Below are positions 1-60,932 of a stretch of 60,932 bases of DNA, one piece after another (position 1 is the stretch's first letter; each line of letters begins with the position of its first letter). The notes under the pieces were generated by a model. It ran no database searches. It was not told the origin of the DNA and saw nothing but the letters and a program-made list of their open reading frames with translations. The translations under genes and the position numbers were made by a program. Source of the stretch: Burkholderiales bacterium (GTDB lineage Bacteria; Pseudomonadota; Gammaproteobacteria; Burkholderiales; Casimicrobiaceae); contig JADZAQ010000109.1 of the NCBI GenBank assembly GCA_020852555.1, forward strand, positions 1 through 60,932, read 5' to 3'.

Positions 1-2331
1 CCCGCCGAGCGTCTGGCTGTAGTTCAGGATGTGCGTCCACTGGAACTCGGCGCTGAACGTCCCCCAGTTGTTCGGCGCGTTGTAGCGGCCGAGGATGTCG
101 AGATCGATGCCGTCGGTCTTCACCGTATTGGCGTTCTGGTACGGCGTCGACACGTACAGCACCGTGCCCGAGTTCGGAACGCCGGGTAGGTTGTTGCTGT
201 CGCGACCGACCGTCGCCGCCGGGAAATTGCCCGGGTTGTTCAGCACGCCCTGGACGCTGCCGATGGTGATCTGGTCCTTGGTATCGATGCTCCAGTAATC
301 GAGGGTGCCCGACAGGCCCGGCATCGGCTCGACGATGACGCCGACGGTCCAGGTGTCCGATTTCTCGGGCTTGATGTACGGGTTGCCGGTGTTGATCCCG
401 AGGATCTGGTTCGAGCAGTCGGCCGCCAATCCGGTGACCGGGCAGCGGATGGGGTCGCGCGCCACGGTGTAGCCCGCGGATGCGTTGGCGGTCGACGTTT
501 CGTACAGGCCCGGCGCCCGGAACGCGGTGGCGTAGGTGCCGCGCAGCACGACCTGCGGGATCACCGTCCACTTGGCGCCGATCTTCGGATTGGTCGTGTT
601 GCCGACGTCCGAGTAGTCGTCGAAACGCACTGCGGCGGTCAGCTCGAGGTTCTTCAGGATCGGCGCGTACAACTCGGCGAAGAGCGCATTGACGTTGCGC
701 GAACCGAACGCAGCCGAGTAGCCCAGGCCGACCACGTTGCCGGTGTCGGTGCCGGGCGCGCCGGGGTTCGACAGCTCCTCGCGGCGATACTCGTAGCCCA
801 CCGCGAGTGCCAGTTGGCCACCGTCGAGCTTCATGAGATCGCGCGAAGCCTTGGCGTCGAAGTTGGTGTTCTCGCTCTTGATGCTCCACGAACGATCGGG
901 CGCGATCCAGTCGTAGATCCCCGGGTTGTTCTGCGACGCCGCGCCGCCGATCCGGTAGTAGCCGAACGGGCTGTTGCCGGCCAACCCCTGCTGCAGGCGA
1001 TCGTAGCTGTAGAAGTGCTTGCGGGTAACGTCGGTGTCGCTGCGGATATACAGGCCGGCGAGATCCCAGTCCCAGCCGGCGTTGTTGCCCTTGAGGCCGA
1101 GGAGGTAGCGCTGCGTATCGGTCTTGTACTCGGTATTACGGCCGCCCAGCGCGCCGTCGACGTAGTACAGGCGCGCGACCTGGTTGTTGGCCGAGAACGG
1201 ATTGTCGGGGTGACCCACCGGCAGATAGACGTTGACCGACGACTGGATCGACACCGTCGACGGATCGAACCAGTTGGCGCGCGTGCCGGTCGGCGTGTTG
1301 CGGGTGTCGGTCTTGACCGAGAAGTACGACAGCTCGGTATAGCCCTGGATCGAGTCGGTGAAGTTGTACGCGCCGCGCGCGTAGACGTTGGCGCGCTCGA
1401 TCTCGGGCTGCAGGTCGGTCCAGTCCTTGACTTCCCATTGGCAGAACGGCTGGCCGGCGGGCCCGATGCTGGTCGGTCCCGAGGTGCAGTTCCCCGGCAG
1501 CGCCGCGTAGGCGCCGGGTGAGCCGTTCGGGTTCGAAGCTGCGACCGGACGCACGTTGCCCAGCATGCTCGTGGTACCCCAGCCACTGTACGGATTGCCC
1601 GGGCGCATGTCGTAGCCGCCCATGAAGCGCAGGTCGTTGGTCCCCATGTAATCGCGCATCGTATTGCTGGCGATCGAATCCTGCTTCTGGTAGTCGAACG
1701 AGATGAAGGCGTTGTAGCGGTCCTTGGTGAGATCACCGATGCCGGCGGTGATCGCCGCGCGCCACTGGTTGCCTTCGCCGTTGTAGTTGGTGCCGCCCGA
1801 GCCCATGGCCGTCACCCCGGTAAACTGCTGACGCAGGATCACGTTGACCACGCCGGCCACCGCGTCGGAGCCGTAGATCGCCGAGGCGCCGTCTTTCAGG
1901 ATCTCGATGCGCTCGACGGCGTCGAACGGGATCTGCGAGAGGTCGGGATACGAGGCGTGCCCGTCGTCGGCGAGGCCGAAGTTGGCGAGGCGCCGCCCGT
2001 TCACCAGGACGAGGGTGTTGTTCGGACCCAGACCACGCAGCGATACCGCCGTTCCGGAGGCCGAGAAGCCGTTGGTGAACGACGGCGCGATGCCACCATT
2101 GTTGTTGGCCGTGATGCTGCGCACGACCTCCTGGATCGTCTGCAGACCCGACTGCTGGATGTCCTCGCGGGTGATCGTCTGGATCGGCGCCGCGGTTTCC
2201 GTATCGGTACGCTTGATGTTGGAACCGGTGACGTTGACGCGGATGTCCTGCGCCTCCGCGGTACCGCCAGCGATCAGTGCGGCGCCGCCCAAGCCAAGGG
2301 CAAGCGCGATCTTGCTGCGCTGAAACTTCAT
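1..2331 (-). CDS. TonB-dependent receptor (C-terminus outside window)
   Basis: An uninterrupted frame of 777 codons runs from the ATG at 2331 to the window edge. The protein starts with a signal peptide (MKFQRSK, a hydrophobic Ala/Leu/Gly stretch, then AEAQ at about residue 28). A plug domain follows, with the typical phrases TGSNIKRTDTETAAPIQTIT, LRGLGPNNTLVLVNGRR and ILKDGASAIYGSDAVAGVVN. The rest is an alternating beta-barrel pattern including FRAPGLYE and NPYIKPEKSDTWTVG. TonB receptors of this type sit in the outer membrane and import large or scarce ligands using ExbBD-TonB energy. No substrate can be named, because no transporter or degradation genes for a ligand lie beside it. The last barrel strands and the terminal aromatic residue are missing because of the window edge. 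Confidence 0.93.
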   Translation of the reverse strand, partial: MKFQRSKIALALGLGGAALIAGGTAEAQDIRVNVTGSNIKRTDTETAAPIQTITREDIQQSGLQTIQEVVRSITANNNGGIAPSFTNGFSASGTAVSLRGLGPNNTLVLVNGRRLANFGLADDGHASYPDLSQIPFDAVERIEILKDGASAIYGSDAVAGVVNVILRQQFTGVTAMGSGGTNYNGEGNQWRAAITAGIGDLTKDRYNAFISFDYQKQDSIASNTMRDYMGTNDLRFMGGYDMRPGNPYSGWGTTSMLGNVRPVAASNPNGSPGAYAALPGNCTSGPTSIGPAGQPFCQWEVKDWTDLQPEIERANVYARGAYNFTDSIQGYTELSYFSVKTDTRNTPTGTRANWFDPSTVSIQSSVNVYLPVGHPDNPFSANNQVARLYYVDGALGGRNTEYKTDTQRYLLGLKGNNAGWDWDLAGLYIRSDTDVTRKHFYSYDRLQQGLAGNSPFGYYRIGGAASQNNPGIYDWIAPDRSWSIKSENTNFDAKASRDLMKLDGGQLALAVGYEYRREELSNPGAPGTDTGNVVGLGYSAAFGSRNVNALFAELYAPILKNLELTAAVRFDDYSDVGNTTNPKIGAKWTVIPQVVLRGTYATAFRAPGLYETSTANASAGYTVARDPIRCPVTGLAADCSNQILGINTGNPYIKPEKSDTWTVGVIVEPMPGLSGTLDYWSIDTKDQITIGSVQGVLNNPGNFPAATVGRDSNNLPGVPNSGTVLYVSTPYQNANTVKTDGIDLDILGRYNAPNNWGTFSAEFQWTHILNYSQTLGG

Positions 2332-2567
2332 CGGTGAATCCCCCCAGAATTGATTGATGCCTCCCGAACGGACCAGGGTCCGCCCTCCGGCACACAGGGC
2401 GAAGGTACCCTAGCCGCCAATTTCCGGGCAACGAGTGTCGCCGAATTGCTACAATGCGCGGCAGGATTTTGTTGCAATTTCACCAACATTGGACGAATAA
2501 CCGTGTCGCGGGCACGGATTCGACGTCGATGCGGACCGCGAAACGGTCCGCCGCCTCCGCGCAACGC

Positions 2568-3074
2568 ATGTCCGTGACCATCCTTCCCGCAGTGGATGAC
2601 GACGTCGCGCCACTCCTGGCGATGATTCGTGCGCTCGCCGACTACGAGCGCCTGACCCATCTGGTGACCGCCACCGAGGCGACACTGGCCCGCTCACTCT
2701 TTGGCGACCCGCCCGCCGCCGAAGCGCTCATCGCCTGGGAAAGCGAAAAAAAACGGGACGCACTCGGTTTCGCCTTGTTCTTCCACAATTTCTCGACGTT
2801 CCTCGCCCGCCGCGGACTCTGGCTCGAGGACATCTTCGTCTACCCCCAACACCGCGGACGCGGGGTCGGCCGACGTCTCCTGGGCGAGGTGGGCGCCATT
2901 GCCCGCGCGCGCGACTGTGGTCGCCTGGAATGGGCAGTGCTCGACTGGAACGAACCGGCGATCGCCTTCTATCGAGGCATGGGGGCGACCGTGATGCCGG
3001 ACTGGCGGATCGCCCGGGTGACGGGGGATGCGCTGGCCGGTTTCGGTCTCGACGACCTCGGTGGCCCCGCCTAG
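2568..3074 (+). CDS. GNAT-family N-acetyltransferase
   Basis: 168 aa from the ATG at 2568. The frame is open further upstream, but that part has no family similarity. The protein carries the GNAT acetyl-CoA loop (LEDIFVYPQHRGRGVGRRLL, about residues 85-104) and the C-terminal strand WAVLDWNEPAIAFYRGMGA. This layout resembles diamine/spermidine N-acetyltransferases and other small GNATs that acetylate a primary amine. The substrate is not predictable. It is divergent from the TonB receptor, and its stop lies 33 bp before the antitoxin start. Confidence 0.85.
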   Translation: MSVTILPAVDDDVAPLLAMIRALADYERLTHLVTATEATLARSLFGDPPAAEALIAWESEKKRDALGFALFFHNFSTFLARRGLWLEDIFVYPQHRGRGVGRRLLGEVGAIARARDCGRLEWAVLDWNEPAIAFYRGMGATVMPDWRIARVTGDALAGFGLDDLGGPA

Positions 3075-3107
3075 CATCAACGCATCAACACTGATATGCT
3101 GTGATGC
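3073..3107 (+). promoter_or_regulatory. Candidate promoter and operator of the first toxin-antitoxin operon
   Basis: GCATCA occurs at 3074-3079 and 3082-3087, and its inverse TGATGC at 3102-3107, directly abutting the ATG at 3108. An extended -10-like element (TGA plus TATGCT, 3092-3100) lies only 7 nt before the ATG, and no ribosome-binding site is visible. Autorepression by the ribbon-helix-helix antitoxin at these repeats is the usual arrangement for such loci, but binding here is inferred. Confidence 0.4.
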
Positions 3108-3356
3108 ATGAGAACGACCGTGACGCTCGATGAGGATGTCATGGCGCTCATCGAGCGCCTGCGTCAGGAGCGCGAGCTACCGTTCAAGGTGATCGTCAAC
3201 GACGCGCTGCGCAAGGGTTTGCGCGAAATGAGTGGCCGCCCCACTCGCCGAACGCCTTTTGTCACGCGCAGCGCCGACCTCGGCCGCTGCCGGTTTGCCG
3301 ATGTGGACAACATCGGCGAGGTCCTCGCGCTGGGCGAGGGTGATGCGGCGACGTGA
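3108..3356 (+). CDS. Ribbon-helix-helix antitoxin (VapB-like)
   Basis: 82 aa. The N-terminus MRTTVTLDEDVMALIERL, followed by the amphipathic helix VIVNDALRKGLREM, is a MetJ/Arc ribbon-helix-helix DNA-binding domain. The C-terminal half (residues 45-82) is the less conserved toxin-neutralising tail. The stop codon overlaps the GTG start of the PIN-domain gene by 4 nt, so translation is probably coupled. Its expected roles are to bind and inhibit the downstream nuclease and to repress the operon. It starts just downstream of a -10-like element, so the transcript may be leaderless. Confidence 0.85.
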   Translation: MRTTVTLDEDVMALIERLRQERELPFKVIVNDALRKGLREMSGRPTRRTPFVTRSADLGRCRFADVDNIGEVLALGEGDAAT

Positions 3357-3790
3357 TCCTCCTCGACGCCAATCTGCTCATCTACGCATACGTCGAGTCG
3401 TTCACGCAGCACCCTCGCGCCCGACGGTGGATCGACACGCAATTGAGTGGCGACGTCCCCGTCGGCATCCCCTGGGTCAGTGCGATCGCGTTCCTGCGCA
3501 TCGTGACCAATCCGCGCGTATTCGAACGTCCGGCGCACGTCGACGATGCATGGCGACAAGTGCACGACTGGCTTTCCGCCGATGTCTCGTGGATCCCCGC
3601 GCCCACCGCCCGCCACGCGGACGTGCTGGCCTCGCTGTTGGTGGCAACGGGCGCGCACGCGGCGCTCATCCCCGATGCACATCTCGCCGCGCTGGCGATC
3701 GAGCACGGCCTGACACTCCAGTCCGCGGACCGCGATTTCGCACGGTTCCCGAGATTGCGCTGGAACAACCCGCTGGCGGGCGAGCACTGA
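3353..3790 (+). CDS. PIN-domain ribonuclease toxin (VapC-like)
   Basis: 145 aa from the GTG at 3353 (overlap GTGA with the antitoxin stop). The PIN fold is recognisable from MILLDANLLIYA (first metal Asp at residue 5), the central AFLRIVTNPRVFE segment, and the C-terminal IPDAHLAALAIEHG and SADRDFARFP motifs that supply the other acidic residues. These belong to the VapC subfamily, single-strand RNases that are toxic when freed from the antitoxin. The active-site acids appear present, so the locus looks functional. Confidence 0.88.
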   Translation: MILLDANLLIYAYVESFTQHPRARRWIDTQLSGDVPVGIPWVSAIAFLRIVTNPRVFERPAHVDDAWRQVHDWLSADVSWIPAPTARHADVLASLLVATGAHAALIPDAHLAALAIEHGLTLQSADRDFARFPRLRWNNPLAGEH

Positions 3791-3820
3791 TCGTTGCCGA
3801 TCAGGAAGCGAAGGCTGTGC

Positions 3821-5251
3821 ATGCCCTTTGACGCCCCCCTGCCCGCCTTCGACCTCGCGGCCGATTACTGGTCGCTGCGCTTCGTCGAAGAGCGTGCCGA
3901 GCACTACGCCGTGCGCAAGAACATCCCGCTGCCGTTGACCACGGTAACCGATCGCGGGGTCATGGCCAGCGTCCATGCCGACGGCGGCTACGGTTACGCG
4001 GCAACGGGCGACACCAGTGCAGCCGGGATCCGGGAGGCGCTGGCGCGTGCCGCCGCCTGGGCCCGGGCAACGGCCAGGCTCGGCCTCGTCGATACCCAGG
4101 CGCTCCCCCGACCCGCGTCGCGCGGCGCCTACGCTTCGCCCGCCTTCGCAGTGGCCGGGCCGTCGCGCCGCGAGTGGTACGACCTCCTCGCCGCCGAATG
4201 TGCGGCGGCGACCCGCGATCCGCGCATCGCCGACGGCGAAGCCAGCGTCGAGGTCCGCACCGCGACGCATCGCCTCGTCACCAGTGCGGGCGGCGACGTC
4301 ACGCAGCGCTACCGCTTCCTGCTGCCGGGGTTGTCGGTGACCGCGCACGCCGCCGGGGTGACGCAGACGCGCTCGCTCCACGGCTTTCGCGGCATCTGCC
4401 AACAGGGTGGCGTCGAGGTCCTCGCCCGCTTCGGCTTCGTGGGTGCCGGCGAGCGCATCGCGGCCGAGGCGGTCGAGTTGCTCACCGCGCCACAGTGCCC
4501 GAGCGGTCCGCTGGACGTGCTGCTCATGCCCGACCAGATGATCCTGCAGATCCACGAGTCGATCGGGCATCCGCTGGAGCTCGACCGGATCTTGGGTGAC
4601 GAGCGCAACTTCGCGGGGACGAGCTTCGTGACGCTCGCCATGTTCGGCAGTTACCGGTATGGCTCGCCGCTGCTCAACGTGACCTTCGATCCCACGCGCC
4701 CGGAGGAACTCGCGAGCTACGCCTTCGATGACGACGGCGCGCCGGCGCAGGAAGAATATCTCATCCGCGATGGCCTCCTCGTCCGGCCGCTCGGCGGGGC
4801 GATCTCGCAGGTCCGTGCCGGCCTTCCGGGAGTCGCCAACAGCCGCGCCGACAACTGGAACCGCCCACCGATCGACCGCATGGCGAACCTCAACCTCGTG
4901 CCGGGCGACGCGTCCTTCGCGGACCTCGTCGCCGGGATCGAGCACGGTGTGCTCATGGAAACCAACTGCAGCTGGTCGATCGACGACTCGCGCAACAAGT
5001 TCCAGTTCGGCTGCGAGCGCGCCCGGGTGATCGAGCACGGCATCGCGAAGCACGTGGTGAAGAATCCCAACTACCGCGGCGTCTCGGCGAGCTTCTGGCG
5101 CAGTCTCGCCCGCGTCGGCGATGCCGACACCCTGCGCGTCCTCGGCACGCCGCATTGCGGCAAGGGCGAACCGTCGCAGGTGATCCGCGTCGGGCACGCC
5201 TCGCCCGCGTGCGTCTTCACCGGCGTCGACGTCTTCGGCGGCGAAGGCTGA
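3821..5251 (+). CDS. tldD: TldD-family metalloprotease
   Basis: 477 aa from the ATG at 3821; a TTG nine codons upstream is in frame but less likely. The zinc-site motif HExxxH is present (IHESIGHPLELDR; H245, E246, H250). The C-terminal cysteine ligand lies in PHCGKGEPSQ (C446), as in TldD. TldD forms a heterodimer with TldE/PmbA and degrades unfolded or small peptides; in E. coli the pair matures microcin B17 and degrades the CcdA antitoxin. The next gene, 25 nt downstream, is the TldE partner. The pair lies between two PIN-type toxin-antitoxin operons. Confidence 0.9.
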   Translation: MPFDAPLPAFDLAADYWSLRFVEERAEHYAVRKNIPLPLTTVTDRGVMASVHADGGYGYAATGDTSAAGIREALARAAAWARATARLGLVDTQALPRPASRGAYASPAFAVAGPSRREWYDLLAAECAAATRDPRIADGEASVEVRTATHRLVTSAGGDVTQRYRFLLPGLSVTAHAAGVTQTRSLHGFRGICQQGGVEVLARFGFVGAGERIAAEAVELLTAPQCPSGPLDVLLMPDQMILQIHESIGHPLELDRILGDERNFAGTSFVTLAMFGSYRYGSPLLNVTFDPTRPEELASYAFDDDGAPAQEEYLIRDGLLVRPLGGAISQVRAGLPGVANSRADNWNRPPIDRMANLNLVPGDASFADLVAGIEHGVLMETNCSWSIDDSRNKFQFGCERARVIEHGIAKHVVKNPNYRGVSASFWRSLARVGDADTLRVLGTPHCGKGEPSQVIRVGHASPACVFTGVDVFGGEG

Positions 5252-5276
5252 TGAACCGACCCCCAAGCCGCTGATC

Positions 5277-6602
5277 GTGGTCATCGAAGACTATTTCGTC
5301 GCGCTGATCGACATCGTCCAGGCCGCGCTCGCCGGCGGCGAACGCTTCACGGCGAGCTTCGCCGCCGAGGACAGCGATTTCGTGCGCATGAACCGCGGCA
5401 AGGTACGCCAGCCGGGGAGCGTCACCCAGCGCTACCTCACGCTGCGCCTCATCCGCGGCGCGCGGCACGCCACGCACACGCTGTCCGTGACCGGTGACGT
5501 CGCCGCCGATCGCGCGCCGCTGCGCGCCGCGATCGGCGACCTGCGCGCGGCGCTGCCCGACCTCGCCGACGATCCGCTGCTCTTCCTCCCCGACGCGGTC
5601 CACTCGACCCGCGAGATCCGCGACGCCGCGCTGCCCCCGGCCGAGGAAGTGGTCGACGCGATCCTGCGTGCAGGCGACGGCCTCGACCTCGTCGGCTTCT
5701 ACGCCGCCGGGCCGGTCTGGCGCGGCTTCGCCAACTCGGAGGGGCAGCGCAACTGGCACGCGGCCACCACCTTCAACCTGCAGTGGAGCCTCTACCACGG
5801 CGCCGACAAGGCGGTGAAGAGCACGTACGCCGGGTTTGCGTGGGACCACGCGGCCTTCGCTGCGCGAATGCAGGACGCCCGCGCGCGCCTCGCCTTCGTT
5901 GCCCGTTCGCCACGCACGCTCGCGCCCGGCCGCTATCGCGCGTACCTCGCACCGGCCGCAATGGAAGAATTGGCCGGCCTCCTTGCCTGGGATGCCTTCT
6001 CCGGACGGGCGCTGCGCACCCACCAGAGTGCGCTCGATCGCCTGCAGAACGGAGCCCGACTCGATCCACGGGTGACGCTCACCGAGGACAGGCAGGGCGG
6101 CGTGGCCCCGGCCTTCCAGATGGAGGGTTTCGTGCGCCCACCGCAGGTGCCGCTCATCGACGCCGGCCGTCTCGTCGGCTCGCTGGTGAGCCCGCGCACG
6201 GCGCGCGAGTTCGGCGTCGCGCAAAACGGCGCCAACGACGGCGAATCGCCCGAAGCGCTGGCGATGCAAGGCGGCGAGCTGCCGGCAAGCGACGCGCTCG
6301 CGGCACTCGACACCGGGCTTGCCATCGGCAACCTGTGGTATCTCAACTACTCCGACCGCCCGGCCGCGCGCATCACCGGCATGACGCGCTTCGCCACCTT
6401 CTGGGTCGAACGCGGCAAGATCGTGGCGCCGGTGAACGCACTGCGCTTCGACGACACGCTCTATCGCCTGCTGGGACAGAATCTCGAGCACCTCACGCGA
6501 GAGACCGAGCTCATGCTCGAAGCGTCGACGTACGGCTCGCGGCAGTTGTCGAGCGTCCGCCTGCCGGGCGCTCTCGTCAGGGAGATGGCCTTCACGCTGT
6601 AG
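5277..6602 (+). CDS. tldE: TldE/PmbA-family protease subunit
   Basis: 441 aa from the GTG at 5277. The ATG at 5251 that overlaps the tldD stop leads to a stop after seven codons, so it is not used. The sequence lacks HExxxH, as expected for the non-catalytic TldE partner. It keeps family features such as VRMNRGKVRQPGSVTQRYLT near the N-terminus, the YLAPAAMEEL segment and the C-terminal NLWYLNYSD block with a MTRFATFWVERGKIV ending. It is expected to complete the TldD/E proteolytic chamber in the cytosol. Confidence 0.87.
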   Translation: MVIEDYFVALIDIVQAALAGGERFTASFAAEDSDFVRMNRGKVRQPGSVTQRYLTLRLIRGARHATHTLSVTGDVAADRAPLRAAIGDLRAALPDLADDPLLFLPDAVHSTREIRDAALPPAEEVVDAILRAGDGLDLVGFYAAGPVWRGFANSEGQRNWHAATTFNLQWSLYHGADKAVKSTYAGFAWDHAAFAARMQDARARLAFVARSPRTLAPGRYRAYLAPAAMEELAGLLAWDAFSGRALRTHQSALDRLQNGARLDPRVTLTEDRQGGVAPAFQMEGFVRPPQVPLIDAGRLVGSLVSPRTAREFGVAQNGANDGESPEALAMQGGELPASDALAALDTGLAIGNLWYLNYSDRPAARITGMTRFATFWVERGKIVAPVNALRFDDTLYRLLGQNLEHLTRETELMLEASTYGSRQLSSVRLPGALVREMAFTL

Positions 6603-6611
6603 GCGACTTTA

Positions 6612-6646
6612 TTGCAGAATTTCGGCAATTCTGCGAGAATAACAGC
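6612..6646 (+). promoter_or_regulatory. Promoter with palindromic operator before the AbrB-type antitoxin
   Basis: A perfect inverted repeat with 8-bp arms (GCAGAATT at 6614-6621 and AATTCTGC at 6627-6634, 5-nt spacer) lies between a TTGCAG -35-like hexamer (6612-6617) and a GAGAAT -10-like hexamer (6635-6640) spaced 17 nt apart. The antitoxin ATG is at 6647, six nt beyond the -10, so the mRNA is predicted to be leaderless. A dimeric AbrB-fold antitoxin binding here would block RNA polymerase. Confidence 0.55.
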
Positions 6647-6907
6647 ATGAAGATGACGCTAACCGTGACCAGCCGCGGAGTGATCACGCTACCGGCGAAG
6701 CTTCGCCGCGCGCTGAACCTCAAGGCCGATGATCAGCTCATCGCCGAACCGACGGCGGATGGCCTGCTCCTGCGTCCTGCGGTCACGCTGCCCATCGAGA
6801 TCTATACCGACGAGCGAATTCGCGAATTCGACGAAGCCGAGGAAGAACTCGCAAACGCGATTGGGCGTCGCCGCGCGCGCAGTCGGAAGAAGGTGCGGCG
6901 CACGTAG
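6647..6907 (+). CDS. AbrB/SpoVT/MazE-type antitoxin
   Basis: 86 aa. The first 47 residues (MKMTLTVTSRGVITLPAKLR, then a segment ending DGLLLRPA) match the swapped-hairpin AbrB DNA-binding domain, with the usual ITLPAKLRRALNLKADD core. The tail is acidic and then strongly basic (RRRARSRKKVRRT). It is paired with the PIN-domain gene 56 nt downstream, so it is most likely the antitoxin and autorepressor. The gene lies in a different frame from a longer shadow frame that overlaps tldE. No Shine-Dalgarno sequence is visible. Confidence 0.85.
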   Translation: MKMTLTVTSRGVITLPAKLRRALNLKADDQLIAEPTADGLLLRPAVTLPIEIYTDERIREFDEAEEELANAIGRRRARSRKKVRRT

Positions 6908-6963
6908 CCATTGGCAGGACTGCGGGCTGCGAAGGTGAGCGCAAGTGCGGCAGGGTTCTGTCG

Positions 6964-7380
6964 ATGCGAATCTTCCTCGACGCCAACATCCTCTTCTCGG
7001 CTGCCAAGTCGGATGGTGCCATCCGCGAACTATTGACGCTCCTCGCGCGGGCTGGCCACGAATGCTGGGCGAACGCGTACGTCGTCGAGGAGGCGCGGCG
7101 CAACCTGTCCCTGAAGGCTCCCGCGGGCATATCGACACTGCAGCAACTGTTGTCGTCGCTGGCCGTCGCCACCACGACCCCCCCGGCCCGGCGCCGGGCA
7201 TCGACATCGTCGATACCGCTCCCGGAGAAAGATCGGCCGGTTCTCGAGGCGGCGATCGCGTTGCACTGCGCGGCACTGGTCACCGGCGATCGCAGGCATT
7301 TCGCCGCGTTGTACGGGCGCACCATCGATGGCGTGACGATCCACTCGCCACGCACGCTCGCCGACGCGCTGTTGGCATAG
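6964..7380 (+). CDS. PIN-domain toxin (second locus)
   Basis: 138 aa beginning MRIFLDANILFSAAK (metal Asp at residue 6). A helix with VVEEARRNL supplies a candidate Glu, and ALVTGDRRHFAALYG supplies the distal Asp cluster, so the PIN fold is convincing. It belongs to the PIN families paired with AbrB-like antitoxins and is not closely similar to the VapC-like protein at 3353. It is expected to be an RNA-cleaving toxin neutralised by the upstream protein. It ends convergently with the ABC importer operon. Confidence 0.82.
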   Translation: MRIFLDANILFSAAKSDGAIRELLTLLARAGHECWANAYVVEEARRNLSLKAPAGISTLQQLLSSLAVATTTPPARRRASTSSIPLPEKDRPVLEAAIALHCAALVTGDRRHFAALYGRTIDGVTIHSPRTLADALLA

Positions 7381-7413
7381 CATCGTCGAATACGGCGGCC
7401 CACCCGCCCCGCG

Positions 7414-9141
7414 CTATCCCTGCCAGCCTTTGGGAATCGAGGCGAGCAGGCGCTGCGTGTATGCCTCGCGCGGATGGCGGTAGATCTCGTCGGAGTTGGC
7501 GATCTCGACGATCTCGCCCTGATTCATCACCATCACCTCGTCGGCGATGTACTTCACCACCGCGAGGTCGTGCGAGATGAAGATGTAGGAGAGACCGAAT
7601 TCCTGCTGGAGGTCCTGCAGGAGGTTCAAGACCTGCGCCTGCACCGAGACGTCGAGTGCGGATACCGATTCGTCGCAGATCAGGATCTCGGGCTTGAGCG
7701 TGAGGCAGCGCGCGATCGCGATCCGCTGGCGCTGCCCGCCCGAGAATTCGTGCGGGTATTTGTAGAACGACGCCTCGGGCAGGCCCACCTTGGCGAGGAG
7801 GTCGAAGGCGAGCTCGGTGCGCTCCTGCGCCGAGGCGCCGATGCCGTGGATGTCCATCGGCTCGGTGAGGATCTGGCCGACGATGAAGCGCGGATTGAGC
7901 GAGGCGTAGGGGTTCTGGAAGACGATCTGAATGCGCCGCTTGTACGGCATGAAGGCCTTGGGCGTGAGTGCCAGGATGTCGTTGCCGTCGAAGAGCGCCT
8001 CGCCCGACGTCGCCTCGTGCAACCGCATGAGCGTCATCCCCACGGTAGTCTTGCCCGACCCCGACTCGCCGACGAGCCCGAGCGTCTTGCCGCGGCGCAG
8101 GTCGAAGGAGACGTTGCGCACCGCCTGGAACTCGCGCCGGCCGAAGAGCCCCTGGCGCGAATAGAAGCTCTTCGAGAGGTTGCGCACCGACAGCACGACC
8201 GGATCGTCGGGGTTCACCCCGCGCCGGCGCTCGGCGATGCCGCTGCCCACCGGCATCGTTCCGCTCAGGAAGTCGTCGATCACCGGCAAGCGCTCGGGCC
8301 GCCGGTCGAGCGAGGGCCGGCAACGCAGCAGCGCCTGCGTGTACGCGTCGCGCGGCGACCCGAAGACCGCAGCGGCGGCGCCCGCCTCGCGGATCTCGCC
8401 GTTGCGCATGACGATCACGTGATCGGCGATCTCCCCAACCACCGCGAGGTCGTGCGTGATGAACAGCACCGACATCGCGTGCTTCTTCTGCAAGGCGCCG
8501 ATGAGCTCGAGGATCTGCTTCTGGATGGTGACGTCGAGCGCGGTGGTCGGCTCGTCGGCGATGAGGAGCTTGGGCTCGCAGGCGATCGCCATCGCGATCA
8601 TCACCCGCTGCTGCTGGCCGCCCGACATCTGCGACGGAAAGTAATCGATCCGCCGCTCGGGCTCGGGAATGCCGACCTCGGCCAGCACCTCGATGGCGCG
8701 CTGGCGCGCGCCCCGCCCGGTCATGTCGCGGTGGAGCTTCAAGACCTCCTCGATCTGGAAGCCGACGGTGAACACCGGGTTCAGCGAGGTCATCGGCTCC
8801 TGGAAGATCATCGAGATGTCGGCGCCGCGCAGCTTCGCGAGTTCGTGACGCGCGAGCTTCGTCAAGTCGCGCCCGGCGTAGAGGATCTCGCTGCCCGGCG
8901 CGACGAGCGTGTTCTCCGGCGGCAGGAGGCCGAGGATCGCGAGCGAGGTCACCGATTTGCCCGACCCCGACTCGCCGACGAGGGCGACGGTGGCGTTGCG
9001 CGGAATGTCGAACGAGACGTCCTTGACCGCATCGAACACCGCGTCGCGGTCGAGGCGAAAGCCGATGCTCAGGTGGCGCACGCGGACGAGCGGGTCGTCC
9101 ACCTGTGGCAACGCGACATCGTGACGGGTGCTGGTGACCAC
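7414..9141 (-). CDS. Peptide-type ABC importer, fused double ATPase
   Basis: 575 aa from a GTG at 9141. Two complete ABC domains are in tandem. Domain 1 (about residues 20-290) and domain 2 (about 310-570) each have Walker A GESGSGK(S/T), a signature (MSGGQQQRV and FSGGQRQRI) and a Walker B ([13 protein letters not shown] and [13 protein letters not shown]). The fused form resembles YejF/GsiA-type DPP/OPP ATPases, with both nucleotide-binding sites in one chain. It is the last gene of the minus-strand importer operon (binding protein, permease, permease, ATPase), one nt after the preceding stop. The likely substrate is a peptide or peptide-like compound. Confidence 0.92.
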
Positions 9142-9142
9142 G

Positions 9143-10474
9143 TCAGTTGCCCTCGCTGCCGCGCAGCTTGGGATCGAGCGCGTCGCGCAGCGCGTCGGTG
9201 AAAAGCGAGAAGGCGGTGACGAGCAGCGCCATCGACACGCCGGCCGCCACGAGCTGCCACCACTTGCCGAGCAGGAGTTCGTTCTGCGCCTCGTTCAGCA
9301 TCGAGCCCCACGAGACGACGTCGACCGGTACGCCGAAGCCCAGGAACGAGAGGATCACCTCGGACTTGATGAAGGCGACGACGAGGATCGACAACTGCAC
9401 GAGGACGACGTGCGAGACGTTGGGGAAGATGTGCCGGTACATGCGCCGCGCATTCGAGGCACCGATCGCGTTCGCCGCCTGCACGTACTCGCGCCCCTTG
9501 TGCTTGAGGTACTCGGCGCGGATCAGGCGGAACACCCCCGTCCAGCCGGTGAGACCCAGGATGAGCACGATGGTCATGGTGCCCTTGTGCTGCAGCACCG
9601 CCGCGACCGCGAGAATGAGCAGCAGATAGGGGATCGAGCTGAAGATGCTGTAGAACCAGTTGAGCGCGTCGTCGACCCAGCGCCCGTAGTAGCCCGCGAA
9701 GGCGCCCAATACCGTGCCGATGAAGGTGGCGACGAAGGCGGCGGCGAGCCCCACGAAGATCGACGTTTCCGAACCCTTGATCGTCTTGGCGATCACGTCG
9801 CGGCCCCACTTGTCGGCACCGAAGGGCAGCGTCGCGCGACGGCCGCCGGTCGCGCCGGAGCCCGTGCCGGGCGCCGCGCGCTCGGCTTCGATGTCCTTCA
9901 TGACGTCGGCGAGCGGATCGGCCGTCGCACCCCGACTGCGACTCGCCGGCGCCGGTGGCTTCGCGGCATGCTTCGCGGCCTCGATCTCCTGCATGACGTC
10001 GGCGAGCGGATCGACGAAGCCGGTGTCCTCCCGCGTCCGTCCGCCCGCACCACCCGGCGGCGCCGGCGTCCCGACGCCGGGATTGGGCTGCGCCTCGCCG
10101 CGCAACTCGGCGATCACGTCACCCAGCGGATCGACCACCTCGGCCTCCCAATCGTGCCCGGGCGCCGGTGGCGAGGCCGCAGTGCCGGACGGCAAGGCGG
10201 CACTCGTCGCCGGTGCCGCGGTGATCTCGGCGCCCACGAAGGTCGGCGGCGCATAGTTCACAGCCACCTCGCGCGCCCAGTCACGGGCGATGAGTCCGAG
10301 GCCGGAGAGGATCACCATGGCGATGAAGGCGAGCACGATCGCGAGCGAGATCATCGCCAGCCGATCGCGGCGCAGGCGCCGCCAGGCAAGCGTCCACAGG
10401 CCGGGCGAAACCGAGTGTGGGATCGCCCGGCGGTCGCGCCGCGCAGCGGGCATCATCTCGCCGGCATCGTTCAT
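9143..10474 (-). CDS. Peptide-type ABC importer permease (OppC-like) with a repeat insertion
   Basis: 443 aa from the ATG at 10474, which overlaps the stop of the upstream permease gene by 4 nt. After TM1 (about residues 38-62) the protein has a Pro/Ala-rich stretch of roughly 140 residues. The usual start of the permease domain then follows (LPFGADKWGRDVIAK, about 216-230), with five more TM segments and the EAA-type loop containing GASNARRMYRHIFPN. OppC-like proteins usually have about 300-340 residues, so the insertion explains the extra length. It holds three copies of a DPLxDVhxxh motif (h, hydrophobic; about residues 115, 155 and 186). By topology the loop should be periplasmic. Confidence 0.9.
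   Translation of the reverse strand: MNDAGEMMPAARRDRRAIPHSVSPGLWTLAWRRLRRDRLAMISLAIVLAFIAMVILSGLGLIARDWAREVAVNYAPPTFVGAEITAAPATSAALPSGTAASPPAPGHDWEAEVVDPLGDVIAELRGEAQPNPGVGTPAPPGGAGGRTREDTGFVDPLADVMQEIEAAKHAAKPPAPASRSRGATADPLADVMKDIEAERAAPGTGSGATGGRRATLPFGADKWGRDVIAKTIKGSETSIFVGLAAAFVATFIGTVLGAFAGYYGRWVDDALNWFYSIFSSIPYLLLILAVAAVLQHKGTMTIVLILGLTGWTGVFRLIRAEYLKHKGREYVQAANAIGASNARRMYRHIFPNVSHVVLVQLSILVVAFIKSEVILSFLGFGVPVDVVSWGSMLNEAQNELLLGKWWQLVAAGVSMALLVTAFSLFTDALRDALDPKLRGSEGN
9887..10135 (-). repeat. Three in-frame DPLxDV repeats within the permease gene
   Basis: Three copies encode VDPLGDVIAEL, VDPLADVMQEIE and ADPLADVMKDIE. Two of them share an identical 22-nt stretch (9899-9920 and 9992-10013), spaced 93 nt apart, a multiple of three. 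The linkers between them are Pro/Ala/Gly-rich. Near-identical DNA in two copies suggests recent or ongoing in-frame expansion. Confidence 0.75.
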
Positions 10475-11409
10475 TCGAGCTGGACCCGCGGATCGACCGC
10501 CTTGTACATGAGATCGGCGAGCAGGTTGACGACCATCGTCGCCACCGCCACGTACACGGTGAGCGCCTTGATCACCGGAAAATCGGACCGCTCGACGGCG
10601 AGGATGACCTCGCGCCCGATGCCGGGAATCGAGAAGAAGCGCTCGAGCAGGAAGGCGCCGATCAGCAAGCCCGGCAGCGCCGCCATCACATGGGTGATGA
10701 TCGGGATCGAGGCATTGCGCAGCACGTGCACCCACATGATGCGGTTCTCGGACACGCCCTTGGCGCGCGCGGTGCGCACGTAGTCCTGGTTGATCTCGTC
10801 GAGCACGAAGGTGCGGTACAGGCGCAGGTTGGGTGCGATGCTCACCACGAGCCCGATGAGGATCGGCAGCGCCGCGTAGCGCACCAGGTTCTCCCAGAAC
10901 GAGTCGCCCCAGCCCTGCACCGGGAACCAGCCCAGCTTGTAGGCGAACACATACTGGAAGACGATGATGTAGACGAGGATCGAGATCGACAGCCCCACGG
11001 TGCAGATCACCATTACCGTGCGGTCGGTGAGCGAGCCGCGCACGTAGGCGACGGCGAGCGCCAGCGCCACCGCGACGAGCGTCTCGATGATGAGCAGCGG
11101 CACCAGCAGCGTGAGCGAAGGGCCGAGGCGGGTGGCGAGGATGTGCGACACCGGCTCGTTGGTGCTCCACGACGAGCCGAAATCGGCGGTGACAATCTGC
11201 TTGACGAAGATGCCGAGCTGGACCCAGTACGGCTGGTCGACGCCCAGCTGGCGACGGATGTTGTCGATCTGCTCGGGATTGCTGATCTTGCCGGCGAGCA
11301 CGTACGCGGGATCGCCGCCGAAGAGATTGAAGAGGACGAAGACGAGCAGCACGACCCCGAGCAGCGTCGGGATCATCTGCCACAGCCGTCGCACCACGTA
11401 CGCCCACAT
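10471..11409 (-). CDS. Peptide-type ABC importer permease (OppB-like)
   Basis: 312 aa from the ATG at 11409. TM1 is MWAYVVRRLWQMIPTLLGVV, followed by the OppB/DppB N-terminal periplasmic region (SNPEQIDNIRRQLGVDQPY, then TADFGSSW). The BPD_transp_1 core has six TM segments and the coupling loop DYVRTARAKGVSENRIMWVHV. It forms the channel with the OppC-like subunit encoded by the overlapping next gene. Confidence 0.92.
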   Translation of the reverse strand: MWAYVVRRLWQMIPTLLGVVLLVFVLFNLFGGDPAYVLAGKISNPEQIDNIRRQLGVDQPYWVQLGIFVKQIVTADFGSSWSTNEPVSHILATRLGPSLTLLVPLLIIETLVAVALALAVAYVRGSLTDRTVMVICTVGLSISILVYIIVFQYVFAYKLGWFPVQGWGDSFWENLVRYAALPILIGLVVSIAPNLRLYRTFVLDEINQDYVRTARAKGVSENRIMWVHVLRNASIPIITHVMAALPGLLIGAFLLERFFSIPGIGREVILAVERSDFPVIKALTVYVAVATMVVNLLADLMYKAVDPRVQLE

Positions 11410-11447
11410 GATTCGCTCTCGATCGCGGTTGGTGCGCGGACCGCCGG

Positions 11448-13343
11448 CTACTTGCCCGCGGGGGCCACGTCGACGTACTGCCAGGTCGAAGTGAGGATCG
11501 GATGCCGCCGGTAGCCCTCGATGCGCGGCTGGACGAGCTGGTTGCGATAGCGGCTCACGGTGAGGCGGTGCGGCGCGTAGTACTCGAGCAGGCGCGCCAT
11601 CTTCATGTAGAGGCGATCGCGCTCGGGACCCGCCGGCATGCGCGTCGATTGCCGGTACAGCGCATCGTATTCGGGAATCGCGGTGCAACCATTGTTGCTC
11701 TGGCGCGCGTTGGGCCCGTAGAAGAGCTGCATGAAGTTGTCGCCGTCGGGATAGTCGGCGATCCACGCCGCCTCGCGGCTGGCGAGCTTGCACTGCTTCT
11801 CGAGCTTCAACAGCTCCGGAAACCGGTCGCGCTGGCTCGCCATGCGCACGCCGATCGCGTCGTAACCCTTCTTGGCGAGCTCCTCGAGTTGCCGGCCGAG
11901 CGTGTCCGGGCGCGAAGCATACGTGATGACGAGCGGCGTGCCGTCGGGCCAGGTGCGCCAGCCGTCGGCGCTGCGCCGGTAGCCAAAGCGATCGAGGAGC
12001 TTGTTGGCGAGTGCCGGATCGTAGGTGAGCGTGCTCTTCCAGCCCGGAACGTGGCCGACGACGCCTGGGGGAATCGGATACGCCGCCTCCACCGCCTGCC
12101 CGTTGAGCACGACGCGCACTTCGGCGGCTGCATCGTACGACATGGCGAGCGCTCGGCGCAGCGCGATCTGCGCCTTGCCCATCCCGCCGACGCGCGGGTC
12201 GAGCCAGTTCCAGTAGACGTAGCGGATCTCCGGCTCGACGTAACGGTCGAGGCGGATCCCGCGCGCGGCGAGCTCGGGCTTGAGCGTGCCGTCGGCGCCA
12301 AGGGCGTTGGGCGCGAGCGGCCCCTCCATGTTGAGGAAATCGAGCTCGCCCTGCTGGAAGGCGAGCCAGCGCGTCTGGTCCTCCTCCTGCACGTAGATCT
12401 CGACACGATCGACCGCCGGCACTCGCTTGCCCTTCATCTGCGCGACGAGCTTCTCGTCGCCGGGCTGCACGGGTGCGAAATCCCAGACGACCTTGCGATA
12501 CTCCGGATTCGCATCGAGGACGATCTTGTTGCTGCGGATCCATTCCCCGAGCTTGAACGGTCCGGTGCCGACGGGATGGCTCATCGTGCGCCCGTCGGAC
12601 TCGCCGTACTTCTCGATCACCTCGCGGGCGACGATCGACAGCGCGTCGTGGGCGAGGACGAACGGCAGGTTGTAGTCGGTGTCGGTGAGCCGCAGGCGCA
12701 GCGTGTAGCGGTCGACCACCTCGAGGCCGGGCACCTCGCGCGCGTAGTCGAACTTGCCGGTCTTCGTCGCCGCCGCCACCACCTCGTCCATGCCGACGAA
12801 CTTGCCTTCGACGAGGAAACTCCACGGCGAGCGCAGCTTCGGATCGAGCACGCGCTTGTACGTGTAAACGACATCCTCGGCAGTCAACTCGCGCTTCGCG
12901 CCGCCAAACGCCGGGTCGCTCTGGAAGAGGATCCCGGGGACGAGCCGGATGGTGTAGACCTTGCCCTCGTCGCTCACGTCGGGCAGCGCCGCCGCCGCGT
13001 TGGGGACGAGCTTCGCCGGTCGCGCGAGGTAGTCGTACGTATAGAGCGTATCGAAGATCGCGCGCACGACCCCCGCCGAATACAGGTCGTTCGCCGCCGC
13101 CGGGTCGAACCCCGTCTCGGCGGCGGGAAACACGTCACGGATCACCTTGCGCGGCGCGGCGGCGTGCGCCGTGGCGAAGGTGAGACAGGCGACGACGGCG
13201 GCGAGCACCCCGGCAGCGACCCTGGCGAGCCGCGGGCCACGATGCCGCGGATGCCCGAGCCCGACTTGCGCGCAAGCGCCAGGGCGGAACCGACCCACCC
13301 AACGCTGCGAACCGGGAAGTGCGATGCAACCTGCTCGTGGCAT
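11448..13343 (-). CDS. Extracellular solute-binding protein, family 5 (peptide-type)
   Basis: 631 aa from the ATG at 13343, with a signal peptide recognisable near residues 38-62 (RLARVAAGVLAAVVACLTF, then ATAHA). The long N-terminal stretch before it suggests the true start may lie further downstream. SBP_bac_5 features include TAEDVVYTYKRVLDPKLRSP, MSHPVGTGPFKLGEW and IPEYDALYRQS. These periplasmic proteins bind oligopeptides, peptide antibiotics, heme or nickel complexes; the ligand cannot be inferred. It is the first gene of the importer operon. Confidence 0.9.
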   Translation of the reverse strand: MPRAGCIALPGSQRWVGRFRPGACAQVGLGHPRHRGPRLARVAAGVLAAVVACLTFATAHAAAPRKVIRDVFPAAETGFDPAAANDLYSAGVVRAIFDTLYTYDYLARPAKLVPNAAAALPDVSDEGKVYTIRLVPGILFQSDPAFGGAKRELTAEDVVYTYKRVLDPKLRSPWSFLVEGKFVGMDEVVAAATKTGKFDYAREVPGLEVVDRYTLRLRLTDTDYNLPFVLAHDALSIVAREVIEKYGESDGRTMSHPVGTGPFKLGEWIRSNKIVLDANPEYRKVVWDFAPVQPGDEKLVAQMKGKRVPAVDRVEIYVQEEDQTRWLAFQQGELDFLNMEGPLAPNALGADGTLKPELAARGIRLDRYVEPEIRYVYWNWLDPRVGGMGKAQIALRRALAMSYDAAAEVRVVLNGQAVEAAYPIPPGVVGHVPGWKSTLTYDPALANKLLDRFGYRRSADGWRTWPDGTPLVITYASRPDTLGRQLEELAKKGYDAIGVRMASQRDRFPELLKLEKQCKLASREAAWIADYPDGDNFMQLFYGPNARQSNNGCTAIPEYDALYRQSTRMPAGPERDRLYMKMARLLEYYAPHRLTVSRYRNQLVQPRIEGYRRHPILTSTWQYVDVAPAGK

Positions 13344-13391
13344 TTTCGTCGCGTGCGCCGGGCCGCGGATGGCGGCTCGCCGAAAAATCGC

Positions 13392-13403
13392 GCTAATGTA
13401 CCA
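13392..13403 (-). promoter_or_regulatory. Candidate extended -10 promoter of the peptide importer operon
   Basis: On the minus strand TGG is followed directly by TACATT (13403 down to 13395), an extended -10 pattern about 50 nt upstream of the binding-protein ATG. No good -35 is seen. It lies in the 142-bp divergent region shared with the glycosylase gene. Confidence 0.25.
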
Positions 13404-13485
13404 TTGGCCTGCGGTTTTCCGTCGAGCGGTTTTCCGTCGGCGCCGCCGCCATCGTCGATCACTCGCGCCACCTCCGGCCTCCGTG

Positions 13486-14121
13486 ATGAAGCCCGCCTAC
13501 TGGGACCAGGCCTCGCGCGACCTCGCGACGCGCGATCCCGTGCTGCGCAAGCTCGTCGCCACTTACCAAGGCACGCACCTCGCGCGGCGCGGCGAGCCGT
13601 TCACCGTGCTCGCGCGCGCCATCGTCGGCCAGCAGATCTCGGTCAAGGCCGCGCAGTCGATCTGGGATCGAGTCGCGGCGGCGACCGGCGCCGTCGGAAC
13701 CACGATCACGCTCGATCCGGCGCGGGTGCGCCGCACGCGCCTGACCACGCTGCGCCGCGCGGGACTGTCCGAGCGCAAGGCGGAGTACCTGCGCGACCTC
13801 GCGCGTCATTTCGCGACCGGCACGCTCGAGCCGCGCGAGTGGCCGGCGCTCGACGACGAGACGCTCATCGCGCGTCTCGTCGACGTGAAGGGTATCGGCC
13901 GCTGGACCGCGGAGATGTTTCTCATCTTCCACGAATTGCGCCCCGACATCCTGCCGGTCGACGACATCGGCCTCGTCCGCGCGGTGGCGCTGCACTACCA
14001 CGACGGCACGCGCATGACCGCCGGCGAGTTGCGCAGCTTCGGCGCGCGCTGGGCGCCGTGGCGCAGCGTCGCGACGTGGTACCTGTGGCGCTCGCTCGAT
14101 CCGCTTCCGGTCGAGTATTGA
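13486..14121 (+). CDS. AlkA-type DNA-3-methyladenine glycosylase
   Basis: 211 aa from the ATG at 13486; the upstream open frame has no homology. The HhH-GPD domain shows the helix-hairpin-helix VDVKGIGRWTAEM (residues 132-144) and the catalytic aspartate in LPVDDIG (D160 by alignment with AlkA-type enzymes). AIVGQQISVKAA near residue 50 is the conserved first domain helix. The enzyme removes alkylated purines by base flipping. It has only the catalytic core and lacks the extra N-terminal domain of E. coli AlkA. Confidence 0.9.
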   Translation: MKPAYWDQASRDLATRDPVLRKLVATYQGTHLARRGEPFTVLARAIVGQQISVKAAQSIWDRVAAATGAVGTTITLDPARVRRTRLTTLRRAGLSERKAEYLRDLARHFATGTLEPREWPALDDETLIARLVDVKGIGRWTAEMFLIFHELRPDILPVDDIGLVRAVALHYHDGTRMTAGELRSFGARWAPWRSVATWYLWRSLDPLPVEY

Positions 14122-14166
14122 GTGCCGGCCGCGAGCGACCCTACCGCCACCTCACGGTGCGGCGCA

Positions 14167-14224
14167 GCAACCGGTTGCGACCTTGACCGCAAACCGTGAC
14201 GCCACGTAGTGTTCGCGGTTTGCG
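14167..14224 (+). promoter_or_regulatory. Two palindromic candidate operators upstream of the cupin operon
   Basis: A perfect 12-bp palindrome GCAACCGGTTGC lies at 14167-14178; a central CG with AA/TT flanks is the pattern of LacI-family operators. A second inverted repeat has 9-bp arms (CGCAAACCG at 14188-14196 and CGGTTTGCG at 14216-14224) and a 19-nt spacer. Both lie in the 148-bp intergenic region, about 45-100 nt upstream of the cupin ATG. No regulator gene is encoded next to them. Confidence 0.5.
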
Positions 14225-14269
14225 CGGCGCAGGCTGCGACAGCGCGGCACCTACCGGGAGACCCTTCGC

Positions 14270-14719
14270 ATGAGCGCAGCACCCCCACGCTACGACGGCC
14301 CGCGGGCGCTCGCGCAGTCGCTGTCGGCGTTCGCCCGCAACGCCGCCGCCGATGCGCACTGGGACCGCGAAGGCCTGCGCGGCGACACCGAATATCGCGA
14401 CCTGGGCCTCGCCGCCGCTACCGGCGGTCGCGTCGGCGCCAAGCACATCCGCACGCTCGCGCCGTTGCGCGAGCCGCTCGGCTGGCACTGGCACGACATG
14501 ACCGCGCACTACGTCTACGTGCTGCACGGCTGGCTCACGTTCCGCTTCGCCGGGATCGAAGGCGATGTCACACTGCACGCCGGCGACGGGCTCTCGCAAC
14601 CGGCGGGCGTGCCGCACACGGTGATCGCGCGCGCCGACGACCTCGAGGTCATCGAGATCAACGAGCCCGCCGCCTACGGCACGTGGGACCTGACCGAAGC
14701 CCCGGCGCCGTGGCGGTGA
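14270..14719 (+). CDS. Cupin-domain protein
   Basis: 149 aa. The single cupin barrel has motif 1 with metal-binding histidines (GWHWHDMTAHYVYVLHGWLT, residues 68-87) and motif 2 (HAGDGLSQPAGVPHTVIA). Small cupins of this kind can be dioxygenases, isomerases, lyases or sensors. It is the first gene of a plus-strand run (cupin, permease, binding protein, ATPase, DapA-like enzyme) with short gaps, so it probably acts on, or senses, the same compound. Confidence 0.82.
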   Translation: MSAAPPRYDGPRALAQSLSAFARNAAADAHWDREGLRGDTEYRDLGLAAATGGRVGAKHIRTLAPLREPLGWHWHDMTAHYVYVLHGWLTFRFAGIEGDVTLHAGDGLSQPAGVPHTVIARADDLEVIEINEPAAYGTWDLTEAPAPWR

Positions 14720-14750
14720 CGCGCACGCGCGCACGCGGCCGGAGCGCCCG

Positions 14751-15554
14751 GTGACTCGCGCTGCGGGCGGCGTCGTCGCCTGGCTGCGCACCCGCGGTGG
14801 TGCGCTCGCCATCTTCGCGCTGCTCTTCATCGGGTGGGAGCTCGCCGTGCGGCTCACCGGGATCAAGGAGTACCTGCTGCCGGCGCCATCGAAGATCTGG
14901 ATCGAGTTCTGGAAGCGCCACGACGTCGTGGCGGTGAGCGCCTGGGTCACGACACAGGAGATCCTCGCCGGCTTCGCGCTCGCGGTGGTGGTGAGCGTTC
15001 CGCTGGCGCTCGCGGTGGCCTATTCGCGCTTCATGGAGGAGGCGGTCTATCCCGTCATCGTCTTCCTGCAGATCATCCCCAAGATCGCGATCGCACCGCT
15101 GTTCATCATCTGGTTCGGCTTCGGCTTCACGCCGAAGCTCCTGCTGGTCTTCCTCTTGTCGTTCTTTCCGATCGTCGTCTCCAGCATCGCCGGGTTCAAG
15201 AGCGCGGATCCGGACGTCATGGACTTCGCGCGCACCACCGGCGCCTCCGGCTGGACGATGTTTCGCAAGATCCGCCTGCCGCAGGCGCTGCCGCACATCT
15301 TCACCGGCCTCAAGGTCGGCGCGGCGCTCGCCGCCACCGCCGCGGTCGTCGCCGAATTCGTCGCCTCCGACCGCGGCTTGGGCTACCTCCTGCTCCAGTA
15401 CAACGGCCAGCTCGACACGCCGATGGTCTTCGCCACGATCGTCATCCTGTCGCTCATCGGGCTCGTCGTCTACTACGCCGTCGAAATCGTCGAACGACTC
15501 GCAATTCCCTGGCACGTGTCGCAGCAGGCAAGCGCCAAGGACGCGACCCTTTGA
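14751..15554 (+). CDS. NitT/TauT-family ABC importer permease
   Basis: 267 aa from the GTG at 14751, 31 nt after the cupin stop. It has six predicted TM segments and the BPD_transp_1 coupling loop (DFARTTGASGWTMFRKIRLP). The sequence ILAGFALAVVVSVPLALAVA with IIPKIAIAPLFIIWFGFG is typical of SsuC/TauC/ThiX-type permeases. These importers take up sulfonates, taurine, nitrate, or pyrimidine thiamine precursors. Confidence 0.92.
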   Translation: MTRAAGGVVAWLRTRGGALAIFALLFIGWELAVRLTGIKEYLLPAPSKIWIEFWKRHDVVAVSAWVTTQEILAGFALAVVVSVPLALAVAYSRFMEEAVYPVIVFLQIIPKIAIAPLFIIWFGFGFTPKLLLVFLLSFFPIVVSSIAGFKSADPDVMDFARTTGASGWTMFRKIRLPQALPHIFTGLKVGAALAATAAVVAEFVASDRGLGYLLLQYNGQLDTPMVFATIVILSLIGLVVYYAVEIVERLAIPWHVSQQASAKDATL

Positions 15555-15645
15555 CCGCCCGCTTGGCATCGCCGCGTGTCTTGCGCGCACGCCGTCGGAC
15601 ATTTCCATCACCGCGATCCGCGGGACTTACCCGGAGGAAGGTTCC

Positions 15646-16632
15646 ATGAAGCTCACCCGTATCGCAGCGCTCGTCGCTGCCGCCGTCACGCTCGCCGCGG
15701 TGCCGCTCGCGCAGGCGCAGACGAAGACCCCGGACAAGGTCTCGCTGCGCCTCAACTGGTATCTGGGCGGCCTCCACGTGCCGTTCTATTACGGGAAGGA
15801 CAAGGGCTATTTCGCCGAGGAGGGGATCGACCTCACCATCAACGAGGGGCGCGGCTCGGGCAACACGGTGCAGGTCGTCGCCGCGGGCTCGGACACCTTC
15901 GGCATGGCCGACTCGTCCTCGGTCATCGCCACCGCGGCAAAGGGGGCCGACATCAAGAGCGTGATGTCGCTCCTCAATACCTCCTCGTACGCGGTGGTCT
16001 CCCTCGCCGACAAGCCGATCAAGACACCGCAGGACCTCCCCGGCAAGAAGGTGGCGGTGACCCCGGGCGATCCGCTCGGGCAATTGCTGCAGGCGGTGTG
16101 CAAGGTCAACAACGTCGACTGCGGCAAGATCACCCTGGTCCAGGTCGACCCGGCCGCCAAGATCGTCGCGGTCCTCGAGAAGAAGACCGATGCCCTGCTG
16201 GGCGGCGTCGACGACCAGTACTTCCTCATCAAGTACAAGGGCGGCAATCCGGTCGCGATGCCCTACGCCGATTTCGGCGTCAATACCGTCGGCATGACGA
16301 TCATGACCACCGCCGATACGATCAGCAAGAACCCCGACCTCGTGCGGCGCTTCGTCAAGGCGTCGGTGAAGTCGTGGGAGGAAGCGAAGAAGAATCCGGG
16401 GGCCGCCGTCGATGCCGCCATGAAGGCCAAGCCCGACCTCAACCGTCAGTCGACGCTCGACCAGCTCAACGTCGACCTGGGGCTCCTCGAGTCGAAGAAC
16501 TCGAAGGGGCGGATCGGCTGGGGCGCGCAGGCCGATTGGGAGCAGACGCTCTCGATCCTCAGAAACTACCGCGACGTCGCCACCGACAAACCGTGGACGT
16601 TCTTCCACACCAACGAGTTCCTGCCGAAGTGA
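15646..16632 (+). CDS. NMT1/THI5-like ABC substrate-binding protein
   Basis: 328 aa with a clear signal peptide (MKLTRIAALVAAAVTLAAVP ending in AQAQ). A strong Shine-Dalgarno (GGAGGAAGG) precedes the ATG. The mature start SLRLNWYLGGLHVPFYYGKD, then KGYFAEEGIDLTI, is typical of ThiY/SsuA-type proteins, whose WxxGGLHxPFY segment binds ring or amine ligands. Downstream are GMADSSSVIA and KTPQDLPGKKVAVTPGDP. The ligand is uncertain. No thiamine biosynthesis gene or TPP riboswitch is seen nearby, so a thiamine precursor is only one option. Confidence 0.9.
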   Translation: MKLTRIAALVAAAVTLAAVPLAQAQTKTPDKVSLRLNWYLGGLHVPFYYGKDKGYFAEEGIDLTINEGRGSGNTVQVVAAGSDTFGMADSSSVIATAAKGADIKSVMSLLNTSSYAVVSLADKPIKTPQDLPGKKVAVTPGDPLGQLLQAVCKVNNVDCGKITLVQVDPAAKIVAVLEKKTDALLGGVDDQYFLIKYKGGNPVAMPYADFGVNTVGMTIMTTADTISKNPDLVRRFVKASVKSWEEAKKNPGAAVDAAMKAKPDLNRQSTLDQLNVDLGLLESKNSKGRIGWGAQADWEQTLSILRNYRDVATDKPWTFFHTNEFLPK

Positions 16633-17489
16633 CGGTGCCGGATGTCGGCGCCGCGCATCCCGCCGAGGCGGCGCCGGCGGGCGGCGCTGCGCGCCCCTAC
16701 GTCGCCCTTGCCGGCGTCACCAAAGTCTATCGGCGCGCCCGCCGCGAGGAGACGCACGCGCTCGAGCGCGTGGACCTCGCGATCCGCGAGGGCGAGTTCC
16801 TGGCGATCGTCGGACCGTCCGGCTGCGGCAAGAGCACGCTCTTGCGCCTGGTCGCCGGCTTGCACCTCGCGAGCAGCGGCGAGGTGCGCGTCGACGGCCG
16901 CCTCGTCGACCGGCCGCAGACCAACCTCGGCATCGTATTCCAGAGTCCGGTGCTCCTCGACTGGCGCACCGCGCTTTCCAACGTGCTCGTGCAAGTCGAG
17001 TTGCGCGGACTCGATCCGGCCGCCTACCGGGAGCGCGCGCTGCGGCTCCTGGCCCAGGTAGGTCTCGCCGATTTCGCCGAACGCTATCCGCACGAGCTCT
17101 CCGGCGGGATGCGCCAGCGGGTGGCGATCGCCCGCGCGCTCATCCATGATGCACCACTGCTCCTCATGGACGAGCCGTTCGGTGCCCTCGATGCGCTGAC
17201 GCGCGAGCAGATCCGCCTCGACCTCGAGGCGCTGTGGCTCGCCACGCGCAAGACGGTGCTCTTCATCACGCATTCGATCGACGAAGCGGTGCTGCTCGCC
17301 GACCGCGTCGTCGTCATGTCCCCGCGCCCCGGGCGCATCGAGCGTATCCTCGACATCACGCTGCCGCGCCCGCGCGGGCTCGAGGCGCGTCGTTCGCTCG
17401 ATTTCACCCAAGCCGCGGAAGCCATCACCGCGATCTTTCTCGCCCGCGGCGTGCTGCACGGCGCCGCGCGGCTCATCGGCCAGGAGTAA
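16629..17489 (+). CDS. NitT/TauT-family ABC importer ATPase
   Basis: 286 aa from the GTG at 16629, overlapping the binding-protein stop by 4 nt (GTGA). A GTG two codons later is an alternative. Walker A is GPSGCGKST, the Q-loop region is NLGIVFQSPVLLDWRT, the signature LSGGMRQRVAIAR, Walker B LLLMDEPFGALDA and the H-loop LFITHSIDEAVLL. This matches SsuB/TauB/ThiZ-type ATPases and powers the permease encoded at 14751. Confidence 0.93.
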   Translation: MTVPDVGAAHPAEAAPAGGAARPYVALAGVTKVYRRARREETHALERVDLAIREGEFLAIVGPSGCGKSTLLRLVAGLHLASSGEVRVDGRLVDRPQTNLGIVFQSPVLLDWRTALSNVLVQVELRGLDPAAYRERALRLLAQVGLADFAERYPHELSGGMRQRVAIARALIHDAPLLLMDEPFGALDALTREQIRLDLEALWLATRKTVLFITHSIDEAVLLADRVVVMSPRPGRIERILDITLPRPRGLEARRSLDFTQAAEAITAIFLARGVLHGAARLIGQE

Positions 17490-17493
17490 CGCC

Positions 17494-18444
17494 ATGTCGC
17501 TCACCCCGTTGCAAGGTATCGTTGCCGCCCCCGTCCTGCCGATGCTTCCCGACCAGTCGATCGACTGGGAGTCGCTGCGCAGCTACATCCGCTGGATCGC
17601 CGACCAGAAGCCCACCGCGATCGCGATGAACATGGATGCGAGCGAAGGCCCCGCGCTCGACCCGGACGAGCAACTCCAGGTGCTGCGCGTGTGCAGCGAG
17701 GTCATCGGCGCTGCGGTGCCGCTGCTGTCGGGCCTCATCGCGGGATCGACGCGCGGCGCGGTGCGCTGGGGCAACGAATTGAAGGCGGCCGGGGCACAGG
17801 GACTCGCCGTCTTCCCGCCGTTCCCCACTTTTCTCGGCACCCCGGTGCCGGCGGCGATGATCACCGCCTACCACCGCGCGATCGCCGACGGTGTCGGCCT
17901 GCCGATGATCGCCTTCCAGTTCCCGAAGGCCTTCGGCCCCGACTTCCCGCCGGAGACGCTCGGCGAACTCTGCGCGATACCGCAGATCATCGGCCTCAAG
18001 GAGGCGTCGTTCGACACGACCAAGACGGTCGAGACGATCGCCACCGCGCGCAGCCTGCCGCGCAAGCTCGGGATCCTCACCGGCAGCGACACCTTCATCT
18101 GCGAGGCGATGGTTCTGGGCTGCGACGGCGCGCTCATCGGCTTTGCCGCGACGGCGACGCGCGAACTGATCGAGATGCAGCGCGCCGCGGCCTCCCGCGA
18201 CTTCACGCGCGCATTCGCGATCTGGGACCGCCTGGGACCGCTCGCCCGCTACGCGTGGCGCAATCCGATCCGCGACTACCGTCCGCGCATGAAGGAGGTC
18301 CTGCAGATGCAAGGGCTCATTGCGCACGCGACCGTACGCGCGCCGCAATTGGGTGTCGACGAGGCCGAGCGCGCGGAACTGCGCCGCCTTGCGCAGTTCG
18401 CGGGATTGCTGGGCGGCGGCGCGCGGCGCGCGGCCGCCGACTAG
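17494..18444 (+). CDS. DapA-family aldolase/lyase with altered active site
   Basis: 316 aa, four nt after the ATPase stop and preceded by a GGAG ribosome-binding site. The TIM-barrel DHDPS family is clear: the Schiff-base lysine K169 lies in IIGLKEASFD, and GILTGSDTFICEAMVLGCDGAL follows. True dihydrodipicolinate synthase has YNVPxRTG at the active site; here the aligned stretch is FQFPKAFG, so the catalytic Tyr is Phe141 and the substrate-binding Arg is Ala146. The TTGE motif is replaced by DASEG. It is therefore unlikely to make lysine precursors and probably cleaves or dehydrates the compound imported by the adjacent ABC system. Confidence 0.85.
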   Translation: MSLTPLQGIVAAPVLPMLPDQSIDWESLRSYIRWIADQKPTAIAMNMDASEGPALDPDEQLQVLRVCSEVIGAAVPLLSGLIAGSTRGAVRWGNELKAAGAQGLAVFPPFPTFLGTPVPAAMITAYHRAIADGVGLPMIAFQFPKAFGPDFPPETLGELCAIPQIIGLKEASFDTTKTVETIATARSLPRKLGILTGSDTFICEAMVLGCDGALIGFAATATRELIEMQRAAASRDFTRAFAIWDRLGPLARYAWRNPIRDYRPRMKEVLQMQGLIAHATVRAPQLGVDEAERAELRRLAQFAGLLGGGARRAAAD

Positions 18445-18520
18445 CAGCCGGTCACGGGACGCATGGCCGGTGCGCGCCGCCGGACCTCGCGCCAACCGGG
18501 CGCGTGGTCCGGGTACCGGC

Positions 18521-18868
18521 TCACGTAGATCCGCGCCCCGGCGGCGGCGGCACGTCGCCACCGCGCTGGCGCTCGCGAAAGAGCCCGGCCCGCGACAGGA
18601 AGGCGGTGGTGATCGGCGCGGTGATCGACAGCAGGATCGGGATCAACCACACGTACAGCGCGAGCCGCCCCTCGTGCACGAGGAAGTAGACGATCGCCGC
18701 GAGCGCGGTGCACCACACCGCGAGCGTATTGGCGATCGCCGGCGGGTGCATGCGGATGAAGAAGTTCCGCAAACGCACGAGGCCGATGGCGGCCACCACC
18801 GCAAACGCGCCGCCGGCCACGAGCAGGAGCGCGATCGCAACGTCGGCGAAGGCCGCCCCGGCGCTCAT
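18521..18868 (-). CDS. mrpG: Na+(K+)/H+ antiporter subunit G
   Basis: 115 aa with three TM segments. The segment AAIGLVRLRNFFIRMHPPAI, followed by NTLAVW, is the MnhG/PhaG signature. It is the last gene of the Mrp operon, overlapping mrpF by 4 nt. It is an accessory membrane subunit of the heteromeric monovalent cation/proton antiporter. Confidence 0.9.
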   Translation of the reverse strand: MSAGAAFADVAIALLLVAGGAFAVVAAIGLVRLRNFFIRMHPPAIANTLAVWCTALAAIVYFLVHEGRLALYVWLIPILLSITAPITTAFLSRAGLFRERQRGGDVPPPPGRGST

Positions 18869-19143
18869 TCGATGACCTCGCCGCGCAGCAGGAACTTGGC
18901 GAGCGCCGTCGAGCTCACGAAGCCGATCAGCGCGATCAGCAGCGCCGACTCGAAGTACATGCCGCTGCCATGGCGCACGCCGAGCACGAGAACGATCAGC
19001 ATCCCGTTGATATAGATGAAGTCGAGGGCGAGCACACGGTCCTGGGCGGCGGGCCCGCGCAGCAACCGCACGAAGGCGAGCGCGATCGCGACCGCGTAGC
19101 AGGACAAGGCGATGGTCACCGCGGTCGCCACCAGCGGGGTCAT
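18865..19143 (-). CDS. mrpF: Na+(K+)/H+ antiporter subunit F
   Basis: 92 aa from the ATG at 19143, which overlaps the mrpE stop by 4 nt. It has three TM segments, and the stretch RLLRGPAAQDRVLALDFIYI is the hallmark of MnhF/PhaF. The upstream continuation of the frame is only a shadow of mrpE. Confidence 0.9.
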   Translation of the reverse strand: MTPLVATAVTIALSCYAVAIALAFVRLLRGPAAQDRVLALDFIYINGMLIVLVLGVRHGSGMYFESALLIALIGFVSSTALAKFLLRGEVIE

Positions 19144-19625
19144 TCGAAGATCTCCTTCAAGGGTCGCTCGTAGCGATGTTTGAACGCGACGATGAAACTC
19201 GCCTCGTCGTCGACCTCGAACACGTGCAGGAGGAGGCCGTGGCCGTCGACGTACTCGGTCCACACGGTGCCGGGGATCACCGTGGTGATCATGCACAGCG
19301 AGGCGAGCGCGTTGGGGTCGGTGATGTCGAGCGGAATCCGCACGAAGGCGCTGCGCGGCGCGCGCCACGGACTGCGCAGCACGCCGATCGCCACCGCGAG
19401 GTTCGACAGCAGGACATCGTAGCCGACGACCAGGATCAGGCGAACGATGACCGTGGGACGCCGGATGTGGACGGGCAGCGGCCGCAACGGCGCGCAGGCG
19501 ACGGGGATGGCGATCGCCAGCACCGCCGCAAGCGCGAGGTCGCCCGGCGCCAACGACCCCTGCAGCACGAGCCACATCGCGAACAGCGACACCGTCAGCA
19601 GCGGTGCGGGCAGCCATTGCTTCAT
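19140..19625 (-). CDS. mrpE: Na+/H+ antiporter subunit E
   Basis: 161 aa from the ATG at 19625, overlapping the mrpD stop by 4 nt. Two N-terminal TM segments are followed by the MnhE core: VGYDVLLSNLAVAIGVL, then ITDPNALASLCMITTVIPGT and EYVDGHGLLLHVFEV. It is required for assembly of the Mrp complex. Confidence 0.9.
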   Translation of the reverse strand: MKQWLPAPLLTVSLFAMWLVLQGSLAPGDLALAAVLAIAIPVACAPLRPLPVHIRRPTVIVRLILVVGYDVLLSNLAVAIGVLRSPWRAPRSAFVRIPLDITDPNALASLCMITTVIPGTVWTEYVDGHGLLLHVFEVDDEASFIVAFKHRYERPLKEIFE

Positions 19626-21337
19626 GGCGTTCCCCCGCCCGGCGCGCGCGACGGCGACGTGGGGCCCGGCATGGCCTTCGTCCCGGCGACCGCTTGCACA
19701 TACGCGGACGGGTCGAGGAGGTGCGTGGCTGCCGCGGTGGTGTAACGCAGCATCGGCCCGGCGGCGACCGTGATGTACAACGCACCGGCGATGAGGCCGC
19801 CGATGGGCAGGCACTCGATGACCGCCAGACGCGGCACCGCGCGCCCCTGCGGCGCCCAGAAGTAGCGGATGCCGGTGCGCGCCAGCACCAGCAAGGCCAC
19901 GAGGCTCGACACGATCAGCACCACGACGACCGCCCAGCCGAGTGGCGATGCGGGAGCGCCGTCGTGGTCCACGAGCACCGCCAGCATCGCGAACTTGGCG
20001 AGAAAGCCCGCGAGCGGTGGCAGGCCGGCGATGAGCAGCACGCAGACGATGAACGCCAAACCGAGGAAGGCGAGGGCGATGGGAATCGGTCGCCCGATCA
20101 GCGCCGCTTCCTCGTCGTCGAGATTGACGCCGGAGGCGACCGGTTGCTCGTCGAAGGCGAATGGCGGCGGGGCGACGAGGTCCTCGTCGGCGGTGGCGCC
20201 GGTGCCCTTCTCGCGGGCGCGCTCGATGAGGTCGGCGAGCAGGAACAGCGTGGCCACCGCCAGCGTCGAGCTCAGAAGGTAGTACAGCGCTCCACCCAGG
20301 AGCTCGGCGCTGCCGAAGCCCAGGACCGCGACCAGCGTGCCGGCGGACATCATCGTCGCGAGTGCGGCGAGCCGCCGCACGTTGCGCGACGCGATCATGG
20401 TCAGCGCGGCCACGACCACCGTCGCGAGGCCCATCAGCACGAGCACGTCGGCACCGAAGCGCGTCGTCGAATCGGCCTGCGGCGCGAGGAAGAGCGTCCA
20501 CAGGCGCAGGACCGCGTAGAAGCCGACCTTGGTGAGCAATACGAAGATCGCCGCCACCGGCGCCGCTGCCGCCGAATACGCCGGCACCAGCCAGAAGTTG
20601 AGCGGCCACACCGCGGCCTTGGCGAGCAGCGCGATCCCGAGCAGCGCCGCGCCGGCGTAGAGCAGGCCACGGTCGTGCGGCGGGATCGCCGGCAGCTTTT
20701 GCGCGACGTCGGCCATGCCGAGCGTGCCGGAAATTCCGTAGATCATGGCGACGCCGAGCAGGAACAGCGCCGACGCCGCGAGATTGACGGCGATGTAGTG
20801 CAGCCCCGCCTGCACCCGCGCACGGCCCGAGCCGTGCAGGAGGAGCGCGTACGATGCGGTGAGCATCACCTCGACGAAGACGAAGAGATTGAAGAGGTCG
20901 GCGGTCAGGAACGCGCCGTTGATGCCCATCACCTGGAGCTGGAACAACGGATGGAAGTACACGCCGGCGCGCTGCCAGCGGGCGACCGCGAAGACGAGCG
21001 CGCACACCGCGACCACCCCGGTGATCGCGAGCATGAGCGCCGACAGCCGATCGGCCACGAGCACGATGCCGAAGGGCACGTCCCAATTGGCCGGCAGGTA
21101 GACCGCGATGACCGGCGTCGCGCCGCGCGCGTCGACCCAGGCGAGGAGCGCAATCGCCGCGGCGAGCGTCGCCGTCATCGCCGCCAGGCTCGCGGCAACG
21201 AGCAGGCCGCGCCGACCCTCGCCGATCACGAGCAGCAGCGCCGCCGCGACGAGCGGCACGACCACCGGCGCCACCACGAGGTGCGGCATCAGCGGCGCGA
21301 CGACGTCCGCGAGGGCAGCGGCGAGCGTGGCGATCAC
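19622..21337 (-). CDS. mrpD: Na+/H+ antiporter subunit D
   Basis: 571 aa, many TM segments, NADH-ubiquinone oxidoreductase ND2/4/5-type proton-translocating domain. Diagnostic stretches are MGINGAFLTADLFNLFVFVE and LLAKAAVWPLNFWLVPAYS, the latter with the conserved TM lysine. A loop near residues 345-375 is rich in charged residues. It overlaps mrpC and mrpE by 4 nt each. Confidence 0.93.
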   Translation of the reverse strand: MIATLAAALADVVAPLMPHLVVAPVVVPLVAAALLLVIGEGRRGLLVAASLAAMTATLAAAIALLAWVDARGATPVIAVYLPANWDVPFGIVLVADRLSALMLAITGVVAVCALVFAVARWQRAGVYFHPLFQLQVMGINGAFLTADLFNLFVFVEVMLTASYALLLHGSGRARVQAGLHYIAVNLAASALFLLGVAMIYGISGTLGMADVAQKLPAIPPHDRGLLYAGAALLGIALLAKAAVWPLNFWLVPAYSAAAAPVAAIFVLLTKVGFYAVLRLWTLFLAPQADSTTRFGADVLVLMGLATVVVAALTMIASRNVRRLAALATMMSAGTLVAVLGFGSAELLGGALYYLLSSTLAVATLFLLADLIERAREKGTGATADEDLVAPPPFAFDEQPVASGVNLDDEEAALIGRPIPIALAFLGLAFIVCVLLIAGLPPLAGFLAKFAMLAVLVDHDGAPASPLGWAVVVVLIVSSLVALLVLARTGIRYFWAPQGRAVPRLAVIECLPIGGLIAGALYITVAAGPMLRYTTAAATHLLDPSAYVQAVAGTKAMPGPTSPSRAPGGGTP

Positions 21338-21678
21338 GCGACGTCACCCTTGCCGTCGACGTGATCGTTGTCGGCAAGACCCCGCAGCGCGAGCAGCACG
21401 ACGAGGAAGAGCGCCGTCGTCGCGAAGCCGATCACGATCGCGGTCAGGACGAGCGCCTGCACCATCGGATCGGTGTAGTGGGCGAGGTCCGGGGGAACGC
21501 CGGGCGCGACGATCGGTTCCTGCCCGATCGACAGGCTGCCCATGCTGAAGAGGAAGAGGTTCACCGCGTAACTCACGAGCGACAGGCCCATGAGCACCTG
21601 GAACGTGCGAGCGCGCAGCACCAACCAGATCCCGGACGCGCCGAGGATGCCGATCGCGGCGGAGAGCACGATCTCCAT
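21334..21678 (-). CDS. mrpC: Na+/H+ antiporter subunit C
   Basis: 114 aa with three TM segments. It is related to NuoK: GIWLVLRARTFQVLMGLSLV, then NLFLFSMG, and DPMVQALVLTAIVIGFATTA are the characteristic blocks. It starts 3 nt after the mrpAB stop and overlaps mrpD by 4 nt. Confidence 0.92.
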   Translation of the reverse strand: MEIVLSAAIGILGASGIWLVLRARTFQVLMGLSLVSYAVNLFLFSMGSLSIGQEPIVAPGVPPDLAHYTDPMVQALVLTAIVIGFATTALFLVVLLALRGLADNDHVDGKGDVA

Positions 21679-21681
21679 GCG

Positions 21682-24630
21682 TCAATGCGCGCCCGGATCG
21701 GCGGCGATCGCCGGCGTGGCCATGGCGGCGACCGGCGGGATCGTCTCGCGAGCCGCGGCCTGCGCGCGCTGCGCACGGATCGACTGGTGCGCGAGCGCGA
21801 GCAATATGAGCAAAGTCGACCCGGTCACCACCGAGAACACGCCGCCGTCGAAGAAGAGTGCGCTCGGCAAGGCGATCGTCCCGAGGATCGGGATCGCGGG
21901 GTGCGCGGTGTGCGTGGTGAGGAATGGATAGCCGACGACCCATGCGCCGGCACCGGTCGCGACGGCGACGAGCAGGCCTACCGCGATCCACCGTGCGGGA
22001 TTGAGCGTCAGCCGCGCCTCGATCCACGACGCCCCCGCGACGAGGTACTGCATGATGAAGGCGATCGCGACAACGAGTCCGGCGACGAATCCGCCACCGG
22101 GCAGGTTGTGCCCGCGCAGGAAGAGATATACGGCGACCATCACGGCGAGCGGAAGCATAAGGCGCGCGAGTACCGCCGGCACCTTGAGATAGCCGGTGAG
22201 CGCGGCGGCATCCTGCTGCGGCGCGACGAGGTCGCTCGCCGCCTGGTCCAGGGTGAAGCGCTGCTGCGCCGGCAGGGCCACCGCCTCGCGTGGCGGGCGG
22301 AAGCGGCGCAGGAGCGCGTACACGGTGAGCGCGGCGGCGCCCAGTACCGTGATCTCGCCCAGCGTGTCGAAGCTGCGGAAGTCGACCAGCATGACGTTGA
22401 TCACGTTGGTGCCGCCGCCTTCGGGCAGCGCGCGATCGAGGAAGAACGGCGAGATGCTGTGCGGCGCCGGTCGCGTGAGGAGCGCGTACGACAGCGTCGA
22501 CAGGCCGGCGCCGGCGAGAACCGCCAGAACCAGGTCGCGCGCGCGCCGCAAACGCGTGCGCGGCGCGCGGTCCGACGCGTCACCGAACTTGCGCTTCGGG
22601 AGCCAGCGCAAGCCCAGGAGGAAGAGCACGACGGTGACGCACTCGACGACGAGTTGCGTCAAGGCGAGGTCGGGGGCCGAGAAGTACACGAAGGTGAGGC
22701 ACACCACGAGCCCCGTCACGCCGAGCGCGACGAGCGACGCGAAGCGATGGAATTTGGCGAGCCACGCCGCCGCCACGGCGCTCATCGCACCGACGGTCCA
22801 CAGTGCGCCGACGGCGAACGTGCCCGTCACGCGCTGGCGATCGCCCCACTGCAATCCCGCCTGCGCCACCGCGAACGCGGCGCCAACGGTGGCCAGCACC
22901 ACCATCCACGCGAGCTGCGGCTGCAAGCGGCGCGTGACGATCCGCCGCACCAGGGCGCGCGCCGCGCGGTCAACGCCGGCGATCGTGCGCTCGAAGGAAC
23001 GCTGCCCGTCGATCGGCAGGAAGGGCGCCACGTCGAGGCCGGCGCTGCCGAGCCGGCGACCGAGGCTCCGATAGACGAGAAAGCCGCCCACGGTCGCCAG
23101 CATGCTCATGAGCAGGGGCGCGTTGAAGCCGTGCCACAGCGCGAGGTCGTAGGGCGGCAGTTGACCGCCGACCACCGGCCGCGCGGCGGTCGCGAGGAGA
23201 TCACCGACGACGAGCGTCGGCGCCACGCCGACGGCGATGCACACCAGCACGAGCAACTCGACGGGCACACGCATCCAGCGCACCGGTTCGTGCGGCACGT
23301 GCGGCAGCCGGTCCGGGGCGGGCCCGAAGAAGATCCCGTAGCCCACCCGCAGCGCGTACACCACGGCGAACGTCCCGGCAAGCGTGGCGATGAGCGGCAG
23401 CGCGTACTGGATCACCGGGTGCGCGTCGAGGTAGATGGCCTCGGCGAAGAACATTTCCTTCGACAGGAAGCCGTTGAGCAGCGGCACGCCGGCCATCGCC
23501 GCGCTGGCGACGATGGCGAGCGTCCCGGTGATCGGCATGGCGCGGAAGAGGCCGTGCAGGCGGGTCATGTCGCGCGTCCCCGTCTCGTGGTCGATGATGC
23601 CCGCCGCCATGAAGAGCGACGACTTGAACGTCGCGTGGTTCATCGTGTGGAACACCGCGGCCACCGCGGCGAGCGGACTGTCGAGTCCGAGCAGCAGCGT
23701 GATGAGCCCCAGGTGACTGATCGTCGAGTAGGCGAGCAGGCCCTTCAGGTCGCGCTGGAACATCGCGCACCACGCGCCCAACAGCAGCGTTACGGCGCCG
23801 GCGCCGCCGACCGCGACGAACCACGCCTCGGTGCCGGCGAGCACCGGCCACAGCCGCATCAGGAGGAAGACGCCGACCTTGACCATCGACGCCGAGTGCA
23901 GGTAGGCCGACACCGGCGTGGGCGCCGCCATCGCGTGCGGCAGCCAGAAGTGGAACGGGAACTGCGCGCTCTTCGTGAATGCGCCGGCGAGCACCAGCGC
24001 GAGGATGACGGGATACAGCGCGTGCTCGCGGATCGTCTTCCCTTGCGCGAGCACGGCGTCGAGTTCGTAGCTGCCGACGACCGCGCCCAGGAGCAGCACG
24101 CCGACCAGCACGGCAAAGCCCCCCGCCCCCGTCACCGCCAGCGCCATGAACGCACCGCGCCGGGCGTCGCGCCGGTGATACCAGTAGCCGATGAGGAGGA
24201 ACGAGAAGATGCTCGTGACCTCCCAGAAGAAGACGAGCTGGATCAGGTTGCCGGCCGTCACCACCCCCAGCATCGCGCCCATGAAGGCGAGCAGGAACGC
24301 GAAGAACCGCGGCACCGGATCCTCCGGCGACATGTAGTAGCGCGCGTAGAAGGCGACCAGGCAGCCGATCCCCGCGGCGATGAGCGAGAACATCCAGGCA
24401 AGCCCGTCGAGGCGCACGACGAAGTCGACGCCGAGCGAGGGCAGCCAGGCGAGCCGCCACTCGATCACGCCCTGCGCGTGCACCTCGGGGTAGAGCCGCA
24501 CGACGAGCACCGTCGTCGCCAGCGCGACGATGCCCGCGAACCCCGATGCGGCATTGCGCGCGTGCGTCGGCAGCAGCGCCGCGACGACGCTCCCCACGAA
24601 CGGGAGCAAGAGCACGAGCGGGATTTCCAT
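21682..24630 (-). CDS. mrpA: Na+(K+)/H+ antiporter, fused subunits A and B
   Basis: 982 aa from the ATG at 24630; a longer frame upstream is a shadow of lolD. Residues 1 to about 800 are the NuoL-like MrpA: ARYYMSPEDPVPRFFAFLLA, GAFTKSAQFPFHFWLPHAMA with the conserved lysine, and HTMNHATFKSSLFMAAGIID. The C-terminal part holds the MnhB domain, starting near residues 830-850 (RLMLPLAVMVAVYLFLRGHN, then LPGGGFVAGL). Fused AB subunits are the PhaAB form common in proteobacteria. The complex exports Na+ or K+ in exchange for H+ for pH and salt homeostasis. Confidence 0.94.
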   Translation of the reverse strand: MEIPLVLLLPFVGSVVAALLPTHARNAASGFAGIVALATTVLVVRLYPEVHAQGVIEWRLAWLPSLGVDFVVRLDGLAWMFSLIAAGIGCLVAFYARYYMSPEDPVPRFFAFLLAFMGAMLGVVTAGNLIQLVFFWEVTSIFSFLLIGYWYHRRDARRGAFMALAVTGAGGFAVLVGVLLLGAVVGSYELDAVLAQGKTIREHALYPVILALVLAGAFTKSAQFPFHFWLPHAMAAPTPVSAYLHSASMVKVGVFLLMRLWPVLAGTEAWFVAVGGAGAVTLLLGAWCAMFQRDLKGLLAYSTISHLGLITLLLGLDSPLAAVAAVFHTMNHATFKSSLFMAAGIIDHETGTRDMTRLHGLFRAMPITGTLAIVASAAMAGVPLLNGFLSKEMFFAEAIYLDAHPVIQYALPLIATLAGTFAVVYALRVGYGIFFGPAPDRLPHVPHEPVRWMRVPVELLVLVCIAVGVAPTLVVGDLLATAARPVVGGQLPPYDLALWHGFNAPLLMSMLATVGGFLVYRSLGRRLGSAGLDVAPFLPIDGQRSFERTIAGVDRAARALVRRIVTRRLQPQLAWMVVLATVGAAFAVAQAGLQWGDRQRVTGTFAVGALWTVGAMSAVAAAWLAKFHRFASLVALGVTGLVVCLTFVYFSAPDLALTQLVVECVTVVLFLLGLRWLPKRKFGDASDRAPRTRLRRARDLVLAVLAGAGLSTLSYALLTRPAPHSISPFFLDRALPEGGGTNVINVMLVDFRSFDTLGEITVLGAAALTVYALLRRFRPPREAVALPAQQRFTLDQAASDLVAPQQDAAALTGYLKVPAVLARLMLPLAVMVAVYLFLRGHNLPGGGFVAGLVVAIAFIMQYLVAGASWIEARLTLNPARWIAVGLLVAVATGAGAWVVGYPFLTTHTAHPAIPILGTIALPSALFFDGGVFSVVTGSTLLILLALAHQSIRAQRAQAAARETIPPVAAMATPAIAADPGAH

Positions 24631-24661
24631 GCGTCGGAGTGTAGCCGACGCGACGCGCGCG

Positions 24662-25342
24662 TCAGCCGAGCCGACCGTCGACGAGGGAGAGGCTGCGGTC
24701 GGTGCGCGCGGCGAGTTCGGGATCGTGGGTGACGATGACCAGCGCGGTGCCGATGTCGGCGTTGAGTTGCAGCATGAGCTCGAAGACCTGGCCGGCGGTG
24801 CGCCGATCGAGGTTGCCGGTGGGCTCGTCGGCAAGCACGCAGCGCGGCTCGGTGACGAGCGCACGCGCGAGAGCGACGCGCTGCCGTTCGCCACCCGAGA
24901 GCTCGCCCGGACGATGGCGCAGACGATGGCCGAGGCCGACCCGCTCGAGCGTCGCCGACGCGATCTCGCGCGCCTTCGCCGGCGGCAGGCGGCGAATGAG
25001 GAGCGGCATCGCCGTGTTTTCCACCGCGCTGAACTCGGGCAGCAGGTGATGGAACTGGTAGATGAAGCCGAGCGTGCGGTTGCGCAGCGTACCGCGCGCC
25101 GCCTCGGAGAGCGACGCCAGCGCCTTACCCTCGATGCGCACCTCGCCCGCGGTGGGCGTATCGAGCCCCCCCAGGAGGTGCAGCAGCGTGCTCTTCCCCG
25201 AGCCCGACGCGCCGACGATCGCCACCCGCTCGCCGGGCGCCACGTCGAGGTCGATCCCGCTCAGGACGGGCACCGGCGCCGGGCCGCTCGTATACGTCTT
25301 CGCGAGGCCGCGACAGGCGAGCACCGGGGTCGCGTCACTCAT
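24662..25342 (-). CDS. lolD: Lipoprotein-releasing ABC ATPase
   Basis: 226 aa. Walker [10 protein letters not shown], signature [13 protein letters not shown], Walker [13 protein letters not shown] and the MacB/LolD-type segment [20 protein letters not shown] identify LolD. It powers extraction of lipoproteins from the inner membrane for transfer to LolA. The start overlaps the stop of the permease gene by 8 nt. The gene ends 31 nt before mrpA, so the Mrp genes may be co-transcribed. Confidence 0.93.
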
Positions 25343-26582
25343 AGCGCAACGCCTCGGCCGGATTCACCCGTGCCGCCTTCCACGCCGGGTACAGCGTTGC
25401 CGCGAGTGCGAGACCCAGCGCGATGAGCGCGATGGTGACGACGTCGCCGCGCTGCACCTGCGAGGGCAGGTCGCTGATGTAGTAGACCGATTTGTCGAGG
25501 AACTGGACGTTGAAGACGCGTTCGATGAACGGCACGACGACGTCGATGTTGAGCGCGAGCAGCACCCCACCCACCACGCCGAGGAGCGTGCCGATGATCC
25601 CGATGAGGGCACCCTGCACGATGAAGATCGCCATGATCGACGCCGGCGAGGCGCCCAGCGTGCGCAGGATCGCGATGTCGGCCTGCTTGTCGGTCACCAC
25701 CATCACTTGCGCGGAGACGATGTTGAACGCCGCCACCGCGACGATCAGCGTCAGGATGATGAACATCATCCGCTTCTCGATCTGCACCGCGCGGAAGAAG
25801 TTCGCGTGGCTGCGCGTCCAGTCGCGCACCTCGCCCTGCACCGGCAGCTTCTCCCACAGCGCGCGTGCCACCTGCGGCGCCACGAAGAGGTCGTCGAGCT
25901 TCAGGCGCACGCCGGAGACTCCGTCCATGCGGTAGAGCTTCTGCGCGTCCGCGATGTCGATGAGTGCGAGACCGCTGTCGAACTCGTACATCCCCACTTC
26001 GAAGATGCCCACCACCTTGAAGCTCTTCAGGCGCGGCAGCGTGCCCGCCGGGGTGATCGTGCCCTGCGGCGTGATGACGACGACCGAGTCGCCCGGCAGC
26101 ACGCCCAATCCGCGCGCGAGATCGCCGCCCAGCACGATGCCGAACGCGCCGGGCTGCAGGGCGGCGAGCGAGCCCGCCTTCATGTGGCGACCGATGTCGG
26201 CGACCGTCTCCTCGCGCGCGGGATCGATACCGCGCACCAGCGCGCCGCGCGTGACGTCGCCGGCGGCGAGCATCGCCTGGCCGAGGACGTAGGGTGCGGC
26301 CGCCTTCACGTGCGGCTCGCGCAGCGCGAACTCGGCCACCCGCTGCCAGTCGGTGAGCTCGGGCATGCCGCGGATCTCGATGTGCGAGGCGACCGACAGG
26401 ATCCGATTGCGCAGCTCCTCCTGGAAGCCGTTCATCACCGAGAGCACCACGATCAGCGCGGCCACGCCGAGCGCGATCCCCGCCATCGAGATGAGCGAGA
26501 TGAACGAGATGAAGGTATTGCGCCCGGAACCCTTGCGGGCGCGCGTGTAGCGCAGGCCGACGGCCAGTTCGTAGGGCGACAA
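25335..26582 (-). CDS. lolC: Lipoprotein-releasing ABC permease (LolC/E type)
   Basis: 415 aa if started at the TTG at 26582 ([18 protein letters not shown]), which matches the usual start and the 399-414 residue length of LolC/LolE; a longer frame reaches 26741. TM1 lies in [20 protein letters not shown], followed by [14 protein letters not shown], the periplasmic domain, and three C-terminal TM segments ending [16 protein letters not shown]. Only one LolC/E-type permease is present, so it may form a homodimer with two LolD, as in LolF-type systems; a second paralogue elsewhere cannot be excluded. Confidence 0.88.
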
Positions 26583-26624
26583 GGAGGCGGGGCGAACGAC
26601 GGCGGAGGATGACGAACGGCGCCG

Positions 26625-26653
26625 ATTATCGCATGGCGTCCGGCTGCTACACT
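26625..26653. promoter_or_regulatory. Divergent extended -10 elements between lolC and the RpfE-type gene
   Basis: On the minus strand TGC is followed by GATAAT (26633 down to 26625), about 43 nt upstream of the proposed lolC start. On the plus strand TGC is followed by TACACT (26645-26653), about 110 nt upstream of the RpfE-type ATG. Neither has a convincing -35. The two would be overlapping back-to-back promoters. Confidence 0.3.
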
Positions 26654-26762
26654 CGGCTGCTGTCCCCGCCACGATCGCCGCCGGACCGTCCGTTCGGTGC
26701 GTACTCACGCGCACCCGCCGACGCCGTCCTCCCGCCGTCATCCGCTTCCATCGCCGTCATCG

Positions 26763-27749
26763 ATGCGCTGTACCCTCGTCGTTCCCGGCCTAGCCGCTGC
26801 CGCGCCGCCCACACGCGAATGGCGCGCGCTCGATCGCCTCGGCCGCAACGAACGGCAGATGCTGCCCCTCGACCGCCTCCTCATCGCCGCCGCCGCGCTG
26901 CCGGCCGAGTGCGCGATCGCGCCGATCGCCGCCCTCGGCGCGGGCTTCGACCCGGCGCAGCAGTACGTGCTGCGTGCCGATCCGGTCACGCTCATTGCCG
27001 GCCGCGACGACGTGCTTCTCGCCGGCCGCGTCGACGACCTCGATGTCGACGAAGCGGCAGCGTTACGTGCGAGCCTCGCCGCCCATTTCGCCGGCGATGG
27101 ACTCGCCTTCCACACGCCGCGTCCCGACGCCTGGTTCGTGACCGCCACCGCCGCCATTCCGGTGGAGACGTCGCCGCTGCCCGCCATCACCGGGCCGCTG
27201 CATCCGCACCTGCCCCGCGGACCGCACGGCGGAACGTGGCGGCGCTGGCTCTCCGAGATGCAGATGCTCCTGCACGAGCATCCGGTCAATGCGGCGCGCG
27301 AAGCGAACGGCCGCCGGCCGGTCACCGGCATCTGGATCGCCGGCGGCGGCGTGCTCGCGCACCCATCGGCGACGAGCACGGCTGGCGCACACGCTGCCGG
27401 GACACCGCTACCGTCCTGGTCGCTCTACGCGACGCCACGCGCCGCCGGCGATCTCCTGCGCGGGCTCGCCCGCCTCGCGGCGCTGCCCGTGCAGCCGCTC
27501 CCTGCCGGCTTTGCCGCGCTCGCCGGCAGCACCGTCTTGGCGGTGCTCGACCCGGTCGGGACGCCCGAAGCCGTGGCGCGCCTCGCGCAGGCGTGGCTCG
27601 ATCCGGCGCTGGCGGCGCTCCACCGCGGTGCGCTCGCCGAACTCGTCGTGCTGGGCGACGGCAAGGGCGAAGTGCGGCGCTGGTCGGCGACGCGACCGTC
27701 GCTCCTGACCCGCGTGCGTGCGAGGCTACGGGGCGCAGGCGCCCAATGA
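26763..27749 (+). CDS. RpfE-type protein (COG4255-like), cofactor unknown
   Basis: 328 aa from the ATG at 26763. The diagnostic block WLSEMQMLLHEHPVNAARE followed by a WIAGGG turn (residues 162-196) matches the family annotated as RpfE-type regulatory protein and sometimes as phosphoglycerate mutase. The family commonly sits directly upstream of recJ in beta- and gammaproteobacteria, as here, where the stop overlaps the recJ ATG by 4 nt. The N-terminal half has the LNRLGRNE-like signature (ALDRLGRNERQMLPLDRLL). The molecular function is unknown; it may be a degenerate alkaline-phosphatase-superfamily protein. Confidence 0.8.
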   Translation: MRCTLVVPGLAAAAPPTREWRALDRLGRNERQMLPLDRLLIAAAALPAECAIAPIAALGAGFDPAQQYVLRADPVTLIAGRDDVLLAGRVDDLDVDEAAALRASLAAHFAGDGLAFHTPRPDAWFVTATAAIPVETSPLPAITGPLHPHLPRGPHGGTWRRWLSEMQMLLHEHPVNAAREANGRRPVTGIWIAGGGVLAHPSATSTAGAHAAGTPLPSWSLYATPRAAGDLLRGLARLAALPVQPLPAGFAALAGSTVLAVLDPVGTPEAVARLAQAWLDPALAALHRGALAELVVLGDGKGEVRRWSATRPSLLTRVRARLRGAGAQ

Positions 27750-29440
27750 CGACGCTCGTCCGCCGGGAGGTGCCGGCGATCCACTCGACCCTGGCGGCGA
27801 GCGGACTCTCCCCGGTACTTGCGCGCATCTACGCCGCGCGCGGCATCGGCAGCATCGCCGAACTCGACCACTCGCTCGCCGCGCTGCCCACCTACGCCGC
27901 GCTGCGCGGCATCGATGCCGCCGCCGACCGCCTCGCCCGCGCCATCGCAGCGCACGAGCGCATCGTGATCGTCGCCGACTACGACGCCGACGGCGCCACC
28001 GCCTGCGCGGTCGGCCTGCGCGGGCTGCGTGAACTGGGGGCCACCGTCGACTTCCTGGTGCCCAATCGCTTCGAGTTCGGTTACGGCCTCACGCCGGAGA
28101 TCGTAGCGCTCGCCGCCCGACAGGCACCGGCGCTCATCGTGACCGTCGACAACGGCATCGCGAGCGTCGACGGCGTGGCCGCGGCCGCCGCGCGCGGTAT
28201 CGACGTGCTGGTGACCGACCACCACTTGCCGGGGCCGGTGCTGCCGACCCCGGCGATCGTGGTCGATCCGAACCAGCCCGGCTGCACCTTCCCGAGCAAG
28301 CACCTCGCGGGCGTCGGCGTCATGTTCTACGTGCTGCTCGCCACCCGCGCCCGCCTGCGCGCCGACGGCGCCTTCGCGGGTCGCGCGGAGCCCAACCTCG
28401 CGCGCCTCCTCGACCTCGTGGCGCTCGGCACGGTCGCCGACGTCGTGCGCCTCGACCAGGTCAATCGCGTCCTCGTCACCCAGGGTCTCGCCCGGATGCG
28501 TAGCGGAGCCGCGCACCCGGGGGTGCGCGCACTCTTCGCGGTCGCCGGGCGCGACGTGCGCCAGGCGAGCGCCTTCGATCTCGGCTTCGTCGCCGGCCCG
28601 CGTCTCAATGCCGCCGGGCGGCTCGCCGACATGTCGCTGGGCATCCGCTGCCTCGTCACCGACGACGAGCACGAGGCGATGGCGTGCGCGCAGCGCCTCG
28701 ACGCGTTGAACCGCGAGCGCCGCGAGGTCGAGGCGGGCATGCAGGACGAGGCACTCGCCGACTTGGGCGACGTCGCCGCCGCCGACGATCGCGTCACGCT
28801 GTGCCTGCACCGCGACACCTGGCATCAGGGCGTCGTCGGCATCGTCGCCTCGCGGCTCAAGGACCGCTTCCACCGCCCCGCCTTCGTGTTTGCCCGGGCC
28901 AACGACGGCGAACTGCGCGGCTCGGGCCGCTCGATCGCCGGCTTCCACCTGCGTGACGCGCTCGACCTCGTGAGCAAGCGCGCGCCGGGGATCATCATCC
29001 GCTTCGGCGGTCACGCCTACGCCGCCGGACTCTCGCTCGCCGCCGACGCCCTGCCGGCCTTCCGCGACGCCTTCGAAGCGGTGGCGCGCGAATCGCTCAG
29101 CGCGGTCCAACTCGCGCGCACCGTGGCCAGCGACGGCGCGCTCGCCGCCGGTGAACTCCAGCTCGCCCTCGCCCGCGAGTTGCGCGAGCGCGTCTGGGGC
29201 CAGGGCATGCCCGCACCGACCTTCGACGACGTCTTCGACGTGCGCGCCACCCGCGTCGTCGGCGGGGCACACACCAAGCTCGTGCTGGAGCGCGGCGGCG
29301 AGCGCTTCAATGCGATCCTGTTCCGCCACGCAGGTCCGCTCCCGGATCGCCTCCGGGCCGCGTACCGCCCGGAGGTCAATGCCTGGCAGGGCGCCGAAGC
29401 CCTCGAACTCACCATCGAGCACTGGTGGCCGACGCCCTGA
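27746..29440 (+). CDS. recJ: Single-stranded-DNA-specific exonuclease RecJ
   Basis: 564 aa from the ATG at 27746. DHH phosphoesterase motifs are in order: VADYDADG (76-83), TVDNGIAS (133-140), VTDHHLPG (156-163) and the DHHA1 region with RFGGHAYAAG near residue 420. RecJ degrades 5'-ended single strands in the RecF pathway, base excision repair and mismatch repair. The length equals that of E. coli-type RecJ (about 570). Confidence 0.95.
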   Translation: MTTLVRREVPAIHSTLAASGLSPVLARIYAARGIGSIAELDHSLAALPTYAALRGIDAAADRLARAIAAHERIVIVADYDADGATACAVGLRGLRELGATVDFLVPNRFEFGYGLTPEIVALAARQAPALIVTVDNGIASVDGVAAAAARGIDVLVTDHHLPGPVLPTPAIVVDPNQPGCTFPSKHLAGVGVMFYVLLATRARLRADGAFAGRAEPNLARLLDLVALGTVADVVRLDQVNRVLVTQGLARMRSGAAHPGVRALFAVAGRDVRQASAFDLGFVAGPRLNAAGRLADMSLGIRCLVTDDEHEAMACAQRLDALNRERREVEAGMQDEALADLGDVAAADDRVTLCLHRDTWHQGVVGIVASRLKDRFHRPAFVFARANDGELRGSGRSIAGFHLRDALDLVSKRAPGIIIRFGGHAYAAGLSLAADALPAFRDAFEAVARESLSAVQLARTVASDGALAAGELQLALARELRERVWGQGMPAPTFDDVFDVRATRVVGGAHTKLVLERGGERFNAILFRHAGPLPDRLRAAYRPEVNAWQGAEALELTIEHWWPTP

Positions 29441-29785
29441 TCGGCGGTGCCATCGCGCCAGTGAGGCATGCGGATCGAGCCCGGATCGAGGCGGATCGCG
29501 CCACGATCACGGCCCGCGCGCACCCCGTCGCGCCGCACCACCCCACCCCCGCGGCGATGCCCAAAGAGCTGTCGATCGCCGCACTGCAACATCCAAATTC
29601 CTGAATAATCCCTTATAAATCAACGAGAAACATTTTCACCACAGATGCCACGGCAACGGTGGCCGCGGTGCAACAATGCCTTGTGCAATGCATCAAGTCC
29701 GGCTATATTGAAATAGCCCGCTACCGCGATCCGCCTTGTTTCGAGGTTCGCAGAGCACCATTCCGACCGCGAGGACCGTCAACAC
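29441..29785 (+). promoter_or_regulatory. Intergenic region with promoter and dyad upstream of the SDR gene
   Basis: 345 bp without a gene. It contains an AT-rich stretch (29603-29635) unusual for this genome. A good promoter candidate follows: TTGTGC (29681-29686), 17-nt spacer, TATATT (29704-29709). An imperfect dyad TGCAACAA / TTGTGCA (29669-29687) overlaps the -35. No strong terminator for recJ is evident. Confidence 0.5.
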
Positions 29786-30526
29786 ATGCGTCTCGAAAGC
29801 AAGGTTTCGATCATCACCGGTGCCGGCCAGGGCATTGGCCAGGCGACGGCGCTCAAGTTCGCCAAGGAAGGCGCCAAGGTCGCGGTCTGCGACATCAACA
29901 TGGAGAAGGTCGCCGAGACCGTTCGCCTGCTGAAGGAGATGGGCGGCGAGGCCATCGGCTTCAAGGTCGACGTCACCGACAAGGACAGCATCGCCGCGAT
30001 GATCCAGGGCGTCATGGCCAAATGGGGCCGCATCGACACCCTGGTCAACAATGCCGGGATCGTGCAGGACGCGCAGTTCAAGAAGATGAGCGAGGATCAG
30101 TTCGATCGCGTCATCGACGTGAACCTGAAAGGTGTGTACAACTGCACCAAGGCGGTCGTCGACATCATGCTGCAGCAGAATTCGGGCGTGATCCTCAATG
30201 CGTCGTCGATCGTCGGCATCTACGGCAACTTCGGCCAGACCAATTACGCGGCGACCAAGTTCGGCGTGATCGGCATGGTCAAGACCTGGGCCCGCGAGCT
30301 CGGCCGCAAGGGCATCCGCGCCAACGCGATCTGCCCCGGCTTCGTCGAAACGCCGATCCTCGCCACGATGCCGGAGAAAGTCGTGCGCATGATGGAAGAC
30401 CGGGTCCCGATGGGCCGCCTCGCGCGCCCGGAAGAAATCGCCAACACCTACGCCTGGCTCGCCTCCGACGAAGCCTCGTACATCAACGGTGCGGTCATCG
30501 AGGTCTCAGGCGGCGTCACGATCTGA
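29786..30526 (+). CDS. Short-chain dehydrogenase/reductase, FabG/PhaB type
   Basis: 246 aa. The Rossmann motif is TGAGQGIGQATA (residues 12-23), then NNAGI, the catalytic Ser in NASSIVGIYGN, the YxxxK motif YAATK and ICPGFVETPIL. The family includes 3-oxoacyl-ACP reductase and acetoacetyl-CoA reductase. With a PHA synthase elsewhere in the window a role as PhaB is possible, but no phaA or phaC is adjacent. It is transcribed alone, with its own promoter and terminator. Confidence 0.88.
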   Translation: MRLESKVSIITGAGQGIGQATALKFAKEGAKVAVCDINMEKVAETVRLLKEMGGEAIGFKVDVTDKDSIAAMIQGVMAKWGRIDTLVNNAGIVQDAQFKKMSEDQFDRVIDVNLKGVYNCTKAVVDIMLQQNSGVILNASSIVGIYGNFGQTNYAATKFGVIGMVKTWARELGRKGIRANAICPGFVETPILATMPEKVVRMMEDRVPMGRLARPEEIANTYAWLASDEASYINGAVIEVSGGVTI

Positions 30527-30544
30527 CGCCGCCTTCACACGCCG

Positions 30545-30574
30545 ACGCCCGCAGGCCCCGAGCCTCGCGGGCGT
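30545..30574 (+). terminator. Candidate terminator after the SDR gene
   Basis: The hairpin has 8-bp arms ACGCCCGC (30545-30552) and GCGGGCGT (30567-30574), extended inward by AGGC/GCCT with one bulged C and a 5-nt loop. The following sequence is TGTCGTCT, not a true T tract, so termination may be weak or Rho-assisted. Confidence 0.55.
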
Positions 30575-30733
30575 TGTCGTCTGCGCGATCCGGAACGGGA
30601 GCCGAACGGTCCCGACCGCGGTCGCGGCTCCGGTGGACGCCCGGGCCGTCGGCCGGGACGACCGCCTTTGGCTTTTGTGCTCTCGCGGGACGCGGTAGCA
30701 TCCCGATTTCGCTGCCTTCACCGACTGCCTGCC

Positions 30734-31315
30734 ATGCTCGCTCGCCTCGCCTTCGTCACCCTCGCCGCCGCCCTCCTCCTGCCTGCGCCCGCGCACGCGC
30801 AGAAATTCCAGGCCGGCAGCCCCTACATCTGCCCCAACAGCGACGACTCCGGGCTCGATTGCTACCTCGACGCCGTCGTCCACCTGTACCGCATGTGCCG
30901 GCACGTGAAGAGCATCGAGATCATCGAGTACGGCTACGCCGACGCCCAGAAGGGCGTCAACGGCGCCAAGAGCGAGTACTGCGTCGACAAGCAGAAACTC
31001 AACATCGTGCGTCCGTACCAGGCGGCGCTCAAGGACGCGACGCCGTGGCGCGAGGTCGTCGACCACCTGCGCACGTTGCAGGCGTACTGGCTCGACTCGA
31101 TGGCCAACCTGCGCTGGCGCGACGGCGAGGACGGCGGCGATTATGAGTACCGTGTCGACCAGGTTTTCGAGGAGCTCTCCTACAAGGTCGACGACGTGCG
31201 CGTCGCCTTCACGACGCCACCCGATGCTGCCGATAGGGCGTCGGCGAAGGTCGCGCCCAAGGCCGTGCCGAAGGCCGCACCCAAGGCGAAGGCGGTCGCT
31301 CGCAAGAGTCCGTGA
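30734..31315 (+). CDS. Small secreted protein of unknown function
   Basis: 193 aa from the ATG at 30734. It has a signal peptide (MLARLAFVTLAAALLLPAPA ending in HAQ), a compact domain with four cysteines (YICPN, LDCYL, YRMCRH and SEYCV) and a Lys/Ala/Pro-rich tail (KAVPKAAPKAK). I do not recognise the family. The paired cysteines suggest disulfides in the periplasm. It is 26 nt upstream of the helicase gene on the same strand. Confidence 0.65.
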   Translation: MLARLAFVTLAAALLLPAPAHAQKFQAGSPYICPNSDDSGLDCYLDAVVHLYRMCRHVKSIEIIEYGYADAQKGVNGAKSEYCVDKQKLNIVRPYQAALKDATPWREVVDHLRTLQAYWLDSMANLRWRDGEDGGDYEYRVDQVFEELSYKVDDVRVAFTTPPDAADRASAKVAPKAVPKAAPKAKAVARKSP

Positions 31316-31341
31316 TGCGACTCGGCGCGCGGTAGCCGAGC

Positions 31342-33411
31342 GTGGCGCGCGCGCAGGCCGCAGTCGATCGCCTCGTCGAGTCTCCGAGCGCGGATCCGGA
31401 GCGCGACGCGCCGCTGACCGACGACCCACGGCGCGACGCCGAACTCGCTGCCGTGCTCGGCGCCGGTGGCGCGCTCGCCCGAGCGCTCCCCGGGTTTCGT
31501 CCACGCGAGCAACAGGTGGCGATGGCGCAGGCGATCGGCCAGGCGATCGTGGCGCGCGGCGCACTCGTCGCCGAGGCCGGCACCGGCACCGGCAAGACCT
31601 TCGCCTACCTCGTTCCGGCGCTGCTCTACGGCGGCAAGGTGATCGTTTCCACCGGCACCAAGACGCTGCAGGACCAGCTCTACGAGCGTGACCTGCCGCT
31701 GGTGCGCGACGCGCTCGCCGTACCGGTCACGACGGCGCTCCTCAAGGGGCGCGCCAACTACGTGTGCCACTACCATCTCGAGCGCGCGGTGCGCGAGGAT
31801 CGGCTGCCGTCGCGCGACGACGCGCGACATCTCGCGAAGATCGTTGCCTTCGCGCGCACCGCCGAGCGCGGGGATCGCGCCGAGTTGGCCGACGTGCCGG
31901 AGCACGCCACGATCTGGCCGCTCGTCACCTCCACCCGCGACAACTGTCTCGGCCAGGACTGTCCGCACCACGACGCCTGCTTCGTGCTGAAGGCGCGCAA
32001 GGAGGCGCTCGACGCCGACGTGGTGGTCGTCAACCATCACCTCTTCTTCGCCGACGTGATGCTGCGCGACGAGGGTGTGGCCGAGCTCCTGCCCAACTGC
32101 AATACGGTCATCCTCGACGAGGCGCACCAGCTTCCGGACACCGCCACGCTCTTCTTCGGCGACGAGGTTGCCGCCGGTGCGCTCGGCGATCTCGCGCGCG
32201 ATGCCGAGTTGACCGCGCGCACCGTCGCCCGCGACGTCGAGGGCCTGCCCGATGTTGCTGCCGACGTGACGCCGGCGGTGCGCAAGCTGCGGCTGGCCGC
32301 GGGTGAGGCGACCGGCAAGTTCACCCGCGACGCCGCGCTCGCGCGCCCCGGCTTTGCCGCCGCGCTCGATGCGCTCGCGGCAGCGCTCGACCGCCTCGCC
32401 GTGGGGCTGGAGCAGTTCGCGGAACGCAGCGAGGAACTCGCCGTGCTCGCTGCACGTGCCGGCGATCTCGCGCAGCGCGTCGCCGGCTGGCGCGACGCGA
32501 CCGACGCGACGCCGGAGTCCTCCACCGACGACGCCGGCTGGGTGCGCTGGATCGACGTGACCCCGCACGGTTTCGCCCTCGAGGCCTCGCCGCTGTCGGT
32601 CGCGCCGCTCATGCGCCGCCACGTCGAAGGCAGCGCCCGGGCGTGGATCTTCACTTCGGCCACCCTCGCGGTCGGCGGCGATTTCTCGCACTACACCGCG
32701 CAACTGGGGCTCGAGAACGCCGCCACCCAGGCGTGGACCAGCCCCTTCGACTACGCGACGCAGGCGCTCCTCTACGTCCCGCGCGGGCTGCCGCTGCCCA
32801 ACTCGGCCGAGCACACCGACGCCGTGGTCGACGCCGCGGTGCCGCTGGTCGTGGCCAGCGAAGGCCGCGCGTTCCTGCTCTTCACCACGCTGCGCGCGGT
32901 CTCGCGCGCCCGCGAGCGGCTCGCGGCGGCGCTGGCTGCGCGCGGCCTCGACTATCCGCTGCTCGTGCAGGGCGAGGGCTCGCGCTCCGAACTGCTGGTG
33001 CGCTTCCGCACGCTGCGCCATGCCGTGCTCCTGGGCAGCGCCAGTTTCTGGGAAGGGGTGGACGTGCCGGGTGACGCGCTGTCGCTCGTGGTCATCGACA
33101 AGCTGCCGTTCGCGCCTCCCGACGATCCGCTGCTGGCGGCGCGCCTCGCGCGTCTGCGCGAGCGCGGCGGGAATCCGTTCATGGACTGGCAGTTGCCGCA
33201 GGCGGTGATCAGCCTGAAGCAAGGCGCGGGGCGTCTCATTCGCGCCGAGACCGATCGCGGCCTGCTCGCGATCTGCGATCCGCGCCTGATCGACAAGGCC
33301 TACGGACGCCGGGTCTGGCAGAGCCTGCCGCCGATGGCGCGCACCCGCGACGAAGCGGTGGCGGTCGCCTTTCTCGAGGGATTGCGCGAGAGCACGCCGG
33401 CGCCGCGCTGA
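31342..33411 (+). CDS. DinG/YoaA-type ATP-dependent helicase
   Basis: 689 aa from the GTG at 31342. Walker A is AEAGTGTGKTFAYLVP, and motif II is VILDEAHQLPD. The iron-sulfur cysteines lie in YVCHYH, CLGQDCPHHDACF, and the C-terminal helicase motif is LGSASFWEGVDVPGDALSLV, then GRLIRAETDRG. These XPD-like 5'-3' helicases unwind damaged DNA and R-loops. The length and absence of an exonuclease domain fit YoaA-type proteins of proteobacteria. Confidence 0.92.
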   Translation: MARAQAAVDRLVESPSADPERDAPLTDDPRRDAELAAVLGAGGALARALPGFRPREQQVAMAQAIGQAIVARGALVAEAGTGTGKTFAYLVPALLYGGKVIVSTGTKTLQDQLYERDLPLVRDALAVPVTTALLKGRANYVCHYHLERAVREDRLPSRDDARHLAKIVAFARTAERGDRAELADVPEHATIWPLVTSTRDNCLGQDCPHHDACFVLKARKEALDADVVVVNHHLFFADVMLRDEGVAELLPNCNTVILDEAHQLPDTATLFFGDEVAAGALGDLARDAELTARTVARDVEGLPDVAADVTPAVRKLRLAAGEATGKFTRDAALARPGFAAALDALAAALDRLAVGLEQFAERSEELAVLAARAGDLAQRVAGWRDATDATPESSTDDAGWVRWIDVTPHGFALEASPLSVAPLMRRHVEGSARAWIFTSATLAVGGDFSHYTAQLGLENAATQAWTSPFDYATQALLYVPRGLPLPNSAEHTDAVVDAAVPLVVASEGRAFLLFTTLRAVSRARERLAAALAARGLDYPLLVQGEGSRSELLVRFRTLRHAVLLGSASFWEGVDVPGDALSLVVIDKLPFAPPDDPLLAARLARLRERGGNPFMDWQLPQAVISLKQGAGRLIRAETDRGLLAICDPRLIDKAYGRRVWQSLPPMARTRDEAVAVAFLEGLRESTPAPR

Positions 33412-33419
33412 CCCGGCAC

Positions 33420-33435
33420 GCGGCGCGGTCGCCGC
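33420..33435. terminator. Hairpin between convergent helicase and secreted-protein genes
   Basis: GCGGCG and CGCCGC pair across a CGGT loop in the 94-bp convergent gap. There is no T tract, so this is only a candidate bidirectional terminator. Confidence 0.3.
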
Positions 33436-33505
33436 CCGCTCGCAACCCGAGCCGTCGTCACCTTCCGCAACGACTCGCTACCCGTCGGCCCCATTTGCGG
33501 ATGGC

Positions 33506-34315
33506 TCAGTACGGCAGTCGCGATATCGTCTTGGTGGCGGTCACGCCGTCGACGGTGTAGGCGAAGGTTCCGGTATCGCGATCACTGAAGGTCAACGTTC
33601 CCTCTCCCACGATCGTGCGCGTGACCTTTGCGGGGTCGAACGTTCCGCCGAAATAGGGACCCGTGGTGCGATAGATCGGCCCGGTAAAGACGTTGTAGTA
33701 GCGCCACTCGCCGGGCTCCATCGTGAACCAGAGGGGCTCGCCGTCGGCATCGTAGACGAACCATCCCGCAAACACCTGATTGTTCAGATGCTGCACGATG
33801 AAGAGCCCCCAACCCGACTCGTTTTCGTTCCACCAGCTGTCGGTGTAATCGACGAGCGGAAAATACTTCCCGGAACTCCGGGCGGGATTGTGCTCGACCG
33901 TCAGTGGCTGGGCTGCCATATTGCCATAGGCGTCCACGACCTCGACTTGGTAGGTGCCCGCCGGCAGGCTCCCGATGGAGACATCCACGCGCCCCATCGC
34001 ACCGATGCTGATGCAATCAGGGTTTGGCTTTACGGCAATCCGGATGACCCCGAATCGCGCCGGCGGTTGCGCGATCTCGATCGTCCGGCGATCCACAAAA
34101 CACCCGTTCACACCTACGATGCGAGCAGTTACGGGTTCGAATTCCACCGGAGTCGCTGGCAACAAAGTGAGATAAAAGGGAACGATCTGGGCGCTTGCGC
34201 AGACTGGAAATGCGATCGCCACCACGACCAACGCTCTGACAAGCCTCGTGGGCCGTCGTACGCGATCGCCAGCCTTGGTCGGCACGATGGACGTCGTCAT
34301 CTCGAAGGGCCTCAA
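33506..34315 (-). CDS. Secreted protein, tandem paralogue B
   Basis: 269 aa from 34315; the likelier start is the ATG at 34300 (MTTSIVPTKAGD), giving a signal peptide ending in CASAQ. A C-terminal domain (DYTDSWWNENESGWGLFIVQ, then NNQVFAGWFVYDADGEPLWF, FDPAKVTRTIVGEGTLTFSD and GVTATKTISRLPY) resembles a widespread repeat of secreted proteobacterial proteins, which usually read WWxxxxSGWGL and V(T/S)RTxVG. Its function is unknown. The N-terminal half with IGSLPAGTYQVEVVD may be an Ig-like fold. It is 34 nt downstream of its close paralogue. Confidence 0.75.
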   Translation of the reverse strand: MRPFEMTTSIVPTKAGDRVRRPTRLVRALVVVAIAFPVCASAQIVPFYLTLLPATPVEFEPVTARIVGVNGCFVDRRTIEIAQPPARFGVIRIAVKPNPDCISIGAMGRVDVSIGSLPAGTYQVEVVDAYGNMAAQPLTVEHNPARSSGKYFPLVDYTDSWWNENESGWGLFIVQHLNNQVFAGWFVYDADGEPLWFTMEPGEWRYYNVFTGPIYRTTGPYFGGTFDPAKVTRTIVGEGTLTFSDRDTGTFAYTVDGVTATKTISRLPY

Positions 34316-34349
34316 TGGGTCGGGCGATTGCCGGTCGCGTTCAGATAGC

Positions 34350-35159
34350 TCAGAACGGCAGTCGCGATATCGTCTTGGTGGCGGTCACGCCGTCGACGGT
34401 GTACGTGAACGTTCCCGTATTGCGATCGCGGAACCCTAGCGTTCCCTGCCCCACGATCGTGCGCGTGACCTTTGCGGGGTCGAACGTTCCGCCGAAATAA
34501 GGACCCGTGGTGCGATAGATCGGCCCGGTAAACGAGTTGCTGTCGGTCCATTCGGCCGGCACCATCGTGAACCAGATGGGCTTCCCGTCGGCATCGTAGA
34601 CGAACCATCCCGCAAACGCCTGATTGCTCGGATGTTGCACGATGAAGAGCCCCCAACCCGACTCGTTCTCGTTCCACCAGCTGTCGGTGTAGTCGAGGAG
34701 CGGAAACGATTTCCCGGAACTCCGGGCAGGATTGTGCTCGACCGTCAGTGGCACAGCCGCCATGTCGACACCGCTGTACACGAGCTCGACTAGGTAGGTG
34801 CCTGCCGGCAGGCTCCCGATGGAAACATCGAAGTGCCATCTCCGATTCAGGTTCACGCAACTATAGTCTGGCTCCACGGCAATCCGGATGACCCCCGGCC
34901 GCGTCTGCGGTTGCGCAATCTCGATCGTCCTGGGATCCACAAAACAGAAGTCCGAAACTTCGATGCGAGCGGTTACGGACTCGAACTCCACCGGTTTCGC
35001 GGGCAACAACGTCATATTGAATTCAACCGCTTGGGCGCTGGTCCACACCGGCAATGCAACCGCCGCCACTGCCAACGTTGTGACAAGCGTCGTCAGCCGT
35101 CGCACGGCGCAACCCGTCTTGTTCGGCACGATGGACGTCGTCATCTCGAGGGTCCTCAA
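34350..35159 (-). CDS. Secreted protein, tandem paralogue A
   Basis: 269 aa, or 264 from the ATG at 35144 (MTTSIVPNKTGCAVRR). The signal peptide ends near VWTSAQA. It has the same architecture as the neighbouring copy: NMTLLPAKPVEFESVTARIE, GSLPAGTYLVELVYS, DYTDSWWNENESGWGLFIVQ, FDPAKVTRTIVGQGTL and GVTATKTISRLPF. The N-terminal half differs most between the two copies. It lies 16 nt downstream of bamD, so read-through from bamD is possible. Confidence 0.75.
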   Translation of the reverse strand: MRTLEMTTSIVPNKTGCAVRRLTTLVTTLAVAAVALPVWTSAQAVEFNMTLLPAKPVEFESVTARIEVSDFCFVDPRTIEIAQPQTRPGVIRIAVEPDYSCVNLNRRWHFDVSIGSLPAGTYLVELVYSGVDMAAVPLTVEHNPARSSGKSFPLLDYTDSWWNENESGWGLFIVQHPSNQAFAGWFVYDADGKPIWFTMVPAEWTDSNSFTGPIYRTTGPYFGGTFDPAKVTRTIVGQGTLGFRDRNTGTFTYTVDGVTATKTISRLPF

Positions 35160-35175
35160 TGGGTCGGGCGCGGCA

Positions 35176-36084
35176 CTACCAGAACTGCCACCACGGTCGC
35201 TCGGCCAGCTGCCCCGTCGGCTGCACGCCGAAGCTCGCCTCGTCCTTCTTCCAGAACTCCCACCACGCCCGGTCCTTGACGCCGGTGACGAACGGACTCT
35301 CCGGGTACGTCTTGACGAGGATCGCCCGCGAGTCGTCGGCGAGCTGCGTCAGGTCGAGCTTGGCGTAGCTGCGATACAGGAGATCGAGCGCCCTCTCGTT
35401 GGCGGGCGTCTGCGGAAAATTGACGAGCACGCCCTGCGCGCGATTGGCGGCGGCGATGTACGCACCGCGATTGAAGTAGTAGCGCGCGACGTTGTACTCG
35501 TAGGTTCCCATCGCGTTGTTGAGGTAGCGCATGCGCGCGAGCGAGTCCTGGTAGTACTGGCTGTCCGGGAACTTGGTGGTGAGCTCCTTGAACGCCGCGA
35601 AGGAGCTGCGCATCTCCTTGGGATCGCGCTCGGAGAGGTCGAGCTCGTAGACGTAGCCGATGAGGCCCTGGTCCTCGCGGAAATGAACCAGGCCCTTGAG
35701 GTAGTACGCGTAGTCGACGTTCGGATGATTGGGATAGGTGCGGATGAACCGATCCGCCGCGGCAATGGCGGCCTCGGTCTCGTTGGAGCGCCAGTTCGCA
35801 TACGCCGATTCGAGGATCGCCTGCTGCGCGTAGCGGCCGTAGGGATAGCGCGCCTCGAGCTGGTCGAAGAGCTTGACCGCGCGCTGGTAATTGCCCTGCA
35901 TCATCGCGTCGTGCGCGGTCTGGTAGAGTCGATCCGCCGACCATCCCGCGGTCTCGTCCTTGACCTCGGGGAAGAGTCCGCAGCCGGCCATGGCGAGTGC
36001 GAGCACGGCCGCCGCGACCAGTCGCGCGACGATGTGGAACCCGTTGCGCAGGGCGTGCGCCGGCGTCGAATCGAAACGGTACAT
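35176..36084 (-). CDS. bamD: Outer membrane assembly lipoprotein BamD
   Basis: 302 aa. The lipobox is LAMAGC with the acylated Cys at residue 35. The mature part is a TPR-type array: SADRLYQTAHDAMMQGNYQR, ARYPYGRYAQQAILESAYAN, FIRTYPNHPNVDYAYYLKGL and YFNRGAYIAAANRAQGVLVN. BamD is the essential scaffold of the BAM complex that inserts beta-barrel proteins. The C-terminus is extended with a Trp-rich tail (WWEFWKKDE, WWQFW). Longer than E. coli BamD (245 aa) but typical for betaproteobacteria. Confidence 0.94.
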   Translation of the reverse strand: MYRFDSTPAHALRNGFHIVARLVAAAVLALAMAGCGLFPEVKDETAGWSADRLYQTAHDAMMQGNYQRAVKLFDQLEARYPYGRYAQQAILESAYANWRSNETEAAIAAADRFIRTYPNHPNVDYAYYLKGLVHFREDQGLIGYVYELDLSERDPKEMRSSFAAFKELTTKFPDSQYYQDSLARMRYLNNAMGTYEYNVARYYFNRGAYIAAANRAQGVLVNFPQTPANERALDLLYRSYAKLDLTQLADDSRAILVKTYPESPFVTGVKDRAWWEFWKKDEASFGVQPTGQLAERPWWQFW

Positions 36085-36094
36085 GCGTGCCTAC

Positions 36095-36111
36095 CTCCGC
36101 GCCAAATTATA
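36095..36111 (-). promoter_or_regulatory. Consensus -10 and ribosome-binding site of bamD
   Basis: A perfect TATAAT reads on the minus strand from 36111 to 36106, 22 nt upstream of the bamD ATG. A GGAGGT ribosome-binding site lies between it and the start codon. No clear -35 hexamer is seen 16-18 nt upstream. Confidence 0.55.
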
Positions 36112-36152
36112 CCCGTGCCCCTCCCGCGCCCGCGGCGTCATCGGGCGGGCGC

Positions 36153-37091
36153 GTGCACCGCCTCGTCGTCCCGCCCGACGCCGCCGGCCAGCGACTCGAC
36201 CAGGTGCTCGCGCAGCTCCTGCCGCAGCACTCGCGCAGCCGGATGAAGGCATGGATCGAGGCGGGGCTCGTGCACATCGACGACCGCGTCGTCGTCGCCG
36301 CCCGGCAGCGTCTCGGCGGCGGCGAGGCGCTGGTGGTCACCGAGGGTGCGGCGACGACGGATGACAGGGTCGCGGCGCAAGCCATCGACCTGCCGATCAT
36401 CCACGAGGATGCGGCGATCCTCGTCGTCGACAAGCCGGCGGGTCTCGTCGTGCACCCGGGCAGCGGCAATCGCGACGGCACGCTGCAGAATGCGCTCCTG
36501 CACCACGCGCCGGCGCTCGCCACACTGCCGCGCGCCGGCATCGTGCATCGTCTCGACAAGGACACCAGCGGCCTCCTGGTGGTCGCGAAGACTGCCGAAG
36601 CGCAGACGAGCCTCGTGCGCCAGCTCGCCGCGCGCACCGTCAAGCGCGAATATGCGGCGCTCGTCCGCGGCGACGTCGCGCGCACCACCACGATCGATGC
36701 GCCGATCGGACGCCACCCCGTGCAGCGCACGACGATGGCGGTGGTGGCCAGCGGCAAGGAGGCGCGCACGCAGGTCGAACCCGTCGAGCGCTTCGGCGAT
36801 GCCACGCTGGTCCGCTGCCGATTGGAAACGGGCCGCACGCACCAGATCCGCGTCCACCTCGCCGCGATCGGCCATCCGCTCCTCGGTGATCCCACGTATG
36901 GGGGCCGGCGACGCCAGGCGATCGACGCACTGCCCGCGCTGCAAGCATTCCGCCGTCAGGCGCTGCACGCGCAACGGCTGGGGCTCGTGCATCCGGTAAG
37001 CCGCGAGACGCTGGCCTTCGAGGCGCCGTTGCCCGGCGATATCGCGGCGCTCCTCGCCGCGCTGCGCGCACGGGCGCGCGCCGCATCGTGA
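36153..37091 (+). CDS. rluD: 23S rRNA pseudouridine synthase RluD
   Basis: 312 aa from a GTG at 36153; the frame extends upstream but that part overlaps the bamD promoter. The S4 RNA-binding domain is at residues 10-65 (GQRLDQVLAQLLPQHSRSRM). The catalytic motif GIVHRLDKDTSG holds Asp135, and ETGRTHQIRVHLAAIGHPLL is the conserved C-terminal block. RluD makes pseudouridines 1911, 1915 and 1917 in 23S helix 69. It is divergent from bamD and overlaps pgeF, a widely conserved arrangement. Confidence 0.93.
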   Translation: MHRLVVPPDAAGQRLDQVLAQLLPQHSRSRMKAWIEAGLVHIDDRVVVAARQRLGGGEALVVTEGAATTDDRVAAQAIDLPIIHEDAAILVVDKPAGLVVHPGSGNRDGTLQNALLHHAPALATLPRAGIVHRLDKDTSGLLVVAKTAEAQTSLVRQLAARTVKREYAALVRGDVARTTTIDAPIGRHPVQRTTMAVVASGKEARTQVEPVERFGDATLVRCRLETGRTHQIRVHLAAIGHPLLGDPTYGGRRRQAIDALPALQAFRRQALHAQRLGLVHPVSRETLAFEAPLPGDIAALLAALRARARAAS

Positions 37092-37867
37092 CGCCGCATC
37101 GGATCGACGACACCGACTGGATCGTCCCGCAGTGGGCGGGACCGGCGACCGCGTGCGCCTTCTTCACCACGCGCAACGGCGGAGTGTCCACCGGTGCGGT
37201 GGCAACGATGGACGTGGGCCGCGCGCAGCTTGCACCCGATGAGCTCGCCGGCGCGCCCGGCGAGAACCGCCGGCGCCTGCGCGCGCACCTGCCCTCTGAT
37301 CCCGTCTGGCTCGCGCAGGTGCACGGCAGCGACGTCGTGCACGTAACGGCGTCGAACGTCGACACGCTGCGCGCGACGCCGCCCCGGGCCGACGCCGCCA
37401 TCACCCGCGAGCGTGGCATCGTGCTCACCGTGCGCACCGCCGACTGCCTGCCGGTGCTCTTCGCCGATCGGGAGGGTTCGGTGCTCGGGGTCGCCCACGC
37501 CGGCTGGCGCGGACTCGCCGCGGGGGTCCTGGAAGCGACCGTCGCCGCGATGGCGGTACCGCCGGCCACCGTCGCCGCGTGGCTCGGCCCGGCGATCGGC
37601 CCCACCGCCTTCGAGGTCGGCGGCGACGTTCACCACGCGTACTGCGACCACGACGCCGGCGCCGCCGCGCACTTCGTTCCCCAGCGCGAGGGGAAGTGGC
37701 TCGCCGACCTGCCCGCACTCGCCCGCCGGCGCTTGACGCGCCTCGGCATCGTCGCCACCGGCGGCACCTGGTGCACCCACACCGATGCCGCCCGCTTCTT
37801 CTCGTGGCGCCGCGACCGCGGGATGGGTCGGATGGCGCTCGTCGCGTGGCTGTTGCAGCCCCGGTAG
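37088..37867 (+). CDS. pgeF: Peptidoglycan editing factor PgeF / laccase-domain protein
   Basis: 259 aa from the GTG at 37088, overlapping the rluD stop by 4 nt. The YfiH/DUF152 fold is clear from WLAQVHGSDVVHV, RTADCLPVLFADREGSVLGV, AHAGWRGLAAGVL and LGPAIGPTAFEVG, with the Cys and His metal or substrate residues. Family members hydrolyse purine nucleosides or prevent misincorporation of L-Ser in peptidoglycan, and have weak laccase activity. Confidence 0.92.
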   Translation: MTPHRIDDTDWIVPQWAGPATACAFFTTRNGGVSTGAVATMDVGRAQLAPDELAGAPGENRRRLRAHLPSDPVWLAQVHGSDVVHVTASNVDTLRATPPRADAAITRERGIVLTVRTADCLPVLFADREGSVLGVAHAGWRGLAAGVLEATVAAMAVPPATVAAWLGPAIGPTAFEVGGDVHHAYCDHDAGAAAHFVPQREGKWLADLPALARRRLTRLGIVATGGTWCTHTDAARFFSWRRDRGMGRMALVAWLLQPR

Positions 37868-37895
37868 CGGCCTTCCACAACGCGAAGGCGCCGCT
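37866..37895. terminator. Bidirectional hairpin between pgeF and the transglutaminase-like gene
   Basis: The stem pairs AGCGGCCTTC with GAAGGCGCCGCT (two bulged bases), loop about 8 nt, within the 33-bp convergent gap and overlapping the pgeF stop. No T tract. Confidence 0.45.
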
Positions 37896-37900
37896 GCGCT

Positions 37901-39184
37901 TCAGCCGTCGAGCGCGGCGCCCATCTCGATGCGCACCGTATCCGCCCACACCTCCCGGTTCTCGACCGGGTCGACCACCGCGATCTCGGTGGCGCCGTCG
38001 TCGACCTCCCGCTCGAGGATGCGCCACACCGGCGGCAGACGTACGCCGAGCGAGCGGTTGAACACCCGCGGCAGCACCTCCGATTTCATTCGATAGTCGA
38101 GGTCGCCGAAGAAGACGCCGCGCCAGCGGGCGTCGGCGCCGTTCGCCGACAGGTCCGCGGCCCAGGTATCGATGGGCACCCAACCGACGTCGTCGAACCA
38201 CGCCTCGAGCCACCAGTGATAGCCGGCGCACTCGGGATACAGGAGATAGCCGCTCACCCGGCGCGCCGGAATGCCGGACACGCGACACAGCGCCGCGACG
38301 AGCGCGCTGCCCAGCCGGCAGTCGAACCACCCGCCCTCCCGCGGCAGATCGAGCGGCGCACGCGCATCGAGCCATTCGTAGGGAAAGGGGCCGGCCGTGA
38401 ACCCGTCCAGCAGGTAGTCGAGGAAACGGCGCACGCGCTCGCGGGCTCGCACCACGCCACGGCAAAGATCTGCGGCGAGCGCGGCGAGCGAAGGCGTCAC
38501 CTGAATGAGTTCCTCGGCGTGCCGCAGATACCGCTCGCGCTCGGCCGCGAGCAGCGGCACGACCTCGCGCGGCGGCGAATACGCGTGTGCGACAAACGAA
38601 ACGCGCACAGCGAGCGTAACCGGCCGGTCCGGCGTCTCGGCGAGGCGCAACTCCGCGCAGCCCGGCGCGGTGCGCCATTCGCCGGCAGCGTCGACGGGTT
38701 CCAGCGTGACCTCGAGATCGCCCAGCGCATCGTCGGCATAGGGCAGCGGCAAGCGCAGGCGGGCGGGCGCTGCGAGGTACGCGGGATGGAAGCGACGGCG
38801 CAGCGCGACCGTGAAGCGGCGCGGCGGCAATGCCGACATCGACGGCGGCGCTTCGCGCGGGCCATCCGCAGGATGGAACGACAGCACGCGAGCGCGCTCG
38901 ATCGCCACGTGATGCTCGCGCCAGAAGGGATCGCCCTGCGTCCGGCCCGACCAGCGCTTGCATAGAAACACCTCCGCGGGGTCGTAGCGCCAGTTGCCGT
39001 CGCCGTCGCGCGCCGCCGGCAATCCGAGCGCGCGCCAGCGTGCCAGTGCCTCCACGACGACGCGCCGCGCCGCCTCGGGATCGGCACGGCGCGCCGCCCG
39101 CCGCCAGCCGTGGAAGACGAGGTGCTCGACGATGCGCGCCTCGGGCACGTTGCGATAGCACGACTCGGTCGCGAAGGGGAGCAT
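37901..39184 (-). CDS. Transglutaminase-fold protein 1
   Basis: 427 aa from the ATG at 39184. The C-terminal half carries a transglutaminase-like (papain-fold) core with a complete triad: Cys289 in GGWFDCRLGSALVAALC, His323 in YHWWLEAW and Asp339 in GWVPIDTW. The segment GIPARRVSGYLLYP is diagnostic. The N-terminal 200 residues are a shared domain of unknown function (NVPEARIVEHLVFHGWRR, then ALARWRALGLP). The protein has no signal peptide, so it acts in the cytosol, possibly as an amide-bond-forming or peptide-cleaving enzyme. The paralogue lies 33 nt upstream. Confidence 0.82.
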   Translation of the reverse strand: MLPFATESCYRNVPEARIVEHLVFHGWRRAARRADPEAARRVVVEALARWRALGLPAARDGDGNWRYDPAEVFLCKRWSGRTQGDPFWREHHVAIERARVLSFHPADGPREAPPSMSALPPRRFTVALRRRFHPAYLAAPARLRLPLPYADDALGDLEVTLEPVDAAGEWRTAPGCAELRLAETPDRPVTLAVRVSFVAHAYSPPREVVPLLAAERERYLRHAEELIQVTPSLAALAADLCRGVVRARERVRRFLDYLLDGFTAGPFPYEWLDARAPLDLPREGGWFDCRLGSALVAALCRVSGIPARRVSGYLLYPECAGYHWWLEAWFDDVGWVPIDTWAADLSANGADARWRGVFFGDLDYRMKSEVLPRVFNRSLGVRLPPVWRILEREVDDGATEIAVVDPVENREVWADTVRIEMGAALDG

Positions 39185-39217
39185 GGGGCTGCGCCGTGAC
39201 CGACGGCTCGGTGCAGG

Positions 39218-40515
39218 CTACGCGGCTAGGGTCTCGCCCAATTCGACGCGCAACGTATCCGTCCATACGACGTCGAGCGTCACCGCATCGATGAGCTCGG
39301 TACACATCGCGTCGCCCGCATCGCGCTCGAGCATCGTCCAATGAGCGGGCATCCGCACGCCGGGCGAGCCGGTGAAGACGCGGGGCAGGATGCCCACCTT
39401 CATGCGATAGTCGACCGCGCCCAGATAGGGAATCCACGCCGAGTCGCGCAGGACCGCCGACGTCTCGCCAGTCAACCCGTCGACCGCGATCCAGCCCTTG
39501 TCGTCGATCCACACTTCGGCCCAGTGATGGAAGGCCAGTGCGTCGGGGTAGAGGAGGTAGCCCGCCACACGCCGCACGGGCAGGCCGACCCCACGGCACA
39601 GTGCCGTGAAAAGCGCGGCCATCATCCGGCAGTCGTAGAAGCCGCGCTGCGGCGGGCCAGGGGGTAGCGCGGCGCCGAGCAGCGCATACGGAAACGCATC
39701 GCCACAGCGACGGCCCGCGACATAGACGTACAACGCGCGCACGCGCTCGATCGAGTCCACCACCCCGCGCGTGACCGCTCGCGCCGTCGCCACGATACCC
39801 GGCGTCACGCGCACCAGTTCCTCGTTGGGTGACAGGTACCGCGCGCGCTCTCGTGGATCGAGCGACGCCGGCGCATCCGGTGGCGGCGACGGATAGGCAA
39901 CGAACGAGTAGCGGACGCGAAGCGTCACCGGCGCGACCGGCGCCGCTTCGAGCCGCAGTTCAGCGTAACCATCGGCGAGGCACACTTCACCCGGCGCATC
40001 GCACGGCGGATCGAAGGCGACGGCAAGATCACGCAGCGCCGCATCGACCATCGGAACCGGCAGACGCAGCCGGGCATTTCGACCCACCCACGCTGGCTCG
40101 AAGCGGCGCGTGATCGACACCGCGAGACGTCGCGGTAGCAGGGCCAACGGATCGGGGGTTCGATCACGCGACGTGCCGGGCGGATGCAACGCCAGGATGG
40201 CGGCGCGGGAGGTGACGAGGTGCTGCTCGCTCCAGAACGGGTCGACACCCTTCCATCCGGCGTAACGCATGACGATCGCCACCTCCGCTGCGTCGTAGCG
40301 GTGCGCGCGATCCCCGTCGGCCGCCGACGGCAAGCCCAGCGCGCGCCAGCGCGCCAGCGCGCCAGCGCCTCGCGCACCGTCCGCCGCACGCCCTCCGGGT
40401 CGCGCTCGCGGTCCGCGCGCCGCCACGCACGAAACGCGATACCCTCGATGATCCGCTCCTCGGGAATCGTGCGCAGCCGCGCGTCGGCATCGAAGTTGAG
40501 CCCCAGGCCATTCAT
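39218..40515 (-). pseudogene. Transglutaminase-fold protein 2, frameshifted at an 8-bp repeat
   Basis: The N-terminal part is read from the ATG at 40515 (MNGLGLNFDADARLRTIPEE, then REALARWRA). The rest is in another frame (LARWRALGLPSAADGD onward). The join is at 40343-40366, where GCGCCAGC occurs three times; with two copies, as in the neighbouring paralogue, the frame would be open over 430 codons. The downstream part keeps the triad (YDCRMMAALFTALCR, HHWAEVW, GWIAVDG). A shorter product could start at the ATG at 40426. This may be a pseudogene, a reversible slippage state or a sequencing error. Confidence 0.75.
40343..40366. repeat. 8-bp tandem repeat GCGCCAGC, three copies
   Basis: Three perfect copies, contiguous. 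Adding or losing one copy changes the frame by two nucleotides. The paralogue at 37901-39184 has about two degenerate copies at the same position and is in frame. Confidence 0.85.
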
Positions 40516-40521
40516 GCGCGC

Positions 40522-40938
40522 ATGATAACCTCGCGTCGCCACCCAGCGCCGACCCCTGCCCGTACGCTGCCCACGAGAATCGCCTTGCTGCTCGCCATCG
40601 AACTGCCTCGCCTCCACGAGCTCATGACCGCCGGCGTGGTCACCGCGGTGCACGTCACGCCCGGCACCATGCTGGCGCCGGGCGCGTCACTGGTCGACGT
40701 GCGCGTCGATCTGAGCGACGCCGCCGCCCAGGATTGCCCACCCGTGTCGTGGTTCCGCGTCGTCTGCGGCGAGCGTTGCGTGCTGCGCGCGCTGAACGCC
40801 GCCGAAGGCAGCGAATTCGCGCCCGGCGCGCGGATCGGACTGGCGAGCACGGCGGCAGACGAAGCCGCGACGGGCGACCCGGCGCGCGCGGCACGCTTGA
40901 CCATCGTGGGTATCGTCGGACCCGAGATCGAATGGTAG
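40522..40938 (+). CDS. Lysine-free lipoyl-like (barrel-sandwich) protein
   Basis: 138 aa from the ATG at 40522; a TTG at 40585 would give 117 aa starting LLLAIELPRL and leave room for a divergent promoter. The sequence AGVVTAVHVTPGTMLAPGAS, then LVDVRVDLS, and later FRVVCGERC and APGARIGLA, looks like two halves of a biotinyl/lipoyl hammerhead. No lysine occurs anywhere in the protein, so it cannot be lipoylated or biotinylated. It may be a structural or binding homologue. It is 31 nt upstream of the SGNH-like gene. Confidence 0.6.
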   Translation: MITSRRHPAPTPARTLPTRIALLLAIELPRLHELMTAGVVTAVHVTPGTMLAPGASLVDVRVDLSDAAAQDCPPVSWFRVVCGERCVLRALNAAEGSEFAPGARIGLASTAADEAATGDPARAARLTIVGIVGPEIEW

Positions 40939-40969
40939 CCGCCACCGGGCGACGCGCGATTCCCGCATC

Positions 40970-42328
40970 GTGAAGGTCCTGCCCCTCACCCTCGGCCGCC
41001 TGCTGCCGGCGACGACCGTGCTCCAGCGCTCGGGCGTGCGCTGGCTCGTTGCCGACGGCGCCCATTGCCGCGCCGGCGAGATCATTGCGTACTGCAACAT
41101 CGGGATGCGCGGCAGCGACCCGCTCCTGAAAGGGTCGCTCGCCGGCGAGCAACGCGACCTGCAGGTCGCCCTCGCCGTCACCGCGCCCGGCATCGTCCGC
41201 CGCGCCGCGAGCGCCTCGCGCGGCGGTTTTCTCGACCAGATGCAGTACTACGACACGTGGCGCGACGACGATGCGATCGGCACGCTCGACCTCGACGACG
41301 GCGCCAGCGCGCCCGGCGCGAGCTTCGAGCATCTCGTGTTCGCTGGCCATCGTGCGCTCGACATCGCCGAGGTCCGCACGGGTCTGTTCACCGGCTGGCA
41401 CGATCGCGCCCGCGTGTGGTGGGGCGACGCGGACACGCCGCACGGCACGCTCGCCTGTCTCGGCATCTGCGAGCAGCGCAGCATCGTGCGCGGCGAGGCG
41501 GGCGCCTTCCTCGAACTCTTCGCGGCGGTCCGCGGACCGGCGCACGTCGTCCACCATCCCGACGACGCGCTGGTGCCGGCGGCGCCTTTCCTCGTGCAGC
41601 AGATGACGCGCACGCCCGCGGAGTGCCGGGCGATCGAGGAGGACATCGCGCGCAGCTTCGCCAGCGGGCCGGTGGCGCCTGGTGGGCGCGATTTCATGAT
41701 GCTGGGAGCGATCGCCAATGCGCTTGTCCGCTCGCCGCTGACCGAGGTGCTCACCGTCACCTCGCCGGCCGGCGCCGCAACGGTGAGCCGCCCGGACGCG
41801 GTCCTGCTCTCGGTCCTGTCCGAATCGTCACTCCTGTTGCGACACAAGCGGCTCGGTTACTGGATGCAGGTTCACGGCTATCGCCTGAGCGAGACCGGAC
41901 CCGCATTCCACGCGTGGCTGCGCGCCAATTTCGAACAGGTGCGCCGCTCGCTCGCGGACATCGCGCGTGACCTGGGATTGCTGGCCGATGCGGTGCGCGC
42001 GCGGGGCACGACCGAGATCCTGGTGCTCAATGCCGTATCGACGCTGGGCACCGAGCAGGTGCAGTGCTATTCGTCGTTCACGCGACCGCTCGGCAAGACG
42101 CTCGGCACCGTGCGGGCGCGCGAAACCAATGCGATGCTGCACGACCTCGCTCGCACGCACGGCATCCGCATCGTGGACAACGACGCGCTCGCTGCCGAAT
42201 TCGGCGCCCGCCAGCACATTCCCGACCGTGTCCACTCGAGCGGTGCCCTGCAGCAGGCCACCCGCGACGAGATCGTGCGCCTTCTCCACGAGGCCGGCGT
42301 GCCGGGATTCGTGCCGCGGTCGCGCTGA
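40970..42328 (+). CDS. SGNH-like protein with N-terminal lipoyl-like segment
   Basis: 452 aa from the GTG at 40970. Residues 20-45 (VRWLVADGAHCRAGEIIAYC) resemble the core of a lipoyl/biotinyl domain without the lysine. The C-terminal 110 residues (EILVLNAVSTLGTEQVQCYS, RARETNAMLHDLARTHGIRI, and IPDRVHSSGALQ with D419 and H422) have the DxxH block V pattern of SGNH/GDSL hydrolases. They align with the SGNH-like protein encoded at 46305-47129. The middle region (60-330) is unassigned. Likely esterase or acyltransferase; the substrate is unknown. Confidence 0.65.
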   Translation: MKVLPLTLGRLLPATTVLQRSGVRWLVADGAHCRAGEIIAYCNIGMRGSDPLLKGSLAGEQRDLQVALAVTAPGIVRRAASASRGGFLDQMQYYDTWRDDDAIGTLDLDDGASAPGASFEHLVFAGHRALDIAEVRTGLFTGWHDRARVWWGDADTPHGTLACLGICEQRSIVRGEAGAFLELFAAVRGPAHVVHHPDDALVPAAPFLVQQMTRTPAECRAIEEDIARSFASGPVAPGGRDFMMLGAIANALVRSPLTEVLTVTSPAGAATVSRPDAVLLSVLSESSLLLRHKRLGYWMQVHGYRLSETGPAFHAWLRANFEQVRRSLADIARDLGLLADAVRARGTTEILVLNAVSTLGTEQVQCYSSFTRPLGKTLGTVRARETNAMLHDLARTHGIRIVDNDALAAEFGARQHIPDRVHSSGALQQATRDEIVRLLHEAGVPGFVPRSR

Positions 42329-42330
42329 GC

Positions 42331-42351
42331 GCGGGAGCAAGGCCCTCCCGC
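42331..42351. terminator. Bidirectional terminator hairpin
   Basis: A perfect stem GCGGGAG (42331-42337) / CTCCCGC (42345-42351) with a 7-nt loop lies between the convergent stops of the SGNH-like gene and the lipoyl gene. There is no long T tract. Confidence 0.55.
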
Positions 42352-42353
42352 CT

Positions 42354-42659
42354 TCAGGTCACCTCGAACTCGACGAGCATCGCGGCGAGATCGTCGGCCT
42401 GCGCGGGCAGCGGCTCGTCGGAATCGTCACCGACGATGGCGAGCGGACGCCCGAGGCGCTGCCAGTCGCCGGCCGGTGCCAGAACGCTGCGCAGGATACC
42501 GGCACGCGCCGCCCGCACCTCGACGACCGCCTTGTGCGTCTCCAGTTCGACGACGAGGTCGCCGGCGGCGAATGATTGTCCGGGCGCCACGTGCCATTCG
42601 AGCACGCGAAGCTCCTCGACGTCGTCGATGGGACCGGGCACGGCGAGCTGGTAGAGCAT
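42354..42659 (-). CDS. Stand-alone lipoyl-domain protein
   Basis: 101 aa from the ATG at 42659; the longer upstream frame is a shadow of the E1 beta gene. It is a single lipoyl domain: VLEWHVAPGQSFAAGDLVVE, then LETHKAVVEVRA with lysine 43 in the canonical ETxKA position, and GILRSVLAPAGDWQRLGRPL. Normal E2 proteins carry a lipoyl domain fused to an acyltransferase; here the domain is separate and no E2 catalytic domain is encoded nearby. It is expected to accept the acyl group from the E1 proteins encoded just upstream. Lipoylation itself is inferred. Confidence 0.82.
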   Translation of the reverse strand: MLYQLAVPGPIDDVEELRVLEWHVAPGQSFAAGDLVVELETHKAVVEVRAARAGILRSVLAPAGDWQRLGRPLAIVGDDSDEPLPAQADDLAAMLVEFEVT

Positions 42660-42687
42660 CGGGATCACTCGGCAGAAGGGAAAACGC

Positions 42688-43674
42688 TCAGGATAGCAGC
42701 GCGCGCACCGCCGCGCCGACGCGTGCGGCATCGGGCAGGCACGCCGCCTCGAGGATCGGATTCGACGACACCGGCGCGGGCAGCGCCGCAACGCGGGCGA
42801 CGCGAAAGGGCTCCCTGCCGCGTGCCTCGCGCACGCGTGCGGCCACTTCGGCACCCACGCCGCAGGTCGCCTGCCCTTCCTCCACCGTGACCAGCGCGCC
42901 GGTTCGCGTCACCGACATCACGAGCGTATCGACGTCGAGCGGCGCGAGGCTGCGCAGGTCGATCACCTCGCAGTCGACGCCTTCGCGCGCGAGTTCCTCG
43001 GCGGCGGCAAGCGCCACGCGCACCGTGTACGCGTGCGCGGCGATCGTCACGTCGCTACCCGCGCGCGCGATGCGGGCACGGCCGAACGGCACCAGCGCTT
43101 CCTCCGCCGGCAGCTCGCCCGCCGTCGGATACAGGCGCTTGTGATCGACGAAGAGCACGGGACCGTCGTGGCGCAGCGCCGACTTGAGGAGTCCGTAGGC
43201 ATCGGCCGCCGTGGCGGGCGCCACCACGACGAGCCCGGGTACGCTCATGAGCCACGCCTCGATGCACTGCGAATGCGCGACCCCCTGCCCGCGCGCACCC
43301 GCGGTCGCCTTGACGACGAGCGGCACGCGGAGCTGACCGCCCGTCTTGTAGCGCGCCTTCGCCGCGTAGTTGACGAGCGGATCGAGGCCGAGCATCAGGA
43401 AATCCATGTACGTGATACTGACGAGCGCCCGCACCCCGGCCGCGGCGGCGCCGACGCCGACGCCGATCATCGCCGCCTCGGCCACCGGAGCATCGCGGAC
43501 GCGCTGCGCGCCGTAGCGCTCGAACAGTCCGGTGAATTCCCGATACGCTCCGCCGAAGCGGCCGATATCCTGCCCGATGAGCACGAGCGCCGGGTCGCGC
43601 GCCATCTCCTCGCTCAACGCGCGTGCGATCGCCTCGCGAAAGTACACGCGCGTTGCCGCCGCGCCGCCCCTCAC
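42688..43674 (-). CDS. 2-oxoacid dehydrogenase E1 component, beta subunit
   Basis: 328 aa from the GTG at 43674, overlapping the E1 alpha stop by 4 nt (GTGA). Transketolase-like pyrimidine-binding and C-terminal domains are seen: YFREAIARALSEEMARDPAL, IGQDIGRFGGAYREFTGL, VRDAPVAEAAMIGVGVG, YMDFLMLGLDPLVNYAAKAR, and VVVAPATAADAYGLLKSALR. These are features of PdhB/AcoB/BkdA2 proteins. With the alpha subunit it forms the ThDP-dependent decarboxylase that reductively acylates a lipoyl domain. The 2-oxoacid is not predictable. Confidence 0.9.
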   Translation of the reverse strand: MRGGAAATRVYFREAIARALSEEMARDPALVLIGQDIGRFGGAYREFTGLFERYGAQRVRDAPVAEAAMIGVGVGAAAAGVRALVSITYMDFLMLGLDPLVNYAAKARYKTGGQLRVPLVVKATAGARGQGVAHSQCIEAWLMSVPGLVVVAPATAADAYGLLKSALRHDGPVLFVDHKRLYPTAGELPAEEALVPFGRARIARAGSDVTIAAHAYTVRVALAAAEELAREGVDCEVIDLRSLAPLDVDTLVMSVTRTGALVTVEEGQATCGVGAEVAARVREARGREPFRVARVAALPAPVSSNPILEAACLPDAARVGAAVRALLS

Positions 43675-44597
43675 TGCACGTCTTCCAGGACCGATGCGCT
43701 TGCGGGATACGCGGCGGCGTCGGCGAACGCGAGCGCGGCTGCCGCCGCGACGCGCGCTTCCTCGTCCCAGGCGGCGAGGCGTGCCGCATCGAGCTCGCCG
43801 CGCGCCTGCATCCGCCGCGCCTGCGCGACGATCGGATCGCGCGCGCGATCGGCGGTGAGCTCGTCGGCCGCGCGCGTCTCGCGGGTCGACGTCGAGTGCG
43901 TCGCGAAGCGTGCCGAGCGGCACTCGAGAAACGCCGGTCCCTCGCCGCTGCGGATGCGCGCGGCAAATGCCACCGCCGCATCGCGCACCGCCTCGACGTC
44001 CATACCGTCGACGGTCATTGCCGGGATGCGAAACGGCTGGGCGAGCGCGGCAAGCGGTTGCGGCGCGAGCGCCATCGCCTGCGGCGTGCTGATCGAGTAG
44101 CCGTTGTTGTCGCACACGAGGAGGAGCGGCAGGCGCCATACCGCGGCGATGTTCAGCGTCTCGTGCAGCGCGCCCGCGCCGCAGGCGCCGTCGCCGAACA
44201 TGCACGCCGCGATCCCGCTGCCGCGCTGCGCGAGCGCGAGCGCCACGCCGGCGGCAATGGTGAGGTTCCCGCCGACCACCGCGTGCGCGCCGAAGAAGCC
44301 TGCCGCCGGTCGTGCGAGATGGCCGCGCCCGCCGCGCCCTCGATTGGTGCCTGCCTCCTTGCCGAGTAATTCGGCCATGACCGCGCCCGGATCGAGGTCG
44401 CGCGCGAGTGCCGCCGCGATCGAGCGGCCGCTGGTCAGGAGCTGGTCGTCGGGACCGAGCGCGGCGCACACGCCCACCGCCACCGCCTCCTGGCCCATCG
44501 AGAAGAGCTGGAAGCCGTGATCGGGCCGCTTGGCGAGCGCTTCCTCGAATGCCCGGATGCGCTGCATCGCGCGCAGGCGCGCGGCCGGTGTCGTCAT
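43671..44597 (-). CDS. 2-oxoacid dehydrogenase E1 component, alpha subunit
   Basis: 308 aa from the ATG at 44597, overlapping the SGNH-like gene by 4 nt. The ThDP-binding motif is GDGACGAGALHETLNIAAVW (135-154) ending with DNN (163-165), and GRGGRGHLARPAAGFFGAHA is the E1 alpha loop with its His. HSTSTRETR replaces the usual phosphorylation loop. It resembles PdhA/AcoA. The operon order (SGNH, GT2, SGNH, E1 alpha, E1 beta, lipoyl) argues for a biosynthetic rather than a central metabolic role. Confidence 0.9.
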   Translation of the reverse strand: MTTPAARLRAMQRIRAFEEALAKRPDHGFQLFSMGQEAVAVGVCAALGPDDQLLTSGRSIAAALARDLDPGAVMAELLGKEAGTNRGRGGRGHLARPAAGFFGAHAVVGGNLTIAAGVALALAQRGSGIAACMFGDGACGAGALHETLNIAAVWRLPLLLVCDNNGYSISTPQAMALAPQPLAALAQPFRIPAMTVDGMDVEAVRDAAVAFAARIRSGEGPAFLECRSARFATHSTSTRETRAADELTADRARDPIVAQARRMQARGELDAARLAAWDEEARVAAAAALAFADAAAYPASASVLEDVQ

Positions 44598-45226
44598 GAA
44601 TCACGCATCGGCAGTGCATCCCACGGCTGACCGATACGCGCCTCGGCGCAGCTGGCGACCTCGACCGCGATGCTCTCGTCACGGGCGAGCGCGAGCAGGC
44701 TGCGCACCAGCGTGCGCGCAGCCACCTCGATCGCGGCGTCGCTGCCGAAGCGGCAGTCGCTCGCCAGCGCTCGCGCGCCGACGTGCGCGAGCGTACGATC
44801 GAAGTCGATCACGTGCGCGCCAGTGTCGTGCGAGATCTCGATCGCCACCAGCGCGAGGCGCCGGATGCGTTCGCGCAGCGCTTCGCGCTCCACCACCGCC
44901 AGCGCCGGATCGACGTGGCGGAAGATCGTGCACACGAGCAGCGGCGGATGGCTCGCCGGCCACGCCGCGAGCACCTCGCGCCAGCGCTGCTCGACGGCGG
45001 CCACCGGCTGCGCGCCGGCGAGTTCGGGCAGCAGCGAGGCCACCGCGTAATCGGGCGCCGGCGCCAGTGCCGCGACCGCCGCAACGCCGGCGACAAACTG
45101 CGGCACCACCTCTACCCCGTCGTCCCCGCACGCCCGCAACGCCGTCTCAAGCAGCGCCGCTGCGCGCCGCACGACCGGCTCCTCGCAAGCGTCGACGGCA
45201 GCCGCCACGACGAGCCGGCGGTTCAT
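44594..45226 (-). CDS. Degenerate SGNH-like protein
   Basis: 210 aa. The C-terminal part (LLVCTIFRHVDPALAVVERE, RRLALVAIEISHDTGAHVID, FDRTLAHVGARALASDCRFG) aligns with the other two SGNH-like proteins of the cluster. The position of the block V histidine is phenylalanine (DCRF in place of DxxH), so hydrolase activity is unlikely. It overlaps both neighbours by 4 nt. It could be a structural partner of an active SGNH enzyme. Low identity makes the fold call tentative. Confidence 0.6.
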   Translation of the reverse strand: MNRRLVVAAAVDACEEPVVRRAAALLETALRACGDDGVEVVPQFVAGVAAVAALAPAPDYAVASLLPELAGAQPVAAVEQRWREVLAAWPASHPPLLVCTIFRHVDPALAVVEREALRERIRRLALVAIEISHDTGAHVIDFDRTLAHVGARALASDCRFGSDAAIEVAARTLVRSLLALARDESIAVEVASCAEARIGQPWDALPMRDS

Positions 45227-46308
45227 CGGACGCCTCCCGTCATTGCCGCCGGCGCCACCCGAGATCCGGTCGCCACACCCGGCGGAGCCGGAAGGCGTTG
45301 CAGACCGAGCCGGCGCCGCACCGCGTCGTAATCGACGCCACGCTCACCGCGCGCCGCGGCGGCGAGCGCGGGCAGCGACTCGATGCGCTCCGCCGGCGCA
45401 ATGAGGGCGTTGGCACCGAGGCTCGACCAGAATACGCAGAGGAGCTTCACCGCCGGCTCGGGATACTGCGCGTAGAACCTGCTCTCCCACGCGGTGTTCT
45501 GCAGCGGATCGCGCCAGCCGCGGCGGTGCGTCAGGTGGTAGGCGCGGGCATCGTCGAACGCCACCATGCGCGCGCCGCGCTTGACCATGCGCAGCGCGAA
45601 GGCGCGGTGCTCGTTGTTGTCGATGTCGTCGTGCAATCCTCCGGCTTCGACGAAGGCGTCGCGGCGGACCGAGAAATTGGCGCCGCAGGCCGCCGCCCAC
45701 AGCACCTCGCAATCGGGATGGTTGACGAGCGCATCGAGTTCGATGCGATCGAGAAGCTGCGGGCCGGCACCGGGATACAACCCCGGGCTCGCGCGCCGGA
45801 CGAGCCCCGCGAAATCGTCACGCAGCTCGGCGAGCGTCACCGCATTGCGCGCGCGCTCGGCCGCCGGCCAGCGCGCGACGGCCGCCTCCTCACCCGGTCG
45901 CGGCGTGCACGTCTGCGGATCGAGCAGGAAGCGTGTGCCGCGAAAGTGGAAGCGCCCGCCGCGACCCACGAGCACCGCGGTTGGCTGCGCCTCGTGTGCG
46001 ACCAGGTGCCGCTCGACCATGTCGGGCGCGGCCAGCGTATCGCCATCGAGGAAGATCAGCAGGTCGCCGGTGGCCGCGCGGGCGCCGGCATTGGAGGCAG
46101 CCGAGCGGCCCCGTGCAACGGGATGGCGGAGCGTGATCATCGCGAGCTCTCGCAGCGCGGCGGCGATGACGGCGCTGGTATGGTCGGAAGAGCCATCGTC
46201 GACGATCACCACCTCCGCCGGCACCGTCTGCTGCGCGAGGGAGGCGAGCGTGAGGCGCAGGCGATCCGCCTCGTCCTTGGAGCGGATCACCACGCTCGCG
46301 CGCATCAT
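45223..46308 (-). CDS. Family 2 glycosyltransferase
   Basis: 361 aa from the ATG at 46308, overlapping the SGNH stop by 4 nt; an upstream continuation is a shadow. GT-A features are RASVVIRSKDEADRLRLTLA, VVIVDDGSSDHTS, the DXD-like DGDTLAAPDMVERHL and GANFSVRRDAFVEAGGLHDD. The segment RAFALRMVKRGARMVAFDDA matches GT2 acceptor regions. It has no TM segment, so it should act in the cytosol on a nucleotide sugar and a soluble or membrane-attached acceptor. The acceptor is unknown. Confidence 0.9.
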   Translation of the reverse strand: MMRASVVIRSKDEADRLRLTLASLAQQTVPAEVVIVDDGSSDHTSAVIAAALRELAMITLRHPVARGRSAASNAGARAATGDLLIFLDGDTLAAPDMVERHLVAHEAQPTAVLVGRGGRFHFRGTRFLLDPQTCTPRPGEEAAVARWPAAERARNAVTLAELRDDFAGLVRRASPGLYPGAGPQLLDRIELDALVNHPDCEVLWAAACGANFSVRRDAFVEAGGLHDDIDNNEHRAFALRMVKRGARMVAFDDARAYHLTHRRGWRDPLQNTAWESRFYAQYPEPAVKLLCVFWSSLGANALIAPAERIESLPALAAAARGERGVDYDAVRRRLGLQRLPAPPGVATGSRVAPAAMTGGVR

Positions 46309-47129
46309 GCGTACATCCCACCCATCGGCACGCGCGCGTCGAAGCAGCCGAGGTCGTCGAGGACCCGCACCACTTCGACGGCGACCTGCCGCGCACCTTC
46401 GGCGCGCAGGTGGCGGGCATCGAGCTTGACGACCGCCGCACCGGCCCGCGCGACGATGGTATCGACGTCGATCACCGAGATCCCGATGCGTTGCGAGAGC
46501 TCGCACAAGGCGAGATTGAAGCGACGGATGCGCAGCGAGAGCGTCTCGCCCAGGCCGGCGTAGCAATGCACCGTATCGCCCGGCACCACCGACGACAGGT
46601 TGTACACGAGCACCGGCACGGCCCGGTGCGCGCGCAAGCGCGCGACGATGGTCTCCAGGCTGCGCATCGACGCTGCGGCATCGGGCAGCGGCGAGACCTC
46701 GAACGCGTCGTGCAGCCAGCGTCGGTCGGCTTCCGGCCAGTGCGGCCGGCCCTCGGGAAAGAAGAGGAAGCCCTCCTCGCGATGGCGCGCGAGACGGATG
46801 TACAGATCGGGCTGCAGCGAGAGGACCACGGCGTCGGCCGGCACCGTATACAGTGCGCCGCCGAACTGCGAGGCGAGGCCGTAATTGCCGAGTGCGAGCG
46901 AGCGCCGGGCCAGCGCTTCCGGGATCCGGCCATCGGCCGCGGCGAGCTGATCGAAACGCGCGCAGGTCTCGTGGCGCACCCGCACACTCCAACCAGGGTA
47001 GCGCTCGCGCACGATCTCGTTGATGCCGTTCCAGCAGAGGACGCCGTTCACGTGCTGCGAGTGCAGCGAGTCGTATACGTCGTGGTTGGCCTTCGCGAAC
47101 AGGGTGAGACGCACGCCAGCAGGCTCCAC
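46305..47129 (-). CDS. SGNH/GDSL-like protein
   Basis: 274 aa. The N-terminal segment VRLTLFAKANHDVYDSLHSQ, then VNGVLCWNGINEIVRER, takes the place of block I, with Ser21 in DSLHS. The C-terminal block V is KLDARHLRAEGARQ (D237, H240). The region LVYNLSSVVPGDTVHCYAGL, then RIRRFNLALCELSQRIGISV, aligns with the SGNH-like protein encoded at 40970-42328. No signal peptide. Probably a cytosolic esterase or O-acyltransferase acting with the glycosyltransferase and the lipoyl carrier. It is the first gene of the minus-strand operon. Confidence 0.7.
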   Translation of the reverse strand: MEPAGVRLTLFAKANHDVYDSLHSQHVNGVLCWNGINEIVRERYPGWSVRVRHETCARFDQLAAADGRIPEALARRSLALGNYGLASQFGGALYTVPADAVVLSLQPDLYIRLARHREEGFLFFPEGRPHWPEADRRWLHDAFEVSPLPDAAASMRSLETIVARLRAHRAVPVLVYNLSSVVPGDTVHCYAGLGETLSLRIRRFNLALCELSQRIGISVIDVDTIVARAGAAVVKLDARHLRAEGARQVAVEVVRVLDDLGCFDARVPMGGMYA

Positions 47130-47168
47130 ACGCTTGGGTCCGCGACGGGCGGCACGGACACGGAGCGG

Positions 47169-47177
47169 ATTCTAGCA
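47169..47177 (-). promoter_or_regulatory. Extended -10 of the SGNH/GT2/E1/lipoyl operon
   Basis: On the minus strand TGC is followed by TAGAAT (47177 down to 47169), 40 nt upstream of the first SGNH ATG. No convincing -35 is seen, as is common with extended -10 promoters. Confidence 0.4.
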
Positions 47178-47182
47178 GCCGG

Positions 47183-47210
47183 CCGACCGGTGCCCCGGCA
47201 TTGCTATAGT
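47183..47210 (+). promoter_or_regulatory. Promoter candidate for the ZIP transporter gene
   Basis: CCGACC (47183-47188) and TATAGT (47205-47210) are spaced 16 nt, and the GTG start is 31 nt further on. The -10 is preceded by TTGC. It lies in a 111-bp region divergent from the SGNH operon. Confidence 0.4.
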
Positions 47211-47240
47211 GCGCATCGGCGCGAGATCGCGCCGCCGCTC

Positions 47241-48047
47241 GTGCCGCCGTCGCTCCCCTTGCCACCCCTCGCCGTCATCGTCGTTGCCGCCCTCACCGGC
47301 GGCGTGCTCGCCACCGCCGCCGCCGCCGTGACGCTGGCATTGCCGGCAGCCTCGATCTCGCGGCTCGTCTCCTTTGCGGTCGGCGCCCTGCTCGGCGCGG
47401 TGTTCATCGAGATCCTGCCGCACGCGCTCGAGGAGGGCGACGCCGGCGTGGTGATGGGCACGGTGCTCGTCGGGCTCCTCGCCTTCTTCCTCCTGGAGAA
47501 GCTCGTGCTGTGGCGTCATTCGCACGGTCACGCCGAGCACCGCGCCGACGACGACGAATCGGAGCACGACCATGCGCTGCATGCGCACGGAACGGGCACC
47601 CGCTCCGGATCGATGATCCTCATCGGCAACAGCGTCCACAATTTCTGCGACGGCATCGTGATCGCCGCCGCCTTCCTGGGCGACCCCCGGCTGGGGCTCG
47701 CGACGACGCTCGCCATCGTCGCGCACGCGGTCCCGCAGCAGGTCGGCGACTTCGCGATCCTGATCCACTCGGGCTACACGCGGCGGCGCGCGTTCGCGTT
47801 CAACGTCACCGCCGGCCTCGCGACGCTGGTCGGCGCGCTCGCCGCGTACGCCGCGCTCGCCCACATGCAGCAAGCGCTGCCCACGGTGCTCGCGGTCGCC
47901 GCCTCCAGCCTGCTGTACGTCGCGGTCGCCGACCTCATCCCGAGCCTGCACCGCCGCCCCGAACCGCTGGAGACGGTCCGGCAGATGACCGCGATCGGCC
48001 TGGGCGTGGCGATCATCGTCGCGGTTCGCGTGTTCTTCCCGCACTGA
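47241..48047 (+). CDS. ZIP-family metal transporter
   Basis: 268 aa from the GTG at 47241; a TTG at 47259 is also possible. Eight TM segments are predicted. The cytosolic loop is His/Asp-rich (HSHGHAEHRADDDESEHDHA, then LHAHGT), a metal-sensing feature. The TM4 motif NSVHNFCDGIVIAAAF is conserved. In TM5, where the family usually has HExPxExGD, this protein reads HAVPQQVGDF, so both glutamates of the usual binuclear metal site are replaced (Ala and Gln). It may transport Zn2+ or another divalent metal with altered affinity. Confidence 0.82.
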   Translation: MPPSLPLPPLAVIVVAALTGGVLATAAAAVTLALPAASISRLVSFAVGALLGAVFIEILPHALEEGDAGVVMGTVLVGLLAFFLLEKLVLWRHSHGHAEHRADDDESEHDHALHAHGTGTRSGSMILIGNSVHNFCDGIVIAAAFLGDPRLGLATTLAIVAHAVPQQVGDFAILIHSGYTRRRAFAFNVTAGLATLVGALAAYAALAHMQQALPTVLAVAASSLLYVAVADLIPSLHRRPEPLETVRQMTAIGLGVAIIVAVRVFFPH

Positions 48048-48084
48048 GGCAAGCCTCATCGCGATAGCGCACGCTCACGCCACC

Positions 48085-49875
48085 GTGAACGACGACCACC
48101 TGCGCTACCATCGCGAGATGATGCCGCTCGACCCTCAGCATCCCGACCCGTGGGCGCAATGGGCTGCGCAATGGCAGGACGCACAGCGCCGATGGCTCGA
48201 CTGGTGGCTGCAACCCGCGGCAGCGGTGAAGCGCCCGCCGATGGCGCCGACCGTCCCGTTCGTACCCGACGACGTCACCTCGCTTGCCCCCGACGTCGCG
48301 CGCGCGACCGCGCGGTTCCGCGAACGCTGGGCGGCGTTGTGGCAGGCCGCGGCCGAGTTGCCGGCGGGTGATGGCGAGCTGCCCGAGGTCGCGGCCGCGG
48401 CGCCCGGCGATCGCCGATTCCAGGCGGCGGCGTGGCGCACGCAGCCCTTCTTCTCGCTCCTGCGCCAGTCCTATCTCCTGTACGCCGAGTACCTGCAGGC
48501 GCTCGCGGCGGCGGCACCGCTGCCTGCCGACGAGAAGCGCAAGCTCGTCTTCACCACGCGGCAGTACGTCGATGCGGTCGCGCCGACGAACTTCCCGGCG
48601 ACCAATCCCGACGTGCTCGGGCGGGCGATCGCCACCGACGGCGAGAGCTTCGTGCAGGGGCTGCGCAATCTGGCCGACGACACGCGCAAGGGGCGCATCT
48701 CGATGACCGACGAGAGCGCCTTCGAGATCGGCGGCAACATCGCGATCACGCCGGGGAGCGTGGTGTACCGCAACGAGCTGATTGAGCTCATCCAGTACGC
48801 GCCGACCACCGATCAGGTGTATCGGCGTCCGCTGGTGATGGTCCCGCCGTGCATCAACAAGTACTACATCCTCGACCTCACTGCCCGCAACTCGTTCGTC
48901 GCGCACGCGGTGGCGCGGGGGCACAGCGTGTTCATGGTGTCGTGGCGCAACATCCCACCGGAGCTCGGCAGCCTCACCTGGGACGACTACATCGAAGAAG
49001 GCGTGCTCACTGCGCTGCGCCTGGCCGGTGAGATCACCGGCAGCAAGACGGTCAATGCGCTCGGGTTCTGCGTGGGCGGCGCGATCCTCGCCGGCGCGCT
49101 GGCGGTGCTCGCCGCGCGCGGCGACCGCAGCGTCGCCAGCGCGACGCTGCTCACCACGCTCATCGACTACGCCGACCCCGGCGACATCGGCGTGTACGTG
49201 TCGCGCGACTTCCTCGCGGCGCGCGAGGCGCAACTCATGAGCGGGCAGATCGTGGACGGTGGCGAGCTCGCGAGCGCCTTCGCGAGCCTGCGCGCCAACG
49301 AGCTCGTGTGGAACTACGTCGTCGCCAACTACCTGAAGGGCGAGACGCCGCCGGCGTTCGACCTCCTCTACTGGAACAGCGATTCGACCAACCTGCCCGG
49401 ACCGATGTACGCGTACTACCTGCGCAACCTCTACCTCGACAACAAGCTGCGCCTGCCCGGCGCGCTCGAGATGGCGGGCGAGAGCATCGACCTCACGCGC
49501 ATCCAGGCGCCGGCGTACGTCTACGCATCCCGCGAGGATCACATCGTCCCCTGGCGCTCGGCGTATCGCACCACCGCCCTCCTGGGCGGCGACGTGACGT
49601 TCGTGCTCGGCGCCTCGGGACACATTGCCGGCGTGGTCAACCCGCCGGCGTCCGGCAAGCGCAACTACTGGATCAACGAGCACCTCACCGAAGATGCCGA
49701 CGCGTGGTTTGCGCACTCGACGCAGGTCGCCGGCAGCTGGTGGCCGCACTGGTACGCGTGGCTCGCCCCGCACGGCGGCCCGCGCCGCGCCGCGCCGCCG
49801 AACGCCGGCAGTGCCAATCATCCGGTGCTCGCTCCAGCGCCAGGGGGCTACGTGCGCGCGAAAGCGAGAGCGTAG
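48085..49875 (+). CDS. phaC: Class I poly(3-hydroxyalkanoate) synthase
   Basis: 596 aa from the GTG at 48085; the ATG at 48118 (MMPLDPQHPDPW) is an equally good start. The lipase-like box LGFCVGGAI holds the nucleophile Cys329. Asp485 lies in YASREDHIVPW and His513 in GASGHIAGVVNPP, completing the triad. PATNPDVLGRAIATDG and NELIELIQYAP are standard PhaC segments. It polymerises (R)-3-hydroxyacyl-CoA into storage granules. No phaA, phaB or phasin gene is adjacent. Confidence 0.94.
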   Translation: MNDDHLRYHREMMPLDPQHPDPWAQWAAQWQDAQRRWLDWWLQPAAAVKRPPMAPTVPFVPDDVTSLAPDVARATARFRERWAALWQAAAELPAGDGELPEVAAAAPGDRRFQAAAWRTQPFFSLLRQSYLLYAEYLQALAAAAPLPADEKRKLVFTTRQYVDAVAPTNFPATNPDVLGRAIATDGESFVQGLRNLADDTRKGRISMTDESAFEIGGNIAITPGSVVYRNELIELIQYAPTTDQVYRRPLVMVPPCINKYYILDLTARNSFVAHAVARGHSVFMVSWRNIPPELGSLTWDDYIEEGVLTALRLAGEITGSKTVNALGFCVGGAILAGALAVLAARGDRSVASATLLTTLIDYADPGDIGVYVSRDFLAAREAQLMSGQIVDGGELASAFASLRANELVWNYVVANYLKGETPPAFDLLYWNSDSTNLPGPMYAYYLRNLYLDNKLRLPGALEMAGESIDLTRIQAPAYVYASREDHIVPWRSAYRTTALLGGDVTFVLGASGHIAGVVNPPASGKRNYWINEHLTEDADAWFAHSTQVAGSWWPHWYAWLAPHGGPRRAAPPNAGSANHPVLAPAPGGYVRAKARA

Positions 49876-49963
49876 CGGCGGCGGCTCGCGGCGCGGGCAG
49901 GCGGGCGCGCGCCGGCGGCGGTACCTCGCATGGCCTTGCCGAGGCGCTGCGGCGCAGCGCGTC

Positions 49964-50734
49964 TTACGCCGCGTCCAGCGCGTTCGCGGGGATCACGTCG
50001 ATGGCATCGGTGATGATGGTGTCGACGCCCCACGCCGCCACCTCCGCGACGCGTGCCGGATCGTTGACGGTCCAGGTGCACACGCGATAACCCTCGCGGT
50101 GCGCCGTGTCCACCACCTCGCGGGTCAGGATCTGGTGATCGGCGTCGAGCGCGACGCACTCCAGGTGCCGCAGCCGCGCGAGCCAGTCGGCGGGGAGTTC
50201 CTCGACGCAGAGCGCACGCGGCAGCGCCGGTGCTGCCAGCCGGCACGCGTCGAGGGACTCCTCGGCGAACGACGACATGAGCGGGAGGAACTCGGCGTCG
50301 CGCCACAGCGCGAGCGTATCGAGCCCGACGGCGGCGCCGGTCTCGCGTTCGCGGCCGGGGGTCGGCTTGATCTCGACGTTGCAGGCGACGCCGTGCGCGC
50401 GCGCCCAGCGGGCGATCGCCGCGAACGTCGGCAGCATCTCGCCCGCGTACTTGGCCGAGTGCCAGCCGCCGGCGTCGAGCCGCGACAACTCGCGCCAGGG
50501 CAGCGCGTCGGCGCGCCCGCGGCCGCTCGAGGTGCGCTCGAGCGTGGCGTCGTGCAGCAGGAACGCGACGTTGTCGGCGGTGAGCTTCACGTCGAACTCG
50601 ACCATCGCGTAGCCGTGTGCGTGGCCGACACGCATCGCCGTCAGCGTGTTCTCGGGGGCGAGCTTGCCGGCGCCGCGATGCGCGCACAGACGCGGGTACG
50701 GCCAGGGAGGCAGTGGGCGGGAGGAATGGGCCAT
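49964..50734 (-). CDS. ugpQ: Glycerophosphodiester phosphodiesterase
   Basis: 256 aa from the ATG at 50734. GDPD motifs are CAHRGAGKLAPENTL, EFDVKLTADNVAFLLHDATL and CNVEIKP, with the catalytic His pair in HRG and HD. The terminal block VNDPARVAEVAAWGVDTIIT is typical. It hydrolyses deacylated phospholipids to glycerol-3-phosphate and an alcohol. It is the last gene of the ugp operon, about 100 nt after ugpC. Confidence 0.93.
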   Translation of the reverse strand: MAHSSRPLPPWPYPRLCAHRGAGKLAPENTLTAMRVGHAHGYAMVEFDVKLTADNVAFLLHDATLERTSSGRGRADALPWRELSRLDAGGWHSAKYAGEMLPTFAAIARWARAHGVACNVEIKPTPGRERETGAAVGLDTLALWRDAEFLPLMSSFAEESLDACRLAAPALPRALCVEELPADWLARLRHLECVALDADHQILTREVVDTAHREGYRVCTWTVNDPARVAEVAAWGVDTIITDAIDVIPANALDAA

Positions 50735-50834
50735 GCTGGCGGTCCTGTTCGGGTTGTCAGACGATGATCGCGGCTGCCGGGAAGACAGTCGCGGCGTGAT
50801 GGCGTTGCGCGGCGTCGCAGTCCGTCGCGCCGGA

Positions 50835-51902
<1,068 letters not shown>

Positions 51903-51957
51903 GGATTCGTCGTCGTGCTCGGGGTGGAGGTTCGCGGGCGCGCACTGCCGCCCACGC

Positions 51958-52806
51958 TCATTTCTCGGTGTCGACCAGGCCCTTCACGAACCACTTCTGC
52001 ATCAGCAGGACCACGAGCACCGGCGGCAGCATGGCGAGCATCGCGGTCGCCATCACGAGCTGCCACTCGGTCGCGGCGTCGCCGCCGGTGATCATCCGCT
52101 TGATGCCGATCACGGTCGTGTACATCGACTCGTCGGTGGTGACGAGGAGCGGCCACAGGTACTGGTTCCAGCCGTAGATGAACTGGATCACGAAGAGCGC
52201 GGCGATCGACGTGCGCGACAGCGGCACGACGACATCCCAGAAGAAGCGCATCGGGCCCGCGCCGTCGATGCGCGCCGCCTCGGCGAGCTCGTCGGGGATG
52301 GTGAGGAAGAACTGGCGGAAGAGAAACGTCGCCGTCGCCGAGGCGATCAGCGGGATCGTCAGCCCCGCGTAGGTGTTGATCATGCCGAGGTCGGCGACCA
52401 CCTTGTAGGTGGGCAGGATGCGCACCTCGACCGGCAGCATCAGCGTGATGAAGATCATCCAGAAGATCGTGTTGCGGAACGGAAACTGGAAGTAGACGAT
52501 CGCGAACGCCGACAGGAGCGAGATCGCGATCTTGCCGATGGCGATGGAGAGCGCCATGACGAGGCTGTTGAACATCATCCGTCCGACCGGCGCCGATGCG
52601 CCCTTGGTCGAGCCGTGACCGAGCACGTAGGTGTAATTCTCGATGAGCTGCGAGCCCGGCCACAGCTGCATCGGCGCCGCCAGCACCTGATCGAGCGTGA
52701 GGCTCGACGCCACGAAGGTGACCCAGATCGGAAACGCGACCACCGCGACGCCGGCGAGCAGCAGCGCGTGGCGGGTGACGGTGAGGATGGGGCGGCGCTC
52801 GATCAT
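51958..52806 (-). CDS. ugpE: sn-glycerol-3-phosphate ABC importer permease UgpE
   Basis: 282 aa from the ATG at 52806, which shares its A with the ugpA stop (TGATG). Six TM segments are predicted, and the EAA loop is [20 protein letters not shown]. The periplasmic segment [20 protein letters not shown] and the ending VKGLVDTEK match UgpE. E. coli UgpE has 281 residues. Confidence 0.94.
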
Positions 52807-53693
52807 CAGTACTGCACCTTGCGCTCGATGTAGCGGAACTGGATCACGGTGAGGCCGATCACGATCGCCATCAGGATCGCCGACTGCGCCGCCGAGCCGC
52901 CGAGGTCGAGCGCCTTGAAGCCGTCCTGGTAGACCTTGAACACCAGGATCTCGGTGGCGCGCGCCGGGCCGCCCTGGGTAGCCGCATCGACGATCGCGAA
53001 GGTGTCGAAGAACGCGTAGACGACGTTGATGACGAGGAGGAAGAACGTGGTGGGCGACAGCAGCGGGAACACGATCGTCCAGAAGCGGCGCAGCGGCCCC
53101 GCGCCGTCGATCGCGGCGGCCTCGATGAGCGAGTGCGGGATCGCCTGGAGCCCCGCGAGGAAGAACAGAAAGTTGTAGCTGATCTGCTTCCACACCGCCG
53201 CCAGGATGATGAGCAGCATCGCCTGGTCGCCGTCGAGGAGGTGGTTCCACTCGATGCCGAAGCGGGCGAGCGCGTGCGCGATGATGCCGAGCGTGGGGCT
53301 GAAGAGGAAGACGAAGAGCACCGCGACGACCGCCGGCGCGACCGCGTACGGCCAGATGAGCAGCGTCTTGTAGAACGTCGCGCCGCGGAGCACGCGGTCG
53401 GCCATGGTGGCCAACAGGAGCGCGATGGACAGTCCGAGTACGGCGACCGCGGCGGAGAACTGGATCGTCACCTTGAACGAGTTGAGGTAGCCCTCGTCGT
53501 TGAAGAGCGTCCGGAAATTATCGAGGCCGACGAACTGCGTGCTGGCGCCGAAAGCGTCCTCGAGCTGCATCGACTGGATGAGCGTCTGCCCCGCCGGCCA
53601 GAAGAAGAAGATGAGCGTGATCGCGAGCTGCGGCGCCACCAGCGCGTACGGCAGCCACGTCGACTTGAAGACGACCCGCTTCTGGGTGGACAT
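52806..53693 (-). CDS. ugpA: sn-glycerol-3-phosphate ABC importer permease UgpA
   Basis: 295 aa with six TM segments and the EAA loop [20 protein letters not shown]. The N-terminus [20 protein letters not shown], then [20 protein letters not shown], is characteristic of UgpA. Confidence 0.94.
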
Positions 53694-53858
53694 GCGCGGT
53701 TCAGCGGAGGGAAGAGATGCGCGGCTGGACGCGAGCGGCGCCGCCGCGTCGAATCCGCGCCGGGCGCGGATCGGCGGTGCAGCGCCGCGATCGGTGGTGG
53801 CGCTGCCGGGCGGCGCGGCCGCGCGGACGGCGCACTGCGCCGCCCACGCGGGGATGCG
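53694..53858 (-). other. GC-rich hairpin region between ugpB and ugpA
   Basis: 165 bp without a gene, rich in inverted repeats: a perfect 12-bp palindrome GCGCGGCCGCGC (53813-53824) and GGCGCA-C-TGCGCC (53829-53841). The position, right after the binding-protein gene, fits an mRNA-stabilising or attenuating hairpin that keeps binding protein in excess over permease. It is a plausible explanation only. Confidence 0.45.
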
Positions 53859-55175
53859 TCACTTGTTGGCTTGCTGGAACTTGACGAGGATCTCGTCGCC
53901 GCGCTTCACCGCATCGTCGAGCGCCTGCTTCGGCTGCTTCTTGCCGGTCCACACCGCCTCGAGCTCCTCCTCGATGACGTTGCGCACTTGCACGAAGTTG
54001 CCGAGCCGGATGCCGCGCGAATTGCTGGTCGTCTTGACGATCATCTGCTCGACCGCGACGTTCGGTCCCGGCGTCTTGTCGTAGAAGCCCGATTTCTTGG
54101 TGAGCTCGTACGCGGCGTAGGTGATCGGCAGGTAGCCTGTCGCCTGGTGCCACTCGGCCTGGATTTCCGGATTCGACAGGAAGGCGAAGAACTTGGCCAC
54201 CCCCTTGTAGTCGTCGGCCTTGTGCCCGCTCAGCACCCACAGGCTCGCGCCGCCGATGATCGAATTCTGCGGCGCACCCGGGATGTCGGGGTAGTACGGC
54301 ATCTGCGACACGCCGAACTTGAACTTGGCGTTGCGCGAGATGTTGGCGAAGGCGCCCGAGCTCGACATCAGCATGCCGCACTCGCCCGAGTAGAACTTCG
54401 ACTCGGCCTCGTTGGTGCGCCCGGCGTAGGTCACGTAGCCCTTGTCCATCCACGCCTTGAGGTTGCCGATGTGGCGTACCTGCAGCGGACCGTTGATCGC
54501 CAGGCGCGCGTCGAGACCGCCGAAACCGTTCTGCTTGGTGGCGAACGGCAGGTTATGCCACGCGCTGAAGTTCTCGAGCTGCGTCCACGACGGCCAGCCG
54601 AAGGTGAAGCCGCATTTCTCGCCGCTGACCTTGAGCTTGGCGGCGGCGGCAGCCACGGCGGCCCAGGTCTTCGGCGGGTCGTTGGGGTCGAGACCGGCCT
54701 TCTGGAAGGCGTCCTTGTTGATGTAGAAAACCGGTGTCGAGCTGTTGAACGGCATCGACAGCAGCTTGCCGTCCGGCGTCGCGTAGTAGCCGTAGACCGC
54801 CGAGATGTACGCCTTGGGGTCGAATTTCTGCCCGGAGTCGGCCATGAGCTGGTACACCGGCTTGATGGCCCCCTTGCTGTACATCATCGTCGCGGTGCCG
54901 ACCTCGAACACCTGCACGATGTGCGGTGCCTGCTTGGCGCGATACGCCGCGATCGCCGCGGTCATCGATTCGGGGTACGAGCCCTTGTACACGGGCACGA
55001 TCTTGTAGTCGCTCTGGCTCTTGTTGAAGCGGTCGGCGATGCTCACGACGCGATCGCCCAGGGCGCCGGTCATCGAGTGCCAGAACTGGATGTCGGTGGC
55101 GGCGCTGGCGGCACCAGCGAGCCCGAAGAGCGCGGCAAAGACCAGGCCGCGGGCGGGTGTGGGTCGAAACGACAT
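53859..55175 (-). CDS. ugpB: sn-glycerol-3-phosphate-binding protein
   Basis: 438 aa, the same length as E. coli UgpB. The signal peptide is MSFRPTPARGLVFAALFGLA ending SAA. The mature start TDIQFWHSMTGALGDRV, followed by YKIVPVYKGSYPESMTAAIA and the segment GGASLWVLSGHKADDYKGVA, are UgpB signatures. The ribosome-binding site AAGGAGG is 9-10 nt upstream of the ATG. First gene of ugpBAECQ. Confidence 0.95.
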   Translation of the reverse strand: MSFRPTPARGLVFAALFGLAGAASAATDIQFWHSMTGALGDRVVSIADRFNKSQSDYKIVPVYKGSYPESMTAAIAAYRAKQAPHIVQVFEVGTATMMYSKGAIKPVYQLMADSGQKFDPKAYISAVYGYYATPDGKLLSMPFNSSTPVFYINKDAFQKAGLDPNDPPKTWAAVAAAAAKLKVSGEKCGFTFGWPSWTQLENFSAWHNLPFATKQNGFGGLDARLAINGPLQVRHIGNLKAWMDKGYVTYAGRTNEAESKFYSGECGMLMSSSGAFANISRNAKFKFGVSQMPYYPDIPGAPQNSIIGGASLWVLSGHKADDYKGVAKFFAFLSNPEIQAEWHQATGYLPITYAAYELTKKSGFYDKTPGPNVAVEQMIVKTTSNSRGIRLGNFVQVRNVIEEELEAVWTGKKQPKQALDDAVKRGDEILVKFQQANK

Positions 55176-55220
55176 AGGGCGTGCCTCCTTGAGCAGAAGT
55201 GGGCGGTTGTGCCTTCTTGG

Positions 55221-55241
55221 GCCTGCAATTCTAGTGCAGGC
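55221..55241 (-). promoter_or_regulatory. Candidate -10 and operator upstream of ugpB
   Basis: A perfect inverted repeat with 7-bp arms, GCCTGCA (55221-55227) and TGCAGGC (55235-55241), surrounds a minus-strand TAGAAT (55233 to 55228). The ugpB ATG is 53 nt away. A protein bound to the dyad would sit on the promoter. No match to a PhoB box was apparent. Confidence 0.45.
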
Positions 55242-55332
55242 GCGGCGCGGACGATAGCATGCCCGGCCCGTTCCAGGCTGCCGCCGGCTGCCGCCGCCCG
55301 AGCCCCCGGCTTCGCGCCGGCGGTCGTCAGCG

Positions 55333-58300
55333 TCAGTCGGCGCCGTGCGCCGGCGCCGGATGCGGCGGCAGCGCGCGTCCGTCGCCGGGCGCCCCGGGCG
55401 CCGCGACCGCGGGCCCGACCTGACGCGGCCGCCGCACCAGCAGCGAATAGGCGACCGGCACCACGAACAGCGTGAGCAGCGTCCCGAAGCTCATGCCGCC
55501 GACGATCACCCAGCCGATCTGCGTGCGCGATTCGGCGCCGGCGCCGATCGCGAGCGCGAGCGGCACCGAGCCCAGCACCATCGCGCCGGTCGTCATCAGG
55601 ATCGGACGCAACCGCAGCGTCGCCGCGTCGAGCACCGCCTCGAGAAGCGGCTCACCCTGCGCGCGAAGCTGGTTCGAGAACTCGACGATGAGAATGCCGT
55701 GCTTGGTGATGAGTCCGACCAGGGTGATGAGGCCGACCTGGCTGTAGATGTTGAGCGTGCCGCCGGTGGCCCACAGCGCGAACAGCGCACCGGTCATGGA
55801 AAGCGGCACCGAGAGCATGATCACGAACGGCGACACGAAGCTCTCGAACTGCGCGGAGAGCACGAGGTAGATGAAGAAGAGCGCCAGCACGAAGACGAAA
55901 TAGATCTCGCTCCCCGAGGCGCGGAACTCGCGCGACTGGCCGTCGAGCCCGGTCTGCGCGGCGCCGGCGAGCGTCTGCTGCGCGATGCGGTCGAACGCCT
56001 TCAGCGCCTCGTCGATCGTGTAGCCGGGAGCGAGCGTGCCGGTGATCTTGACCGCGCGCAGCCGCTGGAAGTGATTGAGCGATTGCGGCGCCACGCTCTC
56101 GCGGACGTCGACGACGTTGGCGAGCTGCACCATGCCGCCGTCGCGGCTGCGCACGTAGATGTCGCGGATGTCGGCCGGTGTCGAGCGGTCGACCGGCGCC
56201 ACCTGGACGATGACGTCGTACTGCTCGCCGTCGCGCTTGAAGCGCGTGACCTGGCGCCCGCCCAGCATCGTCTCCAGCGTGCGTCCGACGGTGTCGACGT
56301 TGACGCCGATGTCGCCCAGCTTGTCGCGGTTGATGTTGACGCGGACCTCCGGGGTGTTGAGCCGCAGGTCGGTCTGCAGGTTCTGCACGCCCGGCACCTG
56401 CCGCGCCTCGTCCAGGAAGCGGTCGACCAACCGCTGCAACTCGGCGTACGGCACCTGCGCCATCACGACATATTCGATCGGCGTCGAGCGGAAGCTCTGG
56501 CCGAGCGACGGCGGATTGACCGGAAAGGCGAGCGCACCGGGGATCGAGGCGAATTTCGGCCGCAGCTCGTCGGCGATCTGCTGCTGCTTGCGGGTGCGCT
56601 CCTCCCATGGCTTGAGGCGCAGCACCGCGTTGCCGTCGACCACCGTCGGAAAGCCCGCGATCGCCGTGTACGCGAAGGCTTCGGGGACCTGGCTGTAGAA
56701 CTCCTCGATCGGCCGCAACTGGTCCGCCGTGTACTGCGGCGTCGACCCCTGCGGCGCGGTGACGAGTCCGAACACGACGCCGCGATCCTCGACCGGCGAG
56801 AGCTCCGACTTCAGCGTCATGAAGAGCGTGGCGCCGACGATCAGCGTGACGAGCCAACCGGCGACCACCACCCAGCGGTGGTGCAGCGCCGCACCGAGCA
56901 GCCAGCGGTAGCCGCGGGTCAGCGCCTCGAGCCCGACCTCGATCCGGTTGTAGATCCACGAATGCTTCGCCTCGTGGCGCAGCAGCAGCGAGCACATCAT
57001 CGGCGTGAGTGACAGCGCCATGAAGCCCGAGACGATGACCGCGCCGGCGAGCGTCAGCGCGAACTCGATGAACAGCCGCCCCGTGCGCCCGGTCGCGAAA
57101 GCGAGCGGCGCGAACACCGAGGCGAGCGTGAGCGTCATCGCGATCACCGCGAAGACGATCTCGCGCGAGCCCTGGATCGCCGCCTCCATCCGCGACATCC
57201 CCGCCTCGATGTGCCGGAAGATGTTCTCCAGCACGACGATGGCATCGTCGACGACCAGCCCGATCGCGAGCACCATCGCGAGCAGCGTCAGCGTGTTGAT
57301 GGTGAAGCCGAACGCGTACATGATCCCGAACGCGCCGATGAGCGACACCGGGATGGTGACGATGGGAATGATCGTCGCGCGCAGGCTGCGCAGGAAGAAG
57401 AAGATCACCAGCACGACCAGGATGATCGCCTCGGTGATCGTGCTGAACACGCTCTTGATCGAGCGGTCGATGAACACCGACGTGTCGTAGGCGATGACGA
57501 GCTTCATCCCCGGCGGAAGGTTCTTGTTGATCTCCGCCACCTCGGTGGTGACCGCCTTGGAGAGCTCGAGCGGATTGGCGACCGCCTGCTTGATCACGCC
57601 GATGTTGAGCGACGGCTTGCCGTTGTAGCGGGAGATCGAGCGCTCGTCGACCGCGCCGATCGCCACCGTCGCCACGTCGCGGATCCGCACCGGATAGCCG
57701 GCGACGTTGGCGATGATGATCTGCCCGAACTGCTCGGGCGTCTGCACGTCGGTCTCGGCGACGACGGTGAATTCGCGGGCCGTCGACTCGATGCGCCCGG
57801 CCGGGATCTCGGCGTTCTGCTTGCGGATCGCATCCTCGACGTCCTGCACCGTGAGCTTGTAGCCGGCGAGCCGCGTGCGGTCGATGTTGATGCGCATCGA
57901 CAGCTGTCGCTCGCCGAAGATCCGCACGTCGGCGGCACCGGGAAGCACCGACAGCCGCGGCTTGATGTAGCGGCTGATGTAGTCGGACGCCTCGAGCGGC
58001 GTGAGCGAGCCCGCCTCCACCGCGATGTAGAGCACCGGGAACGAATCCGCCTCGACCTTGGCGATGACCGGCTCGTCGACGGCGTCGGGCAGCCGCGCGC
58101 GCACCCGCGAGACCTTGTCGCGCACGTCGGCCGCGGCTGAATCCGGGTCGCGGGCGAGGCGGAAGCGCACGTTGATCTGGCTGCGCTCCGAGCGGCTCTG
58201 CGAAGTCATGATCTCGACACCTTCGATGCCCGAGAGCGAATCCTCGAGGATCTTGGTGACCTGCGACTCGACCACCTCGGCCGACGCGCCGCGGTACGTG

Positions 58301-58446
58301 GTCGATACGCTCACCACCGGCTCGTCGATGCGCGGGTATTCGCGCACCGACAGCCGCTGGTACGAGATGAGACCGACCAGCAGGATGATGAGCGACAGCA
58401 CGGTGGCGAACACCGGCCGCTTGATGCAAATCTCGGGCAGGCTCAT
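55333..58446 (-). CDS. RND-family efflux permease (HAE1 type)
   Basis: 1037 aa, the usual length. Features are MSLPEICIKRPVFATVLSLI, the porter-domain segment SQVTKILEDSLSGIEGVEIM, the proton-relay motif AIGLVVDDAIVVLEN (Asp400, Asp401) in TM4 and GLITKHGILIVEFSNQLR near the C-terminus. It resembles MexF/MdtB-like multidrug or solvent pumps. Downstream of the adaptor gene in the same operon. No outer-membrane TolC-type gene is present in the window. Confidence 0.94.
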   Translation of the reverse strand: MSLPEICIKRPVFATVLSLIILLVGLISYQRLSVREYPRIDEPVVSVSTTYRGASAEVVESQVTKILEDSLSGIEGVEIMTSQSRSERSQINVRFRLARDPDSAAADVRDKVSRVRARLPDAVDEPVIAKVEADSFPVLYIAVEAGSLTPLEASDYISRYIKPRLSVLPGAADVRIFGERQLSMRINIDRTRLAGYKLTVQDVEDAIRKQNAEIPAGRIESTAREFTVVAETDVQTPEQFGQIIIANVAGYPVRIRDVATVAIGAVDERSISRYNGKPSLNIGVIKQAVANPLELSKAVTTEVAEINKNLPPGMKLVIAYDTSVFIDRSIKSVFSTITEAIILVVLVIFFFLRSLRATIIPIVTIPVSLIGAFGIMYAFGFTINTLTLLAMVLAIGLVVDDAIVVLENIFRHIEAGMSRMEAAIQGSREIVFAVIAMTLTLASVFAPLAFATGRTGRLFIEFALTLAGAVIVSGFMALSLTPMMCSLLLRHEAKHSWIYNRIEVGLEALTRGYRWLLGAALHHRWVVVAGWLVTLIVGATLFMTLKSELSPVEDRGVVFGLVTAPQGSTPQYTADQLRPIEEFYSQVPEAFAYTAIAGFPTVVDGNAVLRLKPWEERTRKQQQIADELRPKFASIPGALAFPVNPPSLGQSFRSTPIEYVVMAQVPYAELQRLVDRFLDEARQVPGVQNLQTDLRLNTPEVRVNINRDKLGDIGVNVDTVGRTLETMLGGRQVTRFKRDGEQYDVIVQVAPVDRSTPADIRDIYVRSRDGGMVQLANVVDVRESVAPQSLNHFQRLRAVKITGTLAPGYTIDEALKAFDRIAQQTLAGAAQTGLDGQSREFRASGSEIYFVFVLALFFIYLVLSAQFESFVSPFVIMLSVPLSMTGALFALWATGGTLNIYSQVGLITLVGLITKHGILIVEFSNQLRAQGEPLLEAVLDAATLRLRPILMTTGAMVLGSVPLALAIGAGAESRTQIGWVIVGGMSFGTLLTLFVVPVAYSLLVRRPRQVGPAVAAPGAPGDGRALPPHPAPAHGAD

Positions 58447-58489
58447 GGCAGCGGTGAATGGCCTCGGGGCAGGGCGAGGATGCGGCCGC

Positions 58490-59743
58490 TCAGGTCCGCG
58501 GCGGGCGCGCGGATTCGCCCACCTTCGGCGAGGCGATCGCCGGCGTGATCGGGCTCACGTCGCTGCCGGCGCCCTGGACGTCGCTCGACGGCGCCGCAGC
58601 CGGCGGGCGTGGAGTCGCCGGCGCGCCCTCGGCAATCTTCACCGCAGTCCCGTCGCGCAGCTTCAATTGTCCCGCGGTGACGACGACGTCGCCGGCGACG
58701 AGGCCCTTGCGGATCTCCACCATGCTGTCGCGCCGCTGGCCCACCTCGACCTTGGTGCGCACGGTCTTGCCGTCGACCACCTTGAATACGAACTGCTCGG
58801 TGCCCTGCGGCACCAGCGCCTGCTCGGGAACGACGAGCGCTTGCGCGTCGTCACTCGTGATGAGCCGAACCCGCGCGAACATCCCGGGACGCAGCGCGGT
58901 GTCCTGGTTCGCCACCTGCGCGCGAATGACGATCGCGCGACCCGCGGCGTCGACCAGCGGATTGACGGCAACCACTCTGCCGGCGTACATCTTGCCGGGC
59001 AGCGCATCGAGCGTGATCTGCATCGTCTGCCCGGGCTGCACCTGCCGCAGGTACGTCTCGGGCACCCGAAAGTCCACTTTGAGCGGATCGATCGCCTCCA
59101 GGTTGACGAGGTCCGCACCCTCCTTGACGTAGTCGCCCACCGAGACCGAGCGCAGGCCGATGATCCCCGAGAACGGCGCCACGATCTGCGTCTTGGCGAG
59201 CTTCGCCTCGGCGAGCTGGACCGCCGCCTGGGCGACCTTGTAGTTGTTCTCCGCCTCGTCGCGCGCCTGCCCCGAGATGTAGCTGCGGTTCGCGAGGTCG
59301 ACCGCGCGATCGAACTTGGCCTTGGCGAGCGTCAGGTTGGCGCGCGCCTGCGCGAGCTCGGCGTCGGGAATCGCGGGGTCGAGCTTGACCAGCGGCGTCC
59401 CCTTGGCGACGTGCCCGCCTTCCTTGAAAGTGATGGCGCTGATCCGCCCGGCGGTTTCCGGGCGCAGCGTCACCGACTCGTCGGAGCGCAGGCTCCCTAC
59501 CGCGGTGATCGATTGCGGCATCGGCGCTTGCACCACCCGCGTGGCCTCGATGGTGACCAGCGCCGCCGCTCCGCCGGGCCCACCGGGTCCCGCGGCAGCG
59601 CCGGGGGCGGCGCCCTTCGCGCCCGACGGCGCCGACATCGCCGGCGCAGGCGTGCCCATGCGCTTCATCGCGAACCAGTAGCCCCCGCCGGCGGCCGCGA
59701 AGACCGCGATGACAAAGAAGACGATGGCAGCAGTTCGACTCAT
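58490..59743 (-). CDS. RND efflux periplasmic adaptor (membrane fusion protein)
   Basis: 417 aa from the ATG at 59743. An N-terminal TM anchor (AAIVFFVIAVFAAAGGGYWF) is followed by a Gly/Pro/Ala linker. The split lipoyl domain (ETAGRISAITFKEGGHVAKG and KTQIVAPFSGIIGLRSVSVG) flanks a coiled-coil hairpin. The beta-barrel has LKVDFRVPETYLRQVQPGQT. The C-terminus is a Pro/Ala/Ser-rich tail. It bridges the permease to an outer-membrane channel. Confidence 0.93.
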   Translation of the reverse strand: MSRTAAIVFFVIAVFAAAGGGYWFAMKRMGTPAPAMSAPSGAKGAAPGAAAGPGGPGGAAALVTIEATRVVQAPMPQSITAVGSLRSDESVTLRPETAGRISAITFKEGGHVAKGTPLVKLDPAIPDAELAQARANLTLAKAKFDRAVDLANRSYISGQARDEAENNYKVAQAAVQLAEAKLAKTQIVAPFSGIIGLRSVSVGDYVKEGADLVNLEAIDPLKVDFRVPETYLRQVQPGQTMQITLDALPGKMYAGRVVAVNPLVDAAGRAIVIRAQVANQDTALRPGMFARVRLITSDDAQALVVPEQALVPQGTEQFVFKVVDGKTVRTKVEVGQRRDSMVEIRKGLVAGDVVVTAGQLKLRDGTAVKIAEGAPATPRPPAAAPSSDVQGAGSDVSPITPAIASPKVGESARPPRT

Positions 59744-59971
59744 GCGGGCGGGCGATGACGTAGGAAGAAGGGGTGTGGCCGCCGACCGGGGGCAGCCGAT
59801 GGGCATCGGCAACGACGCGCTGCAAACCGCGCGCCGCGCTGCCGCAACGTTAGATTATGCGCGGAAACGGCCCCGCTCCGCTACCGCGACGAAGGTTTCC
59901 CTTTGCTGGAATTTGTATCGATTTGCAAATTGCCGGAGGGTTCCATGGAAAGCAGACGTCGCGCCCCGGCG
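59744..59971. promoter_or_regulatory. Intergenic region with AT-rich palindromes near the RND operon
   Basis: 228 bp. It contains the perfect palindrome ATTTGCAAAT (59921-59930) nested in a wider dyad AATTTG (59910-59915) / CAAATT (59926-59931). A minus-strand CATAAT (59859 to 59854) is a possible -10 for the adaptor gene. The dyad pattern resembles TetR-family operators that control RND pumps, but no TetR gene is in the window. Confidence 0.4.
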
Positions 59972-60208
59972 CTACCGCCGCCACAGCGCCCAGGCGCGGG
60001 CCAACCAGCCGGCGGTGAAGGCGACACCACCGAACGGCGTCACCGCGCCGAAGCCGGTCGCGTCGCCGAGCACCAGCGCGTAGAGGCTCCCCGAGAAGAG
60101 CACGATGCCCATGGCGAAGAGCGCCGCCCCCGCCAGCACCACCCGCGCGCCCGGCGGGGCCGGCGACGCATTGGCAGCCGCGCGCGGATCGCCGGTGCCG
60201 ATTGCCAT
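59972..60208 (-). CDS. DUF423-family membrane protein, N-terminally truncated
   Basis: 78 aa from the ATG at 60208. The sequence VVLAGAALFAMGIVLFSGSL, then YALVLGD, FGAVTPFGGVAFTAGWLARA and WALWRR, is the C-terminal half of DUF423 proteins, which normally have about 120-130 residues and four TM segments. The N-terminal two TMs are absent, and the ridA-like gene occupies the place where they would be. It may be a remnant or a minimal two-TM protein. Confidence 0.65.
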   Translation of the reverse strand: MAIGTGDPRAAANASPAPPGARVVLAGAALFAMGIVLFSGSLYALVLGDATGFGAVTPFGGVAFTAGWLARAWALWRR

Positions 60209-60255
60209 TAGAATGCCCCCTTCCCTTCGCTCATCGCTCCAAGGATAGAACAACC

Positions 60256-60624
60256 ATGCCGATCGAACGCCGCCACACGGGCAAGCGCCTGTCCGACACC
60301 GTCGTCTTCACGCCTGGCGGCGGGGAGCGCCTCGTCTACCTCGCGGGGCAGGTCGCCGATGACCGGAGCGCCGACATGACGGCGCAGACCCAACAGGTGC
60401 TCGCCACCATCGACGGTCTGCTCGCGGAAGTCGGCAGCGACAAGACGCGCATCGTGTCGGCGACGATCTACCTGCCCGACATGGCGGACTTCCCGACGCT
60501 CAATGCGGTCTGGGAGCGCTGGGTGGTGGCCGGCGCCACACCCGCGCGCGCCACCGTGCAGGCGGCGCTCGCGCACCCCGACTACAAGGTCGAGATCCAG
60601 GTCGTCGCGACCGCTCCCGCGTAA
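60256..60624 (+). CDS. RidA/YjgF-family protein
   Basis: 122 aa from the ATG at 60256, 9 nt after an AAGGATA ribosome-binding site. Conserved segments are LVYLAGQVADDRSADMTAQT, GSDKTRIVSATIYLPDMADF and PARATVQAALAHPDYKVEIQ. RidA enzymes hydrolyse reactive enamine/imine intermediates from PLP enzymes. The Arg in the PARATV block is present. Next gene is a PLP aminotransferase, a fitting neighbour. Confidence 0.9.
   Translation: MPIERRHTGKRLSDTVVFTPGGGERLVYLAGQVADDRSADMTAQTQQVLATIDGLLAEVGSDKTRIVSATIYLPDMADFPTLNAVWERWVVAGATPARATVQAALAHPDYKVEIQVVATAPA

Positions 60625-60932
<308 letters not shown>

Follow-up and report, generated by a model that had tools for sequence, protein, structure and literature searches.

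The pyruvate and branched-chain 2-oxo acid dehydrogenase complexes are composed of E1 (alpha2beta2), a lipoyl-bearing E2 and E3, and the established role of lipoate is that of a cofactor in central metabolism. Transglutaminase folds, which may also be proteases or deamidases, have a further role on thiotemplates: Fortin et al. reportedly described in 2007 an andrimid transglutaminase homologue, a transglutaminase-fold enzyme that carries out condensation on such a template. According to the excerpted text of PMC6772006, the transglutaminase CtaJ of closthioamide has been proposed to act on carrier-bound chains and offers a precedent. Other E1 pairs have been proposed to add a two-carbon branch to sugars, namely Plm8/Plm9 of paulomycin, with kosinostatin, yersiniose A and avilamycin as cited in the excerpted text of PMC4802897.

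The window analysed here is the whole stretch of 60,932 nt from a Burkholderiales bacterium (Casimicrobiaceae; GCA_020852555.1, contig JADZAQ010000109.1). The initial annotation had listed ten genes in 9.2 kb at positions 37901-47129; all ten frames exist, and their family labels are backed by Pfam, profile and fold evidence. Pfam domains have been identified in A, B, E, F, G and I, and none was matched in C. D, H and J score under the Pfam cut-off, their SGNH label being a matter of profile and fold evidence. The features are as follows:

37901..39184, minus strand: A, transglutaminase-fold (TG) protein 1, 427 aa, with Cys289-His323-Asp339 (Pfam Transglut_core, 1.4e-14)
39218..40515, minus strand: B, transglutaminase-fold protein 2, frame broken in the assembly (Pfam Transglut_core, 3.1e-15)
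40522..40938, plus strand: C, lipoyl-fold protein without the lipoyl lysine, with an invariant Cys-Pro-Pro in a hairpin loop (profile and predicted fold)
40970..42328, plus strand: D, beta-rich (possibly barrel-sandwich) N-terminal part and SGNH domain with Cys167, Asn354, Asp419 and His422
42354..42659, minus strand: E, stand-alone lipoyl domain with the lysine of an (E/D)-T-(H/Y/N)-K-A motif (Pfam Biotin_lipoyl, 2.5e-12)
42688..43674, minus strand: F, E1 beta subunit with catalytic Glu66 and His134 (Pfam Transket_pyr/Transketolase_C)
43671..44597, minus strand: G, E1 alpha subunit with the TPP motif G135-D136-G137 ... N165 (Pfam E1_dh)
44594..45226, minus strand: H, degenerate SGNH-like protein (profile match to J, 98.4%)
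45223..46308, minus strand: I, GT2 glycosyltransferase (Pfam Glycos_transf_2, 1.5e-22)
46305..47129, minus strand: J, SGNH-like protein with GNxD replacing GDS (profile match to D, 99.5%)

The six minus-strand genes from J to E had been described as mostly overlapping by 4 nt and acting as one unit. With the starts chosen, such overlaps occur at J/GT2, GT2/H, H/E1 alpha and E1 alpha/E1 beta, i.e. at four of the five operon junctions, the E1 beta/E junction being a 28-nt gap, and the reading as one functional unit is backed. C and D converge on E, while A and B are divergent from C; the start of C may lie at 40585 instead of 40522. Both transglutaminase-fold genes have the domain and the orientation that had been assigned to them, but the reading frame of B is broken here: its N-terminus begins near 40515 in another frame, so that 39218-40426 represents only the 3' part of the gene, of which an open homologue is found at L021:8265-9554. 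Open homologues of all ten genes occur in a second genome of the same genus (dN 0.087-0.242, dS 0.512-0.779), which, together with recurrence in 26 genomes, places the ten-gene set beyond chance. The cassette itself is well established as a real, recurring set, and the literature searched yielded no earlier account of it.

Conserved co-occurrence in related genomes was looked for and found. The 26 genomes, which include the source genome, belong mostly to Proteobacteria, with one Verrucomicrobia MAG; some are not independent of each other, the E1 beta sequences of L027 and L037 being near-identical. Among the carriers are Gluconacetobacter tumulisoli LMG 27802, Novosphingobium lentum NBRC 107847, Falsiroseomonas selenitidurans BU-1 and Methylocella silvestris TVC, and the genome-contig scan behind this list used two short peptide patterns and gives a lower bound. 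D is present in all 26 genomes; the counts for the other modules are 25 each for C and E, 24 for J, 23 each for TG, GT2 and H, and 21 for E1 beta. All absences fall on cut contigs except that of E1 from four genomes and that of GT2 in G1276, where no GT2 stands between H and J. The order C>D><E<E1b<E1a<H<GT2<J is uninterrupted in 12 genomes and is kept without E1 in three more (15/26 in total). In G579, C-D lies about 200 kb away from E-H-GT2-J-GT2b-TG, and both halves are retained. The distribution is patchy and the surroundings of the copies are mostly unrelated to one another; horizontal spread of a self-contained cassette is the best explanation. D was found in 4 of 64 genomes of the source's family. 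The phylum sample of 398 genomes has it in at least one, the source genome itself, and the family of N. lentum in at least 2 of 249, N. lentum counted. J occurs in at least 4 of 385 genomes of the class to which G. tumulisoli belongs, two of these being weak, and in at least 10 of 249 of its family, one being weak, G. tumulisoli included in both; these two counts, like those of D in the phylum sample and the N. lentum family, are lower bounds in which a subset of the candidates per genome was scored. None of 72,556 plasmid records was matched by D (E limit 1e-3) or transglutaminase 1 (1e-5), and no D relative was confirmed on viral contigs with six peptide patterns.

The E1 pair with its TPP motif and the lipoyl-lysine domain are common to the cassette and the dehydrogenase complexes. 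In F, the catalytic Glu66 and His134 are kept in 21/21 rows. In G, two rows are fragments, and the TPP-motif residues G135, D136 and N165 are kept in each of the 19 rows that cover them. E carries a lipoylatable lysine, Lys43, conserved in 26/26 rows, E1-less loci included, and its lipoylation is predicted from this motif. An ordinary 2-oxo acid dehydrogenase complex, with its E2 core and E3 encoded elsewhere and its genes lying next to unrelated ones, would fit these canonical families, and four E2 genes are present in the source genome, all on contigs other than that of the cluster. The Pfam search revealed neither an E2 catalytic core nor E3 within the ten cluster genes, the lipoyl protein stands alone, and linkage to SGNH, TG and GT2 genes is conserved. 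Moreover, the cluster E1 beta forms a separate clade (support 100/100); three cluster copies are 65-68% identical to the window copy, compared with 37.5-43.8% for seven other E1 beta rows. Because of this linkage, the separate clade and the lack of E2 and E3 in the cluster, the ordinary complex is rejected as the main reading and regarded as highly improbable. Two other E1 alpha genes of the source genome are each on the same contig as an E2 gene (C120, C102), which agrees with the earlier expectation that the present pair does not serve an ordinary E2/E3 complex.

The pairing of the carrier with E1, also anticipated, held in part: the carrier is kept with its own E1 beta clade, but 4 of 25 judgeable genomes have a cassette without E1 (L031, L032, L035 and G579). 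Cluster-type E1 beta was not found in the whole genomes of L030, L031, L032 and L035, with no copy above 47%. The four E1-less cassettes are from alphaproteobacteria, and another host E1 would be needed there to load E. This pattern also bears on the possibility that E1 alpha/beta add a two-carbon branch straight onto a sugar, with the lipoyl proteins ancillary. The pair adjoins glycosyltransferases, as does Plm8/Plm9 in the excerpted text of PMC4802897. The cassette has a conserved lipoyl carrier, a cysteine-bearing lipoyl-fold protein, SGNH proteins and TG, and deoxysugar/NDP-sugar gene families are absent from its ten genes in the Pfam search. Since E is more constant than E1 in this cluster and keeps its lysine where E1 is absent, direct branching appears improbable. 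The GT2 itself gave a partial NCBIfam EpsD match under the cut-off of that model; it resembles several GT2 enzymes weakly, so its donor and acceptor are not nameable.

C, annotated initially as a lipoyl-like module, matches the profile of E at 96.9% (reversed control 0.5%), and lipoyl domains head the PDB matches of its predicted fold. The lipoyl fold was therefore upheld by profile and model, but the lipoyl-attachment lysine is absent: the cysteine of the CPP motif (Cys51) replaces it in 25/25 rows, in loop 43-53 of the model.

D fits the SGNH fold, with a block III Asn and a block V Asp-x-x-His, and has Cys167 rather than serine at the block I GDS nucleophile position. Cys167, Asn354, Asp419 and His422 are kept in 26/26 rows and G165 is invariant in 18. 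In the predicted structure, Cys167 is placed at the end of strand 159-164, ahead of helix 167-174. The SGNH half resembles GDSL esterases and thioesterase I (TesA) in predicted fold (three matches at E<=0.001), with Asn, Asp and His in common; D differs from them in the cysteine and in the fused beta-rich N-terminal part, and H and J in the lack of a nucleophile. The N-terminal part matches lipoyl folds weakly by profile, at 12.5% to C and at 5.1% to E, for which a reversed control gave 0.2%; it was set aside as a clear lipoyl domain and left as a possible one. In J, the N and D of GNxD are kept in 23/23 covering rows and the block III Asn in 23/24, and its profile gave chance-level matches only against solved structures. 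The SGNH Ser and His were not seen in 12 aligned rows of H. From their sequences both proteins look catalytically degenerate, and since they miss the SGNH catalytic residues, three active esterases are unsupported. Of the threefold SGNH ester chemistry first suggested, the fold in D and the profile relationship of J and H stand, whereas D has Cys for Ser and H and J look catalytically inactive.

It could be considered that the cassette makes esters only, lipoyl-E donating for glycan O-acylation by D as an SGNH acyltransferase and the TG-fold proteins being hydrolases or structural. The retained N, D and H with Cys at the GDS position, the closeness of the D fold to esterases and thioesterase I and the glycan-related neighbours described below for 6/10 Acetobacteraceae genomes speak for it. 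The Cys-His-Asp triad of A is, however, kept in 25/25 covering rows (one more row being a contig-end fragment), and TG is present in 23/26 genomes, the remaining three being on cut contigs; with such conservation an idle TG is unlikely, and we regard the ester-only pathway as rather unlikely. A had no solved relative by sequence at E<=1. Like CtaJ, in the excerpted text of PMC6772006, it places a TG core with Cys-His-Asp next to a thioester-type carrier. In contrast to the CtaJ type, the carrier here is a lipoyl domain, and the ten genes contain no NRPS or PKS domain and no PP-binding (ACP/PCP) domain (Pfam, E<=0.1).

From these families and their kept residues we infer the chemistry and the product of the cassette. 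Our preferred reading, to which we give slightly less than even confidence, is a biosynthetic cassette that acylates a sugar-bearing acceptor with the stand-alone lipoyl protein E as carrier instead of CoA or ACP. A 2-oxo acid would be decarboxylated by E1 alpha/E1 beta, with reductive acylation of lipoyl-E, and the acyl group would then move to the D cysteine, perhaps via C. With a sugar or amine as acceptor, the TG-fold enzyme might form an amide or D an ester; assembly of the sugar part would fall to the GT2, joined, depending on the lineage, by a second GT2 or a GT4. J and H are paralogous, SGNH-like and devoid of the catalytic serine, and probably serve in binding or as a scaffold. More tentatively, and with clear doubt, the whole may be a thiotemplated assembly pathway with a lipoyl protein, charged directly from a 2-oxo acid by an E1 of its own, in the place of phosphopantetheine carriers; the cysteines of C and D would hand the acyl group on to a TG amide synthase and glycosyltransferases. 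If acylation from lipoyl-E is true, lipoate would double as acyl carrier in a biosynthetic pathway dedicated to this purpose, and 2-oxo acids would enter amides or esters directly, needing neither CoA nor ATP-dependent activation nor acyl carrier proteins. The compact cassette could be tested using four or five proteins in purified form.

A protein-modification or defence module, rather than a small-molecule or glycan pathway, would agree with the patchy distribution and unrelated surroundings. PADLOC models of known anti-phage defence systems matched 0/10 proteins at E<=0.001, and glycan assembly genes adjoin the cassette in some Acetobacteraceae, which makes such a module decidedly improbable. 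The glycan link proposed at the outset was borne out in part of this one family: a HAD-UbiA (polyprenyl-sugar) gene lies beside the cassette in 6/10 Acetobacteraceae genomes, but it was not seen in the other four stretches, two of which span 13-18 kb (L025, L029), and the same search gave no neighbours of this kind in the window or at the other loci. Five of the six HAD-UbiA genomes also have a GT-C-like and an ArnF-like protein, and three a Wzx-type flippase. The product probably goes into a glycan of the envelope, or into an exported one, in at least a part of the Acetobacteraceae. Depending on the lineage, the cassette is accompanied by a second GT2 or by a GT4.

The ten-gene cassette at 37901-47129 of the window is real and conserved, and all ten reading frames listed in the initial annotation are present. 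The genes, with their Pfam domains, are as follows:

A and B, minus strand: transglutaminase-fold (TG) proteins, Transglut_core in both
C, plus strand: lipoyl-fold protein, no Pfam match
D, plus strand: Cys-SGNH protein, SGNH score under Pfam's own cut-off
E, minus strand: lipoyl protein, Biotin_lipoyl
F and G, minus strand: E1beta and E1alpha, E1 domains
H and J, minus strand: SGNH-like proteins, SGNH scores under the same cut-off
I, minus strand: GT2, Glycos_transf_2

The SGNH labels of D, H and J and the lipoyl label of C, which the initial annotation had proposed, were settled by profile comparison: (i) C matched E at 96.9%; (ii) C matched an E profile of 18 rows at 98.2%, with 0.5% for the reversed control; (iii) J matched the C-terminal half of D at 99.5%; (iv) H matched J at 98.4%. 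The minus-strand run was likewise found to be joined mostly by 4-nt overlaps, at four of five junctions as computed with start codons chosen by the analyst. A genome of the same genus (G006) carries open homologues of all ten genes, which look to be under purifying selection, since dN is 0.087-0.242 against a dS of 0.512-0.779. The transglutaminase frame of B (39218-40515) is interrupted in the present assembly and the homologue of a related genome is open; the break is either an assembly error or real decay.

In G006 the entire cluster lies between YfiH and ZIP-PhaC, as in the window, with raw per-gene identities of 63-82%, the 63% being that of E1beta in the wrong query frame; with the correct frame E1beta is 85% identical. 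Within the window's family D was detected in 4 of 64 genomes, and in two members of another genus, G025 and G035, the cluster is accompanied by an added GT4. The scan of genome contigs returned 17 loci, three of them contigs of G006, G035 and G025, under the titles Burkholderiales, Aromatoleum, Bordetella parapertussis, Nevskia, Gammaproteobacteria, Acetobacteraceae (2), Caulobacter, Falsiroseomonas, Sphingomonas, Alphaproteobacteria, Novosphingobium (2), Methylocella, Gluconacetobacter, Acidobacteriaceae and Verrucomicrobia. The Bordetella parapertussis MAG title belongs to the public record of the G025 contig (L024/L010), a genome within the window's own family, and looks like a misassignment.

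The expected co-occurrence of lipoyl, E1 and SGNH genes was borne out, as the module set recurs among 26 distinct genomes, drawn from these loci and from further genome searches and scored with family profiles:

D: 26/26 genomes
C and E: 25/26 each
J: 24/26
H, GT2 and TG: 23/26 each
E1beta: 21/26
E1alpha: 20/26
GT2b, an extra GT2: 11/26, absent from the window

Duplicate contig records were removed before the count (L024 = G025, L028 = G1304 C4, L025 = G1347 C47, L036 = G484, L032 = G481), and weak matches in G970, G1085 and G1132 were left out. The absences of TG, J, C and E trace to L026, L030 and G1276, all on cut contigs; H is missing from G035 and G1304 where contigs end, and in G1276 H adjoins J without GT2. 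G035 possesses two copies of E, and an IS4/5-type transposase (L011 6195-6976) is located there between the transglutaminase gene and the second lipoyl gene.

An unbroken order, with C and D converging on E, E1beta, E1alpha, H, GT2 and J, was observed in 12 genomes (the window, L021, L023, L027, L029, L033, L034, L037, L090, L092, L093 and L095), and L031, L032 and L035 keep this order minus E1. The departures comprise GT2 placed elsewhere (G025, G035), J placed elsewhere (G1165), glycan genes inserted between TG and E (G484, G1232), a different layout (G1276), and C-D situated about 200 kb away from E-H-GT2-J-GT2b-TG (G579); in the remaining genomes the loci are cut.

The component genes belong to known families, two of them carrying unusual cysteine replacements, and the cassette as a whole fits none of the families tested. 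The lipoyl lysine of E is kept in 26/26 rows, E1-less genomes included, and C shows Cys-Pro-Pro in 25/25. In the predicted model of C (mean pLDDT 90.4) this cysteine lies in a loop between strands 35-42 and 54-61, which from the strand order would be the site of the lipoyl domain's lysine hairpin; confidence is lower for this loop (mean pLDDT 74, residues 41-50). Against solved structures lipoyl domains rank first, with one match at E<=0.001. In SGNH enzymes the GDS block stands at a strand end ahead of a helix, and the predicted model of D (pLDDT 85.2, pTM 0.88) places G165-x-C167 at a strand end with a helix next. Cys167, Asn354, Asp419 and His422 of D are kept in 26/26 rows, and its model aligns with GDSL esterases and E. 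coli thioesterase I over only part of D, at query-normalised TM-scores of 0.2-0.3. J keeps GNxD in 23/23 covering rows and the block III Asn in 23/24; H is without the family's serine and histidine. In five loci (L033, L034, L036, L027, L037) H bears a C-terminal extension of ~70-90 residues, giving 279-300 aa versus 210 in the window. The transglutaminase triad is kept in 25/25 covering rows, Glu66 and His134 of E1beta in 21/21, and Gly135, Asp136 and Asn165 of E1alpha in 19/19 covering rows.

That the E1 pair serves an ordinary E2/E3 complex encoded elsewhere is unlikely. Pfam detected neither E2 core nor E3 among the ten cluster genes; four E2 genes are present in the window's genome, along with five E1_dh genes if the one in the window is counted, and two of the other four E1_dh genes lie on contigs that also carry an E2 gene (C120, C102). 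In the E1beta tree, built from 14 cluster rows and 7 others and flagged by the program for long branches, the cluster rows form one clade (100/100). Seven carrier genomes were searched: in the three with a cassette E1 the cluster E1beta copy shares 66-68% identity with that of the window, and every one of the seven holds other E1beta-like copies at <=47%. Both E1 genes are missing from the cassette in L031, L032, L035 and G579, alphaproteobacterial by title or sampled family, and whole-genome searches of L030, L031, L032 and L035 gave E1beta copies of <=47% only.

Glycan genes accompany the cassette in some Acetobacteraceae, a family to which 10 of the 26 genomes belong according to their titles or to the family sample taken around G. 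tumulisoli (G484, G1347, G1304, L029, G1232, G1356, G1324, G1165, G1171, G1276). Six (G484, G1232, G1356, G1324, G1171 and G1165, the last at 41% identity) encode nearby a HAD-UbiA protein, a UbiA family prenyltransferase in NCBIfam similar to decaprenyl-phosphate phosphoribosyltransferase:

L101 7541-8980: HAD-UbiA fusion protein, with relatives in L091, L092, L093, L094 and L095

In five of these six a GT-C-like DUF6798 protein is present together with an ArnF-like one; a Wzx-type flippase is encoded in three, an acyltransferase-3 in one and a GT87 in one. The presence of the fusion genes beside the cassette hints at a polyprenyl-phosphate pentose pathway. None of these neighbours occurs in L029 (17.6 kb) or G1347 (stretches of 13.1 and 4.6 kb), the surroundings are cut short in G1304 and G1276, and the same search gave no match in G994 or the non-Acetobacteraceae loci, the window included.

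The best explanation, that an acyl group carried on lipoyl-E is put onto a sugar-bearing acceptor, stands, taken whole, slightly below an even chance. In this scheme E1 would acylate lipoyl-E, the cysteine of D would take the acyl group, C perhaps assisting, and the bond formed would be an amide made by TG or an ester made by D, with GTs supplying the sugar; H and J would probably act in binding rather than catalysis. The E1-less genomes are compatible with the scheme provided that E is loaded there by a housekeeping E1. A literature search for this gene combination found no description in the papers covered. AdmF is reportedly the enzyme described by Fortin et al. As partial precedents, excerpts of the respective papers propose that Plm8/Plm9 attach a two-carbon chain to a sugar (PMC4802897) and that the transglutaminase CtaJ couples carrier-made chains (PMC6772006). 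A third paper contains an admF mutant line and a reference to Fortin et al. 2007 (PMC5216899).

The biosynthetic cassette is probably mobile. The E1beta from Verrucomicrobia falls together with the Gluconacetobacter sequence (support 99/96), as expected of transfer between phyla if the label of the single MAG behind this occurrence is right. Acidobacteria are not counted as carriers, because the E1beta of L037 (Acidobacteriaceae title) is almost identical to that of the gammaproteobacterial L027 and one flanking family is common to both; the MAG label or bin of either may be wrong. Neighbours outside the cassette are mostly not common between loci, and ten flanking proteins examined in other loci indicated no common pathway. 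Among these ten is a sulfotransferase-family gene adjoining the transglutaminase gene of an Acetobacteraceae MAG (L029 4228-4875). In the closely related loci L027 (16239-17606) and L037 a type I phosphodiesterase/nucleotide pyrophosphatase gene comes next after J.
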